Positions 1 to 64,000 of a DNA stretch of 64,000 nt are shown here, in pieces. Both the position numbers and the translations under genes were made by a program. Position 1 is the first letter of the stretch; every line of letters begins with the position of its first letter. Origin of the DNA: Komagataeibacter xylinus (GTDB lineage Bacteria; Pseudomonadota; Alphaproteobacteria; Acetobacterales; Acetobacteraceae); the NCBI RefSeq assembly GCF_031081985.1, contig NZ_JARWSK010000003.1:310001-374000 (forward strand), written 5' to 3'. The notes under the pieces are model-generated. The model saw only the letters and a program-made list of their open reading frames with translations. It had not been told where the DNA came from and ran no database searches.

Positions 1-73
1 GGCCCGTTACGTCAGCAACCCCTTTCAACTGGCCTGCACCATGTGCGGGCCGCCACATACAGGGAAACCCATC

Positions 74-640
74 ATGGCCGATATTGCTGAAAATACGTTC
101 CTGACCGACGTGAAGACCCTGCGCGAACGCGCGAAAAAAGCCATTGAAAAGGGTGCGCTCACCCCCGCCTATCAGGGCAATGTGCAGACCGCCATCGACC
201 TGTTGCAAACCGTGGTGGCGACCGAGCTTGTGTGCGTGCTGCGCTATACGATGCACTCCATCTCCGTCGAGGGCATTACCAGCGAGAGCGTGGCCGCCGA
301 GTTCGCCACCCACGCCAAGGAAGAACGCGCCCATATGATGTGGGCTGCCGCGCGCATCGACCAGCTTGGCGGCGTGCCCGACCTCTCGCCCGAGGGGCTG
401 GCCACCCGCTCCGCCACTGAATACGGCAATGGCGGCAACCTTGTTGAAATGGTGCGCCAGAACCTCGTGGCCGAACGGCTGGTGATCGAGCATTACCGTG
501 AACTGATCCGCTATTTCGCCGATCATGACCCCACAACGCGCATCATGCTCGAAAAGATCCTGGCGGAAGAGGAAGAGCACGCAACCGACATGCACGACCT
601 GCTCGTTGCCCATGAGGGGCGTCCGTTCCTCGAATCCTGA
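74..640 (+). CDS. Ferritin-like diiron protein
   Basis: Protein of 188 residues, nearly all helical in character, with the paired ExxH pattern of the ferritin-like superfamily. Likely iron ligands are E51, E84 with H87 (motif EERAH), E134, and E166 with H169 (EEEEHATD). Dps and bacterioferritin-like proteins of this size bind or oxidise iron in the cytoplasm, so iron storage or protection from peroxide is the likely role; the exact subfamily is not clear. The start at 74 is chosen because the 11 codons upstream (from 41) do not resemble the family and GGGAAACCC lies just before this ATG. The gene is alone, 112 bp upstream of aldA on the same strand. Confidence 0.75.
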   Translation: MADIAENTFLTDVKTLRERAKKAIEKGALTPAYQGNVQTAIDLLQTVVATELVCVLRYTMHSISVEGITSESVAAEFATHAKEERAHMMWAAARIDQLGGVPDLSPEGLATRSATEYGNGGNLVEMVRQNLVAERLVIEHYRELIRYFADHDPTTRIMLEKILAEEEEHATDMHDLLVAHEGRPFLES

Positions 641-752
641 ACCTGGCCCCGCCGTTACTGACAGCCCGCGCGCACCCACCCTGCCTCCTTGCTACGGGGC
701 GCGGGTGGCCTTGCCGCGCGCCATGACATGCCCGCACAAGGAAAACCGGATC

Positions 753-2213
753 ATGATCCATATCTCGGCCAAACCGAAAACCTATGACCTGTTCATCAAT
801 GGAGACTGGCGCAAGCCGGGCACGTCCGGGTGCGACACCATCCACAACCCCGCCACGGGCACTGTTCTGGCCACGGTGGCCGTGGCGAGCGAGGATGACG
901 TCAACACCGCACTTGAGGCGGCACAGGCGGCTTTTCCCGCATGGAGCAGGCGGGTCGCAACCGAGCGGGCGGATTATCTCTATCGCCTGATTGAACTGAT
1001 CAGGCGCGACAGCGAAAAGCTGGCCCGCATCATCACCCTGGAGAACGGCAAGCCGCTGAAGGAAGCCCGCATCGAAGTGGGCTTCGCCATCGAGCTGATC
1101 CGCTTTGCCGCCGAGAACGTGCGCCGGCTTGAAGGCAACATCATTCCCGGTAGCCGGCCGGGCGAGAAAATCCTGATCGAGAAGATCCCCCACGGCGTGG
1201 TGGCGGGCATCTCGGCATGGAATTTTCCGCTTGCGCTGACCGCGCGCAAGCTTGGCCCGGCATTGGCCGCTGGCAACACATTCGTCATCAAGCCGCATGA
1301 ACTCACCCCGCTTTCCACCTTTGCGCTGGCCGAACTTTCGGTCGAGGCAGGCTTCCCCAAAGGCGTGTTCAATGTCGTGACCGGCGGCGGCGCCACGGTG
1401 GGCAATGCGCTGGTGACCAATCCCATCACCAAGCTCATCACCATGACCGGCAGCACGCCCGCAGGCCGCAAGATCATGGCCGCAGCCTCCGAAGGGCTGA
1501 AGGAAGTGCGGCTTGAACTCGGCGGCAAGGCCCCGTTCATCGTGATGGAGGATGCCGATATTGAAAAGGCGGTGGATGCAGCCGTTGCCGCGCGCTTCAT
1601 GAATTGCGGGCAGGTCTGCACGGCCAACGAGCGCACCTATGTGCACACCGCCGTGTATGACGAATTCCTCAAACGCCTGCGTGAAAAGGTGGCCGCGCTG
1701 AAAACCGGCAACCCGCTTGATGAAGCCACTGACATGGGCCCCAAGATCAGCGCCGCCGAACTCGAGAAGGTCGATGCCATCGTGCAGAAAGCCATCAGCC
1801 AGGGGGCGAAGGTCGAACTCGGCGGCAAGCGGCTGACCGGCGGCGCGTATGACCAGGGCAATTTCTACGCGCCCACCCTGCTGACGGGGGTGACGGCGGA
1901 GATGGACATTGCGCAGGACGAAGTGTTCGGCCCCGTGCTGTCGCTGATCCGCGTGAAAGACTTTGATGATGCCATAGCCCAGGCCAACAACTCGCGCTAT
2001 GGCCTGTCGGCCTACATGTTCACGCAGAACCTTAAAAACATCATGCGCATGACCAACGAGCTGAACTTTGGCGAGATCTACGTCAACCGCGAAGGCGGGG
2101 AAGCTGCGCAGGGCTTCCACCACGGTTATGGCGATAGCGGCATTGGTGGCGAGGACGGCCAGTACGGGCTTGAAGCCTATGTCGATACCAAGACCGTCTA
2201 TCTCAACGCATAG
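753..2213 (+). CDS. aldA: NAD-dependent aldehyde dehydrogenase, AldA-like (lactaldehyde/glycolaldehyde)
   Basis: A 486-residue cytoplasmic aldehyde dehydrogenase that oxidises an aldehyde to the acid with NAD. Visible motifs are N157 in SAWNFP, the general base E255 in LELGGK and the nucleophile C289 in NCGQVC. The end of the protein (FGEIYVNREGGEAAQGFHHG and SGIGGEDGQYG) matches remembered E. coli AldA closely, which favours lactaldehyde/glycolaldehyde dehydrogenase over other ALDH classes. The start at 753 follows AAGGA; the open frame extends upstream to 525, but that part overlaps the preceding gene and lacks similarity. A strong terminator follows at 2242, so it is probably transcribed alone. 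The substrate is an inference. Confidence 0.87.
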   Translation: MIHISAKPKTYDLFINGDWRKPGTSGCDTIHNPATGTVLATVAVASEDDVNTALEAAQAAFPAWSRRVATERADYLYRLIELIRRDSEKLARIITLENGKPLKEARIEVGFAIELIRFAAENVRRLEGNIIPGSRPGEKILIEKIPHGVVAGISAWNFPLALTARKLGPALAAGNTFVIKPHELTPLSTFALAELSVEAGFPKGVFNVVTGGGATVGNALVTNPITKLITMTGSTPAGRKIMAAASEGLKEVRLELGGKAPFIVMEDADIEKAVDAAVAARFMNCGQVCTANERTYVHTAVYDEFLKRLREKVAALKTGNPLDEATDMGPKISAAELEKVDAIVQKAISQGAKVELGGKRLTGGAYDQGNFYAPTLLTGVTAEMDIAQDEVFGPVLSLIRVKDFDDAIAQANNSRYGLSAYMFTQNLKNIMRMTNELNFGEIYVNREGGEAAQGFHHGYGDSGIGGEDGQYGLEAYVDTKTVYLNA

Positions 2214-2241
2214 GCAGCACGGGCAGACACCATGCGCCATG

Positions 2242-2271
2242 GCGGCCCGGAGCAGTCCGGGCCGCGTTTTT
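2242..2271 (+). terminator. Rho-independent terminator after aldA
   Basis: Perfect 10-bp stem GCGGCCCGGA / TCCGGGCCGC with a GCAG loop, followed by GTTTTT. It lies 28 bases after the aldA stop. Confidence 0.9.
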
Positions 2272-2327
2272 CATGCGCCGTAACCAAACTATAGTGACCC
2301 GGACGGGCCTGTTATGGAGAGGGGCAC

Positions 2328-2798
2328 ATGGGCAGATACTACTATATGGTGTGCATGGAGTGCGGCGAGGTGGTCAACCTTGGCAAGGCCGTTGCCTTCA
2401 CCGATGACCGCCTTGCGGCACCGGACCCGCTCTATGGTTTTGCGTTCACGACGGATGGCCACCAGCATGATGATGGAGACGACATCTCCCCCGTAACCAT
2501 CATGACATGGCGGTACCTGGAGCATTTCATGATGCGCCATCGCGGCCATGAACTCCGCGTGCTGCCCGACCTGATTGAAAAATATGAAAATGACCATTTC
2601 CCGGTCTATGCGCCCGGCGATCCGTTCGGAACCGATGAGTACCTGCCGGATGAAAGCTACTACCGCTCCCCCACCGGCCGCCCCGACCAGGACCGCGATG
2701 CGGCACGGGTGCCCGACAGCGTCGTGAAACGGTTAAAGGAGTTGCAGGCCCGAAAGAACGTATCCGTACCGATATGGGACACCGAAGACCAAGCCTGA
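2328..2798 (+). CDS. Hypothetical protein, 156 aa
   Basis: I do not recognise this family. The start is supported by a good ribosome binding site (GGAGAGG) a few bases upstream. The protein is soluble, acidic, and rich in Tyr, Asp and His. It has one CxxC pair near the N terminus (CMEC, about residues 9-12), then a WRYLEHFMMRHRGHEL segment around residues 61-76 and a charged C-terminal tail. There is no signal peptide or membrane segment. It converges with coaA and stands alone after a terminator, so context gives no functional hint. The single CxxC could contribute to a metal site only if paired with other ligands such as the His cluster. Confidence 0.65.
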   Translation: MGRYYYMVCMECGEVVNLGKAVAFTDDRLAAPDPLYGFAFTTDGHQHDDGDDISPVTIMTWRYLEHFMMRHRGHELRVLPDLIEKYENDHFPVYAPGDPFGTDEYLPDESYYRSPTGRPDQDRDAARVPDSVVKRLKELQARKNVSVPIWDTEDQA

Positions 2799-2835
2799 TG
2801 CACCGCAAAAACGCTACTCTTTTAAAAACCGATCC

Positions 2836-3813
2836 TTAAATCTGGCGCATCCACACCGTATCGATCGCATGGCTCGGGCTTTTGTGCATGACCACGCGGG
2901 CGCGCTCGCGCGTGGGCAGGATGTTCTGCTGCAGGTTGGGCAGGTTGATGCGCCGCCAGATGTCACGCGCAAGCTGCTCGGCCTCGCCTTCCGGCAGGTC
3001 GGCATAATGATGGAAATAGGAGCCGGGCTTGCGGAAGGCGGTTTTCTGCAACAGCAGGAAGCGTTTGACGTACCAGTCCTCGATCACCCTGGTATCAGCA
3101 TCGAGATAGATCGAGAAGTCAAAGAAGTCAGACGCCATGAACGGCTGCTCGGACACGGTCTGGAGCACGTTCAGCCCCTCGAAGATCAGGATATCGGGCT
3201 GGTCGATGACCTGATAGCGATCGGGCACGATGTCATAGGCTTCGTGTGAGTAGACCGGCACCTTGAGGTTGCGCCCGCCTGCCTTCAGCGCCGACAGGAA
3301 ACCGATCATCTGCCGCAGGTCATAACTTTCGGGGAAGCCCTTGCGGTGCATGAGGTTGCGCTTTTCCAGCGCGCGCGTGGGCAGCAGGAAGCCATCGGTC
3401 GTGACCAGCGCCACGTTGGGGTGGTCTGGCCAGCGCGACAGCACGGCCTGCAGCAGGCGGGCAAACGTGCTCTTGCCCACCCCCACGCTGCCCGCGATGC
3501 CGATCACGAACGGCATGGTCACGCCCGGCCTGCCTATGAACGCGCTCTTGACCATGCTGTTGAGGCTGCGGGGGGCCATGACATGCAGGTTGAGCAGGCG
3601 CGACAGCGGCAGGTAGATCTCGGTTATGTCTTCCAGCGAGACCGGCTCGTTATGCCCACGCAGGGTGGCGATATCGGCCTCGCCCAGCGATTGCGGCACA
3701 TTGGCGCGAAGGGCCGCCCATTCGGGGCGGGGAAAGATCAGGTAAGGCTGCACCGGGCCGGGAGCCGGATGCGTGGAGATGACGGGACGTGCGTCCAGCA
3801 TGCAGTCCTCCAT
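2836..3813 (-). CDS. coaA: Pantothenate kinase, type I
   Basis: A 325-residue homologue of bacterial CoaA, which phosphorylates pantothenate with ATP in the first step of coenzyme A synthesis. The P-loop GSVGVGKS is at residues 108-115. The following TTDGFL (138-143), the KGFPESYD stretch near residue 160 and SHEAYDI near 189 are characteristic of the type I family, as is ILIFEGLNVLQ at 209-218. Length agrees with the E. coli enzyme (about 316) with a few extra N-terminal residues; ATG at codon 5 is an alternative start. Type I enzymes are usually feedback inhibited by CoA. CoaD, a later step of the pathway, is also in this window at 45.8 kb but unlinked. Confidence 0.95.
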   Translation of the reverse strand: MEDCMLDARPVISTHPAPGPVQPYLIFPRPEWAALRANVPQSLGEADIATLRGHNEPVSLEDITEIYLPLSRLLNLHVMAPRSLNSMVKSAFIGRPGVTMPFVIGIAGSVGVGKSTFARLLQAVLSRWPDHPNVALVTTDGFLLPTRALEKRNLMHRKGFPESYDLRQMIGFLSALKAGGRNLKVPVYSHEAYDIVPDRYQVIDQPDILIFEGLNVLQTVSEQPFMASDFFDFSIYLDADTRVIEDWYVKRFLLLQKTAFRKPGSYFHHYADLPEGEAEQLARDIWRRINLPNLQQNILPTRERARVVMHKSPSHAIDTVWMRQI

Positions 3814-3953
3814 GCCCTTGTCCTTTCTGCTGTGGCGGCCCGCCCATGGCTGCAGGCCATCTGCCGCGTATCACCATCGCCTGCGCCAATCCAGAGATGG
3901 GCCGCCCAATTTAGCGTGTACGCCCGCCACAACCCGCCCCATTCCGCCCATCC

Positions 3954-3979
3954 TGACACAGACGTGACAATTGTGACAC
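3954..3979. promoter_or_regulatory. Three TGACAM repeats in the coaA / glycerate kinase divergent region
   Basis: TGACAC, TGACAA and TGACAC occur at 3954, 3965 and 3974 in the 280-bp gap between the divergent coaA and glycerate kinase starts. The middle pair encloses the palindrome ACAATTGT. The spacing is close to one helical turn, so an operator is possible, but no known regulator is recognised. Confidence 0.25.
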
Positions 3980-4093
3980 ACCACGCCATGCCGCCCCGAT
4001 GGTATGCACCCCACCGTGCCTTTAGCTGGCATCCCGCCCGCAGGCAGGCCATTTGCCCCCATGCGGCAGCCACGCCAATGACAGGATAGCGTC

Positions 4094-5419
4094 ATGAACG
4101 ATTCAACCATCCATCCGTTTTCCGCCACTCCCCGGCAGGGCGCGCCTGCGGACTGGACGGACGGGCATGCCCGCGCCACCCTGCGCTGCATTCTTGATGC
4201 CGCCATTCACAGCGCCCTGCCCGCCCAGGTGCTCGCGCGCCACCTGCCCCCCAAGCCAAAGGGCCGGTGCGTGGTGGTGGGCGCGGGCAAGGCCGCTGCC
4301 ACCATGGCGGCCGCCCTTGAACAGGCCTGGCCGGATGTGGAAATGAGCGGCTGCGTGGTCACGCGCGATGGGCATGCCACTCCCACGCAGCGCATCCGCG
4401 TGCTGGAGGCCGCCCACCCCGTGCCCGACGACCGCAGCATGGCCGCAGGCCGTGCCATGATGGCGGAAGTAGCGGGTCTGGAACCTGATGATCTGGTCAT
4501 CGCCCTGATTTCAGGCGGCGGATCAGCACTGCTGGAACTGCCCAAGGCAGGCGTGACGCTTGATGACCTGCGCGCCATCAACCGCGCCCTGCTGCATAGC
4601 GGGGCCAGCATACGCGACATGAACGTGGTGCGCCGCCACCTCTCGGCCATCAAGGGCGGTGGGCTGGCAGCCGCCGCCAGCCCCGCGCGGGTCGTAACAC
4701 TCGCCATAAGCGACGTGCCGGGCGATGACCCGCTGACCATCGCGAGTGGCCCCACGGTGGCGGACCCCACCACACCTGCCGACGCCCGCGCCATCATTGC
4801 CCATTACGGCATTGCCCTGCCGGAGGCCGCGCAAAAGATGCTGGCCCATGATGCCGGGCCGATGGTGCTTTCGCCCGCCAATCAGGTCACGTTGATCGCA
4901 ACGCCACTGATGGCGTTGCAGGCAGCAAGCCGCATGGCACGCGCATGCGGCCTGACGCCCCTTGTCCTGGGCGACGCGCTGGAAGGCGAAAGCCGCGACG
5001 CCGGCACGCTCATGGCTGGCATCGCCCTGTCGGCGCGCCTGCACGGCCTGCCCGTGGCGGGGCCTGCCGTGCTGCTTTCTGGTGGCGAGACGACAGTGAG
5101 CATCAACCCCGCCGGTCCTGCGCCGGGGCGCGGCGGGCGCAATACGGAGTTCCTGCTCTCTATGGCCTGCGCGCTGCAGGGGCAGCAGGGCATCTGGGCC
5201 ATTGCGGCGGATAGCGATGGCATTGATGGCACCGAGGACGCGGCGGGGGCCATCATCACCCCCGATACGCTGGCCCGCGCCGAAGCCGCAGGCTGCAACC
5301 CGCGTGCCGCCCTGCACGCACATGACAGTTACACGGTGTTCCAGCAGACGGGCGATCTGGTCATGACCGGCCCCACGCTGACCAATGTGAACGACATCCG
5401 GGCCGTGCTGGTGCTGTAA
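4094..5419 (+). CDS. Glycerate 2-kinase, MOFRL family (TtuD/GckA type)
   Basis: A 441-residue protein of the class II glycerate kinase family, which phosphorylates D-glycerate to 2-phosphoglycerate. Older annotations call the same family putative hydroxypyruvate reductase TtuD. The N-terminal domain shows VVGAGKAAATM and ISGGGSALLELP. The C-terminal MOFRL domain shows LSGGETTV, GRGGRNTEFLL and ADSDGIDGTEDAAGAII. Full length for the family. It is divergent from coaA across a 280-bp gap and is followed by a repeat element rather than another gene. In acetic acid bacteria such a kinase returns glycerate from glyoxylate or tartronate semialdehyde to central metabolism; that role is inferred. Confidence 0.88.
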   Translation: MNDSTIHPFSATPRQGAPADWTDGHARATLRCILDAAIHSALPAQVLARHLPPKPKGRCVVVGAGKAAATMAAALEQAWPDVEMSGCVVTRDGHATPTQRIRVLEAAHPVPDDRSMAAGRAMMAEVAGLEPDDLVIALISGGGSALLELPKAGVTLDDLRAINRALLHSGASIRDMNVVRRHLSAIKGGGLAAAASPARVVTLAISDVPGDDPLTIASGPTVADPTTPADARAIIAHYGIALPEAAQKMLAHDAGPMVLSPANQVTLIATPLMALQAASRMARACGLTPLVLGDALEGESRDAGTLMAGIALSARLHGLPVAGPAVLLSGGETTVSINPAGPAPGRGGRNTEFLLSMACALQGQQGIWAIAADSDGIDGTEDAAGAIITPDTLARAEAAGCNPRAALHAHDSYTVFQQTGDLVMTGPTLTNVNDIRAVLVL

Positions 5420-5484
5420 GAACGGGTCTGCAAACGAATAAAAGACCGTTTGAAAAGTCAGCTCAAAAAACATCCAGAAATCAT

Positions 5485-5569
5485 AAGGACGTTTCTGGTG
5501 AAGCTTTTTTCAAAAAGCGTCGAAGAACGCCGCCTTTTTGCAAAAAGGCGGCACCCAAAAACTTTTATC
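5485..5569 (-). repeat. Intergenic double-hairpin repeat, copy 1
   Basis: About 85 bp built from two inverted repeats. Read on the minus strand it begins AAGTTTTTGGGTGCCGCC, forms a GCCGCCTTTTT / AAAAAGGCGGC hairpin, then GAAGCTTTTT / AAAAAGCTTC, and ends CACCAAAAACTT-like, so the outer ends are imperfect inverted repeats of each other. It lies between the convergent 3' ends of the glycerate kinase and the small lipoprotein. The T-tracts flanking each hairpin could terminate transcription from both sides. Confidence 0.85.
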
Positions 5570-5640
5570 ATTTTTTATCAATGGGTTGTTTTTAAACCGT
5601 CTCTTAAAAACGGCTTTACCAAAAACATCTTTACATGCAG

Positions 5641-6021
5641 CTATTTGCTACCCGGTTTGCCGAAGCTGAGCTGCGTGTCCGGCACGACAAAATGCTTGCC
5701 ATCATCACTGTCGGACTGGTCATCATCGCCCGCCTGATTGGCATCATAGCCCGATGAGATCATCCGCATCGCCTCGGCATCCGGGGGGGGATGGTAATCC
5801 TCGGTGGCGCCATCCTCGTTGGGGCTGGGTGGCTTGGGCAGGTGGCGCGAGAGCGGGCGCAGGGCATTGTCGGCATGCGTGGCGTGGTGTCCCTCCCACG
5901 CGCTGCGCCCGAGCGGGCGGGGGGCTTCATCCACATCGGCCGGATCATTATTGTCGTCATGCCCGCCGCTACAGGCGGCAAGGCAGGCCAGCAAGCCGAT
6001 CATTGCAAGACGTGGTCTCAT
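5641..6021 (-). CDS. Small putative lipoprotein, 126 aa
   Basis: The N terminus MRPRLAMIGLLACLAAC is a short signal peptide ending in a lipobox (LAAC, lipidated Cys at about residue 17), so the product is probably an outer- or inner-membrane lipoprotein. The mature part is hydrophilic and low in complexity, with many Asp, His, Pro and Asn residues (for example DDNNDPADVDEAP and DDDQSDSDDGKH), and looks disordered. No domain is recognised. It lies downstream of recA on the same strand with 105 bp between them, and ends against a repeat element. Orphan lipoproteins of this kind are usually lineage-specific. Confidence 0.6.
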   Translation of the reverse strand: MRPRLAMIGLLACLAACSGGHDDNNDPADVDEAPRPLGRSAWEGHHATHADNALRPLSRHLPKPPSPNEDGATEDYHPPPDAEAMRMISSGYDANQAGDDDQSDSDDGKHFVVPDTQLSFGKPGSK

Positions 6022-6126
6022 TCCGGCTGCCCTTACCCCCGCTTTTCAGCCCCTGCTCCCCCGTGGCACAGGCCACGCCAGAGCGCAGGGACGATAGCCC
6101 GTTACAAGGGAACAGGCCAAGGGCAA

Positions 6127-7170
6127 TCAGTCAGCCCCCTCCTCATCGGGGCCGACGAGCATGGCCTCGGCCACCACACCGGCCTGCTCGCGCACGCGGC
6201 GCTCGATATCGGCGGCCATTTCCGGGTGGTCGCGCAGGAACTGCTTGGCGTTTTCACGCCCCTGCCCGATGCGCTGGCTGTCGCATGAGAACCAGGCGCC
6301 GGACTTTTCAACAATGCCTGCCTTGACGCCAAGGTCGATCAGTTCGCCAACCTTGCTGATGCCTTCGCCGTACATGATGTCGAACTCGACCTGGCGGAAG
6401 GGCGGCGCCATCTTGTTCTTGACCACCTTGACGCGGGTCTGGTTGCCGGTCACCTCGTCCTTGTCCTTGATCGAGCCGATGCGGCGGATGTCCATGCGCA
6501 CGGAGGCATAGAACTTCAGCGCGTTGCCGCCTGTCGTCGTCTCGGGGCTGCCGAACATCACGCCAATCTTGAGGCGTATCTGGTTGAGGAAGATCAGCAT
6601 GGTGTTGGAGCGCGAGACCGAGCCGGTCAGCTTGCGCAGGGCCTGGCTCATGAGGCGGGCATGCAGCCCGACATGGCTGTCGCCCATGTCGCCCTCAAGC
6701 TCGGCGCGCGGCACGAGGGCGGCCACGCTATCGACCACCAGCACGTCAATCGCGCCCGAGCGCACCAGCGTGTCGGCAATCTCGAGCGCCTGCTCGCCCG
6801 CATCGGGCTGGCTGATCAGCAGGTTGTCCACATCCACGCCCAGCTTGCGGGCATAGCCGGGATCAAGCGCATGCTCGGCATCGATGAAGGCGCAGGTGCC
6901 CCCCTTGCGCTGCGCCTCGGCAATGGCGTGCAGCGCCATGGTGGTCTTGCCCGAGCTTTCGGGGCCATAAATCTCGACAATGCGGCCACGCGGCAGGCCG
7001 CCAATGCCCAGTGCGATGTCGAGACCGAGCGAGCCGGTGGAAATCACATCCACCTGCTCGGACGGGCGCTCGCCCATGCGCATGATCGAACCCTTGCCGA
7101 ACGCACGCTCGATCTGGCTCAATGCCCCTTCCAGGGCCTTGCTTTTATCTATACCCGGAGCCTGTGCCAT
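6127..7170 (-). CDS. recA: Recombinase RecA
   Basis: A 347-residue RecA, the ATP-dependent strand-exchange protein of homologous recombination and the coprotease that triggers LexA cleavage. Walker A is GPESSGKT at residues 69-76, with [19 protein letters not shown] (Walker B and loop 1 side) and the L2 region around [21 protein letters not shown]. Length and sequence agree with alphaproteobacterial RecA. A LexA-box-like motif lies about 100 bp upstream (see 7269). The gene is followed on the same strand by a small lipoprotein gene. Confidence 0.98.
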
Positions 7171-7268
7171 TGCCTGCCTACCTGCTTCTTGTGGAATGAA
7201 ACCTTATAACGGGCACCCTGCCCTGCCACGCCAGCCCGGAACAGGGGCGGGTCATGTCCTGCAATATG

Positions 7269-7283
7269 GAACAAAACAGGATC
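7269..7283 (-). promoter_or_regulatory. Candidate LexA box upstream of recA
   Basis: On the minus strand the site reads GATC-N7-GTTC, one mismatch from the alphaproteobacterial LexA consensus GTTC-N7-GTTC. It is about 100 bp upstream of the recA start, a reasonable position for an SOS operator. The call rests on location plus an imperfect motif. Confidence 0.35.
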
Positions 7284-7347
7284 ATTTACAATGGCCCTGT
7301 TCCCATCCTGCCCCGATAATGATGGCCCGCCGCGCAATAACCGCCGT

Positions 7348-8769
7348 TTAGCGCGGCCCCATGGCCAGCCCCGCGCCACGCGGGTCGGTCACGGCGGTGC
7401 AGGTTGCGCCATCACCCGGCAGGCCACGCGGGCAGGATATGGCGTTGACGCGGCCCTGCGCAGTTACAGGATGGGCATCGGGCGTCTGGCTTGCAAGGAG
7501 CTGGCGCATGGCAATCCCGGTTGCCGCCGCCGCATCGTTCTGGCCCGAGCCTGCCACCACCGCGCGGAAGGCACGGCCCTGGCTGGCAATGGCGGCAGCA
7601 TAAAGCGGCTGCGGCAGGCGCGCGGGCGAGGCGCCGAGCACGATGCCGGTATTGCCCGCCATGCGCCCGGTGCCAAACAGGTTGTCCATGCTCAGGCTGC
7701 ACGCCACCGCCATGCCCGCGTGGTCAACCACGGTAAACGAGGTGGACGCAGGCAGCGATGGCAGGCCGCCGCCACTGCCGCCCCCTGCATTGACAAAGGC
7801 CTGCGCGCGGGCGGTCAGGTCATCGCCCGTGCCGCTGGCGTGGCTGCCGTTCTGTGCCCGCCAGCCCGCAACACTGGCCTGCGCGCGGGTTGCCGCATCG
7901 GATGATGCGGCCGTGCGGAATGCCACCGCGGCACCCAGCCCGCCATCGGCAGGCGGCGGCAGGAAGCTGACCTGCGTCTCGCCACTGCTCACCGATAGCG
8001 GCAGGCGCTCGGTGGGAATGGCCGCGCGCATGTCGGCCATGGTCAGGCCACCGCCAGCCTTCTGGCTGCCCGCCACAAAGGACTGGCCCAGCGCGCCGTT
8101 ATAAAGATCACCCACGCCCATGCTGCGGATCTGGTCCAGCGCGCCCGAAAGATGGGTCTGCACCAGCGCATCGCCCTCGGCCAGCGCCTTGCCGTCCGAG
8201 CGGGCAAAGACCGCGCGCACGCCCGCATCGGCGAGCAGGGGCACCTGAACGGCGGCGAGATCGGTGGCAAGCTGGCGGCTTACATTGATGCCATTGGCCG
8301 CAAGCGTAATCGCCCCCGGCACCATCTCAGAAAACGCGGCCGAGCCATATTGCAGATGCATGAGATAAAGCCCGCGCGCCAGCATGGGCACCGCTGCCGG
8401 GCGGTCGGCATGTGGCATGCCCACCCCGTCAACTGTCCCTGCCACGGGCAGGAACATGAAGGCGCGGCCGCCGTTCTGGTCACCGGGGCGGTAGGCAAGG
8501 CATGCCCCGCCCGCACCAAGCGAGGCCCGTGACGGCAGGGTCACGGCCAGGGCAAACCCCATGGCCGTGGCCGCATCCGCCGCATTGCCGCCGCGCTGGA
8601 GAATGTCACGCCCGACCAGAGTGGCCTGCGGCTCATCGGAGGAGACCGTGCCGATCAGTTGCCCCGGCGAGGGACCAAACATGCTCGAGACGATTTTGAC
8701 GGGTGAATAGTTCTTGAAGGCGCAACCCGTAACCGAAAGGGCCAGAACAGCACAAAGCGCCGTACGCAT
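7348..8769 (-). CDS. Gamma-glutamyltransferase-like lipoprotein with altered catalytic residues
   Basis: A 473-residue protein of the Ntn-hydrolase gamma-glutamyltransferase superfamily. The start at 8769 is chosen because it gives a clean lipoprotein signal (MRTALCAVLALSVTGC, lipidated C16). Conserved landmarks are ILQRGGNAADAATAM near residue 56, VSFLPPPADGGL near 267, STSFTVVDHAG at 342-352 and the terminal TDPRGAG. In active enzymes the autoprocessing nucleophile is the first Thr of TTHYSVVD. Here that position is S342, the following His is S344, the PPPSSGG element reads PPPADGG, and VTGSPGG reads VAGSGQN. It may therefore be weakly active, processed differently or inactive. It is exported, so a cell-envelope role with glutathione or gamma-glutamyl compounds is possible but not shown. 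Confidence 0.72.
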   Translation of the reverse strand: MRTALCAVLALSVTGCAFKNYSPVKIVSSMFGPSPGQLIGTVSSDEPQATLVGRDILQRGGNAADAATAMGFALAVTLPSRASLGAGGACLAYRPGDQNGGRAFMFLPVAGTVDGVGMPHADRPAAVPMLARGLYLMHLQYGSAAFSEMVPGAITLAANGINVSRQLATDLAAVQVPLLADAGVRAVFARSDGKALAEGDALVQTHLSGALDQIRSMGVGDLYNGALGQSFVAGSQKAGGGLTMADMRAAIPTERLPLSVSSGETQVSFLPPPADGGLGAAVAFRTAASSDAATRAQASVAGWRAQNGSHASGTGDDLTARAQAFVNAGGGSGGGLPSLPASTSFTVVDHAGMAVACSLSMDNLFGTGRMAGNTGIVLGASPARLPQPLYAAAIASQGRAFRAVVAGSGQNDAAAATGIAMRQLLASQTPDAHPVTAQGRVNAISCPRGLPGDGATCTAVTDPRGAGLAMGPR

Positions 8770-9016
8770 GGACCGACGGGCGACAGGGGTGATCGACGAA
8801 TGCTCAGGCACGCAACGCTTCTCCAATGGGCAGGTCGGCTTCATTCCGTTCAACGGCTCATAACGGCCGCGCGATCGTAGCAGACCCTTCACGACTTAGC
8901 GGCGTTCCGGGCCATCGGCAACAGGCATGGCGCCCGCGCGGTGGCATGGCCCATTTCTTTCCGCTGCCCGATCCTTTACACACCACCCTATCGCGACATG
9001 ACAACGGAGCAAACCC

Positions 9017-9805
9017 GTGACCTTTCTTTCGCCCCGCCACAACCGGCCACGCCTGCTGCCCACCCTGCTCGCCACGGGGGCAATGCTGGCTGCCACGGCG
9101 GGCGCGGGCCGGGCTGCAGAGGCACAGGCCAGTTTCACCCCCGCCCAGCGGCAGGAAATTGTCGAGATCATGCGCAACGCGCTGAAAACCGATCCCACCA
9201 TCCTGTCAGACGCCATTGCCGCCCTGCGCACCAGCGCCAATGCCGCCCAGCAGAATGCCGCCCGTTCCGCGCTGGAAAGCCACCGCGCCGACCTGACCAC
9301 GCCAACGGCGACCGATGGCGTGCTGGGCAATGCAAAAGGGCAGACCACCGTTGTCGAATTCTATGACCCCCGCTGCCCTTACTGCCGCAAGGTGCTGCCC
9401 GACCTCGACCGCCTGACGCGCGAGAACAGGGACCTGCGCATTATTGAAAAGGTCATTCCCGTGCTCGGCCAGCCCAGCCTGATTGCATCGCAGGCGCTTG
9501 TGGCGGCCTTCGTGCAGGGCGGGCAGGAAGGTTATTTCCGCATGCAGGGTGTGGTGATGAACGATTCCGTGCAGCCCACGGTCGAGCGCATGCGCACGCT
9601 GGCCACCCAGGCCGGGCTGAATGCCACCCAGCTTGTCAGTGACATGAATGGTGCCAAGGTCACGTCCATCCTGCAGGCCAATATGGAACTCGCGCGCGCG
9701 ATCGGGCTTGATGGCACGCCCACCTTCGTGTTCAACGCCCGCCAGATCATTCCCGGCGCCGTCAGCTACGATGACCTGAAGAAGGCCATCGCGCAGAACC
9801 ATTAA
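9017..9805 (+). CDS. Periplasmic DsbA-family thiol:disulfide oxidoreductase
   Basis: A 262-residue protein starting with GTG, preceded by CGGAG at suitable spacing. It has an N-terminal signal peptide (TLLATGAMLAATAGAGRAAEA), a helical region of about 80 residues that may mediate oligomerisation, then a thioredoxin fold with the active site CPYC in YDPRCPYCRKVLP (about residues 122-125) and the cis-proline motif GLDGTPTFV. The layout resembles the DsbA/Com1/ScsC group, which oxidises or isomerises disulfides of exported proteins. It is followed by a repeat element and the convergent hemA. The choice between oxidase and isomerase cannot be made from sequence alone. Confidence 0.83.
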   Translation: MTFLSPRHNRPRLLPTLLATGAMLAATAGAGRAAEAQASFTPAQRQEIVEIMRNALKTDPTILSDAIAALRTSANAAQQNAARSALESHRADLTTPTATDGVLGNAKGQTTVVEFYDPRCPYCRKVLPDLDRLTRENRDLRIIEKVIPVLGQPSLIASQALVAAFVQGGQEGYFRMQGVVMNDSVQPTVERMRTLATQAGLNATQLVSDMNGAKVTSILQANMELARAIGLDGTPTFVFNARQIIPGAVSYDDLKKAIAQNH

Positions 9806-9818
9806 GATAGAGAATAAA

Positions 9819-9900
9819 CATTTTCAGGCGCCGCCTTTTTTCAAACAAGGCGGCGTTCTTTTCGAAGCTTTTTGCAAAAAGCTTCACCAAAAACCTTTAT
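9819..9900 (+). repeat. Intergenic double-hairpin repeat, copy 2
   Basis: Plus-orientation copy with GCCGCCTTTTTT / AAGGCGGC and GAAGCTTTTTG / CAAAAAGCTTC stems and the CACCAAAAACC end. It sits between the convergent ends of the DsbA-like gene and hemA, starting 13 bp after the stop of the former. Confidence 0.85.
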
Positions 9901-9974
9901 TCTTTTCAGGGCTTTGCAATAAGGCATTCTTTCCGGCCTTCCGTGCTGACGGGAGGCCGGAAAAGGGTATTGCC

Positions 9975-11276
9975 TCAGGCCATGGCCACGGCGGAGGCAT
10001 CGGCCAGGTCATTGACCCGCAGCAGGTGGCCCAGGGCCGCCACCATCTCGTCCATCATCGCATCCGTATGGCGCGGCCCCGGCGTAAGGCGCAGGCGCTC
10101 GGTGCCACGGGGCACGGTGGGGTAGTTGATGGGGGTTGTGTACATGCCGTAATCATTGAGCAGCCGGTCGCTCAGTTCGCGGCAGCGCCGGGCATCGCCC
10201 ACAGGGATGGGCACGATATGGCTCGGCGTCATGTTGAACGGAATGCCCGCTGCCCGCAGCTTGGCACGGAAGGTATCGACACGCTCGAAAATACGCTCGC
10301 GCCGCCAGTTATCCTTGCGCACCTGCTTCACACTCGCCAGCGCCGCCGCCACAACCGCAGGCGGCAGCGCGGTGGTAAAGATGAAGCCCGAGGCGTTCAG
10401 GCGCAGATATTCCACGATATTGCTCGAAGCGGTGATGTAGCCGCCATGCACGCCAAAGCCCTTGGCCAGCGTGCCCTCGATGATGTCCACCTGGTCGGCC
10501 ACGCCATCGCGCTGCGACACGCCACCGCCCTGCGCGCCATACAGGCCCACGGCATGCACTTCATCAAGGTAGGTCATGGCGCCGTATTTACGCGCCAGCG
10601 CGCAGGTGCCCGCGATGTCGGCTATGTCGCCATCCATCGAATACACGCTCTCGAACGCGATCAGCTTGGGCGCATCCTTGGGGGCGGCGGCCAGCTTGGC
10701 TTCAAGGTCGGCAAGGTCGTTATGCTCGAAAATGACCGTGCTCGACCCGCGCGCGCCCTTGATGCCCGCAATCATGGAGGCATGGTTCAGCCGGTCGGAA
10801 AAACAGATCCAGCCGGGCATGCTTGTCAGGATGGTCTGGAGCGATGCCTGGTTCGAAACATAGCCCGAGCCGAACAGCAGCCCCGCTTCCTTGCCGTGCA
10901 GGTCGGCGAGTTCCGCCTCCAGCGCGGTGTGCACCGGGCTCGTGCCCGCGATGTTGCGCGTGCCACCAGCACCTGCGCCATGCTCATGGATGGCGCGGAT
11001 GGCCGCCTCGACCACAACAGGCTCGACCCCCATGCCAAGGTAGTCATTGGAGGACCAGACCACCACCTCCCGGTCTTCGGGGCAGGCGGGCGTGGATGGC
11101 GTGGGCGCGGTTTCGGGCTGCTCGTATAGCGGGTAGCGGTCGGCCAGCCGTGACAGGGGCGTAAACTGCCGGTACCGCCCCTGGGCGCGGATATCGGCCA
11201 GCGCCGTCTGGCAGAACCGGAAAAAGGGATGCCCATCCACATGATTACTGGACACTGCTGGTTTTCTCCATGCCAT
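9975..11276 (-). CDS. hemA: 5-aminolevulinate synthase (C4 pathway)
   Basis: A 433-residue pyridoxal-phosphate enzyme that condenses glycine with succinyl-CoA to 5-aminolevulinate, the first step of haem synthesis in alphaproteobacteria. The cofactor lysine is K272 in [13 protein letters not shown], with [12 protein letters not shown] upstream (D238, H241). The glycine-rich [17 protein letters not shown] near residue 100 and the N-terminal [19 protein letters not shown] are typical of ALAS rather than of the related KBL and BioF enzymes. It is monocistronic by position, ending against repeat copy 2. The use of glycine links it to the glycine-sensing gcv operon at 32-37 kb only at the level of metabolism. 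Confidence 0.96.
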
Positions 11277-11440
11277 ACCCCGCTCGTGTTTACGGGGCCT
11301 TCATTCATTACGCCCACCGTGCGGGGTGGCTCAGGCCGGGGGATGGAAGCCCCCCTCATCGGCGCTAGAGCGGGCGGTCAACCACCGGCAACCGGGCCTT
11401 TATGGCATGATGGGGGCGGAAATTGCAAAAGCGCATTGAA

Positions 11441-11905
11441 CTACTCGACGTAAATGCAGACCTGCGTTGCGCTGTCGGCGGGCACGCCCCGGGCATCCAT
11501 CTCGGTCTGGGCGGTGCCCGCGCCCGCATCCATCACCGCCTGCAGCACCGGCTGGCCGTCCGTGTCCACCGCGGCCTTCATGTCCGGCACGCCGCTTGCG
11601 GCGCCCACCGGCACATTGACCACGATGGTGAACAGAGCATTGGGCTTGCGCGCAAGCGCATCGGCCACGGCGGCCCTGACCGCGGGTTGCCACTGCGCGG
11701 GCGGCGTGCCCGCCACGATGGTGACGAGCGGCGGCCTTTCGATGCTCGCAACCTGCGGAACCGGCGTGCTCGGCAGCTTTGGCGGGTCGCCTGCGTGGCG
11801 GTTGAAGGTTTTCTGGCTGACCAGCCGGCATCCGCTCATGGCTGGCAGGCACAGGATGGCTGCCAGAACGGCGCGGCGGACAAGGCGGGAGGACGGACGG
11901 GACAT
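11441..11905 (-). CDS. Putative lipoprotein, 154 aa
   Basis: The N terminus carries a twin-Arg-rich, hydrophobic signal with the lipobox AMSGC (lipidated Cys near residue 26). The mature part has a Pro-rich linker followed by a compact domain with ALFTIVVNVPVG and the C-terminal CIYVE, which alternates beta and helix. No family is recognised. It is divergent from the transketolase-like gene with 133 bp between them, and tandem behind hemA on the same strand, so it could share transcripts with hemA only by readthrough. Confidence 0.62.
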   Translation of the reverse strand: MSRPSSRLVRRAVLAAILCLPAMSGCRLVSQKTFNRHAGDPPKLPSTPVPQVASIERPPLVTIVAGTPPAQWQPAVRAAVADALARKPNALFTIVVNVPVGAASGVPDMKAAVDTDGQPVLQAVMDAGAGTAQTEMDARGVPADSATQVCIYVE

Positions 11906-12038
11906 GACCTGTTACCGATACAGTATCCACCCCGCCCGGCATAGGGGCGCGCGCAGCAATGTTGCCGCAATGCACCGGGCGCAGTAACAGTACCCACCGG
12001 CTCCGACCGATCATACCCTGCTCCATGGACGATGCCGC

Positions 12039-13961
12039 ATGCCCGAAGACCAAGAAGCCCTCGTAATTTCGCCTGCCCTGCAACCAGAAGCCCCTTCCAT
12101 GCCCGATCGGCTGGCAACGGCGATCCGCCATGCCATCGGCGTTCATGAAACCGACCGGCGGCATGCGCCGCACGCCCGGGTCATGGCCGGGCTGTGCGCG
12201 GTGCTGTGGAGTCGCTTCCTGCGCTTCGACCCCGCCAGCCCCGACTGGCCGGACCGTGACCGCCTGGTCATTTCCTCGCCGCGCTACCGGGTGCTGCCGC
12301 GCATCATGGCCGAACTGTCGGGCCAGGCGTCGCGCCCCGGCGCGCCTGCCGCGAGCGACCGGCAGGCCTGCGGCCCCAACGGGCAGGGGCTGGGGGCGGC
12401 GATCGGCATGGCGCTGGCCGAGCAGAAGCTCGCTGCCCGCTTTGGCCGCGCGGTGGTCAACCACCGCGTATGGGCGCTGGGGTGCTGGAGCGAGCTTTCC
12501 ACCGGTGTGGCACTGGAAAGCGCCGCCCTGGCAGGGCAGCTCGGCCTTGACCGCGTGACCCTGGTGGTGGGCCTGTGGAGCACCGAGCGCGAGGAGGTGG
12601 ACACCATCCTGCCGCGCTACAGCGCATCGGGCTGGTCGGTGCGCAAGGTTGATGCGGGCAATACCGAACAGATCGCAAGCGTCATCGCCTCTGCCCAGCG
12701 CACGCACAAGCCGTGCCTGATCGCCTGCATCGCCCCGCCTGAAACCGATCCGCCACCGCCCTTTGTCGATGATCCGGGCCTGTGGGCGGGGGCTGCGCGC
12801 CGGGGGGCGAGCGCGCGGCGCTCGTGGCTGCGCCGCCTGTTCAAGGACCGGCAGAAAGCCGAGTTCGAGCGCATGGCCCGCAACCAGCGCCCCGCCTTCT
12901 GGCAGCCTGACTGGCAGCGTTCGTGGCGCGAGCACAGCGCGCTGCTCGCCCGTGCCTCGCCCGCCTTCTCGGCTCGGCGCGGGCTCGAAACCCTGCATGA
13001 ACTGCTGCCCGAACTGACCTGCCTGCGCTCGCGCCAGGGCATGATGCCCGATTTTTCCGCCCTGCGGCGCAGCAGCGGCGAGCCCGATCTTTCATGCGGC
13101 ACGCAGGTGCATGGCATGGCCGCCCTGCTCAACGGCATTGCGCTGCATGGCGGGCTGCTGGCCTTTGGCGCCACCACCATCATCGCGGTGGATCGCATGC
13201 GCCCTGCCCTGCGCTACGCCGCCATGACCGGCCAGCAGGTGATCTACCTGCTCAGCGATGACGACCTGCCGCGCGGCGAGCATGCGGGCGGCTGGCAGCC
13301 CGTCGAGCAACTGGCCAGCCTGCGCGCCATGCCCAACATGGCGCTGTTCCGCCCCGCCGACCACCGCGAGACCATGGAATGCATGGAACTGGCCCTGCGG
13401 CGCACGACCGGGCCGAGCCTGCTGGTGCTGGAATCCGCCCCCTCGATTGCCGCCGCCGTGCCCGAGCGCGAGCAGCATGGCCTGACCAACCTGTGTGCGC
13501 GCGGCGGCTACGTGCTGGCCGAGGCGGAAGGCCCGCGCCAGGTTACGCTGGTGGCCACGGGGCATGAGGCCATCGTGGCGCTGGGCGCGCGCGCGCTGCT
13601 GCGCGCGGCAAGCATCGGGGCGGCGGTTGTATCACTTCCGTGCTGGGAACTGTTCGCCGCCCAAAAAATGACGTATCGTGCTGCCGTGCTGGGAACAGCG
13701 CCCCGGATCGGAATCGAGGCCGCATCGGGTTTTGGATGGGATCGCTGGCTTGGAACGGGCGGGCTGTTCGTGGGCATTGACGGGTTCGGGGCCACCCCCA
13801 CGCCTGATGCGCCTGACAGCCTGGCCGACATCACGCCGGAGCGGATCTGCCGCGACGCCATGCGGCTGCTCCGCACCCATGACGGAACCGCGATGGAAAC
13901 CGTGGGAGGAAACGGCGCGCCTCCACCATCAGGGACGGCATCGCTCGATGCCAGTGTGTGA
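12039..13961 (+). CDS. Transketolase homologue lacking catalytic residues (probable pseudoenzyme)
   Basis: An intact 640-residue protein with full transketolase architecture. The N-terminal domain includes [20 protein letters not shown] near residue 56 and [18 protein letters not shown] at 112-129, followed by a middle pyrimidine-binding-like domain with NGIALHGG at 365-372 and a C-terminal domain ending near [10 protein letters not shown]. Key thiamine-diphosphate residues are replaced. The catalytic Glu of the GVREH motif is V357 (GTQVHGM), the cofactor motif GDG is ALG (146-148), the SGH His is replaced in SSPRYRV, and the THQPVE His is W419 (GGWQPVE). The family normally exchanges two-carbon ketol units. 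This copy should not bind or activate the cofactor normally, so a regulatory or structural role is more likely. It overlaps or abuts gap and probably shares its transcript. Confidence 0.8.
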
Positions 13962-13993
13962 ACATGTCTGACCCTTACGGAGATAATAAGAAC

Positions 13994-15016
13994 ATGGCTG
14001 TTAAAGTCGCAATAAACGGTTTTGGTCGCATCGGTCGCCTCGTGCTGCGTGGCATCATTGAAAGCGGGCGCACCGATGTGGTGCCGGTCGCGATCAATGA
14101 CCTGGGCAGCGTGGCCGACAACGCACACCTGCTGTCGTATGACAGCGTGCACGGGCGCTTCCCCGCCGAGGTGAAGGTTGAAGGCAACCAGATCATCATC
14201 ACGGCCAATGGCCGCACCTACGCGCCCATCACCGTCTCGGCCGAGGCGGACCCCACAAAGGTGCCCTTCAAGGGCGTGGACGTGGCGCTCGAATGCACCG
14301 GCCGCTTTACCGACAAGGAAAAGGCCGCCCAGCTGATTACCGCAGGCGCGCGCAAGGTGATCGTGTCCGCCCCGGCATCGGGCGTGGACGCCACCATCGT
14401 TTACGGCGTGAACCAGGACGTGCTGACGCCTGACATGACCGTCATCTCGAACGCGTCATGCACCACCAACTGCCTTGCCCCGGTGGCCAAGGTGCTTGAT
14501 GACACGTTCGGCATCGAATGTGGCTACATGGTCACCATCCACTCCTATACCGGCGACCAGCGCACGGTGGACACACTGCACAAGGACCTGCGCCGTGCCC
14601 GTGGCGCCGCGCTGAACATGATCCCGACCTCGACCGGGGCCGCGCGCGCCGTGGGGCTGGTACTGCCGCACCTCAAGGGCAGGCTCGATGGCACCGCCAT
14701 CCGCGTGCCGACCCCCAACGTGTCGCTCGTCTCGCTCGACTTCGTGCCCAAAAAGGCCCCGGCCTCCGTCGAGGAAGTGAATGCAGCCCTGCTGAAAGCC
14801 TCCGAGTCGGGCCCGCTCAAGGGCATCCTCGCCTACAACACCGCGCCGCTGGTCAGCACCGACTTCAACCACTCGCCCGCCTCCTCCACCTTCGATGCCA
14901 CCCAGACGGCGGTGATTGATGGCGGCAAGCTGGTGCGCATCTGCAGCTGGTACGACAATGAGTGGGGCTTCTCCAACCGCATGGCCGACACGGCCGCCGT
15001 ATTCGGTGCCCTGTAA
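13994..15016 (+). CDS. gap: Glyceraldehyde-3-phosphate dehydrogenase, type I
   Basis: A 340-residue enzyme converting glyceraldehyde 3-phosphate, phosphate and NAD to 1,3-bisphosphoglycerate. The N terminus [13 protein letters not shown] is the nucleotide-binding motif, [12 protein letters not shown] holds the nucleophilic Cys, and [11 protein letters not shown] is near the end. The start at 13994 is chosen because GGAG lies 11 bases upstream and the family begins here; an in-frame ATG at 13958 overlaps the transketolase-like gene. The stop overlaps the pgk start in TAATG, indicating translational coupling. In organisms relying on the Entner-Doudoroff route this enzyme handles the triose phosphate released by Eda (encoded at 49.4 kb). 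Confidence 0.97.
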
Positions 15017-16239
15017 TGGGTGCCGCAAGCTTCAAGACGCTCGATGACCTTGATGCCACGGGCAAGAAGGTCCTCCTGCGCGCTGATCTGAACGTGCCGG
15101 TGCGCAACGCCCAGATCACGGACGCCACGCGCATCCTGCGCCTGCTGCCCACCATTCAGGAACTGGCCCAGAAGGGCGCGAAGGTGATTGTGGTCAGTCA
15201 CTTCGACCGCCCCAAGGGCAAGCCGGTGCCTGAAATGTCGCTCGGCCCGATCGCCAACGCGCTTGGGGATGCACTTGGCCGCCCGGTCACCTTTGTCGAT
15301 GACTGCACCGGCCCCAAGGTGCAGCAGGCGGTTGACGCCATGCAGGATGGCGACGTGGTGGTGCTGGAAAATACCCGCTTCTACCCCGGCGAGGAGCAGA
15401 ACGACCCGGCGCTGGCCAAGGAATTCGCCTCCCTGGCCGACTATTACGTCAATGATGCGTTCTCCGCCGCCCACCGCGCCCATGCCTCGACCGAGGGCGT
15501 GGCCCGGCTGCTGCCCTCCTTTGCAGGCCGCCTGATGGAGACGGAACTCAACGCGCTCAACATCGCGCTTGAAAACCCCGCACGCCCGGTGGGCGCGATC
15601 GTGGGCGGGGCCAAGATCTCGACCAAGCTCGACCTGATCGGCAACCTGCTTGAAAAAGTGGACATGCTGATTATTGGCGGCGCGATGGCCAACACCTTCC
15701 TCGCTGCCCAAGGCGTGGATGTGGGCCGCTCGCTGCAGGAGGCCGAGATGCACGACACCGCGCGTGCCATCATGGCCAAGGCGAAGGAAAAGAACTGCGA
15801 AATCATCCTGCCGGTTGATGTGGTGACCGCAACCGACTTCAGGGCCGACGTGCCCACGCGCACGGTGCCGGTCAATGCCATTCCGGCTGACGCCATGGCG
15901 CTCGACGTGGGGCCGGAGACGGTCAGGCTGATCAACGGGAAGCTCGCCACGCTGAAAACGCTGGTCTGGAACGGCCCGCTTGGCGCGTTCGAGATCACGC
16001 CGTTCGATACGGCCACCAATGAAGTCGCCCGCGAGGTGGGCCGCCTGACCGATGCAGGCGCGCTCAAGAGCATTGCAGGCGGTGGTGATACGGTCTCCGC
16101 CCTGCGCCATGCGGGGGTGGAGAAGCATATCTCCTACATCTCGAGTGCTGGCGGCGCCTTCCTTGAATGGCTGGAAGGCAAGACGCTGCCCGGCATCATG
16201 GCGCTTGAAGCCGTGTTTGAACGGGCCATGCCCATCTGA
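15016..16239 (+). CDS. pgk: Phosphoglycerate kinase
   Basis: A 407-residue enzyme transferring phosphate from 1,3-bisphosphoglycerate to ADP. Motifs include [11 protein letters not shown] near the N terminus, [24 protein letters not shown]-like [14 protein letters not shown], the hinge and ADP side [16 protein letters not shown], and the C-terminal [13 protein letters not shown]. Full family length. The start shares one base with the gap stop, so the two are co-translated. A terminator follows at 16263, closing the operon with gap and the transketolase-like gene. Confidence 0.97.
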
Positions 16240-16262
16240 CCGGCCACCCCGTTACGTGAAGG

Positions 16263-16292
16263 AAGGGACCATCATCAGGTGGTCCCTTTTTT
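16263..16292 (+). terminator. Rho-independent terminator after pgk
   Basis: Stem GGGACCA / TGGTCCC with an 8-base loop and six T residues, 24 bases after the pgk stop. Confidence 0.9.
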
Positions 16293-16317
16293 CATGAACA
16301 ATACGTTGAAATGACAG

Positions 16318-16380
16318 AAGTCTTTGGTGAAGCTTTTTTCAAAAAGCTTTGAAAGGCGACACCCAAAAACTTCCCTTTAT
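16318..16380 (-). repeat. Intergenic repeat, copy 3 (internally shortened)
   Basis: Minus-orientation copy that keeps both outer ends (TTTGGTGAAGCTTTTTTC and GACACCCAAAAACTT) but has lost most of the GCCGCC hairpin. It lies between the pgk terminator and the convergent end of the secreted-protein gene. Confidence 0.75.
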
Positions 16381-16385
16381 TGTTC

Positions 16386-16757
16386 CTAGCGGTTGTAGGG
16401 GTTTGTATCCACGCGCACGGCCTTGCCGGTGCGGTCGTAATACAGCACGGCGGTGCCGCGCTTCTCGGCATAGCCATCCGGCTCGCCGGCGGGGGTCCAG
16501 AACAGCAGGCGGTTCACGTCTGGCTGTTCCTTGATCCTGTCACCCTTGGGGATGAAGCGGTACTGGCTGTAATCCATATGCAGCGTGGGAAGCGGCGGCT
16601 TTTTGGAAAGCTGGTGCATGGTGGCATGACGCTGCGAGGCCTCGCCGGGGTCTTCATTGCCCGCATCGGCATGACCGCCCTCCGCCATGGCCATGCCTGG
16701 CGCAACAGCAGCACCCAGCCACGCAGCAAGGACCAAATGCCGTAACCTGATGGACAT
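16386..16757 (-). CDS. Secreted hypothetical protein, 123 aa
   Basis: The start at 16757 is chosen because it yields a signal peptide (MSIRLRHLVLAAWLGAAVAP then AMA cleavage). The mature protein is about 95 residues: a His/Glu-rich segment (GGHADAGNEDPGEASQRHATMH), then YSQYRFIPKGDRIKEQPDVNRLLFW and a C-terminal GTAVLYYDRTGKAVRVDTNPYNR that looks like short beta strands. No family is recognised. It lies 88 bp downstream of the large porin on the same strand, so co-transcription is possible, which would make it a periplasmic partner or merely a neighbour. Confidence 0.6.
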   Translation of the reverse strand: MSIRLRHLVLAAWLGAAVAPGMAMAEGGHADAGNEDPGEASQRHATMHQLSKKPPLPTLHMDYSQYRFIPKGDRIKEQPDVNRLLFWTPAGEPDGYAEKRGTAVLYYDRTGKAVRVDTNPYNR

Positions 16758-16845
16758 GAGCGCAGGCCTTTCCGTTTTTCCCGATTGCGGGGCCACCATC
16801 CCCCTTTTCCCGGCCTGACGCAATATGCGCCGTGACACGCCTGCC

Positions 16846-18732
16846 TTACTGGAAAGGCAGGTAGCGGAAATCGAAGAAGATCTCGCTCAGGCTGGTCGTG
16901 GGCGCGCCACCCATGCCACCCCATGTATGCACCCGCGAATAGGCCAGTTGCGTGCCCGCCTGCACCGTGCCGTACTGGCCGTGGATGAAGCGATACCAGG
17001 CTCCGATGGTAAACTCCTCCACCGAGCGGATATTGGCCGTGCAGCCGCCGAGTGCCGCGGAGTTGAGGTCCGAGCCTTCGGTCATGCAGCCCGTATTGTC
17101 GGCATTGGGGTTGCCGTAGCCATAGGTGCCGCCATCTTCGTCAAAATAACTGCGGCCCGAACGCTGCATGCCGAAATAGCCATACACGTCGATCACCTTG
17201 TTGGGGTGCGCGATCACGCCTGCCGTGGTCTGCGCGCTTGACAGCAGGGCGGGCGCGCCATTGGCGCGCAGCGTGGCATCAGGCAGCAGCACCGAGCCGT
17301 AGCGGCCAATGCCCTTGCCCGCCAGCCCTGCCAGCCGCACTTCCAGCCGGTGGGGAATGACCGGCAGGATCATCGAGCCGCCCGCCCCCCAGGCAATGGC
17401 GGTATGGTTCTCGCCCACGCCGTTGATGACCGAACGGTCATGTGGAAAGTGGACCACGCCCTCGACCTCGTAATGGCCCCATGAGGGGTCCCATGCCAGC
17501 TTGCCGATGATGTCGGGCGCGATCTCGTTGGAATAGTTGGTGGTGGCGCTGCTCAGCCCCACGCCGTTCGAGCCGAGCTTGGCATAGCCGCCATTGGCCA
17601 GGCTGTATTCGCCATTGTCACCCGCGGCGGAGAAGCCGGTGGTGTCATAGATGGTGGCCGGGTTCTCGATCGACAGGCCGGTCCACAGGCGATGCTTGAG
17701 GAAGTCCTTGACGATGCGCACCTGCCACTGCCGCGACCAGGTCTGGCCCGCGAGGATGGAGGATTCAATCGTTTCGGGCAGGCTTTCCTGGCGGGGCACG
17801 ATGCCCACGCGGTCTGGCGTGAGCATGGTCCAGGCCTGGCCGATGAGGAAATGCGTGTCCGCGCGCGAATCATCCAGCGTCAGGTAAGCCTGCCGCAGCC
17901 GGGGCACGTAGGAATTGCTCTCGTACGGGTTGGTGGTCTCGGCACTCGCGCCAAAATCGGTTTCCACAAAGCCCGCCACGGTCAGGTGCGGGTTGAGCTG
18001 CCCGCGCGCCATAAGCGAGAAGCGCGAATACCGCGCATCGCCATTGAAATTGGTGGTGTGGAAATTCGAACTGTCGCGGAAGGGGATGGCATTCCAGTAG
18101 TTGAAGATGCCCGATGACACCTGACGGTTCTCGACCAGCGCCGCCGCATCGAAAAATCCGCCAAGGATGATGGCCACCGGGCCAAGGTGGAACACCTTGC
18201 TGCCCAGCGCACCAGCCGACTGCGCGCCCACCGTCTCGCGGTTGTGGGGGCCGACATTGTTGTTGGCCATGTGCGAGATCAGGTCTTCCTCGCGATGCGC
18301 CACCACGGATTCAACCGTGGGCTGATCCCCAAGTTCTGATGTGGGGTCGGAATAGCCGCCGATATGGGGGCGACCCACGCGCTCGCCACCCGTCGCCTGC
18401 TGGGTTGCATGGCCTTCCACCGGCACCCAGCCGCCGCGCACATGCCCGCCCGAGCCCGTGACCTCAAGCGGGTGGCCCGCGCTGCCGCCGCCAGCCGCCG
18501 ACGTGCCGCCAAGGCGGGCGCGGTGCTGGGCTATCTGCTGGTGCATGGCGGCAAGTTCATTTTGCAGGGCCTGCTGCTGCTGCTGCAGATGGGCCATCTG
18601 GCGTTCCATGATATCCAGCGATTCGGGATCCTCATCGCCCCATGCAGCAGCCATGGGCACCAGAACGGAACACAGCATGAGCAGGCTGGCCAGACGGCCG
18701 GCGGGCTTGCCGGAGAGGAACGGAATCTGCAT
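16846..18732 (-). CDS. Large outer-membrane porin with N-terminal coiled coil (DcaP-like)
   Basis: A 628-residue exported protein. The signal peptide ends around MAAAWG (about residue 31). Residues about 40-75 form a Gln-rich coiled coil (MERQMAHLQQQQQ), then a Gly/Ser/His linker, and from about residue 165 a beta-barrel region with repeated aromatic strands and short turns (GGFFDAAALVENR, YSRFSLMARGQLN, LRQAYLTLDD, GQAWTMLTPDRVG). It ends in FFDFRYLPFQ. Periplasmic coiled coil plus barrel resembles the DcaP trimeric porin group. Such porins allow diffusion of small solutes; the substrate is unknown. An AT-rich stretch at 18800-18825 may hold its promoter. No ribosome binding site is obvious. 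Confidence 0.68.
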   Translation of the reverse strand: MQIPFLSGKPAGRLASLLMLCSVLVPMAAAWGDEDPESLDIMERQMAHLQQQQQALQNELAAMHQQIAQHRARLGGTSAAGGGSAGHPLEVTGSGGHVRGGWVPVEGHATQQATGGERVGRPHIGGYSDPTSELGDQPTVESVVAHREEDLISHMANNNVGPHNRETVGAQSAGALGSKVFHLGPVAIILGGFFDAAALVENRQVSSGIFNYWNAIPFRDSSNFHTTNFNGDARYSRFSLMARGQLNPHLTVAGFVETDFGASAETTNPYESNSYVPRLRQAYLTLDDSRADTHFLIGQAWTMLTPDRVGIVPRQESLPETIESSILAGQTWSRQWQVRIVKDFLKHRLWTGLSIENPATIYDTTGFSAAGDNGEYSLANGGYAKLGSNGVGLSSATTNYSNEIAPDIIGKLAWDPSWGHYEVEGVVHFPHDRSVINGVGENHTAIAWGAGGSMILPVIPHRLEVRLAGLAGKGIGRYGSVLLPDATLRANGAPALLSSAQTTAGVIAHPNKVIDVYGYFGMQRSGRSYFDEDGGTYGYGNPNADNTGCMTEGSDLNSAALGGCTANIRSVEEFTIGAWYRFIHGQYGTVQAGTQLAYSRVHTWGGMGGAPTTSLSEIFFDFRYLPFQ

Positions 18733-18894
18733 TTATTGCCAGGAGGCCCCAGAACAGGTTCAAGACAGGATGTGACAAAACATGTCCGGCGGCCCGGGTA
18801 AATGATAATTTGTTTTAATAAGTCGTGATCCGCCGCGCCGTGCTGTTTGTGCCACGCCCGGCATGGCGGAATATGGCCGCACGGGCAGCCAATG

Positions 18895-19539
18895 TTACAA
18901 AATGTCAGGGCGGCGAGCCGTCAGCGCCATGACCGCATCCTTCCAGAACATGTCCTCCGGCGCGGGGGTCACGCTGCCGGTATCCACCGGGCCAAACCCC
19001 GCGCGCTGCAACAGCACCCCAAGCATGCGCCCGCGGTCATCAGGCTCAAGCGCCTGCCACAGCGCCGTGGCCTTTTGCGGTATGAAGCGCTCGCCATACG
19101 TAATGATGATCAGGCCGCCGGGTTGCAGCACGCGGGCCACTTCACGCAGCACCTGCACCGGCTGGCGCAAATAGGGCACGACATCGCACAGCAGTGCGGC
19201 ATCCATGCTTTCATCGGCGAGTGGCAGGTCGGGGGTTTCGTTTATGTCCTCCACCACGCGGTCGGTCAGGCGGGTATTGGCATCAAGCGCCTGCGCATTC
19301 ACGCCGATGCCGATCACACTGTCAAATGCCATGTCGGGCGGCAGGTGACTGTCCGGGCCTGCCATCAGGTCGAGGATGTTGCCATCCTCGGGCAGGAGCG
19401 TGCGATAAAGCGCTGTGATGGCTGTCTGCGCGCCCTGATCAAGCAAGGGGCCGGTGGGCCTGCGCGAATAGAACAGCGTATCGGACTCAGAAGAGGCGAC
19501 GGTGAAGGAATGCGGGTGAAACCCGTGCAGGTCGTTCAT
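18895..19539 (-). CDS. Class I SAM-dependent methyltransferase, type 11-like
   Basis: A 214-residue protein with the layout of small-molecule methyltransferases. There is a motif I-like segment ILDLMAGPDSHLP (about residues 55-67), an acidic loop at VVEDINETPDLPLADESMDAALL and LREVARVLQPGGLIIITYGERFIP as motif III/post-III. Motif I is atypical: the usual GxGxG is replaced by AGPDSHL, so cofactor binding is plausible but not assured. It is divergent from the glyoxalase I gene (86 bp). The substrate is unknown. Confidence 0.65.
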   Translation of the reverse strand: MNDLHGFHPHSFTVASSESDTLFYSRRPTGPLLDQGAQTAITALYRTLLPEDGNILDLMAGPDSHLPPDMAFDSVIGIGVNAQALDANTRLTDRVVEDINETPDLPLADESMDAALLCDVVPYLRQPVQVLREVARVLQPGGLIIITYGERFIPQKATALWQALEPDDRGRMLGVLLQRAGFGPVDTGSVTPAPEDMFWKDAVMALTARRPDIL

Positions 19540-19625
19540 GAATGTGCCAGACAGTGCAGGTGTAACAATGCGATACGGGGTGGGCGTATCACGCCCCGTG
19601 CCTTGGAGAACAGGAGAAAAGCCGA

Positions 19626-20027
19626 ATGGCCCGCATGATCCATTCCATGATCCGCGTGCTTGATGAAGCCGCGAGCCTTGCCTTCTATGAAACCGCCTTC
19701 GGCCTGAAAGTGGCCGACCGGCTTGTTTTTGATAGCTTCAGCCTTATCTACCTGTCGAATGATGAACAGACATTTGAACTGGAACTGACCGTCAACCACG
19801 GGCGCACCAAGCCCTATGACCTTGGTGATGGCTATGGGCACCTTGCCGTGTCAGTCGCCGATGTGGATGCCGAGCATGCCCGGCTGACCAAAGCAGGCCT
19901 TGCGCCGCTGGCGGTGAAGGACATGGCGTGTGGCGAACGGTTCGTGGGCAGGTTCTTCTTCATCACCGACCCCGATGGCTACAAGATCGAGGTGCTGCAG
20001 CGCGGAAAGCCGGGGCGTTTTATCTGA
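19626..20027 (+). CDS. gloA: Lactoylglutathione lyase (glyoxalase I)
   Basis: A 133-residue protein of the vicinal-oxygen-chelate fold that isomerises the methylglyoxal-glutathione hemithioacetal to S-lactoylglutathione. Four metal ligands in the family positions can be seen: H in MIHSMIRV, E in FELELT, H in GYGHLAVSV and E in YKIEVLQR. Full length for bacterial GloA. The ribosome site AGGAGA is well placed. It precedes dapF by 73 bp on the same strand. Detoxifying methylglyoxal fits a cell with heavy triose-phosphate flux. Confidence 0.88.
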   Translation: MARMIHSMIRVLDEAASLAFYETAFGLKVADRLVFDSFSLIYLSNDEQTFELELTVNHGRTKPYDLGDGYGHLAVSVADVDAEHARLTKAGLAPLAVKDMACGERFVGRFFFITDPDGYKIEVLQRGKPGRFI

Positions 20028-20100
20028 TCGGGCTTGCAAGCGGGCGCAGGCGGTGCCATCCCGCTCGCATAAAGGGGTGGCGAACCGCTATACAGGACGG

Positions 20101-20925
20101 ATGATGACCGGTTTTTTGAAAATGCACGGGCTGGGCAATGATTTTGTGGTGGTCGATGAGCGCGCGCAGCGCCATGACCTCACGCCTGCCCGCATTGCCG
20201 CCCTTTCCGACCGGCATACCGGCATTGGCTGCGACCAGTTCGTCATCCTGCGCCCGGCCTGCGCCGAGGGTGCGGACGTGTTCGTGCGCTTTTTCAACGC
20301 CGATGGCTCGGAATCCGGCGCCTGCGGCAATGCCTCGCGCTGTGTTGCCGACCTTGTGGCGCGTGAAAGCGGGCGCACCAGCATCGGCCTGCAGACCCGC
20401 GCGGGCGTACTGCCTGCCACCATCATCCGCCCCGGCATGGTCACGGTCGATATGGGCGTGCCTGCGCAGGGCTGGGAAGATGTGCCGCTGGCCGAAGCGA
20501 TGGACACGCTGCACCTGCCCATTGCGGGCGATCCGGCGGCAGTGTCGATGGGCAACCCGCATGCCACCTTCTTCCTGCCCACGCCTGATGCGATGGACCC
20601 GTACGTGGCGGGGCCGGAACTCGAGCACCATCCGCTCTTTCCCCAGCGCGCCAATATCGGCTTTGCCCATGTCACCGCACCGGACGCCATGCGCCTGCGC
20701 GTGTGGGAGCGTGGCAGCGGGCTGACGCGGGCCTGTGGCTCGGGCGCGTGCGCCGCCGTGGTCAACGCCATACGACGCGGGCTGGTCGCGCGCACCTGCA
20801 CCGTGGCGATGGATGGCGGCGAGCTGAACATTACGTGGCGCGAGGCGGACGGCCACGTGCTCATGACCGGCCCCGCCGTGACCAGCTTTACCGGCCAGTT
20901 CAACCCTGAAGACTACCCCCGATGA
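20101..20925 (+). CDS. dapF: Diaminopimelate epimerase
   Basis: A 274-residue cofactor-independent epimerase converting LL- to meso-diaminopimelate for lysine and peptidoglycan synthesis. The two active-site cysteines lie in ESGACGNASRC and TRACGSGACAAVV. The N terminus FLKMHGLGNDFVVVD is diagnostic. Two adjacent ATGs (20101 and 20104) can start translation; AGGACGG lies just upstream. The stop overlaps the mtaB start in ATGA, so the two are translationally coupled. Confidence 0.96.
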   Translation: MMTGFLKMHGLGNDFVVVDERAQRHDLTPARIAALSDRHTGIGCDQFVILRPACAEGADVFVRFFNADGSESGACGNASRCVADLVARESGRTSIGLQTRAGVLPATIIRPGMVTVDMGVPAQGWEDVPLAEAMDTLHLPIAGDPAAVSMGNPHATFFLPTPDAMDPYVAGPELEHHPLFPQRANIGFAHVTAPDAMRLRVWERGSGLTRACGSGACAAVVNAIRRGLVARTCTVAMDGGELNITWREADGHVLMTGPAVTSFTGQFNPEDYPR

Positions 20926-22169
20926 CCAAGCCCGAAATCCTGACCTTCGGCTGCCGCCTCAACACCTATGAGAGCGAGGTGATGCGCAACCACGCCGCCG
21001 GACTGGACAATGTGGTGATCGTGAACACCTGCGCGGTCACGGGCGAGGCCGAGCGCCAGGCGCGGCAGGCCGTGCGCCGCGCGCACCGCGAGCGGCCCGA
21101 TGCCCGCATCGTGGTCACCGGTTGCGCCGCCCAGATCGACCCCGCACGCTGGGCTGCCCTGCCCGGCGTGACCCGCGTGCTGGGCAACCGCGAGAAGCTG
21201 GAAGCCGCAAGCTGGAGCGAGATGGCGCTGGGCGAAGGCCATGCCGTGTCCGACATCATGGCCGCACGGGAGACAGCACCGCATCTGGTAACCGAATTTG
21301 CCGGGCGCACCCGCGCGTTTGTCGAGGTGCAGCAGGGCTGCGACCATCGCTGCACCTTCTGCATCATTCCCTTTGGCCGCGGCCCCTCGCGCTCTGTGCC
21401 GGTGGGCGCGGTGGTGGAGCAGGTGCGCGCGCTGGTGCAGTCGGGCTACCGCGAGGTGGTGCTGACCGGCGTGGACATTACCTCATGGGGTCACGACCTG
21501 CCGGGAAAGCCGCTTTTGGGGCAGTTGTGCCGCAGGCTGCTCGCCCTTGTGCCCGAACTCGAGCGGCTGCGCCTGTCCTCGGTTGATCCGGTGGAGATTG
21601 ACGAGGATATCTGGAAGCTGCTCAAGGCCGAGCCGCGCTTCATGCCCTACCTGCACCTGTCTTTGCAGGCGGGCAGCGACATCATCCTCAAGCGCATGAA
21701 GCGCCGCCACCTTACGGCCGATGCAGCAGCCGTTCTGGCGCGCGCGCGGGCACTCAGGCCCGATATCGGCATCGGGGCGGACGTCATTGCAGGCTTCCCG
21801 ACCGAGGATGACGCGCTGTTTGAACAGACACTCGAATTCGTGCGGAACAATGCCCTGCCCTACCTGCATGTCTTTCCCTATAGTGAGCGACCCGGCACGC
21901 CAGCAGCGCGCATGCCCGCCATTGCCGTGCCCGAGCGCAAGGCGCGCGCGGCGCGGCTGCGTGCGGCAGGGGCACAGGCGGCACGCGACTTTCATGAACG
22001 CCTGCGCGGGCGCACCCTGCGCGTGCTGATGGAAACCGACACGGCGGGCCATTCGGAAGAATTCGCGCCGGTGCGGCTGGTGGAAGGTGCCGTGTCGGGT
22101 GCAGGGCGGATCGAGACGGTGCGCCCGGTGGCGGTTGACGATAACGGACTGGTGGCGGAAATTCTCTGA
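20922..22169 (+). CDS. mtaB: tRNA t6A37 methylthiotransferase MtaB
   Basis: A 415-residue radical-SAM enzyme that adds a methylthio group to N6-threonylcarbamoyladenosine-37 of ANN-decoding tRNAs. The N-terminal UPF0004 domain shows its three cluster cysteines in FGCRLNTYESE, VNTCAVTG and VTGCAAQ. The radical-SAM cluster motif CDHRCTFC is near residue 140, and a C-terminal TRAM-like region follows. The start from CRLNTYESE separates it from MiaB and RimO. It overlaps dapF by 4 bp and ends 1 bp before ftsY, forming a compact three-gene unit. Confidence 0.93.
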   Translation: MTKPEILTFGCRLNTYESEVMRNHAAGLDNVVIVNTCAVTGEAERQARQAVRRAHRERPDARIVVTGCAAQIDPARWAALPGVTRVLGNREKLEAASWSEMALGEGHAVSDIMAARETAPHLVTEFAGRTRAFVEVQQGCDHRCTFCIIPFGRGPSRSVPVGAVVEQVRALVQSGYREVVLTGVDITSWGHDLPGKPLLGQLCRRLLALVPELERLRLSSVDPVEIDEDIWKLLKAEPRFMPYLHLSLQAGSDIILKRMKRRHLTADAAAVLARARALRPDIGIGADVIAGFPTEDDALFEQTLEFVRNNALPYLHVFPYSERPGTPAARMPAIAVPERKARAARLRAAGAQAARDFHERLRGRTLRVLMETDTAGHSEEFAPVRLVEGAVSGAGRIETVRPVAVDDNGLVAEIL

Positions 22170-22170
22170 T

Positions 22171-23169
22171 ATGGCTCTTGGCTTCTTCTCACGTCTCAAG
22201 GCGGGGCTGTCGCGCTCCACGCAGAAACTCAGCGGCGGGCTGACCGCCGTCTTTACCCGGCGCAAGCTTGATGACCAGGCGCTGGAAGATCTGGAAGACC
22301 TGCTGATCTCCGCCGATCTTGGCCCCAGCGTTGCGGGCAAGGTGATTGACTCCTTCCGCCGCTCCAAATTCGGCAAGGAAGTGACGGACGAGGAAGTGCG
22401 CCAGGCATTGGCCGAAGAAATTGCCAACATCCTCCAGCCCGTCGCCATTCCGTTCGAGCCAGACCCCAGGCACAAGCCGCATGTGGTGCTGGTGGTGGGC
22501 GTGAACGGCACGGGCAAGACCACCACCATTGGCAAGATGGCCCGCTATTATGGCGAGCAGGGCAAGAAGGTGATGATGGTGGCGGGCGATACCTTCCGCG
22601 CCGCCGCCGTCGAGCAGTTGCAGGTGTGGGGCGAGCGCACCGGCGTGCCGGTCATTGCGGGCAAGCCCAATGCCGATGCGGCGGGGCTTGCATTCGAGGC
22701 CCTCAAGCGCGCCACGGCGGAAGGTGCCGACCTGCTTCTGGTCGATACCGCGGGCCGCCTGCACAACAAGAGCGCGCTGATGGAGGAACTGACCAAGATC
22801 ATCCGCGTCATGCGCAAGTTTGATGAAACCGCGCCGCATTCCGTGCTGCTGGTGCTCGATGCCACCACCGGGCAGAACGCGGTGGAGCAGGTGCGGGTGT
22901 TCAAGGAACTGGTCAACGTGACCGGGCTTGTGGTGACCAAGCTTGATGGCTCGGCACGCGGCGGCATTGTGGTGGCGCTGGCCGATGCGTTCGGCCTGCC
23001 GGTGCATTTGGTGGGCGTGGGCGAGCAGGCCGAAGATTTGCGCCCCTTCTCCGCCGAGGCCTTTGCCAAGGGGCTGGTGGGGGATTCCATCAAGGTGGTT
23101 GACCGTGACGAGCCCCCCGCCACTGAAACGAATGAGACGCCCGAAGCCGGGCAGCCTCCGGCGCAGTAA
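22171..23169 (+). CDS. ftsY: Signal recognition particle receptor FtsY
   Basis: A 332-residue SRP-family GTPase that receives ribosome-SRP complexes at the membrane. The helical N domain (KLDDQALEDLEDLLISADLG) is followed by G1 GVNGTGKT at 110-117, then DTFRAAAVEQLQVW, G3 DTAGRLHNK and G4 TKLDGSARGG. The acidic A domain of E. coli FtsY is absent, as is common in alphaproteobacteria. The start is chosen at 22171, immediately after the mtaB stop. The C-terminal tail is Pro/Glu-rich. A repeat element follows the stop. Confidence 0.96.
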   Translation: MALGFFSRLKAGLSRSTQKLSGGLTAVFTRRKLDDQALEDLEDLLISADLGPSVAGKVIDSFRRSKFGKEVTDEEVRQALAEEIANILQPVAIPFEPDPRHKPHVVLVVGVNGTGKTTTIGKMARYYGEQGKKVMMVAGDTFRAAAVEQLQVWGERTGVPVIAGKPNADAAGLAFEALKRATAEGADLLLVDTAGRLHNKSALMEELTKIIRVMRKFDETAPHSVLLVLDATTGQNAVEQVRVFKELVNVTGLVVTKLDGSARGGIVVALADAFGLPVHLVGVGEQAEDLRPFSAEAFAKGLVGDSIKVVDRDEPPATETNETPEAGQPPAQ

Positions 23170-23190
23170 TCCTGCGGGGGATAAAAATCA

Positions 23191-23270
23191 ACAGTTTCCG
23201 GGCGCCGCCTTTTTTAAAGGCGGCGTTCTTCTGAAGCTTTTTGGAAAAGCTTCACCAAAACTTTTTTATG
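23191..23270 (+). repeat. Intergenic double-hairpin repeat, copy 4
   Basis: Plus-orientation copy beginning 21 bp after the ftsY stop, with GCCGCCTTTTTT / AAAGGCGGC and GAAGCTTTTTGG / AAAAGCTTC stems. It separates ftsY from the AT-rich leader of the OprB gene. Confidence 0.85.
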
Positions 23271-23616
23271 ATTAAAGCATAATCGAAATATTTTTGTGTT
23301 TTTAAAATAAAAAATACATATGTATTTTTTAGATCCATCCATTTTCTGCAAAATACTTTTATCAATACCTGATACGCTTATGAGCTATTTTGCAGCACCG
23401 GTTTTTCCTGATTGCGACTTCAGACGCATTTGACAGGCAGAAATGTATTTTTATGAACATTTGTTAATAATTTTATTTTAAATAGCGGAAATTTTACATC
23501 AATTCATACTTATTTTATTAAATATGTGCAAAATATTACAAATTAATTAGATTTTATAGTTTGAAGTCAATTGCGAAAATAATGCAATTAACGGGAAATT
23601 CTGGAACGGATTCCTC
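23271..23616. other. AT-rich non-coding stretch upstream of oprB
   Basis: About 350 bp that is visibly far richer in A and T than the surrounding sequence. No open frame worth calling is present. It contains a 24-bp perfect palindrome at 23308 and many possible -10 hexamers (for example TATTTTAT-like tracts near 23470 and 23510). It probably carries the regulatory region of the OprB porin gene, or is a remnant of transferred DNA. Confidence 0.6.
23308..23331. promoter_or_regulatory. 24-bp perfect palindrome, possible operator
   Basis: Arms TAAAAAATACAT and ATGTATTTTTTA with no spacer, about 285 bp upstream of the OprB start. It could be a repressor site or, with its T-run, a weak hairpin terminator for ftsY transcripts. 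Confidence 0.4.
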
Positions 23617-25053
23617 GTGAAGCAAATACTGACATCAATTGCTTTGATTTTCATAATCGTGATCTGCATTGATGACGCATTTGCCCAGAGTGAAACCTCC
23701 AAATCCCTGCCCGTCGAACTTGAGCCCTATTCCGCCCATGCCTTTCCGCTTGAAGGATGGGGCAACGCCGTGGTTGACCCGCAGGTGCCCACCCTGCATG
23801 GCGCGCCGCATCTGCTTGGCCAGTGGTTTGGCGCGCGCCGGTGGCTGAACAAACATGGCCTGTACCTCAACTTTGCGGTCAATGAGGAATTCATGGGCAA
23901 TGTGCGCGGCGGGCGCACGCGCTCGGACGTGCTGGCAGGCCAGGTGGCCGGTGAACTTGATATCGACTGGCAGCGGCTTGCGCATGTAAGCGGGTTATGG
24001 ACCCATATGCTCGTCATCAACGGCCATGGGCGCAACTTTGGCTACAACCTTGGTGATTCGGTCACCAACCCCGAGCAGATCTATGGCGGGCGCGGTAATG
24101 TCGTGGCGCATCTGGTGGCGCTGTATGCCGAAAAGACGTTCCTGCATAAACGGATCGTCGTTTCCGGCGGTGACATTCCGACCGGCAGCTTCTTCGCCTA
24201 TGATTACGTGGCCTGTTCTTTCATGAACGTGTCGGTGTGCAGCAATTTCGCGCCGGGCAAATACGTGCCGGGCGGGCGTGACTGGCCCTCGGGCAATCTG
24301 GGCGGGGTGCTGCGCGTGTTCCCGGCCAAGAAGGTCTATCTCATGGGGGGCATCTTCATGGTGTCACCCCATTCCTATAACGGCGGCATTTCAGGCTGGG
24401 CGCTGGCCCAGAGCGGCATGAGCAAGGTCACATCGCAGGTCGAACTGGGCTGGATGCCGTGGTTTGGCAAGCATTCGCTGCGCGGCAACTACAAGCTTGG
24501 CGCGTGGTACGATAACTCGCGTTACCCCAACCTCTATTCTGATGTTCATGGCAACTCATTCCAGCTTACGGGCCAGCCGCGCCGGTATGAAGCGGGCATG
24601 AGCACGGCGTGGTTCATGTTTGACCAGATGCTGGTGCGTAATGGCCCCGGCGTTGCGGAGGGACTGGTGGCGGTGGGTGGTGCTGGCTATTCGCAGGGCA
24701 ACCTCGTGGCCATGCGTGACCATGAATGGATTGGCCTTGTTGAATCAGGCTCGCCGTGGCACCGCAGGCAGGACCAGATCGGGGCCATGTTCCAGCACAT
24801 GGACATGAGCAGCACGCTGTCGCTGCAACAGGAATCATCGCGCGCGCTCGGCCTGCCCTACCTGAGCAACCAGTGGGGGCCGGTATGGGGCGTGCAGCAC
24901 TGGGAAAACGTGTACGAAGCCTTTTACAGCACCCACGTGCTGCGCAATTCCACCACCATGCAGTTTGACTTCCAGTACCTCCAGCACCCGGGCGCCACGA
25001 CCACCTTTCATGACGCTGCGGTGCTGGGCATACAGTTGACGGCAAACCTGTAG
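23617..25053 (+). CDS. oprB: OprB-family carbohydrate-selective porin
   Basis: A 478-residue outer-membrane porin starting at GTG after GGAACGGA. The signal peptide MKQILTSIALIFIIVICIDDAFAQ is followed by WFGARRWLNKHGLYLNF, the typical OprB opening. Barrel-strand patterns follow (AGQVAGELDIDW, YGGRGNVVAHLVALYAEKTF, FQLTGQPRRYEAGMSTAWFMFDQM), and the end is LQHPGATTTFHDAAVLGIQLTANL. OprB proteins let glucose and related sugars cross the outer membrane; the exact substrate is not readable. The first 30 or so codons share the AT-rich composition of the upstream region while the rest is GC-rich, an unusual break inside one gene. Confidence 0.88.
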   Translation: MKQILTSIALIFIIVICIDDAFAQSETSKSLPVELEPYSAHAFPLEGWGNAVVDPQVPTLHGAPHLLGQWFGARRWLNKHGLYLNFAVNEEFMGNVRGGRTRSDVLAGQVAGELDIDWQRLAHVSGLWTHMLVINGHGRNFGYNLGDSVTNPEQIYGGRGNVVAHLVALYAEKTFLHKRIVVSGGDIPTGSFFAYDYVACSFMNVSVCSNFAPGKYVPGGRDWPSGNLGGVLRVFPAKKVYLMGGIFMVSPHSYNGGISGWALAQSGMSKVTSQVELGWMPWFGKHSLRGNYKLGAWYDNSRYPNLYSDVHGNSFQLTGQPRRYEAGMSTAWFMFDQMLVRNGPGVAEGLVAVGGAGYSQGNLVAMRDHEWIGLVESGSPWHRRQDQIGAMFQHMDMSSTLSLQQESSRALGLPYLSNQWGPVWGVQHWENVYEAFYSTHVLRNSTTMQFDFQYLQHPGATTTFHDAAVLGIQLTANL

Positions 25054-25103
25054 CGGCACGGGCGCAAAGCGCGCGCGCTCGCAAGCAGGCTGCCGGGCGT
25101 TCC

Positions 25104-26072
25104 CTATTGGGCATCCTCCCCGTCTACGGGCGCGGGCGGAACCGGCGTGGCAAAGGATACGGGGCGCTGGGCTGCATCATTGACGTGCAGCGTAAAAATA
25201 TCGGGGCGTGCATAATGTCCCGCCACGTCGAGATCGTATTTGCCCCGGATGACATCATCAAGATCGATATCGGCGGTGATGATGGCTTCCCGATCGTAAA
25301 CCGGGCCTGCAATGATCTCGCCCAGCGGATTGACGATAATGCTGCCGCCACGGATGAGCACGGTCTCGGGGTTGTTGCCCTGATGGCAGTCATAGGCCTC
25401 GGGCGCATCGGCGCGGGTCATGTACTGGCAGGCGCTAAGCACGAAAGTCCGGCCCTCATAGGCGATATGGCGCATCGAGGCCTGCCAGATGTCGCGCTCA
25501 TCCACCGTTGGTGCGCACCACAGGTTGATCCCGCGCGCATACATGCTCTGGCGCAGGTCGGGCATGTAATTTTCCCAGCAGATGGCGGCGCCGATACGGC
25601 CGATCCCTGTCTCGAATACCGGAATGGTGGACCCATCGCCCTGCCCCCATACCAGCCGCTCGGTGCCGGTGGGCATGAGTTTGCGGTGCCGGCCCAGCAA
25701 CGTGCCATCAGGCCCGAAGAAAAGCGCCGTGCAGTAAAGCGTGGCGCCATCGCGTTCAATGACACCGACCACGATATGCGCCTTCATCTTCGCTGCGAAT
25801 GAACCGATCCGCATCGTTTCCGGCCCCGGCACATTGATTGCCGATTTCCAGTAGCGCAGGTAGTCATCGCGCCCTTCGGGAAAGCGGCTGCCCAGAACGG
25901 CGCCGAATGTCAGCCCCTTGGGATAGCCGCCGATATAGGCTTCGGGGAAAACGGCAAGTTCAACACCCTGTGCTGCGGCGGCATGGCAATGCGCCTCCAT
26001 GCGGTCAAGGGTGCGGGGGGTGTCGAACAGGCTGGTTCCCGCCTGTATGACGGCTATGCGACGCTGATTCAT
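25104..26072 (-). CDS. Nitrilase (carbon-nitrogen hydrolase)
   Basis: A 322-residue enzyme of the nitrilase branch of the carbon-nitrogen hydrolase superfamily, hydrolysing nitriles to acids and ammonia. The catalytic triad is E44 (FPEAYIGGYPKG), K131 (HRKLMPTGTE) and C165 (ICWENYMP). The ERLVWGQGDG segment after the lysine and the CWE context fit true nitrilases rather than amidases. It converges with oprB and is followed upstream by a zinc alcohol dehydrogenase gene on the same strand (117 bp apart), so the two may form a small catabolic unit. Natural substrate unknown. Confidence 0.85.
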   Translation of the reverse strand: MNQRRIAVIQAGTSLFDTPRTLDRMEAHCHAAAAQGVELAVFPEAYIGGYPKGLTFGAVLGSRFPEGRDDYLRYWKSAINVPGPETMRIGSFAAKMKAHIVVGVIERDGATLYCTALFFGPDGTLLGRHRKLMPTGTERLVWGQGDGSTIPVFETGIGRIGAAICWENYMPDLRQSMYARGINLWCAPTVDERDIWQASMRHIAYEGRTFVLSACQYMTRADAPEAYDCHQGNNPETVLIRGGSIIVNPLGEIIAGPVYDREAIITADIDLDDVIRGKYDLDVAGHYARPDIFTLHVNDAAQRPVSFATPVPPAPVDGEDAQ

Positions 26073-26189
26073 GTCCTGATCTTTCGCGGTTACGCCGGAT
26101 TGTTTCGATAGCGAAAGTGGACTGTCCGCGCCTGTCTGGCAAACCGATTGTTTGGATGCCCCGGCTCGTTTTCCTGTTTTTATGGCCTG

Positions 26190-27377
26190 TCAGCCACCGC
26201 CATGCGGGTAAAACACAACCTTGATGCAGTCATCCTTCTTGTCCCGGAATTTCTCATACAAAGCAGGCCCCTCCTCAAGATCGGCGGAACGGTGGCTGAT
26301 GACGAAGGAGGGGTCGATGTCGCCGTTCTCAATCCGCTCAAGCAGGGGCTGGAGGTATTTCTGGGCATTGGTCTGCCCCGTGCGCAGGGTCAGGCCCTTG
26401 TTCATCAGCAGCCCGATCATGACCGGCCCGAGGGCACCTGCGTAAACACCGGGCATCGACACGATGCCGCCGGGCCTGCAGCCCAGAATGGCCTGGTTGA
26501 GCGCAAAGGGCCGCTCGAGCGTGGTGGCTGACAGCAGGGCCGAGCCCACCTTCTGCATCATGGTATCCGCGCCATGCGCTTCCATGCCCACGGCCTCGAT
26601 CACCGCATCCGGCCCCAGCCCGTGAGTCATTTCAACGAGGGTTTCCTGAATATTTTCAGTGCCAAAATCGATCGTCTCGGCTCCCGCCGCCCGCGCCATG
26701 GCCAGCCGCTCGGGTACCTGATCGATGGCGATGACCCGTTTGGCCCCAAGCAGGAAGCATGAGCGGATCGCCATCTGCCCCACCGGGCCGCAGCCCCATA
26801 TGGCGATGGTCTTTTCGGCCTCGGGCGTGATGTCGCAGTGTTCGGCAGCCTGATAGCCGGTGGGAAAGATATCGGACAGGAAAAGAACCTGATCATCGCT
26901 CAGCCCTTCCGGCACGATGATCGGCCCGACATCGGCATGCGGCACCCGCAGGTATTCCGCCTGCCCGCCGGGAAAACCACCCGTTATGTGCGAGTAGCCA
27001 AACAGCCCCGCCAGCGGGTAGCCGAAGGTCTCGGCCTGCTGGCGGCCATTGGGGTTGGTGCGCTCGCAGCAACTCCAGTTGCCCCATCTGCATTGCCGGC
27101 ACGCCCCGCACGAGATGGTAAAGGGCACCACCACCCGGTCGCCTACCGTAAGGCGGGTGTTGTCACGCCCCACCTCAACGACTTCGCCCATGGTTTCGTG
27201 GCCAAGGATGTCGCCGCACTGCATGGTTGGCATCATGCCATCCATCAGATGCAGGTCGGAGCCACAGATGGCGCAGGCGGTGACCCTGATGATGGCGTCA
27301 TGTCCATCCATAATGACAGGATCAGGCACACTTTCGCAGGTGATCTTGCCTTTTTTCTGCCAGGTCAGTGCTTTCAT
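26190..27377 (-). CDS. Zinc-dependent alcohol/formaldehyde dehydrogenase-like protein
   Basis: A 395-residue medium-chain dehydrogenase. Catalytic zinc ligands are C38 (CAICGSDLH) and H60-E61 (LGHETMGEV). Structural zinc cysteines lie at 90, 93, 96 and about 104 ([15 protein letters not shown]). The nucleotide fold is [15 protein letters not shown]. The long loop after the structural zinc and the insert [24 protein letters not shown] are typical of the subgroup annotated as glutathione-independent formaldehyde dehydrogenase. Redox partner and substrate are not certain. It is divergent from the GPH symporter across 319 bp holding a repeat element. Confidence 0.85.
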
Positions 27378-27470
27378 GGGAAAACGTCCTGCTTGAGGGG
27401 GATATCAGGCAGACGCATGGGGGGGTGTATGGTTCTCTGGCCAGCGCTGGAAAAGTGCCATGAAAGACAG

Positions 27471-27553
27471 AAGTTTTGGAGTGCTGCCTTTTTTCAAAAA
27501 GGCAGCGTTCATCGACGCTTTTTGAAAAAAGCTTCCCCCAAAACTTCCTTATG
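27471..27553 (+). repeat. Intergenic double-hairpin repeat, copy 5
   Basis: Plus-orientation copy with compensatory change: the first stem reads GCTGCCTTTTTT / AAAAAAGGCAGC, so both arms changed together. It lies in the 319-bp divergent gap between the alcohol dehydrogenase and symporter genes, one of two copies located between divergent genes. The remainder of this gap (27378-27470 and 27554-27696) shows no gene. Confidence 0.85.
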
Positions 27554-27696
27554 TTTCCCAAGGAGCACGCGGCCTGGCAGGCGGAACCATTCATGACCCG
27601 GTTTACTATTGAATTGATGGCGCCCAGCACGGCTTGCCGTTTTACAGCCACATGATAGCGTGCGGCTGGACCTGAAATTGCCGGAAAAGCAGGATA

Positions 27697-29001
27697 ATGG
27701 AGAACAGGCAGGCGCTTTCGGTAAAAGAAAAGATGGCCTATGGCTGCGGTGATGCTGCCTCCAACATGATGTGGGGCATGACGTCATCCTACCTGATGTA
27801 TTATTATACGGACATATACGGGCTGCCGCTGGTTGCCGTATCGTGGATATTGCTGGTGGCCCGTGTTGTGGATGCCTTCTGCGATCCGGCCATCGGTTAT
27901 GTTGTTGACCGTATCGGCGGGCTGATCGTACCGCGCCTGATCCGCTTGCTTGCCATTCCCTTTGGCCTGACGGGCTTCCTGTGCTTTGTGGCCCTGCCGC
28001 TTTCGCCCACGGGGAAAGTGGTGTGGGCTGGCGCGACCTATATCGTGTTTGGCGCCATCTATTCGTGCATCAACACGCCCTATGGTGCGCTGGCGGTCAT
28101 GATGAGCCGCTCCGCCACAGGGCGGGTTGGCCTTAATGCCTTCCGCATGATGGGGTGCCAGGCCGGATCACTGCTTGTGGCGCTGCTGACCATTCCCGCC
28201 ATCACATGGCTCGGTGGGGGCGAGAGTGCGGCGCAGCACCGGTATGGCATGGCGGTTTATGTGCTGGCGCTGTCCGTTCTGGGCAGCCTGTTGTGGCTGT
28301 GCGTGGCGCGTGGCTGCACCGTGCGGCATGCACCGGCACCCATCCGCCAGAACCCTATGGTCACGCTGCGCCATCTTTGCGCAAACCGGCACTGGGTGCT
28401 GAGCAACCTGCTCGCATTCTTTTACTTCGTGGGGCAGGCGGCCCTGTTCGGCTTTGTTCTGTATTACGCCCGCGTCATTCTGGGTGGTACGGAGCAACTG
28501 GGTGCGAATATCATTACCGGCGTCACCATTCTGCTATTTGCGGGCGTGCCCGCGTGCCTTCCGCTTGCAAGACGTATGGGGACTGTCCGTAGCGGGATCA
28601 TATGCCTGATCGCGCAGGCAGCCGCCTATCTGATGATGGCTGCAGCAGGTGCGTCCATGACGGGTTTTTTCCTGTCCGTGGCCCTTCTGGCACTGGCTCA
28701 GGGCGTGATGTCTCCGCTGTATTACACCTTGCTCGCGCAGGCCGTGGATGATGGTGATCCACGCAGCTCGACCGGGGCGGCTGGCCTGGCATATTCGATC
28801 AACACATGGGTCACGAAACTGGCAATGGGGCTGACCGGCTTCGTTCTGGCGCAGTTCCTGTCACAGGGCCATTACATCGAGGGTGGAATTGCGCAGCCAC
28901 CGGAACTGTCCGCATGGATTATGGCAGGATTTGTGTGGCTGCCACTGGGCGCGGTCTGCATGCAGGCGCTGTGCCTTCTGGCATGGCGCAGCAGGGCATG
29001 A
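27697..29001 (+). CDS. GPH-family (MelB-like) sugar:cation symporter
   Basis: A 434-residue integral membrane protein with about 12 hydrophobic segments, of the glycoside-pentoside-hexuronide:cation symporter family in the major facilitator superfamily. The opening SVKEKMAYGCGDAASNMMWG and the loop DAFCDPAIGYVVDRIGG match the family signature around the cation site (acidic D residues). The start has AGGA just upstream. The gene is flanked by two repeat copies in the same orientation (27471 and 29031). The sugar transported cannot be read from sequence. Confidence 0.82.
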   Translation: MENRQALSVKEKMAYGCGDAASNMMWGMTSSYLMYYYTDIYGLPLVAVSWILLVARVVDAFCDPAIGYVVDRIGGLIVPRLIRLLAIPFGLTGFLCFVALPLSPTGKVVWAGATYIVFGAIYSCINTPYGALAVMMSRSATGRVGLNAFRMMGCQAGSLLVALLTIPAITWLGGGESAAQHRYGMAVYVLALSVLGSLLWLCVARGCTVRHAPAPIRQNPMVTLRHLCANRHWVLSNLLAFFYFVGQAALFGFVLYYARVILGGTEQLGANIITGVTILLFAGVPACLPLARRMGTVRSGIICLIAQAAAYLMMAAAGASMTGFFLSVALLALAQGVMSPLYYTLLAQAVDDGDPRSSTGAAGLAYSINTWVTKLAMGLTGFVLAQFLSQGHYIEGGIAQPPELSAWIMAGFVWLPLGAVCMQALCLLAWRSRA

Positions 29002-29030
29002 CCATCATGTCGGCCCTGTACTCGCACAAA

Positions 29031-29080
29031 AAGTTTTTGGGTGCCGCCTTTTTGAAAAACGCTTCACCAAAAACTTCCAT
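29031..29080 (+). repeat. Intergenic repeat, copy 6 (internal deletion)
   Basis: Plus-orientation copy with intact ends (AAGTTTTTGGGTGCCGCC and CTTCACCAAAAACTTCC) but with the middle missing, as if deleted between the two TTTTTGAAAAA cores. It lies between the convergent ends of the symporter and the ABC ATPase genes. Confidence 0.8.
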
Positions 29081-29083
29081 TCT

Positions 29084-29806
29084 CTAGCGCGGCGCGTAAA
29101 GCTGTTCCAGCATGGGCGGGGCAAGCACATCGGCCGCAGGCCCATCGGCCATGATCCGCCCCTGTCGCAGCGCAATGGCGCGGTCAAACACGCGGGCAGC
29201 GGCAAGCGGATCATGCGTGGTGGCCACAATGGCGTGGCCCTGCGTGGCAAGTGTGCGCAACAGGGCATAAAGCCGCTGCTTCTGCCCGTAATCCAGCCCG
29301 GTTTCCGGCTCATCGAGAATGAGCGTGCGCGCCCCCTGCGCCAGGGCGCGGGCCAGCAGGGCCGCCTGCCGCTCGCCACCCGAAAGCTCGGTATAGGGCC
29401 GGTCCGCCAGATGGGTTATGCCCAGCGCATGCAGCGCGTGCGTCACCTCATCGCGGTCATGGCGATGCAGGCCCGGCGCAAAGGGCGTTTCCGCCAGGCG
29501 GCCCATGCCCACGATGTCACGCACGCTGTAGGGAAACAGCGGCACATGCCCCTGCGGCACATAGGCAATACGCCGCGCCACCTCGCGCCGCGACCACGCC
29601 TGCATGGGCCGGCCTTCCAGCAGCACCTGCCCAGCCCCCGGTCGTGTCAGCCCCAGCAGCAGGCGCAACAGCGTGGTCTTGCCCGCGCCGTTATGGCCGA
29701 GCAGCGCGGTCATCTCCCCTGCCCTGATGCCAAACGACAGGTCATGCAGCACAATGCGCCCGGCATGGCTGAAACTGACATGATCCATGCACAGCACGAC
29801 ACTCAT
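29084..29806 (-). CDS. FecE-type ABC transporter ATPase
   Basis: A 240-residue ATP-binding subunit of a metal-chelate (FecCDE/BtuCD type) importer. Walker A GHNGAGKTTLL, the Q-loop region AYVPQGHVPLFPYSV, signature LSGGERQ and Walker B LILDEPETGLD are all present. The start at 29806 is chosen because its ATG overlaps the permease stop in ATGA; a GTG nine bases upstream is the alternative. It is the last gene of a three-gene unit (binding protein, permease, ATPase). Confidence 0.92.
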   Translation of the reverse strand: MSVVLCMDHVSFSHAGRIVLHDLSFGIRAGEMTALLGHNGAGKTTLLRLLLGLTRPGAGQVLLEGRPMQAWSRREVARRIAYVPQGHVPLFPYSVRDIVGMGRLAETPFAPGLHRHDRDEVTHALHALGITHLADRPYTELSGGERQAALLARALAQGARTLILDEPETGLDYGQKQRLYALLRTLATQGHAIVATTHDPLAAARVFDRAIALRQGRIMADGPAADVLAPPMLEQLYAPR

Positions 29807-30825
29807 GCCCGCCACCCCCGCCGCAGCAAGGGCAGCACGGCCACGAACAGCGCAACACCGAGCAGGTCGGCAATCAGGCCCACGGGAATTTCCTCGACTG
29901 AAAGCGTGCGCGCCAGATCATCGCACACCAGCAGGAACATGCCGCCAAGGCAGGCACTCGTGGGCAGTACGCGCATGTTGCACGGCCCCACCAGCAGCCT
30001 TGCCACATGCGGCACCACCAGCCCCACCCAGCCAATCATGCCCGCAACCGAGACCGTGAGTGCTGCCAGCACCGTGGCCGCGCCAATCACGCCGTAGCGC
30101 AGCGCCACGACCGGAATGCCCAGCGTGCGGGCCTCCTCATCGCCCATGGCCAGGCCATCGAGCATGCGCCCGCACGCGCTGAGCAGCACGATGCCTACCA
30201 CAACCGGCCCCACCATCACCCCCAGCGCGCGCGGCGTAACCTGCGTGAGGCTGCCCAGCAGCCAGAACACGATGTCAGGCAGCTGGTTCTGCGGGTCAGC
30301 GATGTATTTGAGCAGCGACAGCAGCGCCGTGAACAGTGCCGAACTGATCAGCCCGCCAAAGACCAGCATCAGCATCGACGCGGCATCAAACAGATGCGCC
30401 ACCCCCACGCCACAGGCCACCGCCAGCAACCCGCCAAGAAAGGACAGTCCGCCCACACCCGCAGGCCCAAGCCCCCACACAATGCCCAGCGCCGCCCCGG
30501 TGCCCGCACCGGCCAGCACGCCCAGCAGGCCCGGCGAGACCAGCGGGTTGCGAAACACCGCCTGATACGCCGCCCCCGCCACCGAAAGCGCCGCCCCCAC
30601 GCAAAGCGCGCCGCCAATGCGCGGCAGGCGCGCGCCAAACACGACGCTGTGCACCATATGCGCCTGTGGCGTATCGGCCCGCGCCACCAGCCCGATGCTG
30701 GCCGCCAACGCGTGCAGCACCTGCGCGGGCTGCACCGCAAAGCGCCCGATACAGGCCGAGAAAACCGCAAACGCCATCAGCACGATAGTCGCCAGGGCTG
30801 CAATGGTCAGTCCGCGCAACCTCAA
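29803..30825 (-). CDS. FecCD-family ABC permease
   Basis: A 340-residue permease with about ten hydrophobic segments. The family motifs GAALSVAGAAYQAVFRNPL (residues around 77) and LVVPHVARLLVG near the C terminus mark the FecCD/BtuC group that carries iron-siderophore, haem or cobalamin across the inner membrane. Translation appears to begin at TTG, overlapping the stop of the binding-protein gene in TTGA, so it depends on coupling. Only one permease gene is present, so a homodimer is expected. Confidence 0.9.
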   Translation of the reverse strand: MRLRGLTIAALATIVLMAFAVFSACIGRFAVQPAQVLHALAASIGLVARADTPQAHMVHSVVFGARLPRIGGALCVGAALSVAGAAYQAVFRNPLVSPGLLGVLAGAGTGAALGIVWGLGPAGVGGLSFLGGLLAVACGVGVAHLFDAASMLMLVFGGLISSALFTALLSLLKYIADPQNQLPDIVFWLLGSLTQVTPRALGVMVGPVVVGIVLLSACGRMLDGLAMGDEEARTLGIPVVALRYGVIGAATVLAALTVSVAGMIGWVGLVVPHVARLLVGPCNMRVLPTSACLGGMFLLVCDDLARTLSVEEIPVGLIADLLGVALFVAVLPLLRRGWRA

Positions 30826-31874
30826 GGGGCGCTGCCCGGCACGGGCTGCGGCGGCTGGCCGGCAAGGATGCGCTGTGCGTCATCCGCGGTCAGGTTGTAG
30901 TGGAAATAGGTGCGGTAGAAATCCTGCGTCAGCACCACGGGGTCGATATCCGTAAACAGGTCGGGGTGCAGCGTTTTTGCCGCCCAACTGATCTGGAGCG
31001 GCAGTTCGCTGCCATAGCGATCCCACGGGAACACGCCAGATGGGTTGGCATGGATCCGCCCGTTGCGCACGGCATCCAACCGCTGCCACAGCCCGCCATC
31101 GGCGGCAGGGTCGATGGTGCCGCATTCGGGGCCAAGGATGATGACATCAGGGTTCCACGCCGCCACCTGCTCGGGCGTGACCGGCTTCATGTTGCCACTC
31201 ACCCCGGTTGCCGCATTGCGGCCTCCCGCCAGCGTAATCCATTCATCCACGATGCTGGCCGCCCCATCCACCCGCAGCGGGTGGAGCGACTGGATGTGCA
31301 GCACGCGCGGGCGTGCGGCCGCGGGCACGTTGGCAAGACGCTCGCGCACGTCATTGACCGTCTGCTTCATCATGGTGCGGTAATGGGCTGCAGTAGCGTG
31401 CGCGTGCTCTGTGCCGAGGGCCGCCGCCGTCATGTCCACCACGCGCAGCAGGCCATCGACATCCTGAAACGACGAGACGAGCACCGGAATACCCACCGCG
31501 CCAAACGCCGTAATGGCCGCCGAGGCCTGCGGCACGAATACAAGATCCACCTGGTCATGCAGCAGGGATTCGGCATTGACCTGCGGCCCGTTGACCACCT
31601 GCGCCTGCGCGAGTGCCGGAAACACCCGGTACATCCACGGCCGTGCCTGCGGGCTGTCCACCGTCATGACAATCTGCTGCACGCCGCCAAGCATCAGCAG
31701 CAGTTCGTTATGGGCGAACCACAGGTCGGCAATGCGGGCGGGATGATCAGGCACGGCCTGCGCGTGGCCCGCCATGTCCGTAATTTCGCGCGCCGTGGCG
31801 GGATGGGCCGCGAGGCCCGCTGCCATGGCGCATGCCAGCGCCCCCGTGGCTACAGTGCATCTGCCCCAGTTCAC
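30822..31874 (-). CDS. Periplasmic metal-chelate binding protein (FecB/BtuF-like)
   Basis: A 350-residue exported binding protein that captures the ligand for the downstream permease and ATPase. It starts at GTG after AGGA, with a signal peptide (CAMAAGLAAHPATA). The mature part shows ITDMAGHAQAVPDHPARIADL, the standard opening of iron-complex binding proteins, and ends with an extended YFHYNLTADDAQRIL tail. The unit could import a siderophore, haem or another metal complex; no neighbouring TonB receptor or synthesis gene settles which. A -10 box overlapped by an inverted repeat lies 22-41 bases upstream. Confidence 0.85.
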   Translation of the reverse strand: MNWGRCTVATGALACAMAAGLAAHPATAREITDMAGHAQAVPDHPARIADLWFAHNELLLMLGGVQQIVMTVDSPQARPWMYRVFPALAQAQVVNGPQVNAESLLHDQVDLVFVPQASAAITAFGAVGIPVLVSSFQDVDGLLRVVDMTAAALGTEHAHATAAHYRTMMKQTVNDVRERLANVPAAARPRVLHIQSLHPLRVDGAASIVDEWITLAGGRNAATGVSGNMKPVTPEQVAAWNPDVIILGPECGTIDPAADGGLWQRLDAVRNGRIHANPSGVFPWDRYGSELPLQISWAAKTLHPDLFTDIDPVVLTQDFYRTYFHYNLTADDAQRILAGQPPQPVPGSAP

Positions 31875-31895
31875 AATCCTGTCCCCTGAGCGGTT

Positions 31896-31915
31896 ATTAT
31901 ATCCTTGCAGATATA
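31896..31915 (-). promoter_or_regulatory. -10 box with overlapping inverted repeat upstream of the FecBCD-type operon
   Basis: On the minus strand a perfect TATAAT (31896-31901) overlaps the near arm of the inverted repeat TATATC-N6-GATATA (arms 31898-31903 and 31910-31915). The GTG start is about 22 bases further on. A repressor binding here would block RNA polymerase, as expected for metal-responsive control. No Fur-like consensus is recognised. Confidence 0.45.
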
Positions 31916-31980
31916 TAGACTAACCGGCCCGGCGCAATCAGCCGCACAGGGATTGCCTGAAAAGCCAACCCTGAAAACAT

Positions 31981-32067
31981 AAGGAAGTTTTTGGTGAAGC
32001 TTTTTTCAAAAAGCTTTAAAAAAAATGCCGCCTTTTTGAAAAAAGGTGGCACCCAAAAACTTTTATC
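31981..32067 (-). repeat. Intergenic double-hairpin repeat, copy 7
   Basis: Minus-orientation copy between the start of the binding-protein gene and the end of gcvP (both minus strand). The GAAGCTTTTTTC / AAAAAGCTTT stem and GCCGCCTTTTTG / AAAAAGGTGGC stem are both kept, the latter with one G:T-type change. Confidence 0.85.
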
Positions 32068-32085
32068 GTTTTTTAAATCTGCCTG

Positions 32086-34980
32086 TCAGGCCTCGTAAGT
32101 GCTCATATCGGGGCAGGAGCAGATCAGGTTGCGATCACCATAGGCATTGTCCAGCCGGTTGACGGGCGACCAGTATTTGCTTGCCGGATGCACAGCACCG
32201 GGCAGGCAGGCGCTCGCACGGTCATAGGCGCGCGCCCAGTCGGGGTCGGTCAGGTCGCGCACGGTGTGCGGCGCGTGGCGCAGGGGGCTTTGCTCAATGG
32301 TGAGTTCGCCTGCCGCAACCGCGCTGATTTCCTTGCGGATGGCAATCATCGCATCACAGAACCGGTCCAGTTCGGCCCGGCTTTCAGATTCGGTCGGCTC
32401 GATCATGAACGTGCCCGCAACCGGAAAGCTGACCGTAGGCGCATGGAAGCCATGGTCAACCAGCCGCTTGGCAATGTCATCAACCGTCACCCCCGTCTCA
32501 TCCTTGAGCGGGCGCAGGTCGATGATGCATTCATGCGCAACACGGCCATTGGCCCCCTGATACAGCACCGGGTAATGGGCCGCGAGGCGGGTTGCGATGT
32601 AATTGGAGTTCAGGATCGCGACCTCGGTGGCACGTTTCAGCCCCGCATCGCCCATCATGACCATGTACATCCACGAAATGGGCAGCACATCCGCCGAGCC
32701 GAAGGGGGCTGCCGAAATGGCATTGGCCCCGCCATCCTGCGGCGCGCCCGGCAGGTAGGGGGCCAGATGCGCCCCCACCCCGATCGGTCCCATGCCGGGG
32801 CCACCGCCGCCATGGGGAATGCAGAAGGTCTTGTGCAGGTTGAAATGGCTGACATCGCCGCCATACACGCCCGGCTGGGCAAGGCCCACCTGCGCGTTGA
32901 GGTTCGCGCCATCAACGTAAACCTGCCCGCCTGCCGCGTGCACAAGGTCGCAGATCTCGCGCACGTTCTCCTCGAACACGCCATGGGTCGAGGGATAGGT
33001 GATCATGATCGCGGCCAGCGCATCGGCGTGCTTCGCAATCCTGGCCTTCAGGTCTTCAATATCGACATTGCCGTTGCTGTCACACGCCACCACCACCACC
33101 TTCATGCCCGCCATCTGGGCGGAGGCCGGGTTGGTGCCATGCGCCGAGGCCGGGATGAGGCATACATCGCGCCCCACATCACCACGCGCGCGGTGGTAGC
33201 CGCGAATGGCCATCAGCCCCGCGAACTCGCCCTGCGCGCCCGAGTTGGGCTGGAGCGAGACCGCCGCATAACCGCTGATCTGGCACAGCATGCGCTCAAG
33301 GTCGGCAAACAGGCGGGCATAGCCGCGCATCTGGTCGGCTGGCGCGAAGGGGTGAATATTGCAGAATTCGGGCCATGTGATCGGCAGCATCTCCGCCGTG
33401 GCGTTGAGCTTCATGGTGCACGAGCCCAGCGGGATCATGGAGCGGTCAAGCGCAAGGTCACGGTCGGCGAGGCGGCGCATGTAGCGCAGCATGTCCGTTT
33501 CCGACTGGCAGGCCGAGAAGATCGGCTGGGCCAGAAGCTCGCCCGTGCGCACAAGGCTTTCGGGGATGGTGCTGCCTGCGGCGGCAAGCCCGGCCTCAAC
33601 CTGCGCTGCGCGGGTCGCATCGCCACTGACAGCCGCCCAAAGTGCACGCACCGTGTCAGGCGTGGTGGTCTCATCAAGGCTGATGCCCACATGCACCCCG
33701 TCAACCCGGCGCAGGTTCATGCCCGCATCGAGCGCACGCGCCATGACCGCATCGGTCTGCACGCCGGTGTTGACGGTGATGGTATCAAAGAACGCCTGCG
33801 TCACCACCTCGGCGCCAAGCGCGCGCAGCCCTGCGGCAAGGATGGTGGTGAGTTTGTGAATGCGCGAGGCAATGGCCTTCAGCCCCACCGGCCCATGATA
33901 CAGCGCGTACATGGAGGACACGATGGCCGGCAGCGCCTGCGCCGTGCAGATGTTCGAGGTCGCCTTCTCGCGGCGGATGTGCTGCTCGCGCGTCTGGAGC
34001 GCCAGACGGTAGGCAGGCTTGCCGCGTGCATCGATCGACACGCCCACGATACGGCCGGGAATGTTGCGGCGGAAGGCATCGCGCACCGCCATATAGGCCG
34101 CATGCGGGCCACCGGCCCCCATGGGCATGCCGTAGCGCTGCATGGAGCCCACCGCAATGTCGGCCCCCAATGCGCCGGGGCTTTGCAGCAGCATCAGCGC
34201 CAGCGGGTCGGCGCACAGGGCGGCGATGGCACCGGCGGCATGCAGCTTTTCAATCCACGCGCGCGGGTCGCGCAGTTCACCCGTCGAGCCGGGATACTGG
34301 AACACCGCGCCAAACACCGCCTGCGCATCAAGGTCGGTGGCAGGGTCGCCCACCACGACCTGCCAGCCCAGCGGCTCGGCGCGGGTGCGGATGACGGCGA
34401 TGGTCTGCGGATGGCAGGCGGCATCGACAAAGAAGGCGCTGGCCTTGCTTTTGGCCACGCGGCGGGCCATGGCCATGGCCTCGGCGGCGGCGGTGCCTTC
34501 ATCGAGCAGCGAGGCGTTGGCCACGTCCAGCCCGGTCAGTTCGATCACCAGCGTCTGGAAATTGAGCAGCGCTTCAAGCCGCCCCTGGCTGATCTCGGGC
34601 TGGTAGGGCGTATAGGCGGTGTACCAGGCCGGGTTCTCCAGCACGTTGCGCTGGATGACGCCAGGCAGGATGGTGTCGTAATAGCCCTGGCCGATCAGCG
34701 AGGTCAGCACCCGGTTCTCAGCCGCTATGCCGCGCAGCCGGGCCAGCGCCACATGCTCGGGCACGCCCGCGCCAAGGCCCATGGCGCCCCCGAGGCGGAT
34801 GGAACCGGGCACGGTCTGGGCCATCAGGGTGTCAAGCGTATCCGCCCCCACCACGCGCAGCATGGCCGCCACGTCATGTGCATCGGGGCCAACATGCCGG
34901 GCGCAGAACGCCCCGGCGTCAGCGCCCGTATCTTGCCACAGGGAAGAAGAACCGCAGGAAGAAGACGTCACGGCCAGCAT
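32086..34980 (-). CDS. gcvP: Glycine dehydrogenase (decarboxylating), P protein
   Basis: A 964-residue single-chain P protein of the glycine cleavage system. It decarboxylates glycine using pyridoxal phosphate and passes the aminomethyl group to lipoyl-GcvH. The N-terminal half carries [17 protein letters not shown] and the C-terminal half the cofactor lysine in [23 protein letters not shown]. Full length for the fused alphaproteobacterial/gamma type, so no separate gcvPA/gcvPB is expected. It is the last gene of gcvT-gcvH-gcvP, 31 bp after gcvH. Confidence 0.97.
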
Positions 34981-35011
34981 ACTCCGTCAAAGGTGGGAAC
35001 GAGGGGAAAAA

Positions 35012-35377
35012 TCAGCCAACCAGCGCGGTGTAGGTGGCGTGGTCCATCAGCCCTTCAAGCTGGGTGGCGTCCGCAATGGTCATGCGCACGATCCAGCCTT
35101 CGCCCTCGGGGTCGCGGTTGATGAGGGCCGCGTCATCGGTCAGCGCATCATTGAAGGCCAGCACGTCGCCCGTGACGGGGGCATAGATGTCGGATGCCGC
35201 CTTGACGGATTCGACCACCGCCACGCTGTCGCCCTGCTCCACGGTGGTGCCGGGGTCACGCGCTTCGGAGAACACGATTTCGCCGAGTTCATTGGCCGCA
35301 TGCGCCGTGATGCCGACCACGGCCTCATTGCCTTCAACGCGCAGCCACTCATGTTCCTTGGTGTAATAGACGGTCAT
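35012..35377 (-). CDS. gcvH: Glycine cleavage system H protein
   Basis: A 121-residue lipoyl carrier protein that shuttles the aminomethyl intermediate between GcvP, GcvT and dihydrolipoamide dehydrogenase. The lipoylated lysine is K59 in VVESVKAASDIYAPVTG. The N terminus VYYTKEHEWLRVEG is characteristic. It sits between gcvT (47 bp upstream) and gcvP (31 bp downstream) and is under the same glycine riboswitch. Confidence 0.96.
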   Translation of the reverse strand: MTVYYTKEHEWLRVEGNEAVVGITAHAANELGEIVFSEARDPGTTVEQGDSVAVVESVKAASDIYAPVTGDVLAFNDALTDDAALINRDPEGEGWIVRMTIADATQLEGLMDHATYTALVG

Positions 35378-35424
35378 GTCCGTGCTTCCTTGATCTGAAT
35401 AGAAGTTTGAAAAACAGTAAAAAA

Positions 35425-36558
35425 CTAGCGCTTGAACGTCGCAGCCACGAAGGGCAGCGCCACGACCGACACCGGCAGCAGCCGCCCGCGCACGCTGGCA
35501 AACAGCCGCGTGCCCACGGCTGCATGGTCGGTTGCCACATAGCCCATGGCCACCGGGCCACCCACGCTGGGGCCAAACGCGCCGGACGTGACCCGGCCCG
35601 CAGGCATCTGCCCCGCCTCATCGGCAAACAGTTCTGCCCCGCCGCGCACCGGGGCGCGCCCTTCGGCACGCAGGCCCACGCGGCGGCGCGTCGTGCCATC
35701 GGCAAGCTGGTCAGCCACGATCTGCGCGCCGGGGTAGCCACCCGCGCGCGCGCCACCGGGCTTGCGGCTTTTCTGGATGGACCATTCCAGAGCACCTTCC
35801 ACCGGGGTGGTGGTCAGGTCGATATCCGCGCCGTACAGGCACAGACCGGCTTCAAGCCGCAGGCTGTCACGCGCGCCCAGCCCCACGGGGGCCACATCGG
35901 GCTGGGCCAGCAGGGCGCGGGCCACGGTTTCGGCGCCTTCGTTGGCCATGCCGATTTCATACCCGTCCTCGCCGGTATAGCCCGAGCGCGAGACGATGCA
36001 GTTCACGCCTGCAAGCGCCATTTCCGCCACATCCATGAAGCGCATGGCGGCGACAGCGGGGTTAAGGGCGACGAGTGCGGCCTCGGCAGCCGGGCCCTGA
36101 AGGGCGATCAGCGCGCGGCCATCGAGCATCTCGACCGTGCAGGTTGCGTTCAGGGCCTTGTGCACATGGGCAAAATCGGCCGCCTTGCACGCAGCATTGA
36201 CCACGAGCAGCAGCCACTCGCCCATGTTGGTCACCATCAGGTCATCGCTTATGCCGCCATCATCGGTGGTGAACACGGCGTAGCGCTGGCGGCCGGGCTT
36301 GAGGCCCGCAATATCGGCAGGCACCAGCGCCTCGAGGGCGTGAGCCGCATCGGCGATGTTGCCCGAGCGCGGGCGGATGCGCACCTGCCCCATATGCGAG
36401 ACATCGAACAGCCCGGCCTTGGTGCGCGTGTGCAGGTGCTCGGCCATGACGCCGGCGGGGTACTGCACCGGCATGTCATAGCCAGCAAACGGCACCATGC
36501 GGGCGCCGAGTTCGATATGAAGGTCGTAAAGCGGGGTGCGCAGCAGGGGCTGGGTCAT
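35425..36558 (-). CDS. gcvT: Aminomethyltransferase, glycine cleavage T protein
   Basis: A 377-residue enzyme that releases ammonia from the aminomethyl-lipoyl intermediate and forms methylene-tetrahydrofolate. Visible motifs are [15 protein letters not shown] near the N terminus, [23 protein letters not shown] and [13 protein letters not shown]. The start ATG overlaps the stop of an upstream 46-codon ORF in ATGA, and its own Shine-Dalgarno is weak (AAGG at a long distance), so coupled translation from that leader ORF is possible. It is the first conventional gene of the gcv operon. Confidence 0.95.
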
Positions 36559-36695
36559 GCGGGCTGGGCCTTATGCAGGTCCGCAGGCGCGCACGCGGCC
36601 CGACATGCCAGGCATGCGGGCGGGCAGGCACGCAACGCGCCAGCGGAACAGATCGGGGAAAATGCGGGGAACACGGTAACGAACGGCGTAGGCAT
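36555..36695 (-). CDS. Possible 46-aa Cys-rich leader ORF between glycine riboswitch and gcvT
   Basis: A short frame starting MPTPFVTVFPAF with five cysteines (16, 24, 28, 31, 35) in a CPPACLACRAAC cluster and ending in an ATGA overlap with gcvT. An AGGAG sits six bases before its ATG, a much better ribosome site than gcvT has. No family is recognised. It may be a leader peptide that sets gcvT translation, a small metal-binding or redox peptide, or a chance frame; the overlap and ribosome site favour translation. Confidence 0.4.
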   Translation of the reverse strand: MPTPFVTVFPAFSPICSAGALRACPPACLACRAACAPADLHKAQPA

Positions 36696-36728
36696 GCGGG
36701 ACTCCTGTCGAATCCTGTGTGGATTCCA

Positions 36729-36895
36729 AGTGCCCCTTCTGTCGCATGTGCCTGAGATCGCTATCCCGTCGGCGGGCATCCGGGTGAACGGACGCCTCTT
36801 TCCAGAAGTCTCGGCCGACCGGTCCTTTGGCCTGAGAGTTTCCGGGGCGGTTGCTCCTTCGGCGCTGGCGCGGGGCCAGTCTCTCCCGTGTCGAC
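36729..36895 (-). promoter_or_regulatory. Tandem glycine riboswitch
   Basis: On the minus strand the leader shows the first aptamer core (GGGAGAGACTGG, GCCGAAGGAGCAA, AACTCTCAGG, AAAGGACC) at about 36809-36892, then a second, similar unit (TCTGGAAAGAGG, GCCGACGGGATA, GATCTCAGGCAC, GCGACAGA) at about 36731-36806. This is the classic two-aptamer glycine sensor, and it precedes gcvT. In known cases glycine binding turns expression on. Its start coincides with the transcription start predicted from the promoter at 36903. Confidence 0.93.
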
Positions 36896-36902
36896 GAAGC
36901 TG

Positions 36903-36931
36903 ACTTGACATGAGCCGACGCGCCAAGTCAA
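36903..36931 (-). promoter_or_regulatory. Candidate promoter of the gcv operon
   Basis: On the minus strand TTGACT (36926-36931) and TCAAGT (36903-36908) are 17 bp apart. The start expected 6-8 bases downstream falls at the first base of the glycine riboswitch. Confidence 0.55.
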
Positions 36932-36984
36932 TCCATGAAGATGCGCAATGAACGCGCACATCATGACACCGCCCACCGCAGGCA

Positions 36985-37008
36985 TTACGTTCTGGGCCTG
37001 TAACGTAA
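36985..37008. promoter_or_regulatory. Inverted repeat upstream of the small monooxygenase, possible operator
   Basis: TTACGTT, ten bases, AACGTAA: a perfect 7-bp inverted repeat ending 16 bases before the start of the gene at 37025. The loop has no T-run after it, so an operator is more likely than a terminator. Confidence 0.4.
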
Positions 37009-37024
37009 AAAGGATGATCCCTTC

Positions 37025-37333
37025 ATGACCAGCCCGCTGACCATCGTGGCCGAATTCCGGATTCCCGCCGAGCATCGCAATCACTTCCTCGAACTCTGCG
37101 CCTATGACAGTGCCCATTCGGTTGAGGATGAAAGCGGCTGCCAGCGCTTTGAGGCCGTCTGCCCGCTCGATGACCCGCAGACCGTCATCCTGGTGGAAGT
37201 CTATGATGATGAAGCCGCCTTCGAGGCCCATCTCGCCACGCCGCATTTCAAGGTGTTCGAAGTGGCCGTGAAGGAACTGGGTGCGGACCTCGTCAGCCTG
37301 CGCAAGACCGCCCGCATCGCGCCCCGCGCCTGA
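37025..37333 (+). CDS. Putative quinol monooxygenase (antibiotic biosynthesis monooxygenase domain)
   Basis: A 102-residue single-domain protein of the ABM/YgiN dimeric alpha-beta barrel fold. LTIVAEFRIPAEHRNHFLEL, ESGCQRFEAVCPLDD, VILVEVYDDEAAFEAHLATPHF is the usual strand-helix order with the conserved HxxxPHF end. Members oxidise quinols without cofactors or sense electrophiles; the substrate here is unknown. AAGG precedes the start. It is divergent from the gcv operon and followed by a bidirectional terminator shared with speE. The inverted repeat just upstream suggests local control. Confidence 0.78.
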   Translation: MTSPLTIVAEFRIPAEHRNHFLELCAYDSAHSVEDESGCQRFEAVCPLDDPQTVILVEVYDDEAAFEAHLATPHFKVFEVAVKELGADLVSLRKTARIAPRA

Positions 37334-37360
37334 ACACCTGCCTGTAGCCACAACAAAAAA

Positions 37361-37396
37361 GGCCGGAGGGAGCATGCCCCCTCCGGCCTTTCTTTT
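37361..37396. terminator. Bidirectional terminator between the monooxygenase and speE
   Basis: Stem GGCCGGAGGG / CCCTCCGGCC with an 8-base loop, A-run on the left and TTTCTTTT on the right, so it can stop transcripts from both convergent genes. Confidence 0.9.
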
Positions 37397-37411
37397 AGCC
37401 TGACACCCCGA

Positions 37412-38272
37412 TCAGCGCGGCAGGTTCTGCGCGATATAGGGCGGCAGGACGAAAGAGGCGACATGCATCTCCGGCGTCCAGTAGCGCGTGTTGGCAATAC
37501 CCGCCTTCTCGGCGCGCGCGCGGATCACATCCACTGACTGCCGACCCGGCACCGTGCCCTTGGCAGCCACGCCAAGCGTCATGAACCCGCCCACATAGGT
37601 CGGCACGGCGGCGACATAGGCCGAGACATGATCGAAGAACTGCGCACGCCGCGCGCTGGTGTCGCGCAGTTCATCGGCCTGCATGAACGGCACGCCGCAC
37701 TGGTTCACGATAATGCCGTTGGCGCTCAGGATGCGGGCACAGTGCTTGTAGAACGAATCGGTAAACAGCACCTCGCCCACGCCGATCGGGTCGGTGCTGT
37801 CGACGATGATGACATCAAACGAGCCATCCGCCGCGTTCGTCACGTATTCAATGCCGTCACCCACGATCACCTCGGCGCGGGGGTCGTTCCACGCATCGCC
37901 CGCAATGCCGGGCAGGAACTTCTTTGAAAGTTCGATGACCTCGCCATCAATCTCGACCATCACGGCCTTTTCCACCGTGCGGTGCTCGAGCACGCGGCGC
38001 AGCACGCCGCCATCGCCCGCGCCGATGATCAGCACGCGCTTCGCATCGCCATGCTCGAGCAGCGGCACGTGGGTCAGCATTTCCTGGTAGACGAATTCGT
38101 CGCGTTCCGTGATCTGGACCACGCCATCGAGCATCAGCACCCGGCCAAGATCGACATTCTCGAACACCGCAATGTCCTGAAACTGGCTTTTGGTGCGTGC
38201 CAGCAGCCTGTCCACGCTCAGTTCCTGCCGCCAGCCCTGATACAGGCCCTCGCTGATCCACTCACGGGACAT
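37412..38272 (-). CDS. speE: Spermidine synthase
   Basis: A 286-residue aminopropyltransferase that makes spermidine from putrescine and decarboxylated S-adenosylmethionine. The opening WISEGLYQGWRQELSVDRLLARTKSQFQDI, the nucleotide motif LIIGAGDGGVLRRVLEH and DVIIVDSTDPIGVGEVLF are family hallmarks. The start at ATG 38272 is favoured over TTG 38278 because a GGGGG stretch precedes it and homologues begin here. It follows speD on the same strand with a hairpin terminator between them, so expression may be partly independent. Confidence 0.94.
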   Translation of the reverse strand: MSREWISEGLYQGWRQELSVDRLLARTKSQFQDIAVFENVDLGRVLMLDGVVQITERDEFVYQEMLTHVPLLEHGDAKRVLIIGAGDGGVLRRVLEHRTVEKAVMVEIDGEVIELSKKFLPGIAGDAWNDPRAEVIVGDGIEYVTNAADGSFDVIIVDSTDPIGVGEVLFTDSFYKHCARILSANGIIVNQCGVPFMQADELRDTSARRAQFFDHVSAYVAAVPTYVGGFMTLGVAAKGTVPGRQSVDVIRARAEKAGIANTRYWTPEMHVASFVLPPYIAQNLPR

Positions 38273-38309
38273 GACCAACCCCCTTTACGTCCTTAATCGA
38301 TGCACATGA

Positions 38310-38340
38310 AAAAGCACGGGCCGGAAATACATCCGGCCCG
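38310..38340 (-). terminator. Hairpin terminator between speD and speE
   Basis: On the minus strand a stem CGGGCCGGA / TCCGGCCCG with a 6-base loop is followed by TGCTTTTT. It lies 65 bases after the speD stop and just upstream of speE, so it could attenuate or end speD transcripts. Confidence 0.65.
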
Positions 38341-38404
38341 CCACTTCGACTTTGATTTACTGAAAGCATGCCAGGGCGCATAAACGCCACCCCGGCCACA
38401 GCCC

Positions 38405-38869
38405 TTAAAGCTGCACGCGCCCACGGCGCTGCTCGTCCACCTCGATCCGGCCTGCCTGGAACAGGCGCTGCATGACCGGAATGGCAAGGTGCGGATCGCA
38501 CGCCCCACACATGAAAATATCCACGGCGGCAAAATTGCGCTCGGGCCATGTGTGGATCGAGATGTGACTTTCCGCCAGCACGACCACGCCCGACACGCCG
38601 CCATTGGGCGTGAAGTGATGGAAGTGGCTGTGCAGGATCGTCGCCCCCGCCGTGACGGCGGCCTCGCACAGGGTACGGTCGATCTGTTCCGGATCATCGA
38701 GATTCCGGGCATCCCACAGATCGACAAGAAGGTGCGTTCCCGCAAACTTCATTCCGTCTTTCTCGACGAAATAATCCTTCCGGTCGTCCTCGGACGAAAA
38801 CGGCGCTGAAGAGATCTGGTTATCGCTCGGGTGTTCCGAGACCATCCCCAGTTGAGCAAGTGCGTTCAT
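38405..38869 (-). CDS. speD: S-adenosylmethionine decarboxylase proenzyme
   Basis: A 154-residue proenzyme of the short prokaryotic SpeD type. It self-cleaves before S101 in LAESHISIHTWPE to give a pyruvoyl group, then decarboxylates S-adenosylmethionine to the aminopropyl donor used by SpeE. FAGTHLLVDLWDA and the catalytic Cys region FMCGACDP are present, as is HSHFHHF. The start at 38869 is chosen because the longer frame upstream has no similarity. About 20 residues of extra low-complexity sequence precede the conserved domain. It pairs functionally with the downstream speE. Confidence 0.93.
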   Translation of the reverse strand: MNALAQLGMVSEHPSDNQISSAPFSSEDDRKDYFVEKDGMKFAGTHLLVDLWDARNLDDPEQIDRTLCEAAVTAGATILHSHFHHFTPNGGVSGVVVLAESHISIHTWPERNFAAVDIFMCGACDPHLAIPVMQRLFQAGRIEVDEQRRGRVQL

Positions 38870-38955
38870 CACGTACCCCCAAACCAGTAGACAGCCTGTT
38901 GGGCAGAATTGCCCCCTTGGGCCAAGAGAGGCGCTGATAGGGCCTGCGGGGCTTG

Positions 38956-38999
38956 GGGTGCAAGTGTTTTTCGCACTATGCGAAAAGTTTTTTGCACCC
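38956..38999. other. Long imperfect hairpin between uvrA and speD
   Basis: Outer arms GGGTGCAA (38956) and TTGCACCC (38992) enclose inner arms TTTTTCGCA (38967) and TGCGAAAA (38979). It lies 30 bases after the uvrA stop and 87 bases before the speD start, both on the minus strand. It could end uvrA transcripts or act in the speD promoter region. Confidence 0.5.
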
Positions 39000-39028
39000 A
39001 CCGCGCAACCCGTTACGAAAAGTGGTGT

Positions 39029-42067
<3,039 letters not shown>

Positions 42068-42316
42068 GAACTCTCCCTGTTCCGGTCCCGTGGGGGGAGC
42101 GGATGCTGGCCGCGATATCCGGCCCTGTCATATCTGGTCCCGCCGGTCCATTCGGACAAGGGTCGCGCCATCATGACGCGCACTCGCAATTCATACGATG
42201 ATCCTTTAAGATCGCCGCACCTCTATTCACCATGGCTGCCTGATGAGGCAGCCAGCGTGGCAACCGGCGGGGCCAGCAGGCCGCGATCCGCCGGACCCAT
42301 ATTCGAAGGACAGCAT

Positions 42317-42862
42317 ATGGCGGGCAGCGTCAACAAGGTCATTCTGGTCGGCAACCTGGGCAAGGACCCCGAAGTGCGGAACAGCCAGAGCGGGGCGAAG
42401 ATCGTCTCGCTCACCCTGGCCACGAGCGATACATGGAATGACCGCGCCTCGGGCGAGCGGCGCGAGCGCACCGAATGGCACCGGGTCGTGATCTTCAATG
42501 AACGCCTGGGCGACGTGGCCGAGCGCTTTTTGCGCAAGGGCCGCAAGGTCTACCTCGAGGGCACGCTCCAGACCCGCAAATGGACCGATCAGAGCGGCCA
42601 GGACCGCTACACCACCGAGGTGGTGATCGACCGCTTCCGTGGCGAGCTGGTGCTGCTTGACAGCAATCGCGGCGGTGACTCCGGCGGCGGCGATGACATG
42701 GGCGGCGGCTATGGCGGTGGTGGTGGTGGTGGCGGCGGCTACAGCGCGCCCGCGCGCAGCCAGCCCCAGCGCAACGAGCGCCCGGCAGGCGGCGGCGGTG
42801 GTGGTGGCGGATGGGACGCTCCCGCCGATGGCAGCGACCTGGACGACGAAATTCCGTTCTGA
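42317..42862 (+). CDS. ssb: Single-stranded DNA-binding protein
   Basis: A 181-residue SSB. The OB fold spans about residues 1-115 ([47 protein letters not shown]). A Gly-rich flexible linker follows ([15 protein letters not shown]), ending in the acidic tip DLDDEIPF that recruits partner proteins. The start at 42317 is chosen on AAGGA just upstream and the family N terminus; the open frame reaches far upstream without similarity. It is divergent from uvrA across 249 bp and precedes gyrA. Confidence 0.95.
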
Positions 42863-42870
42863 GCCGCCCC

Positions 42871-42903
42871 TGCCCCCTGCGCGGCGCTTCGCGCCGGGGG
42901 GCA
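42871..42903 (+). terminator. GC-rich hairpin after ssb
   Basis: TGCCCCC / GGGGGCA outer and GGCGC / GCGCC inner arms beginning 8 bases after the ssb stop. No T-run follows, so termination would be weak. Confidence 0.4.
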
Positions 42904-43025
42904 AGCCATGCTATGAGAGACGCAGGGATATGATGGCCGCCAACCGCGCCATGCCTGCCTTCCGCTCCACCCCGTGCCCGCATGGCCATGGGGTGGATAA
43001 CCCTGACTGACATGACGGAACTGCC

Positions 43026-45795
<2,770 letters not shown>

Positions 45796-45803
<8 letters not shown>

Positions 45804-46308
45804 GGCCGCGCCCGCCCGCACCGGCTTCTATCCGGGCACGTTCGATCCCGTGACCTGCGGGCACATGGATATTATCGAACGCGCTGCCGGGCTGATGGAC
45901 CGGCTGGTGATCGGGGTGGCCGAAAACCCCGACAAGCACCCGCTCCTGCCGCTGGAAGAGCGGATCCTGTGCCTGCGCACCGATATCGCCCCGCTCAATG
46001 CGGGGCGGGCCATGCCTATCACCGTTGTCGGTTTTACGGGGCTGGTGGTGCATGCGGCGCGTACGCATGGGGCGCATGCAATCATTCGCGGGCTGCGGGC
46101 GGTTGCGGATTTCGAATACGAGAACCAGATGTTCGGTATGAACCAGCACATGGCCCCGGACATTGACACGCTGTTCCTCATGGCGCGCGAGGGGCACCAG
46201 TACGTTTCCTCGCGGCTGGTCAAGGAAATAGCGAAGCTGGATGGGGACATTTCCGGTTTTGTCCCTCCCTTTACGTGCAGGCACATCCTGAGCCGCCTGC
46301 GCGGCTGA
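45796..46308 (+). CDS. coaD: Phosphopantetheine adenylyltransferase
   Basis: A 170-residue nucleotidyltransferase that joins ATP and 4'-phosphopantetheine to dephospho-CoA. The motif [20 protein letters not shown] carries the HxGH-type site as TCGH, with [15 protein letters not shown] and [13 protein letters not shown] further on. The start at 45796 overlaps gyrA by 8 bp; ATG at 45784 in the same frame is an alternative. It is likely co-transcribed with gyrA and ppiB. Confidence 0.94.
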
Positions 46309-46372
46309 CGGGCCGAGACCGCGCCCCGCGCGGGCCTGCCCTCCCACACCCCAATTTACGAAACGGATCACA

Positions 46373-46864
46373 ATGTCTGCTACAGAAAACAAGTCCGACC
46401 TGATCAACGTCGATCTCAAGACAGGACGGGTGGTGATCCGCCTGCGTCCCGACATTGCGCCGCTGGCCGCAGAGCGCATCCGCACGCTGGCGGCGGAAGG
46501 CTTTTATGACAACACGCCCTTCCACCGCGTGATCCATGGCTTCATGGCGCAGGGCGGCGACCCCACGGGCACCGGTACCTCGGGCAGCAAGCTGCCGGAC
46601 CTGAAGGCCGAGTTCACCAACAAGGCGAAGTTCGAGCGCGGCACGGTGGGCATGGCCCGCACCATGAACCCCGATAGCGCGAACAGCCAGTTCTTCATCA
46701 TGTTCGAGCCCTCGCCGCACCTTGATGGCCAGTACACCATCGTGGGCCAGGTGATTGAAGGCATGGACCATATCGACCAGATCAAGCGCGGCGCGGGCCA
46801 GAGCGGCATGGTGCAGGACCCCGACCGCATCATCAAGATGCGCCCGGCCGACGCCGAGGCCTGA
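46373..46864 (+). CDS. ppiB: Peptidyl-prolyl cis-trans isomerase, cyclophilin type
   Basis: A 163-residue cytoplasmic cyclophilin without signal peptide. FHRVIHGFMAQGGDPTGTGTSG contains the catalytic Arg (FHRVI) and the QGGD motif, followed by GTVGMARTMNPDSANSQFFIMF. It catalyses proline isomerisation in protein folding. It follows coaD by 64 bp on the same strand, and the tRNA-Lys gene comes 169 bp later. Confidence 0.93.
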   Translation: MSATENKSDLINVDLKTGRVVIRLRPDIAPLAAERIRTLAAEGFYDNTPFHRVIHGFMAQGGDPTGTGTSGSKLPDLKAEFTNKAKFERGTVGMARTMNPDSANSQFFIMFEPSPHLDGQYTIVGQVIEGMDHIDQIKRGAGQSGMVQDPDRIIKMRPADAEA

Positions 46865-47033
46865 TTGGCCACCTGCCGGGCTGCGCACCCTGCCGCCGCC
46901 CGGCACCCCTGCGCATGCGCATAAACGGCACGCGCAGGTTGACACTCCCGCCGTGGATGTTTAGAGACCTGCCCAAGGCGCCACGCCCCGGTGTAACCCC
47001 GGCGGGCAGGCCCCTTAATGAAACAGGTCATGT

Positions 47034-47109
47034 GAGCCGGTAGCTCAGTCGGTAGAGCATTCGACTTTTAATCGAATGGTCGTGGGTTCGAATCCCACCC
47101 GGCTCACCA
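47034..47109 (+). tRNA. tRNA-Lys (anticodon UUU)
   Basis: Complete cloverleaf of 76 bases with encoded CCA. Acceptor arms are GAGCCGG / CCGGCTC, D arm GCTC...GAGC, anticodon stem TTCGA / TCGAA around loop CTTTTAA with TTT at 47067-47069, T arm GTGGG TTCGAAT CCCAC, discriminator A. Confidence 0.98.
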
Positions 47110-47566
47110 GAACCCCTTCTTTCTTTTCCTGCTTTTTGTGGCTCCTACGCCGCTGTTGCCACCTGTTGCATAGCGTGGGTGATGGTTGTTCGTGTCTGTT
47201 TGCGCGAACACGTGGCGCTGCACCCTTATTCCCGTAAAATCTTGATATGGCCGCCATGGACCACCCGGCCCGTGACGATAACGCGTGGCCGAATACCAGC
47301 TTTCATGGGCCAGACGGGCTACGAAAAAGTGCGTTTTCAGGCGACTTCATATTCGTTTTAATAATTAAGTTATCTTATCGATGATTTTTTATAATTTTAT
47401 GTCTTGATCTGGGGCCATTTTTTCCAATAAATGGCCTTCCGCCATGCGGTCACAGGATATTCGCACATTCCGGCCGCTTTCTCTCCCGCTATCGTTGCCG
47501 GTGCAATGGATGGCGAACCTGCCCCGGCACAGCCCGGCGCAGGTGCTTCAAAGTCTGTGAGATGCC
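47110..47566 (+). other. Non-coding gap between tRNA-Lys and edd
   Basis: No credible gene is seen in these 457 bp. A short AT-rich tract at about 47355-47410 holds TATAAT at 47390-47395, which could be the -10 box of edd with a leader of about 165 bases; no good -35 hexamer is seen. Confidence 0.4.
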
Positions 47567-49405
<1,839 letters not shown>

Positions 49406-49434
49406 ACCCCAACGCCTTGCACAAGGGAGCCGAC

Positions 49435-50049
49435 ATGGCCCGCATTGAAGAGATCATGACCCTTGCCCCGGTTATTCCGGTGCTGGTCATTCACGACCCC
49501 GCCCATGCCCGCCCGGTGGCCGAGGCCCTTGTGGCCGGTGGCCTGCGCGCGCTGGAAGTCACCCTGCGCACCGACTGCGCGCTGGAAGTGATTGCCGAGA
49601 TGGCGAAGGTGGAAGGCGCGGTTGTGGGCGCTGGCACTGTGCTCAATGGTGATGACCTCAAGCGCTCGGTCGATGCGGGGGCCCGCTTCATTGTCAGCCC
49701 CGGCCTGACCACGGATGTGGCGCAGGCCGCACGGGCGAGCGACGTGCCGCTGCTGCCCGGCACGGCCAATGCCAGCGACATCATGCGCGGGCTGGACCTT
49801 GGGCTGACGCATTTCAAGTTCTTCCCCGCCACAGCCGCAGGCGGCATCCCGGCGCTGAAAGCCCTGTCCGCCCCGTTTGGCCAGGCGCGGTTCTGCCCCA
49901 CCGGCGGCATCAAGGCCGAGACCGCAGCCGACTGGCTGGGCCTGCCCTCCGTGCTGTGCGTGGGCGGCTCGTGGCTGGTGCCCGCCGGCGCGCCCGATGT
50001 GGCGGCCATTACCGCGCGCGCCCAGCAGGCCGCAGCCCTGAAAGCCTGA
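49435..50049 (+). CDS. eda: 2-keto-3-deoxy-6-phosphogluconate aldolase
   Basis: A 204-residue class I aldolase splitting KDPG to pyruvate and glyceraldehyde 3-phosphate. The sequence PVLVIHDPAHARPVAEALVAGGLRALEVTLRT is diagnostic, and the Schiff-base lysine is in LTHFKFFPA. FCPTGGIKAETA and VGGSWLVPAG complete the phosphate site. The start at 49435 is chosen because AAGGGAG precedes it and the Zymomonas protein, as I recall it, begins at the same point. An in-frame ATG at 49402, overlapping the edd stop in ATGA, would add 11 residues. Repeat copy 8 follows. Confidence 0.94.
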   Translation: MARIEEIMTLAPVIPVLVIHDPAHARPVAEALVAGGLRALEVTLRTDCALEVIAEMAKVEGAVVGAGTVLNGDDLKRSVDAGARFIVSPGLTTDVAQAARASDVPLLPGTANASDIMRGLDLGLTHFKFFPATAAGGIPALKALSAPFGQARFCPTGGIKAETAADWLGLPSVLCVGGSWLVPAGAPDVAAITARAQQAAALKA

Positions 50050-50055
50050 TAAACC

Positions 50056-50128
50056 AAAAGTTTCCGGGTGCAGCCTTTTTTCAAAAAGGCTGCATTCTTC
50101 GACGCTTTTTGAAAAAATCTTTGCCAGA
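50056..50128 (+). repeat. Intergenic double-hairpin repeat, copy 8
   Basis: Plus-orientation copy seven bases after the eda stop, with first stem GCAGCCTTTTTT / AAAAAGGCTGC (both arms changed together) and a decayed right end. It lies between the convergent ends of eda and alkB. Confidence 0.8.
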
Positions 50129-50132
50129 TATT

Positions 50133-50789
50133 CTACCACACCCGCCGAAAGGTCAGGTTGTAGCGGCACGGCCCCGTAACCGGGTGCTGGCCTGCCCTGA
50201 GCGGTGCAATGCCGTGGAATACATGCCGCGACGGGCCTCCCCACACCACAACATCACCATGTAGCAACGCAATACGCTGGACCGGGTCCGTGCGCTGCAA
50301 CCCGCCCCACTGGAAGATGGCGGGCAGGCCGAAAGAGACGGAGACCACTGGCGCATCCGCCCGTTCATCACCGTCCTGATGCAGCCCCATGCGCGCGCCG
50401 GGGCGGTAGCCGTTGATCAGGCAGGTATCGGGCGCAAACCCTTCATGCCCGGCCAGCCGTGCTGCCTCAACGGCCCAGTTCCGCCACGCAGGCGGCAACG
50501 CAGGCCAGGGCTGACCGGTCATGGGGTCGCGGCTTTCATAACGGTGGCCCTGCGCGTCGCTGCACCAGCCTGCCGCGCCGCAACAGGTCATGGCGACCGA
50601 CATGGTGCCCCCGCCCACCACCGTCATGCGCCGGAAGGGGGAGAGACGGGCAATCTGCCTTATGCCCGCCAGCATCTCCTGCGCCTGCAAGGCAGCATGC
50701 CCGCGTAGCACCATGGCTCCGGCATCGAGCACCTCAAGCCTTGGCGTGGCTGCGGGCGGTAGGTCAAGCATGAATTCCTGCTGCGCCAT
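50133..50789 (-). CDS. alkB: Alpha-ketoglutarate-dependent DNA repair dioxygenase AlkB
   Basis: A 218-residue Fe(II)/2-oxoglutarate oxygenase that removes alkyl groups from DNA bases. Iron ligands are H137 and D139 (GLHQDGDE) and H192 (RHVFHGIAPL). The oxoglutarate arginines are in RYNLTFRRV at the C terminus. Other AlkB landmarks are INGYRPGARMGLHQD, VSVSFGLPAIFQWGG and LHGDVVVWGG. No ada gene is next to it. The gene is flanked by repeat copies 8 and 9 in the same orientation. Confidence 0.95.
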   Translation of the reverse strand: MAQQEFMLDLPPAATPRLEVLDAGAMVLRGHAALQAQEMLAGIRQIARLSPFRRMTVVGGGTMSVAMTCCGAAGWCSDAQGHRYESRDPMTGQPWPALPPAWRNWAVEAARLAGHEGFAPDTCLINGYRPGARMGLHQDGDERADAPVVSVSFGLPAIFQWGGLQRTDPVQRIALLHGDVVVWGGPSRHVFHGIAPLRAGQHPVTGPCRYNLTFRRVW

Positions 50790-51177
50790 GCCCGGTCTTT
50801 TCCCCTTGTGCCCTGCTACGGACCGTTAAGAGATTATTTGAAAACAACGCATTGAAAAAAATAAAAGTTTCAGGGTATCGTTTTTTCAACAAAGGTGGCG
50901 TTCTTCAAAGTTTTCTAAACTAAGCTTCACCAAAAACTTCCTTTGATTTTAAATCGCTATCATGCACCGCCTTTTTCAACAAATGGCATTTGGATGCTGG
51001 ATCACATCTTCAGGCACCCTTCAGAAAGGATATGGGCACGCACCTTAAAAGCGGCACCGTGCCATCATCATTCCGGTTGCCCGCATACCATCATGACAAA
51101 AATGCTCCCCCTCCCCGCCTTAACCGGGCAGGATCGTTTTCTTTGAAAGAGCGTGAAATCTTCAATAGGCATCTGAA
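50790..51177. other. Non-coding gap upstream of AT-rich orphan gene
   Basis: 388 bp between the divergent alkB start and the orphan gene. It contains repeat copy 9 (50864-50941) and otherwise no credible gene; small frames at 50943-51181 lack support. Confidence 0.5.
50864..50941 (+). repeat. Intergenic repeat, copy 9 (decayed)
   Basis: Plus-orientation copy with many changes: the first stem is no longer self-complementary along its length (TATCGTTTTTTCAACAAAGG), but AAAGTTTCAGGGT at the left and GCTTCACCAAAAACTTCC at the right are clear. Confidence 0.7.
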
Positions 51178-51603
51178 ATGAAAAATATAATTGATCTGTT
51201 AGGAATAGCGCCTGAAAAAATAAAAATCATCTCTGAAAAACAATATGATAATCTTGAAAAAATAGATGACCGTGTAGATTATGAATTTTTCAATGATGGA
51301 TTTTGCTTACGCAAGGAATCCCGGAAAAACATCATTGATAATATCTTTTTCTATAGCAAAAATTACGGGTATGGCTACCAAGCTTATCATGGAGAACTAC
51401 CTTTGGGCCTCCGCTTTGACATGAGCCGCGCAGAAGTCCACCAATTATGCGGAAAACCTGATTCCAGTCGGGGCGCAATAACACTGCCAGCACTTGGCGC
51501 AGTGCCACCCATGGATAAATACGTCAGAAATTCCATAACAGTTAATATAAATTATAGTTTTGATGAATATTCAATATTATACATAATTGCAAACATTGAT
51601 TAG
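51178..51603 (+). CDS. AT-rich orphan protein, 141 aa (immunity-protein-like pattern)
   Basis: A small soluble protein of clearly lower GC content than its neighbours. The N-terminal half is Lys/Ile/Asn-rich, then comes YGYGYQAYHGELPLGLRFDMSRAEVHQLCGKPDS. The pattern of a few polar residues, LPxGLxFxMSRAEV and xLxGxPD recalls domains found in immunity and other small proteins of polymorphic-toxin loci, but I do not recognise a named family and no toxin gene is adjacent. A broken paralogue follows directly. Composition suggests horizontal transfer. There is no signal peptide. Confidence 0.6.
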   Translation: MKNIIDLLGIAPEKIKIISEKQYDNLEKIDDRVDYEFFNDGFCLRKESRKNIIDNIFFYSKNYGYGYQAYHGELPLGLRFDMSRAEVHQLCGKPDSSRGAITLPALGAVPPMDKYVRNSITVNINYSFDEYSILYIIANID

Positions 51604-51622
51604 TATTCTATGAAAAGTAGAA

Positions 51623-52054
51623 ATGAAAGATGCATTTAATTTTTTAGAAAAACCCTGACAGCATAAAAGATATTTTGGGAAATGGATGCGATGAAATTCA
51701 GGACATAAAATGCATAACCGATTACATCTTCCATGCTGATGGATTTTCCATGCACAAGGAACCAGAAGAAAATTTTATCAGCGCCATTTCCTGTTATGGC
51801 AAAACAGACGGGCATGGTTACCAGATGTAGCGGGCGACCTGCCGTTTGGCATCAATATCAACATGACCCGCGCAGAAGTCCGCCACCTGTGGGGAGAACC
51901 AGATTTCAGCCAGGACGTGATGAAACTGCCTGTGCCTGGAAAAACGGACCCCATGGACTGTTACTTCAAGAACGGTATGGAGTGGCAAAGACCATCCGCC
52001 ACAAGGCCATCTCCCAGCCCGGCCCGCGGCACCCTTTTGCAGGCATCCGCATAA
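51623..52054 (+). pseudogene. Frameshifted paralogue of the preceding orphan gene
   Basis: Reading across frames recovers MKDAFNFLEKP, then a one-base shift near 51655 to SIKDILGNGCDEIQDIKC and FHADGFSMHKEPEENFISA, then a second shift near 51826 after GHGYQM to GDLPFGININMTRAEVRHLW and GEPDFSQDVMKLPVPG. This parallels the intact gene: NDGFCLRKESRKN, GYGYQAY, GELPLGLRFDMSRAEVHQL and GKPDSSRGAITLPALG. A one-base insertion and a one-base loss explain both shifts. The C-terminal end no longer aligns. It looks like a tandem duplicate that has decayed. Confidence 0.75.
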
Positions 52055-52086
52055 AAAAAGGGGCACCCGCACCGGATGCCCCTTTC
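52053..52086 (-). terminator. Rho-independent terminator of the DUF2076 gene
   Basis: On the minus strand GGGGCATCC / GGGTGCCCC-type stem is followed by seven T residues, 23 bases after the stop at 52109. Confidence 0.85.
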
Positions 52087-52108
52087 CCATAAGCAAGACA
52101 GCACTCAA

Positions 52109-52885
52109 TCAGAAGCTGTTGTCATCGCCCGCGTCAAACCCGCCGTCATCAAAACCGCCACCATCGCCAGCGCCACCGGCATCAAAACCGGAATCCGCCG
52201 TGGTGCCGCCACCGGCAAACGGGTCGGCGCCGCCGGTGCCTGCCGTGCTGTCACCGTAGTTGTTGTTGATGATGGTCTCGCCCGTGCCGCCCTGCGGCAT
52301 GCCGCTGGCAAAGCCGCCATCATCATGGTGCCCGCTGAACAGGCCGGTCAGCGCGTTGCCCATCATCATGCCACCGGCCACACCGGCTGCCGTGGTCAGG
52401 GCCGAACCCAGAAAGCCCGAACCACCCGAGCGGAACATGCCCGGCTGCATGCCCTGCGGGTAAACCGGCTGCGGCGGCGGTGATGAAGGTGCAGTCCCAC
52501 CCCAGCCTGGCGGGGGCGCTGCCTGCTGCGTGCGCTGGCCGCCACCAAAAATGCCGCTGAGGAACCCGCCACCGCTGCCACCCGATGCCTGCTGCGGGGG
52601 CACCTGCTGCTGCATCTGCTGGATCTGCTGCTGTGCCTGCTGGAGCTGCCACTGCAACTGGCGAATCCGGTTCTGCGCCTCGGCCAGGGCCGCTTCCTGC
52701 ACCACGGCGGTCTGGGTGATGCGGTAGCGGGCTTCAGGATATTTCTGGAACATCTGCCCGATATACTGATCGGCCTGCGGGTCGATCGGCGGGAGGGCGG
52801 TTGTCGTCTGCGGCACGCTGCCGGGGGCATTGCCCCCCACGCGGGCAAAAAACTGTGTGATCAGTTCGCGTTCCTGGTCATTCAT
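52109..52885 (-). CDS. DUF2076 domain protein
   Basis: A 258-residue protein matching the DUF2076 pattern. It opens MNDQERELITQFFARV with a helical N-terminal region, then a Gln-rich coiled coil (LQWQLQQAQQQIQQMQQQV), a Gly/Pro/Gln low-complexity stretch, and a hydrophobic small-residue segment (GSALTTAAGVAGGMMMGNAL, about residues 155-175). The Asp/Gly tail DDGGFDAGDDNSF follows. Function unknown; the family is thought to be periplasmic or membrane-associated, although no signal peptide is visible here. The start at 52885 is where the family begins; the longer frame upstream is unsupported. It is divergent from glyQ. Confidence 0.8.
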   Translation of the reverse strand: MNDQERELITQFFARVGGNAPGSVPQTTTALPPIDPQADQYIGQMFQKYPEARYRITQTAVVQEAALAEAQNRIRQLQWQLQQAQQQIQQMQQQVPPQQASGGSGGGFLSGIFGGGQRTQQAAPPPGWGGTAPSSPPPQPVYPQGMQPGMFRSGGSGFLGSALTTAAGVAGGMMMGNALTGLFSGHHDDGGFASGMPQGGTGETIINNNYGDSTAGTGGADPFAGGGTTADSGFDAGGAGDGGGFDDGGFDAGDDNSF

Positions 52886-53094
52886 CCTGTCTGTCCTGCC
52901 TTGGGCTGGGATACCGTATCCCTGCTGATGTGGTCCGTGCGGGCGCAATAAGCAAGGCCCCAACCTGCCATGCGGGGCCGCTTTGGGCGTATGGCACGCC
53001 CGACCTTCCGGTCGGGGCCGCATAACGGTATGCTGTCGCGCGATTTTGCGCCAGATGGCGCAGACCACTCCCCGTTTACCGGAGCATTTCGTTC

Positions 53095-53985
53095 ATGGAC
53101 CCGGCCCCCGTGCCCCGATCACCCACCTCACCGCGCCCGCTGTCCTTTCAGGGGCTTATCCTGAAGCTGCACCAGTTCTGGTCCGATCAGGGCTGCGCCA
53201 TCCTCCAGCCCTATGATACGGAGGTGGGCGCTGGCACGCTCTCGCCGCACACCACGCTGCGCGCGCTTGGCCCCAAGCCGTGGAAGGCCGCCTACGTGCA
53301 GCCGTGCCGCCGCCCGTCCGATGGCCGCTATGGCGAGAACCCGAATCGCCTCCAGCACTATTACCAGTACCAGGTACTGCTCAAGCCCACGCCGGAGGAG
53401 AGCCAGAAGCTGCTGCTCGACAGCTACCGCGCCATCGGCATCGACCCGCTCGAGCACGACATCCGCTTTGTGGAAGATGACTGGGAGAACCCCACCATCG
53501 GCGCCTGGGGCCTGGGGTGGGAAGTGTGGTGCGATGGCATGGAGGTGACGCAGTTCACCTACTTCCAGCAGGTTGGCGGCATTCCCACCGTCATGCCCTC
53601 CACCGAACTCACCTACGGGCTGGAACGGCTGGCCATGTACGTGCAGGGAATCGAGAATGTCTATGACCTCGATTTCAACGGCCAGGGCCTGAAATATGGC
53701 GATGTGTTCCTGCGTGCCGAGCAGGACTATTCGCGCCACAACTTCGAGGTGGCGGATGTGGAGATGCTGCACCGGCACTTCATTGATGCCGAGCGCGAAT
53801 CCACCGCCCTGGCCGAGGCCGGGCTGGCCCAGCCCGCCTATGACCAGTGCCTCAAGGCCAGCCACCTGTTCAACCTGCTCGACGCGCGCGGCGTGATCAG
53901 CGTAAGCGAGCGCGCCGCCTATATCGGCCGCGTGCGCAACCTGGCCAGGCGCTGCTGTGAAACGTGGCTGGCGGGCGAGGAATAA
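53095..53985 (+). CDS. glyQ: Glycine-tRNA ligase, alpha subunit
   Basis: A 296-residue catalytic subunit of the bacterial alpha2beta2 glycyl-tRNA synthetase. The sequence [50 protein letters not shown] and [14 protein letters not shown] (motif 3 region) are family signatures. About ten extra N-terminal residues ([10 protein letters not shown]) precede the conserved part. It ends six bases before glyS, so both are co-expressed. Confidence 0.97.
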
Positions 53986-53991
53986 GAGATC

Positions 53992-56052
53992 ATGCCCGAA
54001 CTGCTTATCGAACTCTTCTCCGAGGAAATTCCCGCCCGCATGCAGGCGCGCGCGGCCTCCGACCTCGAACGCCTCGTAACCGAGGCGCTGGGCCCCCTCA
54101 AGCCACGCGCGGCTGCAGCCTATGCCAGCCCGCGCCGCATTGCACTCTCGCTTGAAGTCGATGCCACCGTGCCCGGCAGCACGGTCAATGAACGCGGCCC
54201 GCGTGAAGGCGCGCCAGAAAAGGCGCTGGCGGGCTTCACGCGCAAGCATGGCGTGACACAGGATGCGCTGACGCTGGAAAACGGCTTCTGGGTACTGCAC
54301 CGCGAGATTCCGCCCGTTGATGCCGCAACCCGCATTGCCGAGGTTCTGCCCGGCCTGCTGCGCCGCTTCCCGTGGCCCAAATCCATGCGCTGGGGCGTAG
54401 GCAGCGCCTTTACATGGGTGCGCCCGCTGCGCCGCATCGTGTGCCTGCTTGATGGAAAAGTGGTCGATTTCACGCTGGCGGAAGGCGAGGATAACGGCCA
54501 CGGCCTGAAATCCGGCAACCTGACCGAGGGTCACCGCTTCACCAGACCCGGCGCCTTTGCCGTCAGCAGTACGCAGGACTGGCTGGACGGCCTGCGCGCC
54601 CACGAGGTCGAGCCCGATGCCGCCCGCCGCCGCACCCTGATTGCCGAAGGCGTTGCCCGCCTTGCAGGCGAGGAAGGGCTGAACGTGGTGGCCGATCCTG
54701 GCCTGATTGACGAGGTTGCGGGGCTGACCGAATGGCCGGTGCCCTTCCTTGGCCAGATCGATGATGAATTCATGACCCTGCCGCCTGAGGTCATGCAGGT
54801 TTCCATGCGCGTGAACCAGCGTTACTTCGCGCTGCGTAATTCCGATGGATCGGCTGCACCCCGCTTCGCCTTCGTGGCCAACCTGCTGCCCAGTGATGGC
54901 GGGACGCTGACGATTGCAGGCAACGAGCGCGTGCTGCGCGCCCGCTTTGCCGATGCCCGCCATTTCTGGGATCTCGACCGCGCCGCCACGCTGGCCAGCC
55001 GCGTGCCCGCACTTGACCGCATCGTGTTCCATGCAAGCCTTGGCAGCCAGGGCGCGCGCGTGCGGCGCATCGTGCGGCTGGCGGGCATCCTTGCGGGCAT
55101 GACCGGGGCCGACCCGGCGCAGGCCAAACGCGCAGCCCTTTTGTGCAAGGCGGACCTGACCACCGGCATGGTAGGCGAGTTCCCCGAGCTTCAGGGCATC
55201 ATGGGGGCCTATTACGCCCGCCATGATGGCGAACCCGCTGCCGTGGCCGATGCCATTGGCGCGCATTACATGCCGCGTGGGCCACTCGATGCGGTGCCCA
55301 CCGCCCCGGTCTCGGTTGCAATCGCGCTGGCCGACAAGATCGACATGCTGGTGGCCTTCTTTGCCGCAGGCGAGAAGCCGGGCGGCTCGGGCGACCCGTA
55401 TGCGCTGCGCCGGGCAGCCCTTGGCGTCATCCGCATCATCCGTGAAAACGGGCTGCGGCTGGATCTGGCAAAAGTGTTCTGGGAGGCAGCCCAAGGCCTG
55501 CCCGAGGCCCTGCGCCTTGCACCCGATCTGGACGTGCTGCCCGAATTCGTGGCCGACCGCCTGCGCGTGCAGTTGCGTGGCGAAGGCGCGCGGCATGACA
55601 TCCTGGCCGCCGTATCGGTAGGTAATACCGATACCGACATCGTGCGCCTGCTGGCCCGTGCCAAGGCCATTGCCGACATGCTGGAAACTGATGACGGGCG
55701 CAACATGCTCGCCGCCACCAAGCGTGCCGCCAATATCCTGCGCATTGAGGACCGCAAGGACGGCCCGCATGAAGGCACGCCCAACCCCGCGCTGTACGCC
55801 CAGACGGAGGAAAAGGCGCTGGCCGATCAACTGGCCACGACCATTCCCGCCGTCGAGCAGGCAACCGCTCAGGAACGCTACGCCGATGCCATGCGCGATG
55901 TCGCGGCCCTGCGCCCCGCACTCGACCAGTTCTTTGACAAGGTGACGGTCAATGACAACGACCCCGCCATCCGCGCCAACCGCCTGCGCCTGCTGTCGGA
56001 GCTATGCCGCATGACGGTGCTGATTGCCGATTTCAGCCAGATCGAAGGCTGA
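53992..56052 (+). CDS. glyS: Glycine-tRNA ligase, beta subunit
   Basis: A 686-residue tRNA-binding subunit. MPELLIELFSEEIPARMQARA is the classic opening, with KSMRWG, MQVSMRVNQRYFAL and a central HD-like region (VFHASLGSQGARVRR, KADLTTGMVGEFPELQGIMG). The C-terminal anticodon-binding part ends FFDKVTVNDNDPAIRANRL. Together with GlyQ it charges tRNA-Gly. A repeat copy follows the stop. Confidence 0.97.
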   Translation: MPELLIELFSEEIPARMQARAASDLERLVTEALGPLKPRAAAAYASPRRIALSLEVDATVPGSTVNERGPREGAPEKALAGFTRKHGVTQDALTLENGFWVLHREIPPVDAATRIAEVLPGLLRRFPWPKSMRWGVGSAFTWVRPLRRIVCLLDGKVVDFTLAEGEDNGHGLKSGNLTEGHRFTRPGAFAVSSTQDWLDGLRAHEVEPDAARRRTLIAEGVARLAGEEGLNVVADPGLIDEVAGLTEWPVPFLGQIDDEFMTLPPEVMQVSMRVNQRYFALRNSDGSAAPRFAFVANLLPSDGGTLTIAGNERVLRARFADARHFWDLDRAATLASRVPALDRIVFHASLGSQGARVRRIVRLAGILAGMTGADPAQAKRAALLCKADLTTGMVGEFPELQGIMGAYYARHDGEPAAVADAIGAHYMPRGPLDAVPTAPVSVAIALADKIDMLVAFFAAGEKPGGSGDPYALRRAALGVIRIIRENGLRLDLAKVFWEAAQGLPEALRLAPDLDVLPEFVADRLRVQLRGEGARHDILAAVSVGNTDTDIVRLLARAKAIADMLETDDGRNMLAATKRAANILRIEDRKDGPHEGTPNPALYAQTEEKALADQLATTIPAVEQATAQERYADAMRDVAALRPALDQFFDKVTVNDNDPAIRANRLRLLSELCRMTVLIADFSQIEG

Positions 56053-56070
56053 TAAACCTTTAAAAAACAA

Positions 56071-56151
56071 ATGTTTTTGGGTGCCGCCTTTTTTTAAAAA
56101 GGCGGCATTCTTTTTGAAGCTTTTTGAAAAAAGCTTCATCAAAAACTTTTA
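56071..56151 (+). repeat. Intergenic double-hairpin repeat, copy 10
   Basis: Best-preserved plus-orientation copy: GCCGCCTTTTTTT / AAAAAGGCGGC, GAAGCTTTTTG / AAAAAAGCTTC and ATCAAAAACTTTT. It lies between convergent glyS and the end of the rod-shape operon and may terminate both. Confidence 0.88.
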
Positions 56152-56164
56152 TCTGTTTCCCGGT

Positions 56165-56554
56165 TCAGGCCAGATAGACCAGCCGGGCGGGCCGGTTGCC
56201 GTGCACCACCACCACGGCATTCTGCCGGAACCGCCGCGCCAGACCCAGCCCACGCGCAAGCTCCACCCGCACGCCATAAAGCGGTTCGGACCACCGGCCC
56301 AGCCTGCCTTCCCCCAACGCATGGGGCAGCCCGTGCAGGGCGCGGGCCAGATGCGCCATCATGCGCCGGTTCCAGCCATCGGGCCGTAGCCTGCCACCGG
56401 GGTTGCACGCACTGAGCAGAATAATATCGCCCGCAGGCGCGCGCCCCCACCAGCGCGGCCTGTGACCAATGCGAATGACCGGCAGGCCAGCCACATGATA
56501 GGTGCTGAGCCGGTAGGAACGGTGGATGGCGGGCGTGGGCGGCAGGATCGCCAC
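56165..56554 (-). CDS. DUF3293-like protein at the end of the rod-shape operon
   Basis: A 129-residue protein starting at GTG two bases after the rodA stop. The pattern ILLSACNPGGRLRPDGWNRR, a central GRWSEPLYGVRVELARGLG and the end ALARRF-like LARRFRQNAVVVVHGNRPARLV fits the DUF3293 family as I remember it. Function unknown. Arg-rich and soluble, with no signal or membrane segment. Its tight spacing to rodA implies co-expression with the elongasome genes, but this could be passive. Confidence 0.6.
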   Translation of the reverse strand: MAILPPTPAIHRSYRLSTYHVAGLPVIRIGHRPRWWGRAPAGDIILLSACNPGGRLRPDGWNRRMMAHLARALHGLPHALGEGRLGRWSEPLYGVRVELARGLGLARRFRQNAVVVVHGNRPARLVYLA

Positions 56555-56556
56555 TG

Positions 56557-57714
56557 TCAGTCCTTCTCCCCCGGCGTGGCCTCACCAAAGGTGGAATTGC
56601 GATGCACCCACGCCGACATGAGCAGCCCGAAGCCGAACATGACCATGAGCATGGCCGACCCGCCATAGGAAATCAGCGGCAGCGGCACGCCACCCACCGG
56701 GATCGCCCCCATCACCATAGACAGGTTGACTGCGCAGTACAGAAAGAAGTTCATGGAAATGCCAAGCCCGAGCAGCCGCCCGAACTGGTTGCGGCTGCGC
56801 ATGGCAATCAGCATGCCGCCAAATACCAGCAGCAGCAGCATGACGATGACGGTAATGCCACCCACATACCCCCATTCCTCCGCGATCATGGTGAAGATGA
56901 AGTCGGTCTGCTTTTCAGGCAGGAAGTTGAGCTGCCCCTGCGTGCCCCGCAGGTAGCCCTGCCCCCACATGCCACCCGACCCCAGCGCGATCTTGGACTG
57001 GATGATGTTGTAGCCCGCGCCAAGCGGATCACTTTCAGGGTGGAGGAAGGTGGTCACCCGCGCCTTCTGGTAGTCATGCAGGTGGCCATAGGCGATCTTG
57101 GCCAGGAAGGGCATGGGCAGCACCAGCAGCGCGATCTGCCACAGCCGCATGCCCGCGCCAAAGAACATGCTCGCCCCCACCGTGCCGATGATGACGGCCG
57201 TGCCCAGGTTCGGCTCCTTGAGCACAAGGGCGACCGGCAGCAGCACCATGACGGCAGGCGGCACCAGCATAAGCGGGTTGCCCATGCTGCGGTAACTGAT
57301 CTTGTGAAACCACGAGGCCAGCATGAGCACCAGCGCGATCTTGGCCAGTTCCGAGGGCTGGACCTGCATGCCGCCCAGCATCAGCCACCGCTCCGCCCCC
57401 TTGCCCACATGCCCCATGCGCAGCACCGCAACGAGCAGGATGAGCGAGAAGATGTAAAGCGGCCACGCCATACGCACTAAAATGGCCGGACTCATCAATG
57501 CGATGCCCAGCATCATGACCAGACCAAAGCAGAAGCGGATGGATTGCGGCCCGGCAAACGGCCGCGACGTGCCCCCGCCTGCCGAATACAGCGCGCCGTA
57601 GCCAATCACCGCCAGCGCACAGATCAGCAGCACATACAGCCAGTTGACCTGCCACAGCTTGGTCAGGATCTGGAAATTGGGTTCGGCGCGCAGCAGGCGC
57701 TTCTGGAATTTCAT
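56557..57714 (-). CDS. rodA: Rod-shape-determining peptidoglycan polymerase RodA
   Basis: A 385-residue SEDS-family glycosyltransferase with about ten membrane segments that polymerises lateral-wall peptidoglycan with PBP2. Family hallmarks include VVPPAVMVLLPVALVLKEPNLGTA-type loop (LVLKEPNLGTAVII), FLPEKQTDFIFTMIAEEWGYVGG and PVGGVPLPLISYGGSAML. The start at 57714 is chosen because GGAG lies a few bases upstream; ATG 57741 in frame would add nine residues. It lies 49 bp after mrdA in the mreBCD-mrdA-rodA operon. Confidence 0.95.
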   Translation of the reverse strand: MKFQKRLLRAEPNFQILTKLWQVNWLYVLLICALAVIGYGALYSAGGGTSRPFAGPQSIRFCFGLVMMLGIALMSPAILVRMAWPLYIFSLILLVAVLRMGHVGKGAERWLMLGGMQVQPSELAKIALVLMLASWFHKISYRSMGNPLMLVPPAVMVLLPVALVLKEPNLGTAVIIGTVGASMFFGAGMRLWQIALLVLPMPFLAKIAYGHLHDYQKARVTTFLHPESDPLGAGYNIIQSKIALGSGGMWGQGYLRGTQGQLNFLPEKQTDFIFTMIAEEWGYVGGITVIVMLLLLVFGGMLIAMRSRNQFGRLLGLGISMNFFLYCAVNLSMVMGAIPVGGVPLPLISYGGSAMLMVMFGFGLLMSAWVHRNSTFGEATPGEKD

Positions 57715-57763
57715 TCCATTCTCCACAACAGGCGCGGGCATGGCGGGGGGCCGTTGGCCCGTA

Positions 57764-59683
57764 TCAGTCCACCTCGGCCTGCGCCACTTCCTGGCCCGGC
57801 GGCTCGCGGTGGTTGACCGGGTCGCGGCGCAGGGTATCGGTCATGATATCACGCGCAAGGGGGGCTGCGACATCGGCACCCGCATTGCCGTGCTCGATCA
57901 CCACGGCCGTTGCGTAACGCGGGGCATCATAGGGCGCAAAACAGATGAACAGCGCGTGGGGGCGGTATTCCCACGGCAGGTTGGCCGAGTTGAAGTGCCC
58001 GCTCTCGCGCATGGCGCGCGAAACACGCCGCACCTGCGCCGAGCCGGTCTTGCCCGCCATCTGCACGCCCGGAATGTCCAGCCGCGCCTTGGGGGCGGTG
58101 CCGCCCTCTTCGTTCACCACGGCGAACATGCCTGCCCGTATGTCTTCAAAAAAGTGCTCGGGCATGTCCATGCCCGGCGCGCGGCCAAGATCGGTCAGGT
58201 CCGCCATGCGCCCCGCCACCGAGCGGATCAGGTGCGGCTGCACGTTACGCCCCGTGGCGATGCGCGAGGCATAGGTGGCAAGCTGCAGCGGCGTCACCTG
58301 CACGAAACCCTGCCCGATGCCGCTGACAATGGTGTCGCCGCCATTCCAGTGGTGGCCATGCGCGCGCCGCCACGTGGGCGTGGGGATCAGCCCCTGGCGC
58401 ACATGCGGCAGTTCGATCTCGGGCAGTTTGGCGCCAAGACCGAACAGCTCGGACGTGGCGGCAATCGGGTCCATGCCGGTGCGGCGCGCGACTTCATAGA
58501 AGAACACGTCGCACGAATATTTCAGCCCCTGCCGCAGGTTGATCGTGCCATGCCCGTAGCGCGACCAGCAATGAAAGCGCGTGCCGCCCACATCGATATA
58601 ACCGGGGCAGTTGATGCGGTCGGACGGGGTCAGCGTGCCTGCACGGAGTGCTGCCATGGCCACGGCGGGCTTGAAGGTGGAACCGGGCGGATACAGCCCC
58701 GACACCGCCTTGTTGATGAGCGGGGTCTGGCTGTTGTTGGTCCACTCGATCCACTGCGCCTGGCTCACACCACTATCGAACAGCGAGGGGTCGAAGGAGG
58801 GGTTGCTGACCATGGCCAGCACCTCGCCATTGCGGCAGTCCATCACCACCGCGCTGGCCGACTGGTCGCCAATGCGGCCAAGCACCTGCTGCTGCAGGCC
58901 GCTATCGATGGTAAGCGCGATCTCGTCACCCGCAAGGCCGGGGTCGCGGTCAAGTTCGGCCATGACGCGGCCGACCGCGTTGACCTCCATCTCCACCGAC
59001 CCCACCTGCCCGCGCAGGTTCAGGTCCTGTGTCTGCTCGATGCCCGAGCGCCCCACGCGCATGCCCGGCAGGGCGAGTTCGGCATTATGCACCACGTCCT
59101 TTTCAGCCGGGGGGGCCACATAGCCCACCACATGCGCCATGAGCGGGCCGAAGGGATAGACGCGCGTCGTGCCCACATCGATCAGCACGCCCGGCAGCGA
59201 GGGCATGTTGAGTTCAAGCCGCGCCATGTCATCCCATGACAGGAAATCACGCAGCATGATGGGAATGAACCGCCGCTTGTGGCGCAGTTCATGCTCGATG
59301 CGCACGCTGTCGCGCGGCTCGAGCGGCACGAGCTGGGCAAAACGCTCGAGCGTGCCGTTGATGTCGCTGGTTTCCTCGGCCAGCAGCAGGGCGCGCCAGT
59401 TGATGCGGTTGGCCGCGACCGAGATGCCGAACCGGTCGGTAATGCGCCCGCGCGGCGGGGCGAAGAAGCGTTTGCTCAGGCGGTTGTTTTCCGCAAGCTT
59501 CGCATAATGGCTGCCGTTGAGAACCTGAAGCCCGTACAGACGTTCACCCAATGCCCCGAGCACCGCGCCCTGGGCCGCCATGAGCAGCAGGGCGCGACGG
59601 GTAAAGACGCCACGGGAGGGATTCTTGCCCTCCTCCGGGCGCGACATGAGCCGGTTGCCGGATTTCTTCTTGCGTAACTTCAT
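57764..59683 (-). CDS. mrdA: Penicillin-binding protein 2 (transpeptidase)
   Basis: A 639-residue class B PBP that cross-links peptidoglycan during cell elongation. A short basic cytoplasmic tail precedes one membrane anchor (ALLLMAAQGAVLGAL, about residues 30-45). The pedestal domain contains FAPPRGRITDRFG, and the transpeptidase shows the serine motif GSTFKP, the SxN-type SCDVFFYEVA and the KTG motif MAGKTGSAQV. It lies between mreD and rodA. MrdA is the target of amdinocillin in other bacteria. Confidence 0.95.
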   Translation of the reverse strand: MKLRKKKSGNRLMSRPEEGKNPSRGVFTRRALLLMAAQGAVLGALGERLYGLQVLNGSHYAKLAENNRLSKRFFAPPRGRITDRFGISVAANRINWRALLLAEETSDINGTLERFAQLVPLEPRDSVRIEHELRHKRRFIPIMLRDFLSWDDMARLELNMPSLPGVLIDVGTTRVYPFGPLMAHVVGYVAPPAEKDVVHNAELALPGMRVGRSGIEQTQDLNLRGQVGSVEMEVNAVGRVMAELDRDPGLAGDEIALTIDSGLQQQVLGRIGDQSASAVVMDCRNGEVLAMVSNPSFDPSLFDSGVSQAQWIEWTNNSQTPLINKAVSGLYPPGSTFKPAVAMAALRAGTLTPSDRINCPGYIDVGGTRFHCWSRYGHGTINLRQGLKYSCDVFFYEVARRTGMDPIAATSELFGLGAKLPEIELPHVRQGLIPTPTWRRAHGHHWNGGDTIVSGIGQGFVQVTPLQLATYASRIATGRNVQPHLIRSVAGRMADLTDLGRAPGMDMPEHFFEDIRAGMFAVVNEEGGTAPKARLDIPGVQMAGKTGSAQVRRVSRAMRESGHFNSANLPWEYRPHALFICFAPYDAPRYATAVVIEHGNAGADVAAPLARDIMTDTLRRDPVNHREPPGQEVAQAEVD

Positions 59684-59717
59684 TTACTCATCCGGCACGC
59701 AGGCCGTGGCGCCGGCT

Positions 59718-60284
59718 TCAGGCGCCGTCCGCGTTGTTGACGACAAAACGGTAGGTCCAGACAAATCCCGCATACAGGACAGGAAAACTGCCAAAGGCCA
59801 GAACTGTCTCGAACACAAAGGGCAGGAACTCCACAATATGCAACGCCAGCGCGCAGCACAGCACCCATTGTAGCGCCGTAACGCCCACCATCACCACGCC
59901 AAAGACAAGCCACAGAATAAAAAAATTAACCCGTGCCAGTGTATAACGCCCCGACAGGGCCACACCATGCACGATCAGCATCATGAGCAGCATCACCCCT
60001 GCCGGGCCAAAACTCAGGATATCGGCCCATATGCCCAGCACGAACACCGCCAGCGAGGGCATGAGCACCGGCGCGAACACCGACCACAGGAAAATGGTGG
60101 CCATGATGATGGCGGGCATCAACTCAACCTGTCCGGGCAGGTTGAGCGGGGCCGAAAGCACCAGCGTTGCAAAGAACACGAACAGGAACGGCACGCTGCT
60201 GCGCACGCCATGATCGATGCGGTACCCCATGCTGGAGCGCGGCTGGATGCCGGGGCGGATCGGGGGGGGCGTGAAGGTTTTCAT
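59718..60284 (-). CDS. mreD: Rod-shape-determining protein MreD
   Basis: A 188-residue integral membrane protein with about five hydrophobic segments (VPFLFVFFATLVLSAPL, PAIIMATIFLWSVF, SLAVFVLGIWADILSFGPAG, FFILWLVFGVVMVGV). It fits the poorly conserved MreD family by size, topology and position between mreC and mrdA. Its start overlaps the mreC stop in ATGA. MreD is part of the elongasome and interacts with MreC. Confidence 0.88.
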   Translation of the reverse strand: MKTFTPPPIRPGIQPRSSMGYRIDHGVRSSVPFLFVFFATLVLSAPLNLPGQVELMPAIIMATIFLWSVFAPVLMPSLAVFVLGIWADILSFGPAGVMLLMMLIVHGVALSGRYTLARVNFFILWLVFGVVMVGVTALQWVLCCALALHIVEFLPFVFETVLAFGSFPVLYAGFVWTYRFVVNNADGA

Positions 60285-61186
60285 CCGTGCAGGCCCTGAT
60301 CGGGGTGCGCGGGCAGGGGCATGGCACCACCCCCTGCGGGCAGCGGCACGCGACCCGGCGCATCAGGCGGCACCACGCTGTCCTCATAATCGAACACGCG
60401 CAGCATATCGACATGATCGAGGTCGGCGGCGGGCACCACCACCGGCTGGCCGGGGCGCAGGTAATGCACATGCCCCACCGGCAGGCCGGCGGGCAGGCTC
60501 TCGATCTCGCCATTGGTCACGACACGTTCGCCCTCGATCGGCACATTGTCCTGCGGGTAGAAGATGATGCGCGGCAGGGCCGAATTGTCGCCCGCCATGA
60601 TGGCCGCCGCGTGGCTCGATTCCAGCGTAACCGGCAGGCGGCTCGACGAATCGGTAATCAGCAGCACGCGCGCCGAGCGCCGCCCCACCTCGGTCACGCG
60701 CCCGACCAGCCCCGCGCCATCAAGGGCGATACCCCCCTTGCGCACTGCCGTATCGGGGTTCAGCGCCAGCAGCACCGCGCGCGCGTACAGCCCGCTGGTG
60801 TCGCGCACCACCCGCCCGCTGACGAAGGTGGGCGCGTTATCGGGAATCCAGTGCAGGTTGGCCTTCAGCGTCGCGTTTTCATCGGCGAGTGCCGCCGCCA
60901 CGTCATACCAGTGGCGCAGCGATGCGTTCTCGGTGCGCAGGCGGATGTTCTCGGCCTCGAGGTTGCGGATATCCTGCAAATTGCCCGACACCCAGCGCAG
61001 TTTTTCCTGCGGCCAGGCCACCAGCCCGTAGGCGGGGGCGAGCAGGTCGGCGGTATTCATGCGCAGTTTTTCGATCAATCCACGATCGGCCTTGCCGAGC
61101 AGGATCACCCCGCAGGCCACGAGAATGAGGGCAGGCAGCACAAGCTTGCCCAATGCCTGGCGGAACTGGATGGAGACAGGCATCAC
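60281..61186 (-). CDS. mreC: Rod-shape-determining protein MreC
   Basis: A 301-residue bitopic protein. An N-terminal membrane anchor (VLPALILVACGVILLG) is followed by a coiled coil (LRTENASLRHWYDVAAALADENATL, about residues 80-110) and the periplasmic beta domain with GRVVRDTSGLYARAVLLALN, GLVGRVTEVG and RVLLITDSSSRLPV. It scaffolds the wall-elongation complex. It lies 134 bp downstream of mreB and overlaps mreD by 4 bp. Confidence 0.92.
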   Translation of the reverse strand: MMPVSIQFRQALGKLVLPALILVACGVILLGKADRGLIEKLRMNTADLLAPAYGLVAWPQEKLRWVSGNLQDIRNLEAENIRLRTENASLRHWYDVAAALADENATLKANLHWIPDNAPTFVSGRVVRDTSGLYARAVLLALNPDTAVRKGGIALDGAGLVGRVTEVGRRSARVLLITDSSSRLPVTLESSHAAAIMAGDNSALPRIIFYPQDNVPIEGERVVTNGEIESLPAGLPVGHVHYLRPGQPVVVPAADLDHVDMLRVFDYEDSVVPPDAPGRVPLPAGGGAMPLPAHPDQGLHG

Positions 61187-61320
61187 ACACGTTCCCCACG
61201 CGCGGCGCCTGCGCCGTGCCGATCGGATCGTTCATTCCTGCCTGGTCGCCGGACCTGCATCGTCCTGCGTCTCCCCCCTCGGCACGCCGCCCTGCCTTGC
61301 GCCGTGGGCGGCGACCGTCG

Positions 61321-62678
<1,358 letters not shown>

Positions 62679-63248
62679 ATGAAGACTTCATCGCCCCGCA
62701 TGACCCCTCGCCCGGCACTCCTGCTTGCGGCGACACTGTGCCTTGGCCTTGGCGCATGCGAGGACACGCGCGACCCCGGCCAGCGCGCCATTGGCGGCGG
62801 GCTGCTTGGCGCAGGTGGCGGCGCGCTGATCGGGGGGCTCGCAGGCGGCGGCCAGGGTGCCGCCATTGGCGCGCTGGCCGGCGCGGCGGGTGGTGCGGCC
62901 ATTGGCGCGGCCACCACGCCGCGCAACCGCCCCCGTGGCGAGGCCCCTTCCACCGTGTGCGCGGGCGGGCGGGTCCTGCCGCCGGGCTACGGACCGCAGA
63001 GCTGCCCCGAAGCGGCGGCCCAGCGCGCGGGCTACGCAAACCAGCGCGGCTACGCCACCCCCAGCTACCCCCAGCAGGGCGGCTATGGGCAAGGCGCGTA
63101 TGGCCAGGGCGGGTATGGTCAAGGTGGATATGGCCAGAGCGGATACAGCCAGGGCGGATATGACCAGAGCGGCTATTACGGCCAGCAGGGTGGCTACGGG
63201 CAGGAAGGCAGCTACCCGCCGGGCTACGAAGGCGAAAGCGGCTACTGA
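62679..63248 (+). CDS. Glycine-zipper lipoprotein with Gly-Tyr-Gln repeats
   Basis: A 189-residue putative outer-membrane lipoprotein. The start at 62679 gives a signal peptide with lipobox GLGAC (lipidated Cys about residue 27). A glycine-zipper segment follows (AIGGGLLGAGGGALIGGLAG and further copies to about residue 78), then a short Cys-containing part (STVCAGGRVLPPGYGPQSC). The tail has about ten units of the GYGQG/GYSQG/GYDQS type, rich in Gly, Tyr and Gln. The zipper resembles that of Gly-zipper OMP-like lipoproteins; the Tyr/Gly tail may be surface exposed or phase-separating. Function unknown. It is divergent from mreB. Confidence 0.72.
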   Translation: MKTSSPRMTPRPALLLAATLCLGLGACEDTRDPGQRAIGGGLLGAGGGALIGGLAGGGQGAAIGALAGAAGGAAIGAATTPRNRPRGEAPSTVCAGGRVLPPGYGPQSCPEAAAQRAGYANQRGYATPSYPQQGGYGQGAYGQGGYGQGGYGQSGYSQGGYDQSGYYGQQGGYGQEGSYPPGYEGESGY

Positions 63249-63264
63249 GTCCTGACATGACAAC

Positions 63265-63292
63265 GCCCCGCCGTGACATGACACGGCGGGGC
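63265..63292 (+). terminator. Hairpin after the glycine-zipper lipoprotein
   Basis: Perfect 11-bp stem GCCCCGCCGTG / CACGGCGGGGC with a 6-base loop starting 16 bases after the stop. There is no T-run, so efficiency is uncertain. Confidence 0.6.
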
Positions 63293-63309
63293 ATTGCGGC
63301 GGTATCTGC

Positions 63310-63354
63310 TGCCGCCTTTACTTGAATAAAGCGGCGTTTTTAGTGCAGTTTTTC
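63310..63354 (+). repeat. Possible remnant of the intergenic repeat (copy 11)
   Basis: GCCGCCTTTACTTGAATAAA then GCGGCGTTTTT resembles the left hairpin of the repeat family with substitutions, in the same convergent setting (lipoprotein and leuA). The right half is absent, so assignment is tentative. Confidence 0.35.
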
Positions 63355-63359
63355 TTGGC

Positions 63360-64000
63360 TCAGGCTTCGAGGGCAGCAGGCTCGGCGCGGTCGCGCTTGA
63401 CCAGCAGCTTGTTGAGCGCATGCACGTACGCCCGCACGGCAGAGACCAGCGTGTCGGCATCCGCACCCTGCCCATCGACCAGCTTGCCATCTTCTTCCAG
63501 CCGCACGGAGGTGCGGGCCTGCGCATCGCTGCCCTCGGTCACGGCTCCGACGGAATACAGTTGCAGCGTTGCGTCATGCGGCACGATGGCGCGGATGGCG
63601 TTGAAGGCGGCATCGACCGGCCCCTGCCCTTCCGCGTGGCCTTCACGGCGCTCACCATCGACTTCCAGCACCAGGTCGGCGGTGGCGGGGCGGCGCGAGC
63701 CTGCGGTGACATCGAGCGAGATGAAGCGGATGCGGGCATGGTCACGCACCTCGTCATCCACCAGCGCCACCAGATCCTCGTCGTAGATGACCTTCTTGCG
63801 GTCGGCCAGATCCTTGAAGCGCGAGAACGCCTCGTTGAACTGGTCTTCCTCCAGCTTGTCGTAGCCCATGGCCTTGAGCTTGTCGCGGAAGGCGGCGCGC
63901 CCCGAATGCTTGCCCAGCACCAGCGAGGAGCGGGTCCAGCCCACGCTTTCGGGCGTCATGATCTCGTAGGTGGCTGCGTTCTTCAGGATACCATCCTGAT
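63360..64000 (-). CDS. leuA: 2-isopropylmalate synthase, C-terminal part (cut by window edge)
   Basis: The frame runs off the right edge; about 213 C-terminal residues are visible. DGILKNAATYEIMTPESVGW and SLVLGKHSGRAAFRDKLKAMGY match the region linking the catalytic barrel to the regulatory domain of LeuA. The rest is the leucine-sensing domain (FISLDVTAGSRRPATADLVLE, GQGPVDAAFNAIRAIV, GKLVDGQGADADTLVSAVRAYVHALNKL). The enzyme condenses acetyl-CoA with 2-ketoisovalerate in leucine synthesis and is usually feedback inhibited by leucine. The terminal extension KRDRAEPAALEA is not conserved. The N terminus lies outside the window. Confidence 0.95.
   Translation of the reverse strand, partial: QDGILKNAATYEIMTPESVGWTRSSLVLGKHSGRAAFRDKLKAMGYDKLEEDQFNEAFSRFKDLADRKKVIYDEDLVALVDDEVRDHARIRFISLDVTAGSRRPATADLVLEVDGERREGHAEGQGPVDAAFNAIRAIVPHDATLQLYSVGAVTEGSDAQARTSVRLEEDGKLVDGQGADADTLVSAVRAYVHALNKLLVKRDRAEPAALEA

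Follow-up and report, generated by a model that had tools for sequence, protein, structure and literature searches.

The gene at the head of a tkt-gap-pgk cluster in Komagataeibacter xylinus encodes an intact, selected and apparently catalytically dead homologue of transketolase, which we consider, with a probability of roughly 0.78, to be a pseudoenzyme that arose in situ once its chemistry had passed to another transketolase. It lies in a stretch of 64,000 nt, here called the window, from a genome of 3.53 Mb. Sequence comparison shows that the tkt of an ancestral tkt-gap-pgk cluster was stripped of its residues for thiamine diphosphate and substrate in acetic acid bacteria and their near relatives, and that all 36 genomes found in this state have a second, fully canonical transketolase; the loss would have been stepwise, because partly eroded relatives exist. 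The protein presumably still folds and probably still pairs in the manner of a transketolase, and it may act non-catalytically through a conserved linker and the C-terminal domain.

The reading frame of 640 codons has zero internal stops (Table 1), and its product scored above the Pfam cut-offs for Transketolase_N, Transket_pyr and Transketolase_C_1 (PF00456/PF02779/PF22613), which confirms the uninterrupted frame with transketolase architecture reported in the original prediction. Against NCBIfam TIGR00232, the transketolase equivalog, it reached 285.5 bits, below the cut-off of 682.25 bits. The AlphaFold model, computed as a single chain with 39 relatives, adopts a transketolase fold (pLDDT 80.3, pTM 0.83), and in a Foldseek search against the PDB all 50 matches listed were transketolases, with E. 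coli 2r8o on top (TM 0.80, 26% identity). Two loops near the former active site (337-347 and 409-418) are variable or of low confidence in this model. The closest named record comes from K. xylinus NBRC 15237 (98% across the whole protein). A sequencing or assembly artefact was excluded, because in other Komagataeibacter records orthologues with 79-98% identity show the same degree of degeneration.

Table 1. Features of the tkt-gap-pgk region, in positions of the window
Feature	Position	Strand	Remarks
Small lipoprotein-like ORF, divergent	11441..11905	-	Lipobox by eye; no Pfam match
Near-palindromic TACCGATACAGTATCC, divergent intergenic region	11913..11928	.	Identical in 8/8 Komagataeibacter sequences compared
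Pseudo-transketolase, 640 aa	12039..13961	+	Degenerate; head gene of the tkt-gap-pgk cluster
Linker segment, aa 249-300	12783..12938	+	Ends ...AEFER; crown-row mean retention 0.83
C-terminal domain, aa 471-612	13449..13874	+	Crown-row mean retention 0.82; PCWELFA among its motifs
gap, glyceraldehyde-3-phosphate dehydrogenase	13994..15016	+	GGAG Shine-Dalgarno-like sequence upstream, by eye
pgk, phosphoglycerate kinase	15016..16239	+	407 aa from the chosen start; start overlaps gap stop by one base

The state of the active site was scored against E. coli TktA in an alignment of 146 rows (L030, L031, L034 and L073 are omitted from it and from the trees) at 17 cofactor or catalytic positions, which, together with their presumed roles, were chosen from general knowledge of transketolase structure. 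The window protein scored 1/17: the other 16 positions are altered or deleted, which bears out the claim that the cofactor and catalytic landmarks have been replaced. The changes (TktA>window) include D155>W150, E160>T155, E411>V357, F434>T380, F437>A383 and Y440>R386; the histidines are affected by H66>R82, H461>D407 and H473>W419 and by deletion of H100 and H261; further changes are R358>A309, S385>M336, D469>H415 and R520>S466. N185 is aligned with W180, or with a gap in another alignment. The sole match, H26/H42, carries little weight because the residue at this position varies among close relatives (H, Y, Q, D, A or E). Among the substrate residues (H26, H66, H100, H261, R358, S385, H473 and R520), seven of eight are thus lost. 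In addition, segments of the protein around E. coli residues 90-102, 185-191 and 247-279 are shortened or deleted, with deletion of columns conserved among canonical enzymes around 90-102, 189-191 and 247-279.

Two replacements named beforehand, that of the catalytic Glu by V357 and that of the THQPVE histidine (TktA His473) by W419, were recovered in these alignments. The GDG motif is lost as claimed, but its equivalent is C149-W150-S151, three residues beyond the ALG (146-148) originally named; together with W180 or a gap at N185, this removes the whole GDG...N motif for thiamine diphosphate and Mg. A pairwise HMMER alignment to the Thermus transketolase gave the same result for GDG, Glu and His473. 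Displacement of the motifs would have overturned the original prediction; Glu and GDG were searched at shifted positions in the pairwise HMMER and several multiple alignments and were not found there. Of the marks of a functional transketolase, fold and domains are thus present, whereas Glu411, GDG...N, most of the substrate residues and a sufficient TIGR00232 score are lacking. The protein is apparently catalytically dead as judged from its residues, although changed residues alone do not prove inactivity.

The chemistry itself is probably covered elsewhere. Two transketolases scoring 17/17 are encoded on other contigs of the same genome (L001 on C10 and L002 on C3), so that the expected canonical enzyme was found twice; they are 83% identical to each other and each about 29% identical to the window protein. 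A separate, residue-checked 17/17 transketolase exists in all 36 genomes of our family set in which the cluster copy is dead. In 31 of these it belongs to a clade of its own, here denoted type A, and in five to other kinds. Among the 37 genomes with a canonical or nearly canonical cluster copy, for which second transketolases were counted as type A only, seven have type A (Fisher p = 6e-9, shared ancestry ignored). These seven, with operon copies at 13-17/17, show the redundant stage.

To what extent the protein is still selected was assessed within Komagataeibacter, using the window and seven other records. The pseudo-transketolase had a median dN/dS of 0.097 by YN00 (range 0.061-0.137; 27/28 pairs) and 0.204 by NG86 (27 pairs), compared with 0.020 and 0.046 for gap, 0.050 and 0.089 for pgk, and 0.047 (just 5/15 pairs usable) and 0.120 for canonical tkt, a set that contains paralogues and one other genus. 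The value is about twice that of canonical tkt and clearly exceeds that of gap, yet it is far below 1. By this measure (dN/dS about 0.1-0.2), purifying selection acts on the dead copy in Komagataeibacter, which agrees with the low ratio expected in the original prediction. In windows of 60 codons, NG86 dN/dS ranged from 0.07 to 0.41, and the lowest window dS was 0.38, i.e., synonymous divergence never approached zero along the gene. No stop occurred within the match in 9/9 Komagataeibacter genomes listed. A pseudogene was rejected for Komagataeibacter on these three grounds. Loss of catalytic residues within a kept fold and, in Komagataeibacter, purifying selection are two of the properties of a pseudoenzyme, besides a non-catalytic function. 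Across the family, 57 degenerate operon-type rows are open frames of 497-733 aa; these frames were defined from stop to stop, which makes their openness partly a matter of construction, and several rows represent one species in two collections.

Conservation was compared in 286 columns that show a conservation of 95% or more across 43 canonical transketolases of the operon type. At a threshold of 90%, 94 of these columns are still conserved among the 32 degenerate rows of the crown, and 81 among the 13 outer rows. Not one of the 17 active-site columns is still conserved in degenerate rows (Fisher p = 0.001, indicative since the rows are related). Because 94 of the 286 columns are kept as opposed to 0/17 in the active site, the losses, as far as alignments tell, are concentrated there. 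Retention in the crown rows is highest in the linker (0.83) and the C-terminal domain (0.82), followed by the core of the first domain (0.61), the pyrimidine domain (0.57), the rest of the first domain (0.51), the N-terminus (0.31) and the start of the second domain (0.23). The linker motif is nearly alike in canonical and dead operon copies. New residues have become fixed as well: in 27 dead rows, 20 positions carry a residue that reaches a frequency of 90% or more and departs from the canonical consensus (17 rows); R386, R202, R254, R271, W292 and C353 are examples. Arginine at the former Tyr440 occurs in 27/27 of these rows; several more distant dead rows are without it.

Canonical operon copies (17/17) are found in Acidocella facilis, Acidiphilium rubrum and several alphaproteobacterial MAGs, where gap, and mostly pgk too, follows the homologue. 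Judged by this distribution, the order tkt-gap-pgk is ancestral, and the tkt inside the cluster is the gene that lost its own active site. The placement ahead of gap and pgk was therefore described correctly in the original prediction, but it is not a recruitment. Selection for a non-catalytic function stands insofar as the homologue is intact, selected and apparently dead; the expectation that all orthologues share the same substitutions failed, since details vary by lineage and partly eroded forms exist. For instance, at Glu411 a V is present in Komagataeibacter, Gluconacetobacter and the genus coded g73, whereas several Acetobacter still have E, and partly eroded operon copies retain 16, 15, 13, 11, 11, 7 and 5 of the 17 positions. 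Within one genus (coded g92), three stages of erosion occur in three genomes: L051/L186 (13/17), L021 (11/17) and L025 (3/17).

In the main tree (89 rows, LG+G4), the operon copies of Acetobacteraceae form a single clade of 60 rows (SH-aLRT 100), in which an inner clade (35 rows, support 99) holds most of the fully degenerate copies. Copies scoring 17, 16, 15, 13, 11 and 11 branch beside this inner clade with supports of 80-88, and a degenerate copy with 7/17 (L024) is placed among canonical ones (support 96). The label "degenerate" needs three changes on this tree, of which the starred branches force two; some of the long branches leading to the most degraded rows are flagged as unsafe. On a 38-row mixture-model tree, from which the 17 columns had been removed, a score of at most 11/17 needs four changes and one of at most 7/17 needs two. 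From the number of state changes on both trees, the active site seems to have been lost more than once. Some outer members, with 0-2/17 sites, have branches near one change per site; long branches and faster evolution fit weakening selection in some outer lineages. We also observed a transketolase relative with 11/17 but without adjacent gap or pgk in the Rhodospirillales MAG PL25a (L077). It lies outside the operon clade, was excluded from the intermediates and is perhaps a separate erosion.

The family set comprised 200 genomes, of which 108 were examined in the region upstream of gap; among the remaining 92, some had the gap match at the end of a contig or had none among the gap matches listed. 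The 108 consist of 80 stretches hand-picked, non-randomly, from the gap matches listed and 28 reached from transketolase loci. Because we chose these 80, the following counts are not frequencies. Seven genomes were partial or uninformative (L178, L183, L192, L200, L206, L212, L217). Among the 101 classified, 36 hold a degenerate copy (G009 and G123, represented by L030 and L031, were called dead from the second half alone), 37 a canonical or nearly canonical one with 13-17/17 (L218 among them is truncated by the end of its contig), and 28 none. The dead copy directly precedes gap in 35/36 genomes, the exception being G117; 28 of these 35 came from transketolase loci and seven from reading upstream of gap. 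Orthologues in the same position, as predicted, thus occur in Acetobacteraceae.

The 28 genomes without a transketolase gene upstream of gap belong to other acetic acid lineages and retain gap. In 26 of them the small divergent ORF that adjoins the dead gene in the window is separated from gap by a few hundred bases, on its upstream side; in L167 and L168 the divergent lipoprotein-like ORF was not found. No transketolase remnant was detected upstream of gap in the 26 genomes by tblastn at 1e-4, and when all 28 were searched with the window protein for a dead copy anywhere, the best match in each was a canonical enzyme (16-17/17). Since the gene is absent from these 28 genomes, the function of the pseudo-transketolase is dispensable in those lineages. 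As gap persists beside the same neighbour in 26/28 losses, expression of gap and pgk is possible without the frame.

Given that the window protein is a pseudoenzyme, the likeliest partners would be the GAPDH and PGK of its own cluster, a choice that we make tentatively; it is favoured because of the steady place before gap, even beside different kinds of transketolase. The regulator or scaffold for the triose-phosphate enzymes or the true transketolase, as put forward in the original prediction, would be a candidate form of such a role. Because canonical operon copies share the conserved linker motif and C-terminal parts, the ancestral enzyme probably had the non-catalytic function already, and the function would be inherited rather than new. 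It is possible, with slightly less confidence still, that the transketolase of the tkt-gap-pgk cluster had an ancient non-catalytic role at the triose-phosphate branch point, where it would have docked to GAPDH/PGK or been their allosteric partner. The takeover by another enzyme would then have exposed a hidden role, and selection would now preserve that role alone, in the linker and C-terminal domain. If this holds true, the series of eroded copies would be a natural experiment that separates moonlighting from catalysis.

Alternatively, the dead subunit could form a heterodimer with the canonical transketolase and tune it, in the manner of TKTL1 and TKT in humans. Motifs that we take to be often located at the dimer interface of transketolases are largely kept, and every one of the 36 dead-copy genomes offers a canonical partner. 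TKTL1-TKT heterodimers provide a precedent (PMC6555833). However, the dead copy has only 29% identity to type A and adjoins gap in 35/36 genomes. Because it also persists beside canonical enzymes of different kinds (type A in 31/36, others in 5/36), a transketolase-specific regulator is less likely, and we regard it as improbable overall. Somewhat less probable again is a new function of the emptied thiamine site, in which the fixed Arg386 and other arginines would bind a phosphorylated metabolite, making the protein a sensor or a new enzyme. The 20 newly fixed positions, R386 included, would agree with this, but both loops at the former site are variable or poorly modelled, and retention is lowest in the N-terminal region (0.31) and at the beginning of the pyrimidine domain (0.23).

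Deletion in the 28 other acetic acid genomes, a dN/dS above that of the canonical enzymes and the very long branches of outer members could also indicate a leftover that decays slowly under relaxed selection after its replacement and has no present function. The Komagataeibacter ratios of about 0.1-0.2, the stop-free matches in all nine genomes listed, the 94/286 canonical columns kept in crown rows and the fixation of new residues such as Y440>R (27/27 rows compared, not every outer row) argue against it, and we consider it quite unlikely. We give very little credence to the frame being kept solely for expression of gap and pgk through Rho polarity, translational coupling or an internal promoter: the spacing is tight, with 32 bases from the stop to the gap start and overlapping gap and pgk, but constraint acts at the amino-acid level (dN/dS, column retention), the lowest window dS of 0.38 is never near zero, and in 26/28 loss genomes gap follows a few hundred bases after the same divergent neighbour. 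Retention for polarity only is thus disfavoured by loss genomes that keep gap and by conserved protein columns.

The pseudo-transketolase resembles a canonical bacterial enzyme such as E. coli TktA in its three domains, fold and ancestry, and in the gap/pgk order of relatives; unlike TktA, it is without the residues for thiamine diphosphate, Mg and substrate (1/17). The nearest known case is human TKTL1. It is reported to have 38 fewer active-site residues, to miss two conserved histidines and to coexist with the canonical enzyme; it retains the catalytic Glu366 and was argued from models to be a bona fide transketolase (PMC6334435). Recombinant TKTL1 alone was reported to be virtually inactive, and the heterodimer with TKT to have altered activities (PMC6555833). 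The common feature is an eroded relative alongside a canonical transketolase. In contrast to TKTL1 as described there, the Komagataeibacter copy has lost the Glu and is more deeply eroded. Here, moreover, it is the ancestral gene of the cluster that died, and another transketolase took over. Papers on the trypanosomatid AdoMetDC prozyme and the dead paralogue of DHS report dead homologues that activate their partners (PMC5201418, PMC3663545). As in those cases, a dead homologue is kept alongside an active one, but for the prozymes a functional complex is reported, whereas the pseudo-transketolase is not known to form one. A literature search at the level of titles and abstract openings, covering few subscription papers, brought up no account of a bacterial pseudo-transketolase.

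Pseudoenzymes as such are already known; the death of a central enzyme in place, within its own cluster and with the protein still selected, provides useful material. To our knowledge, such a graded, family-wide death of a core enzyme in place, with continued selection on the protein, is rare. Living stages of 17/17, 16, 15, 13, 11, 7, 5 and 0-4 as well as deletion make it possible to ask for which reasons other than catalysis a core enzyme is kept. Komagataeibacter is a leading producer of bacterial cellulose, and metabolic models that count the pseudo-transketolase as a working transketolase would probably be wrong. Four genes are listed as transketolase in the genome paper of Gluconacetobacter xylinus CGMCC 2955 (PMC5908849).

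Binding of nucleic acids, suggested by basic charge, was considered and rejected: the median pI is 8.3 in 54 dead vs 6.5 in 86 canonical proteins with overlapping ranges, and the Arg-rich linker is also present in canonical operon copies. In genome G117 (L027, L146) the dead transketolase keeps its lipoprotein-like divergent neighbour, and gap is located on a different contig, so that the cluster is split. The near-palindromic TACCGATACAGTATCC between the divergent genes could, by its sequence, be an operator or part of a promoter. Its inner ACCGATACNGTATC matches the genome exactly at a single place. As operator of a regulon the 16-mer was dismissed, as it had four one-mismatch matches in the genome vs four for the reversed control, i.e., no regulon was found. 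A second GATACNGTATC palindrome is located at positions 52910-52920 of the window, compared with 0.01 occurrences of the pattern expected by chance.
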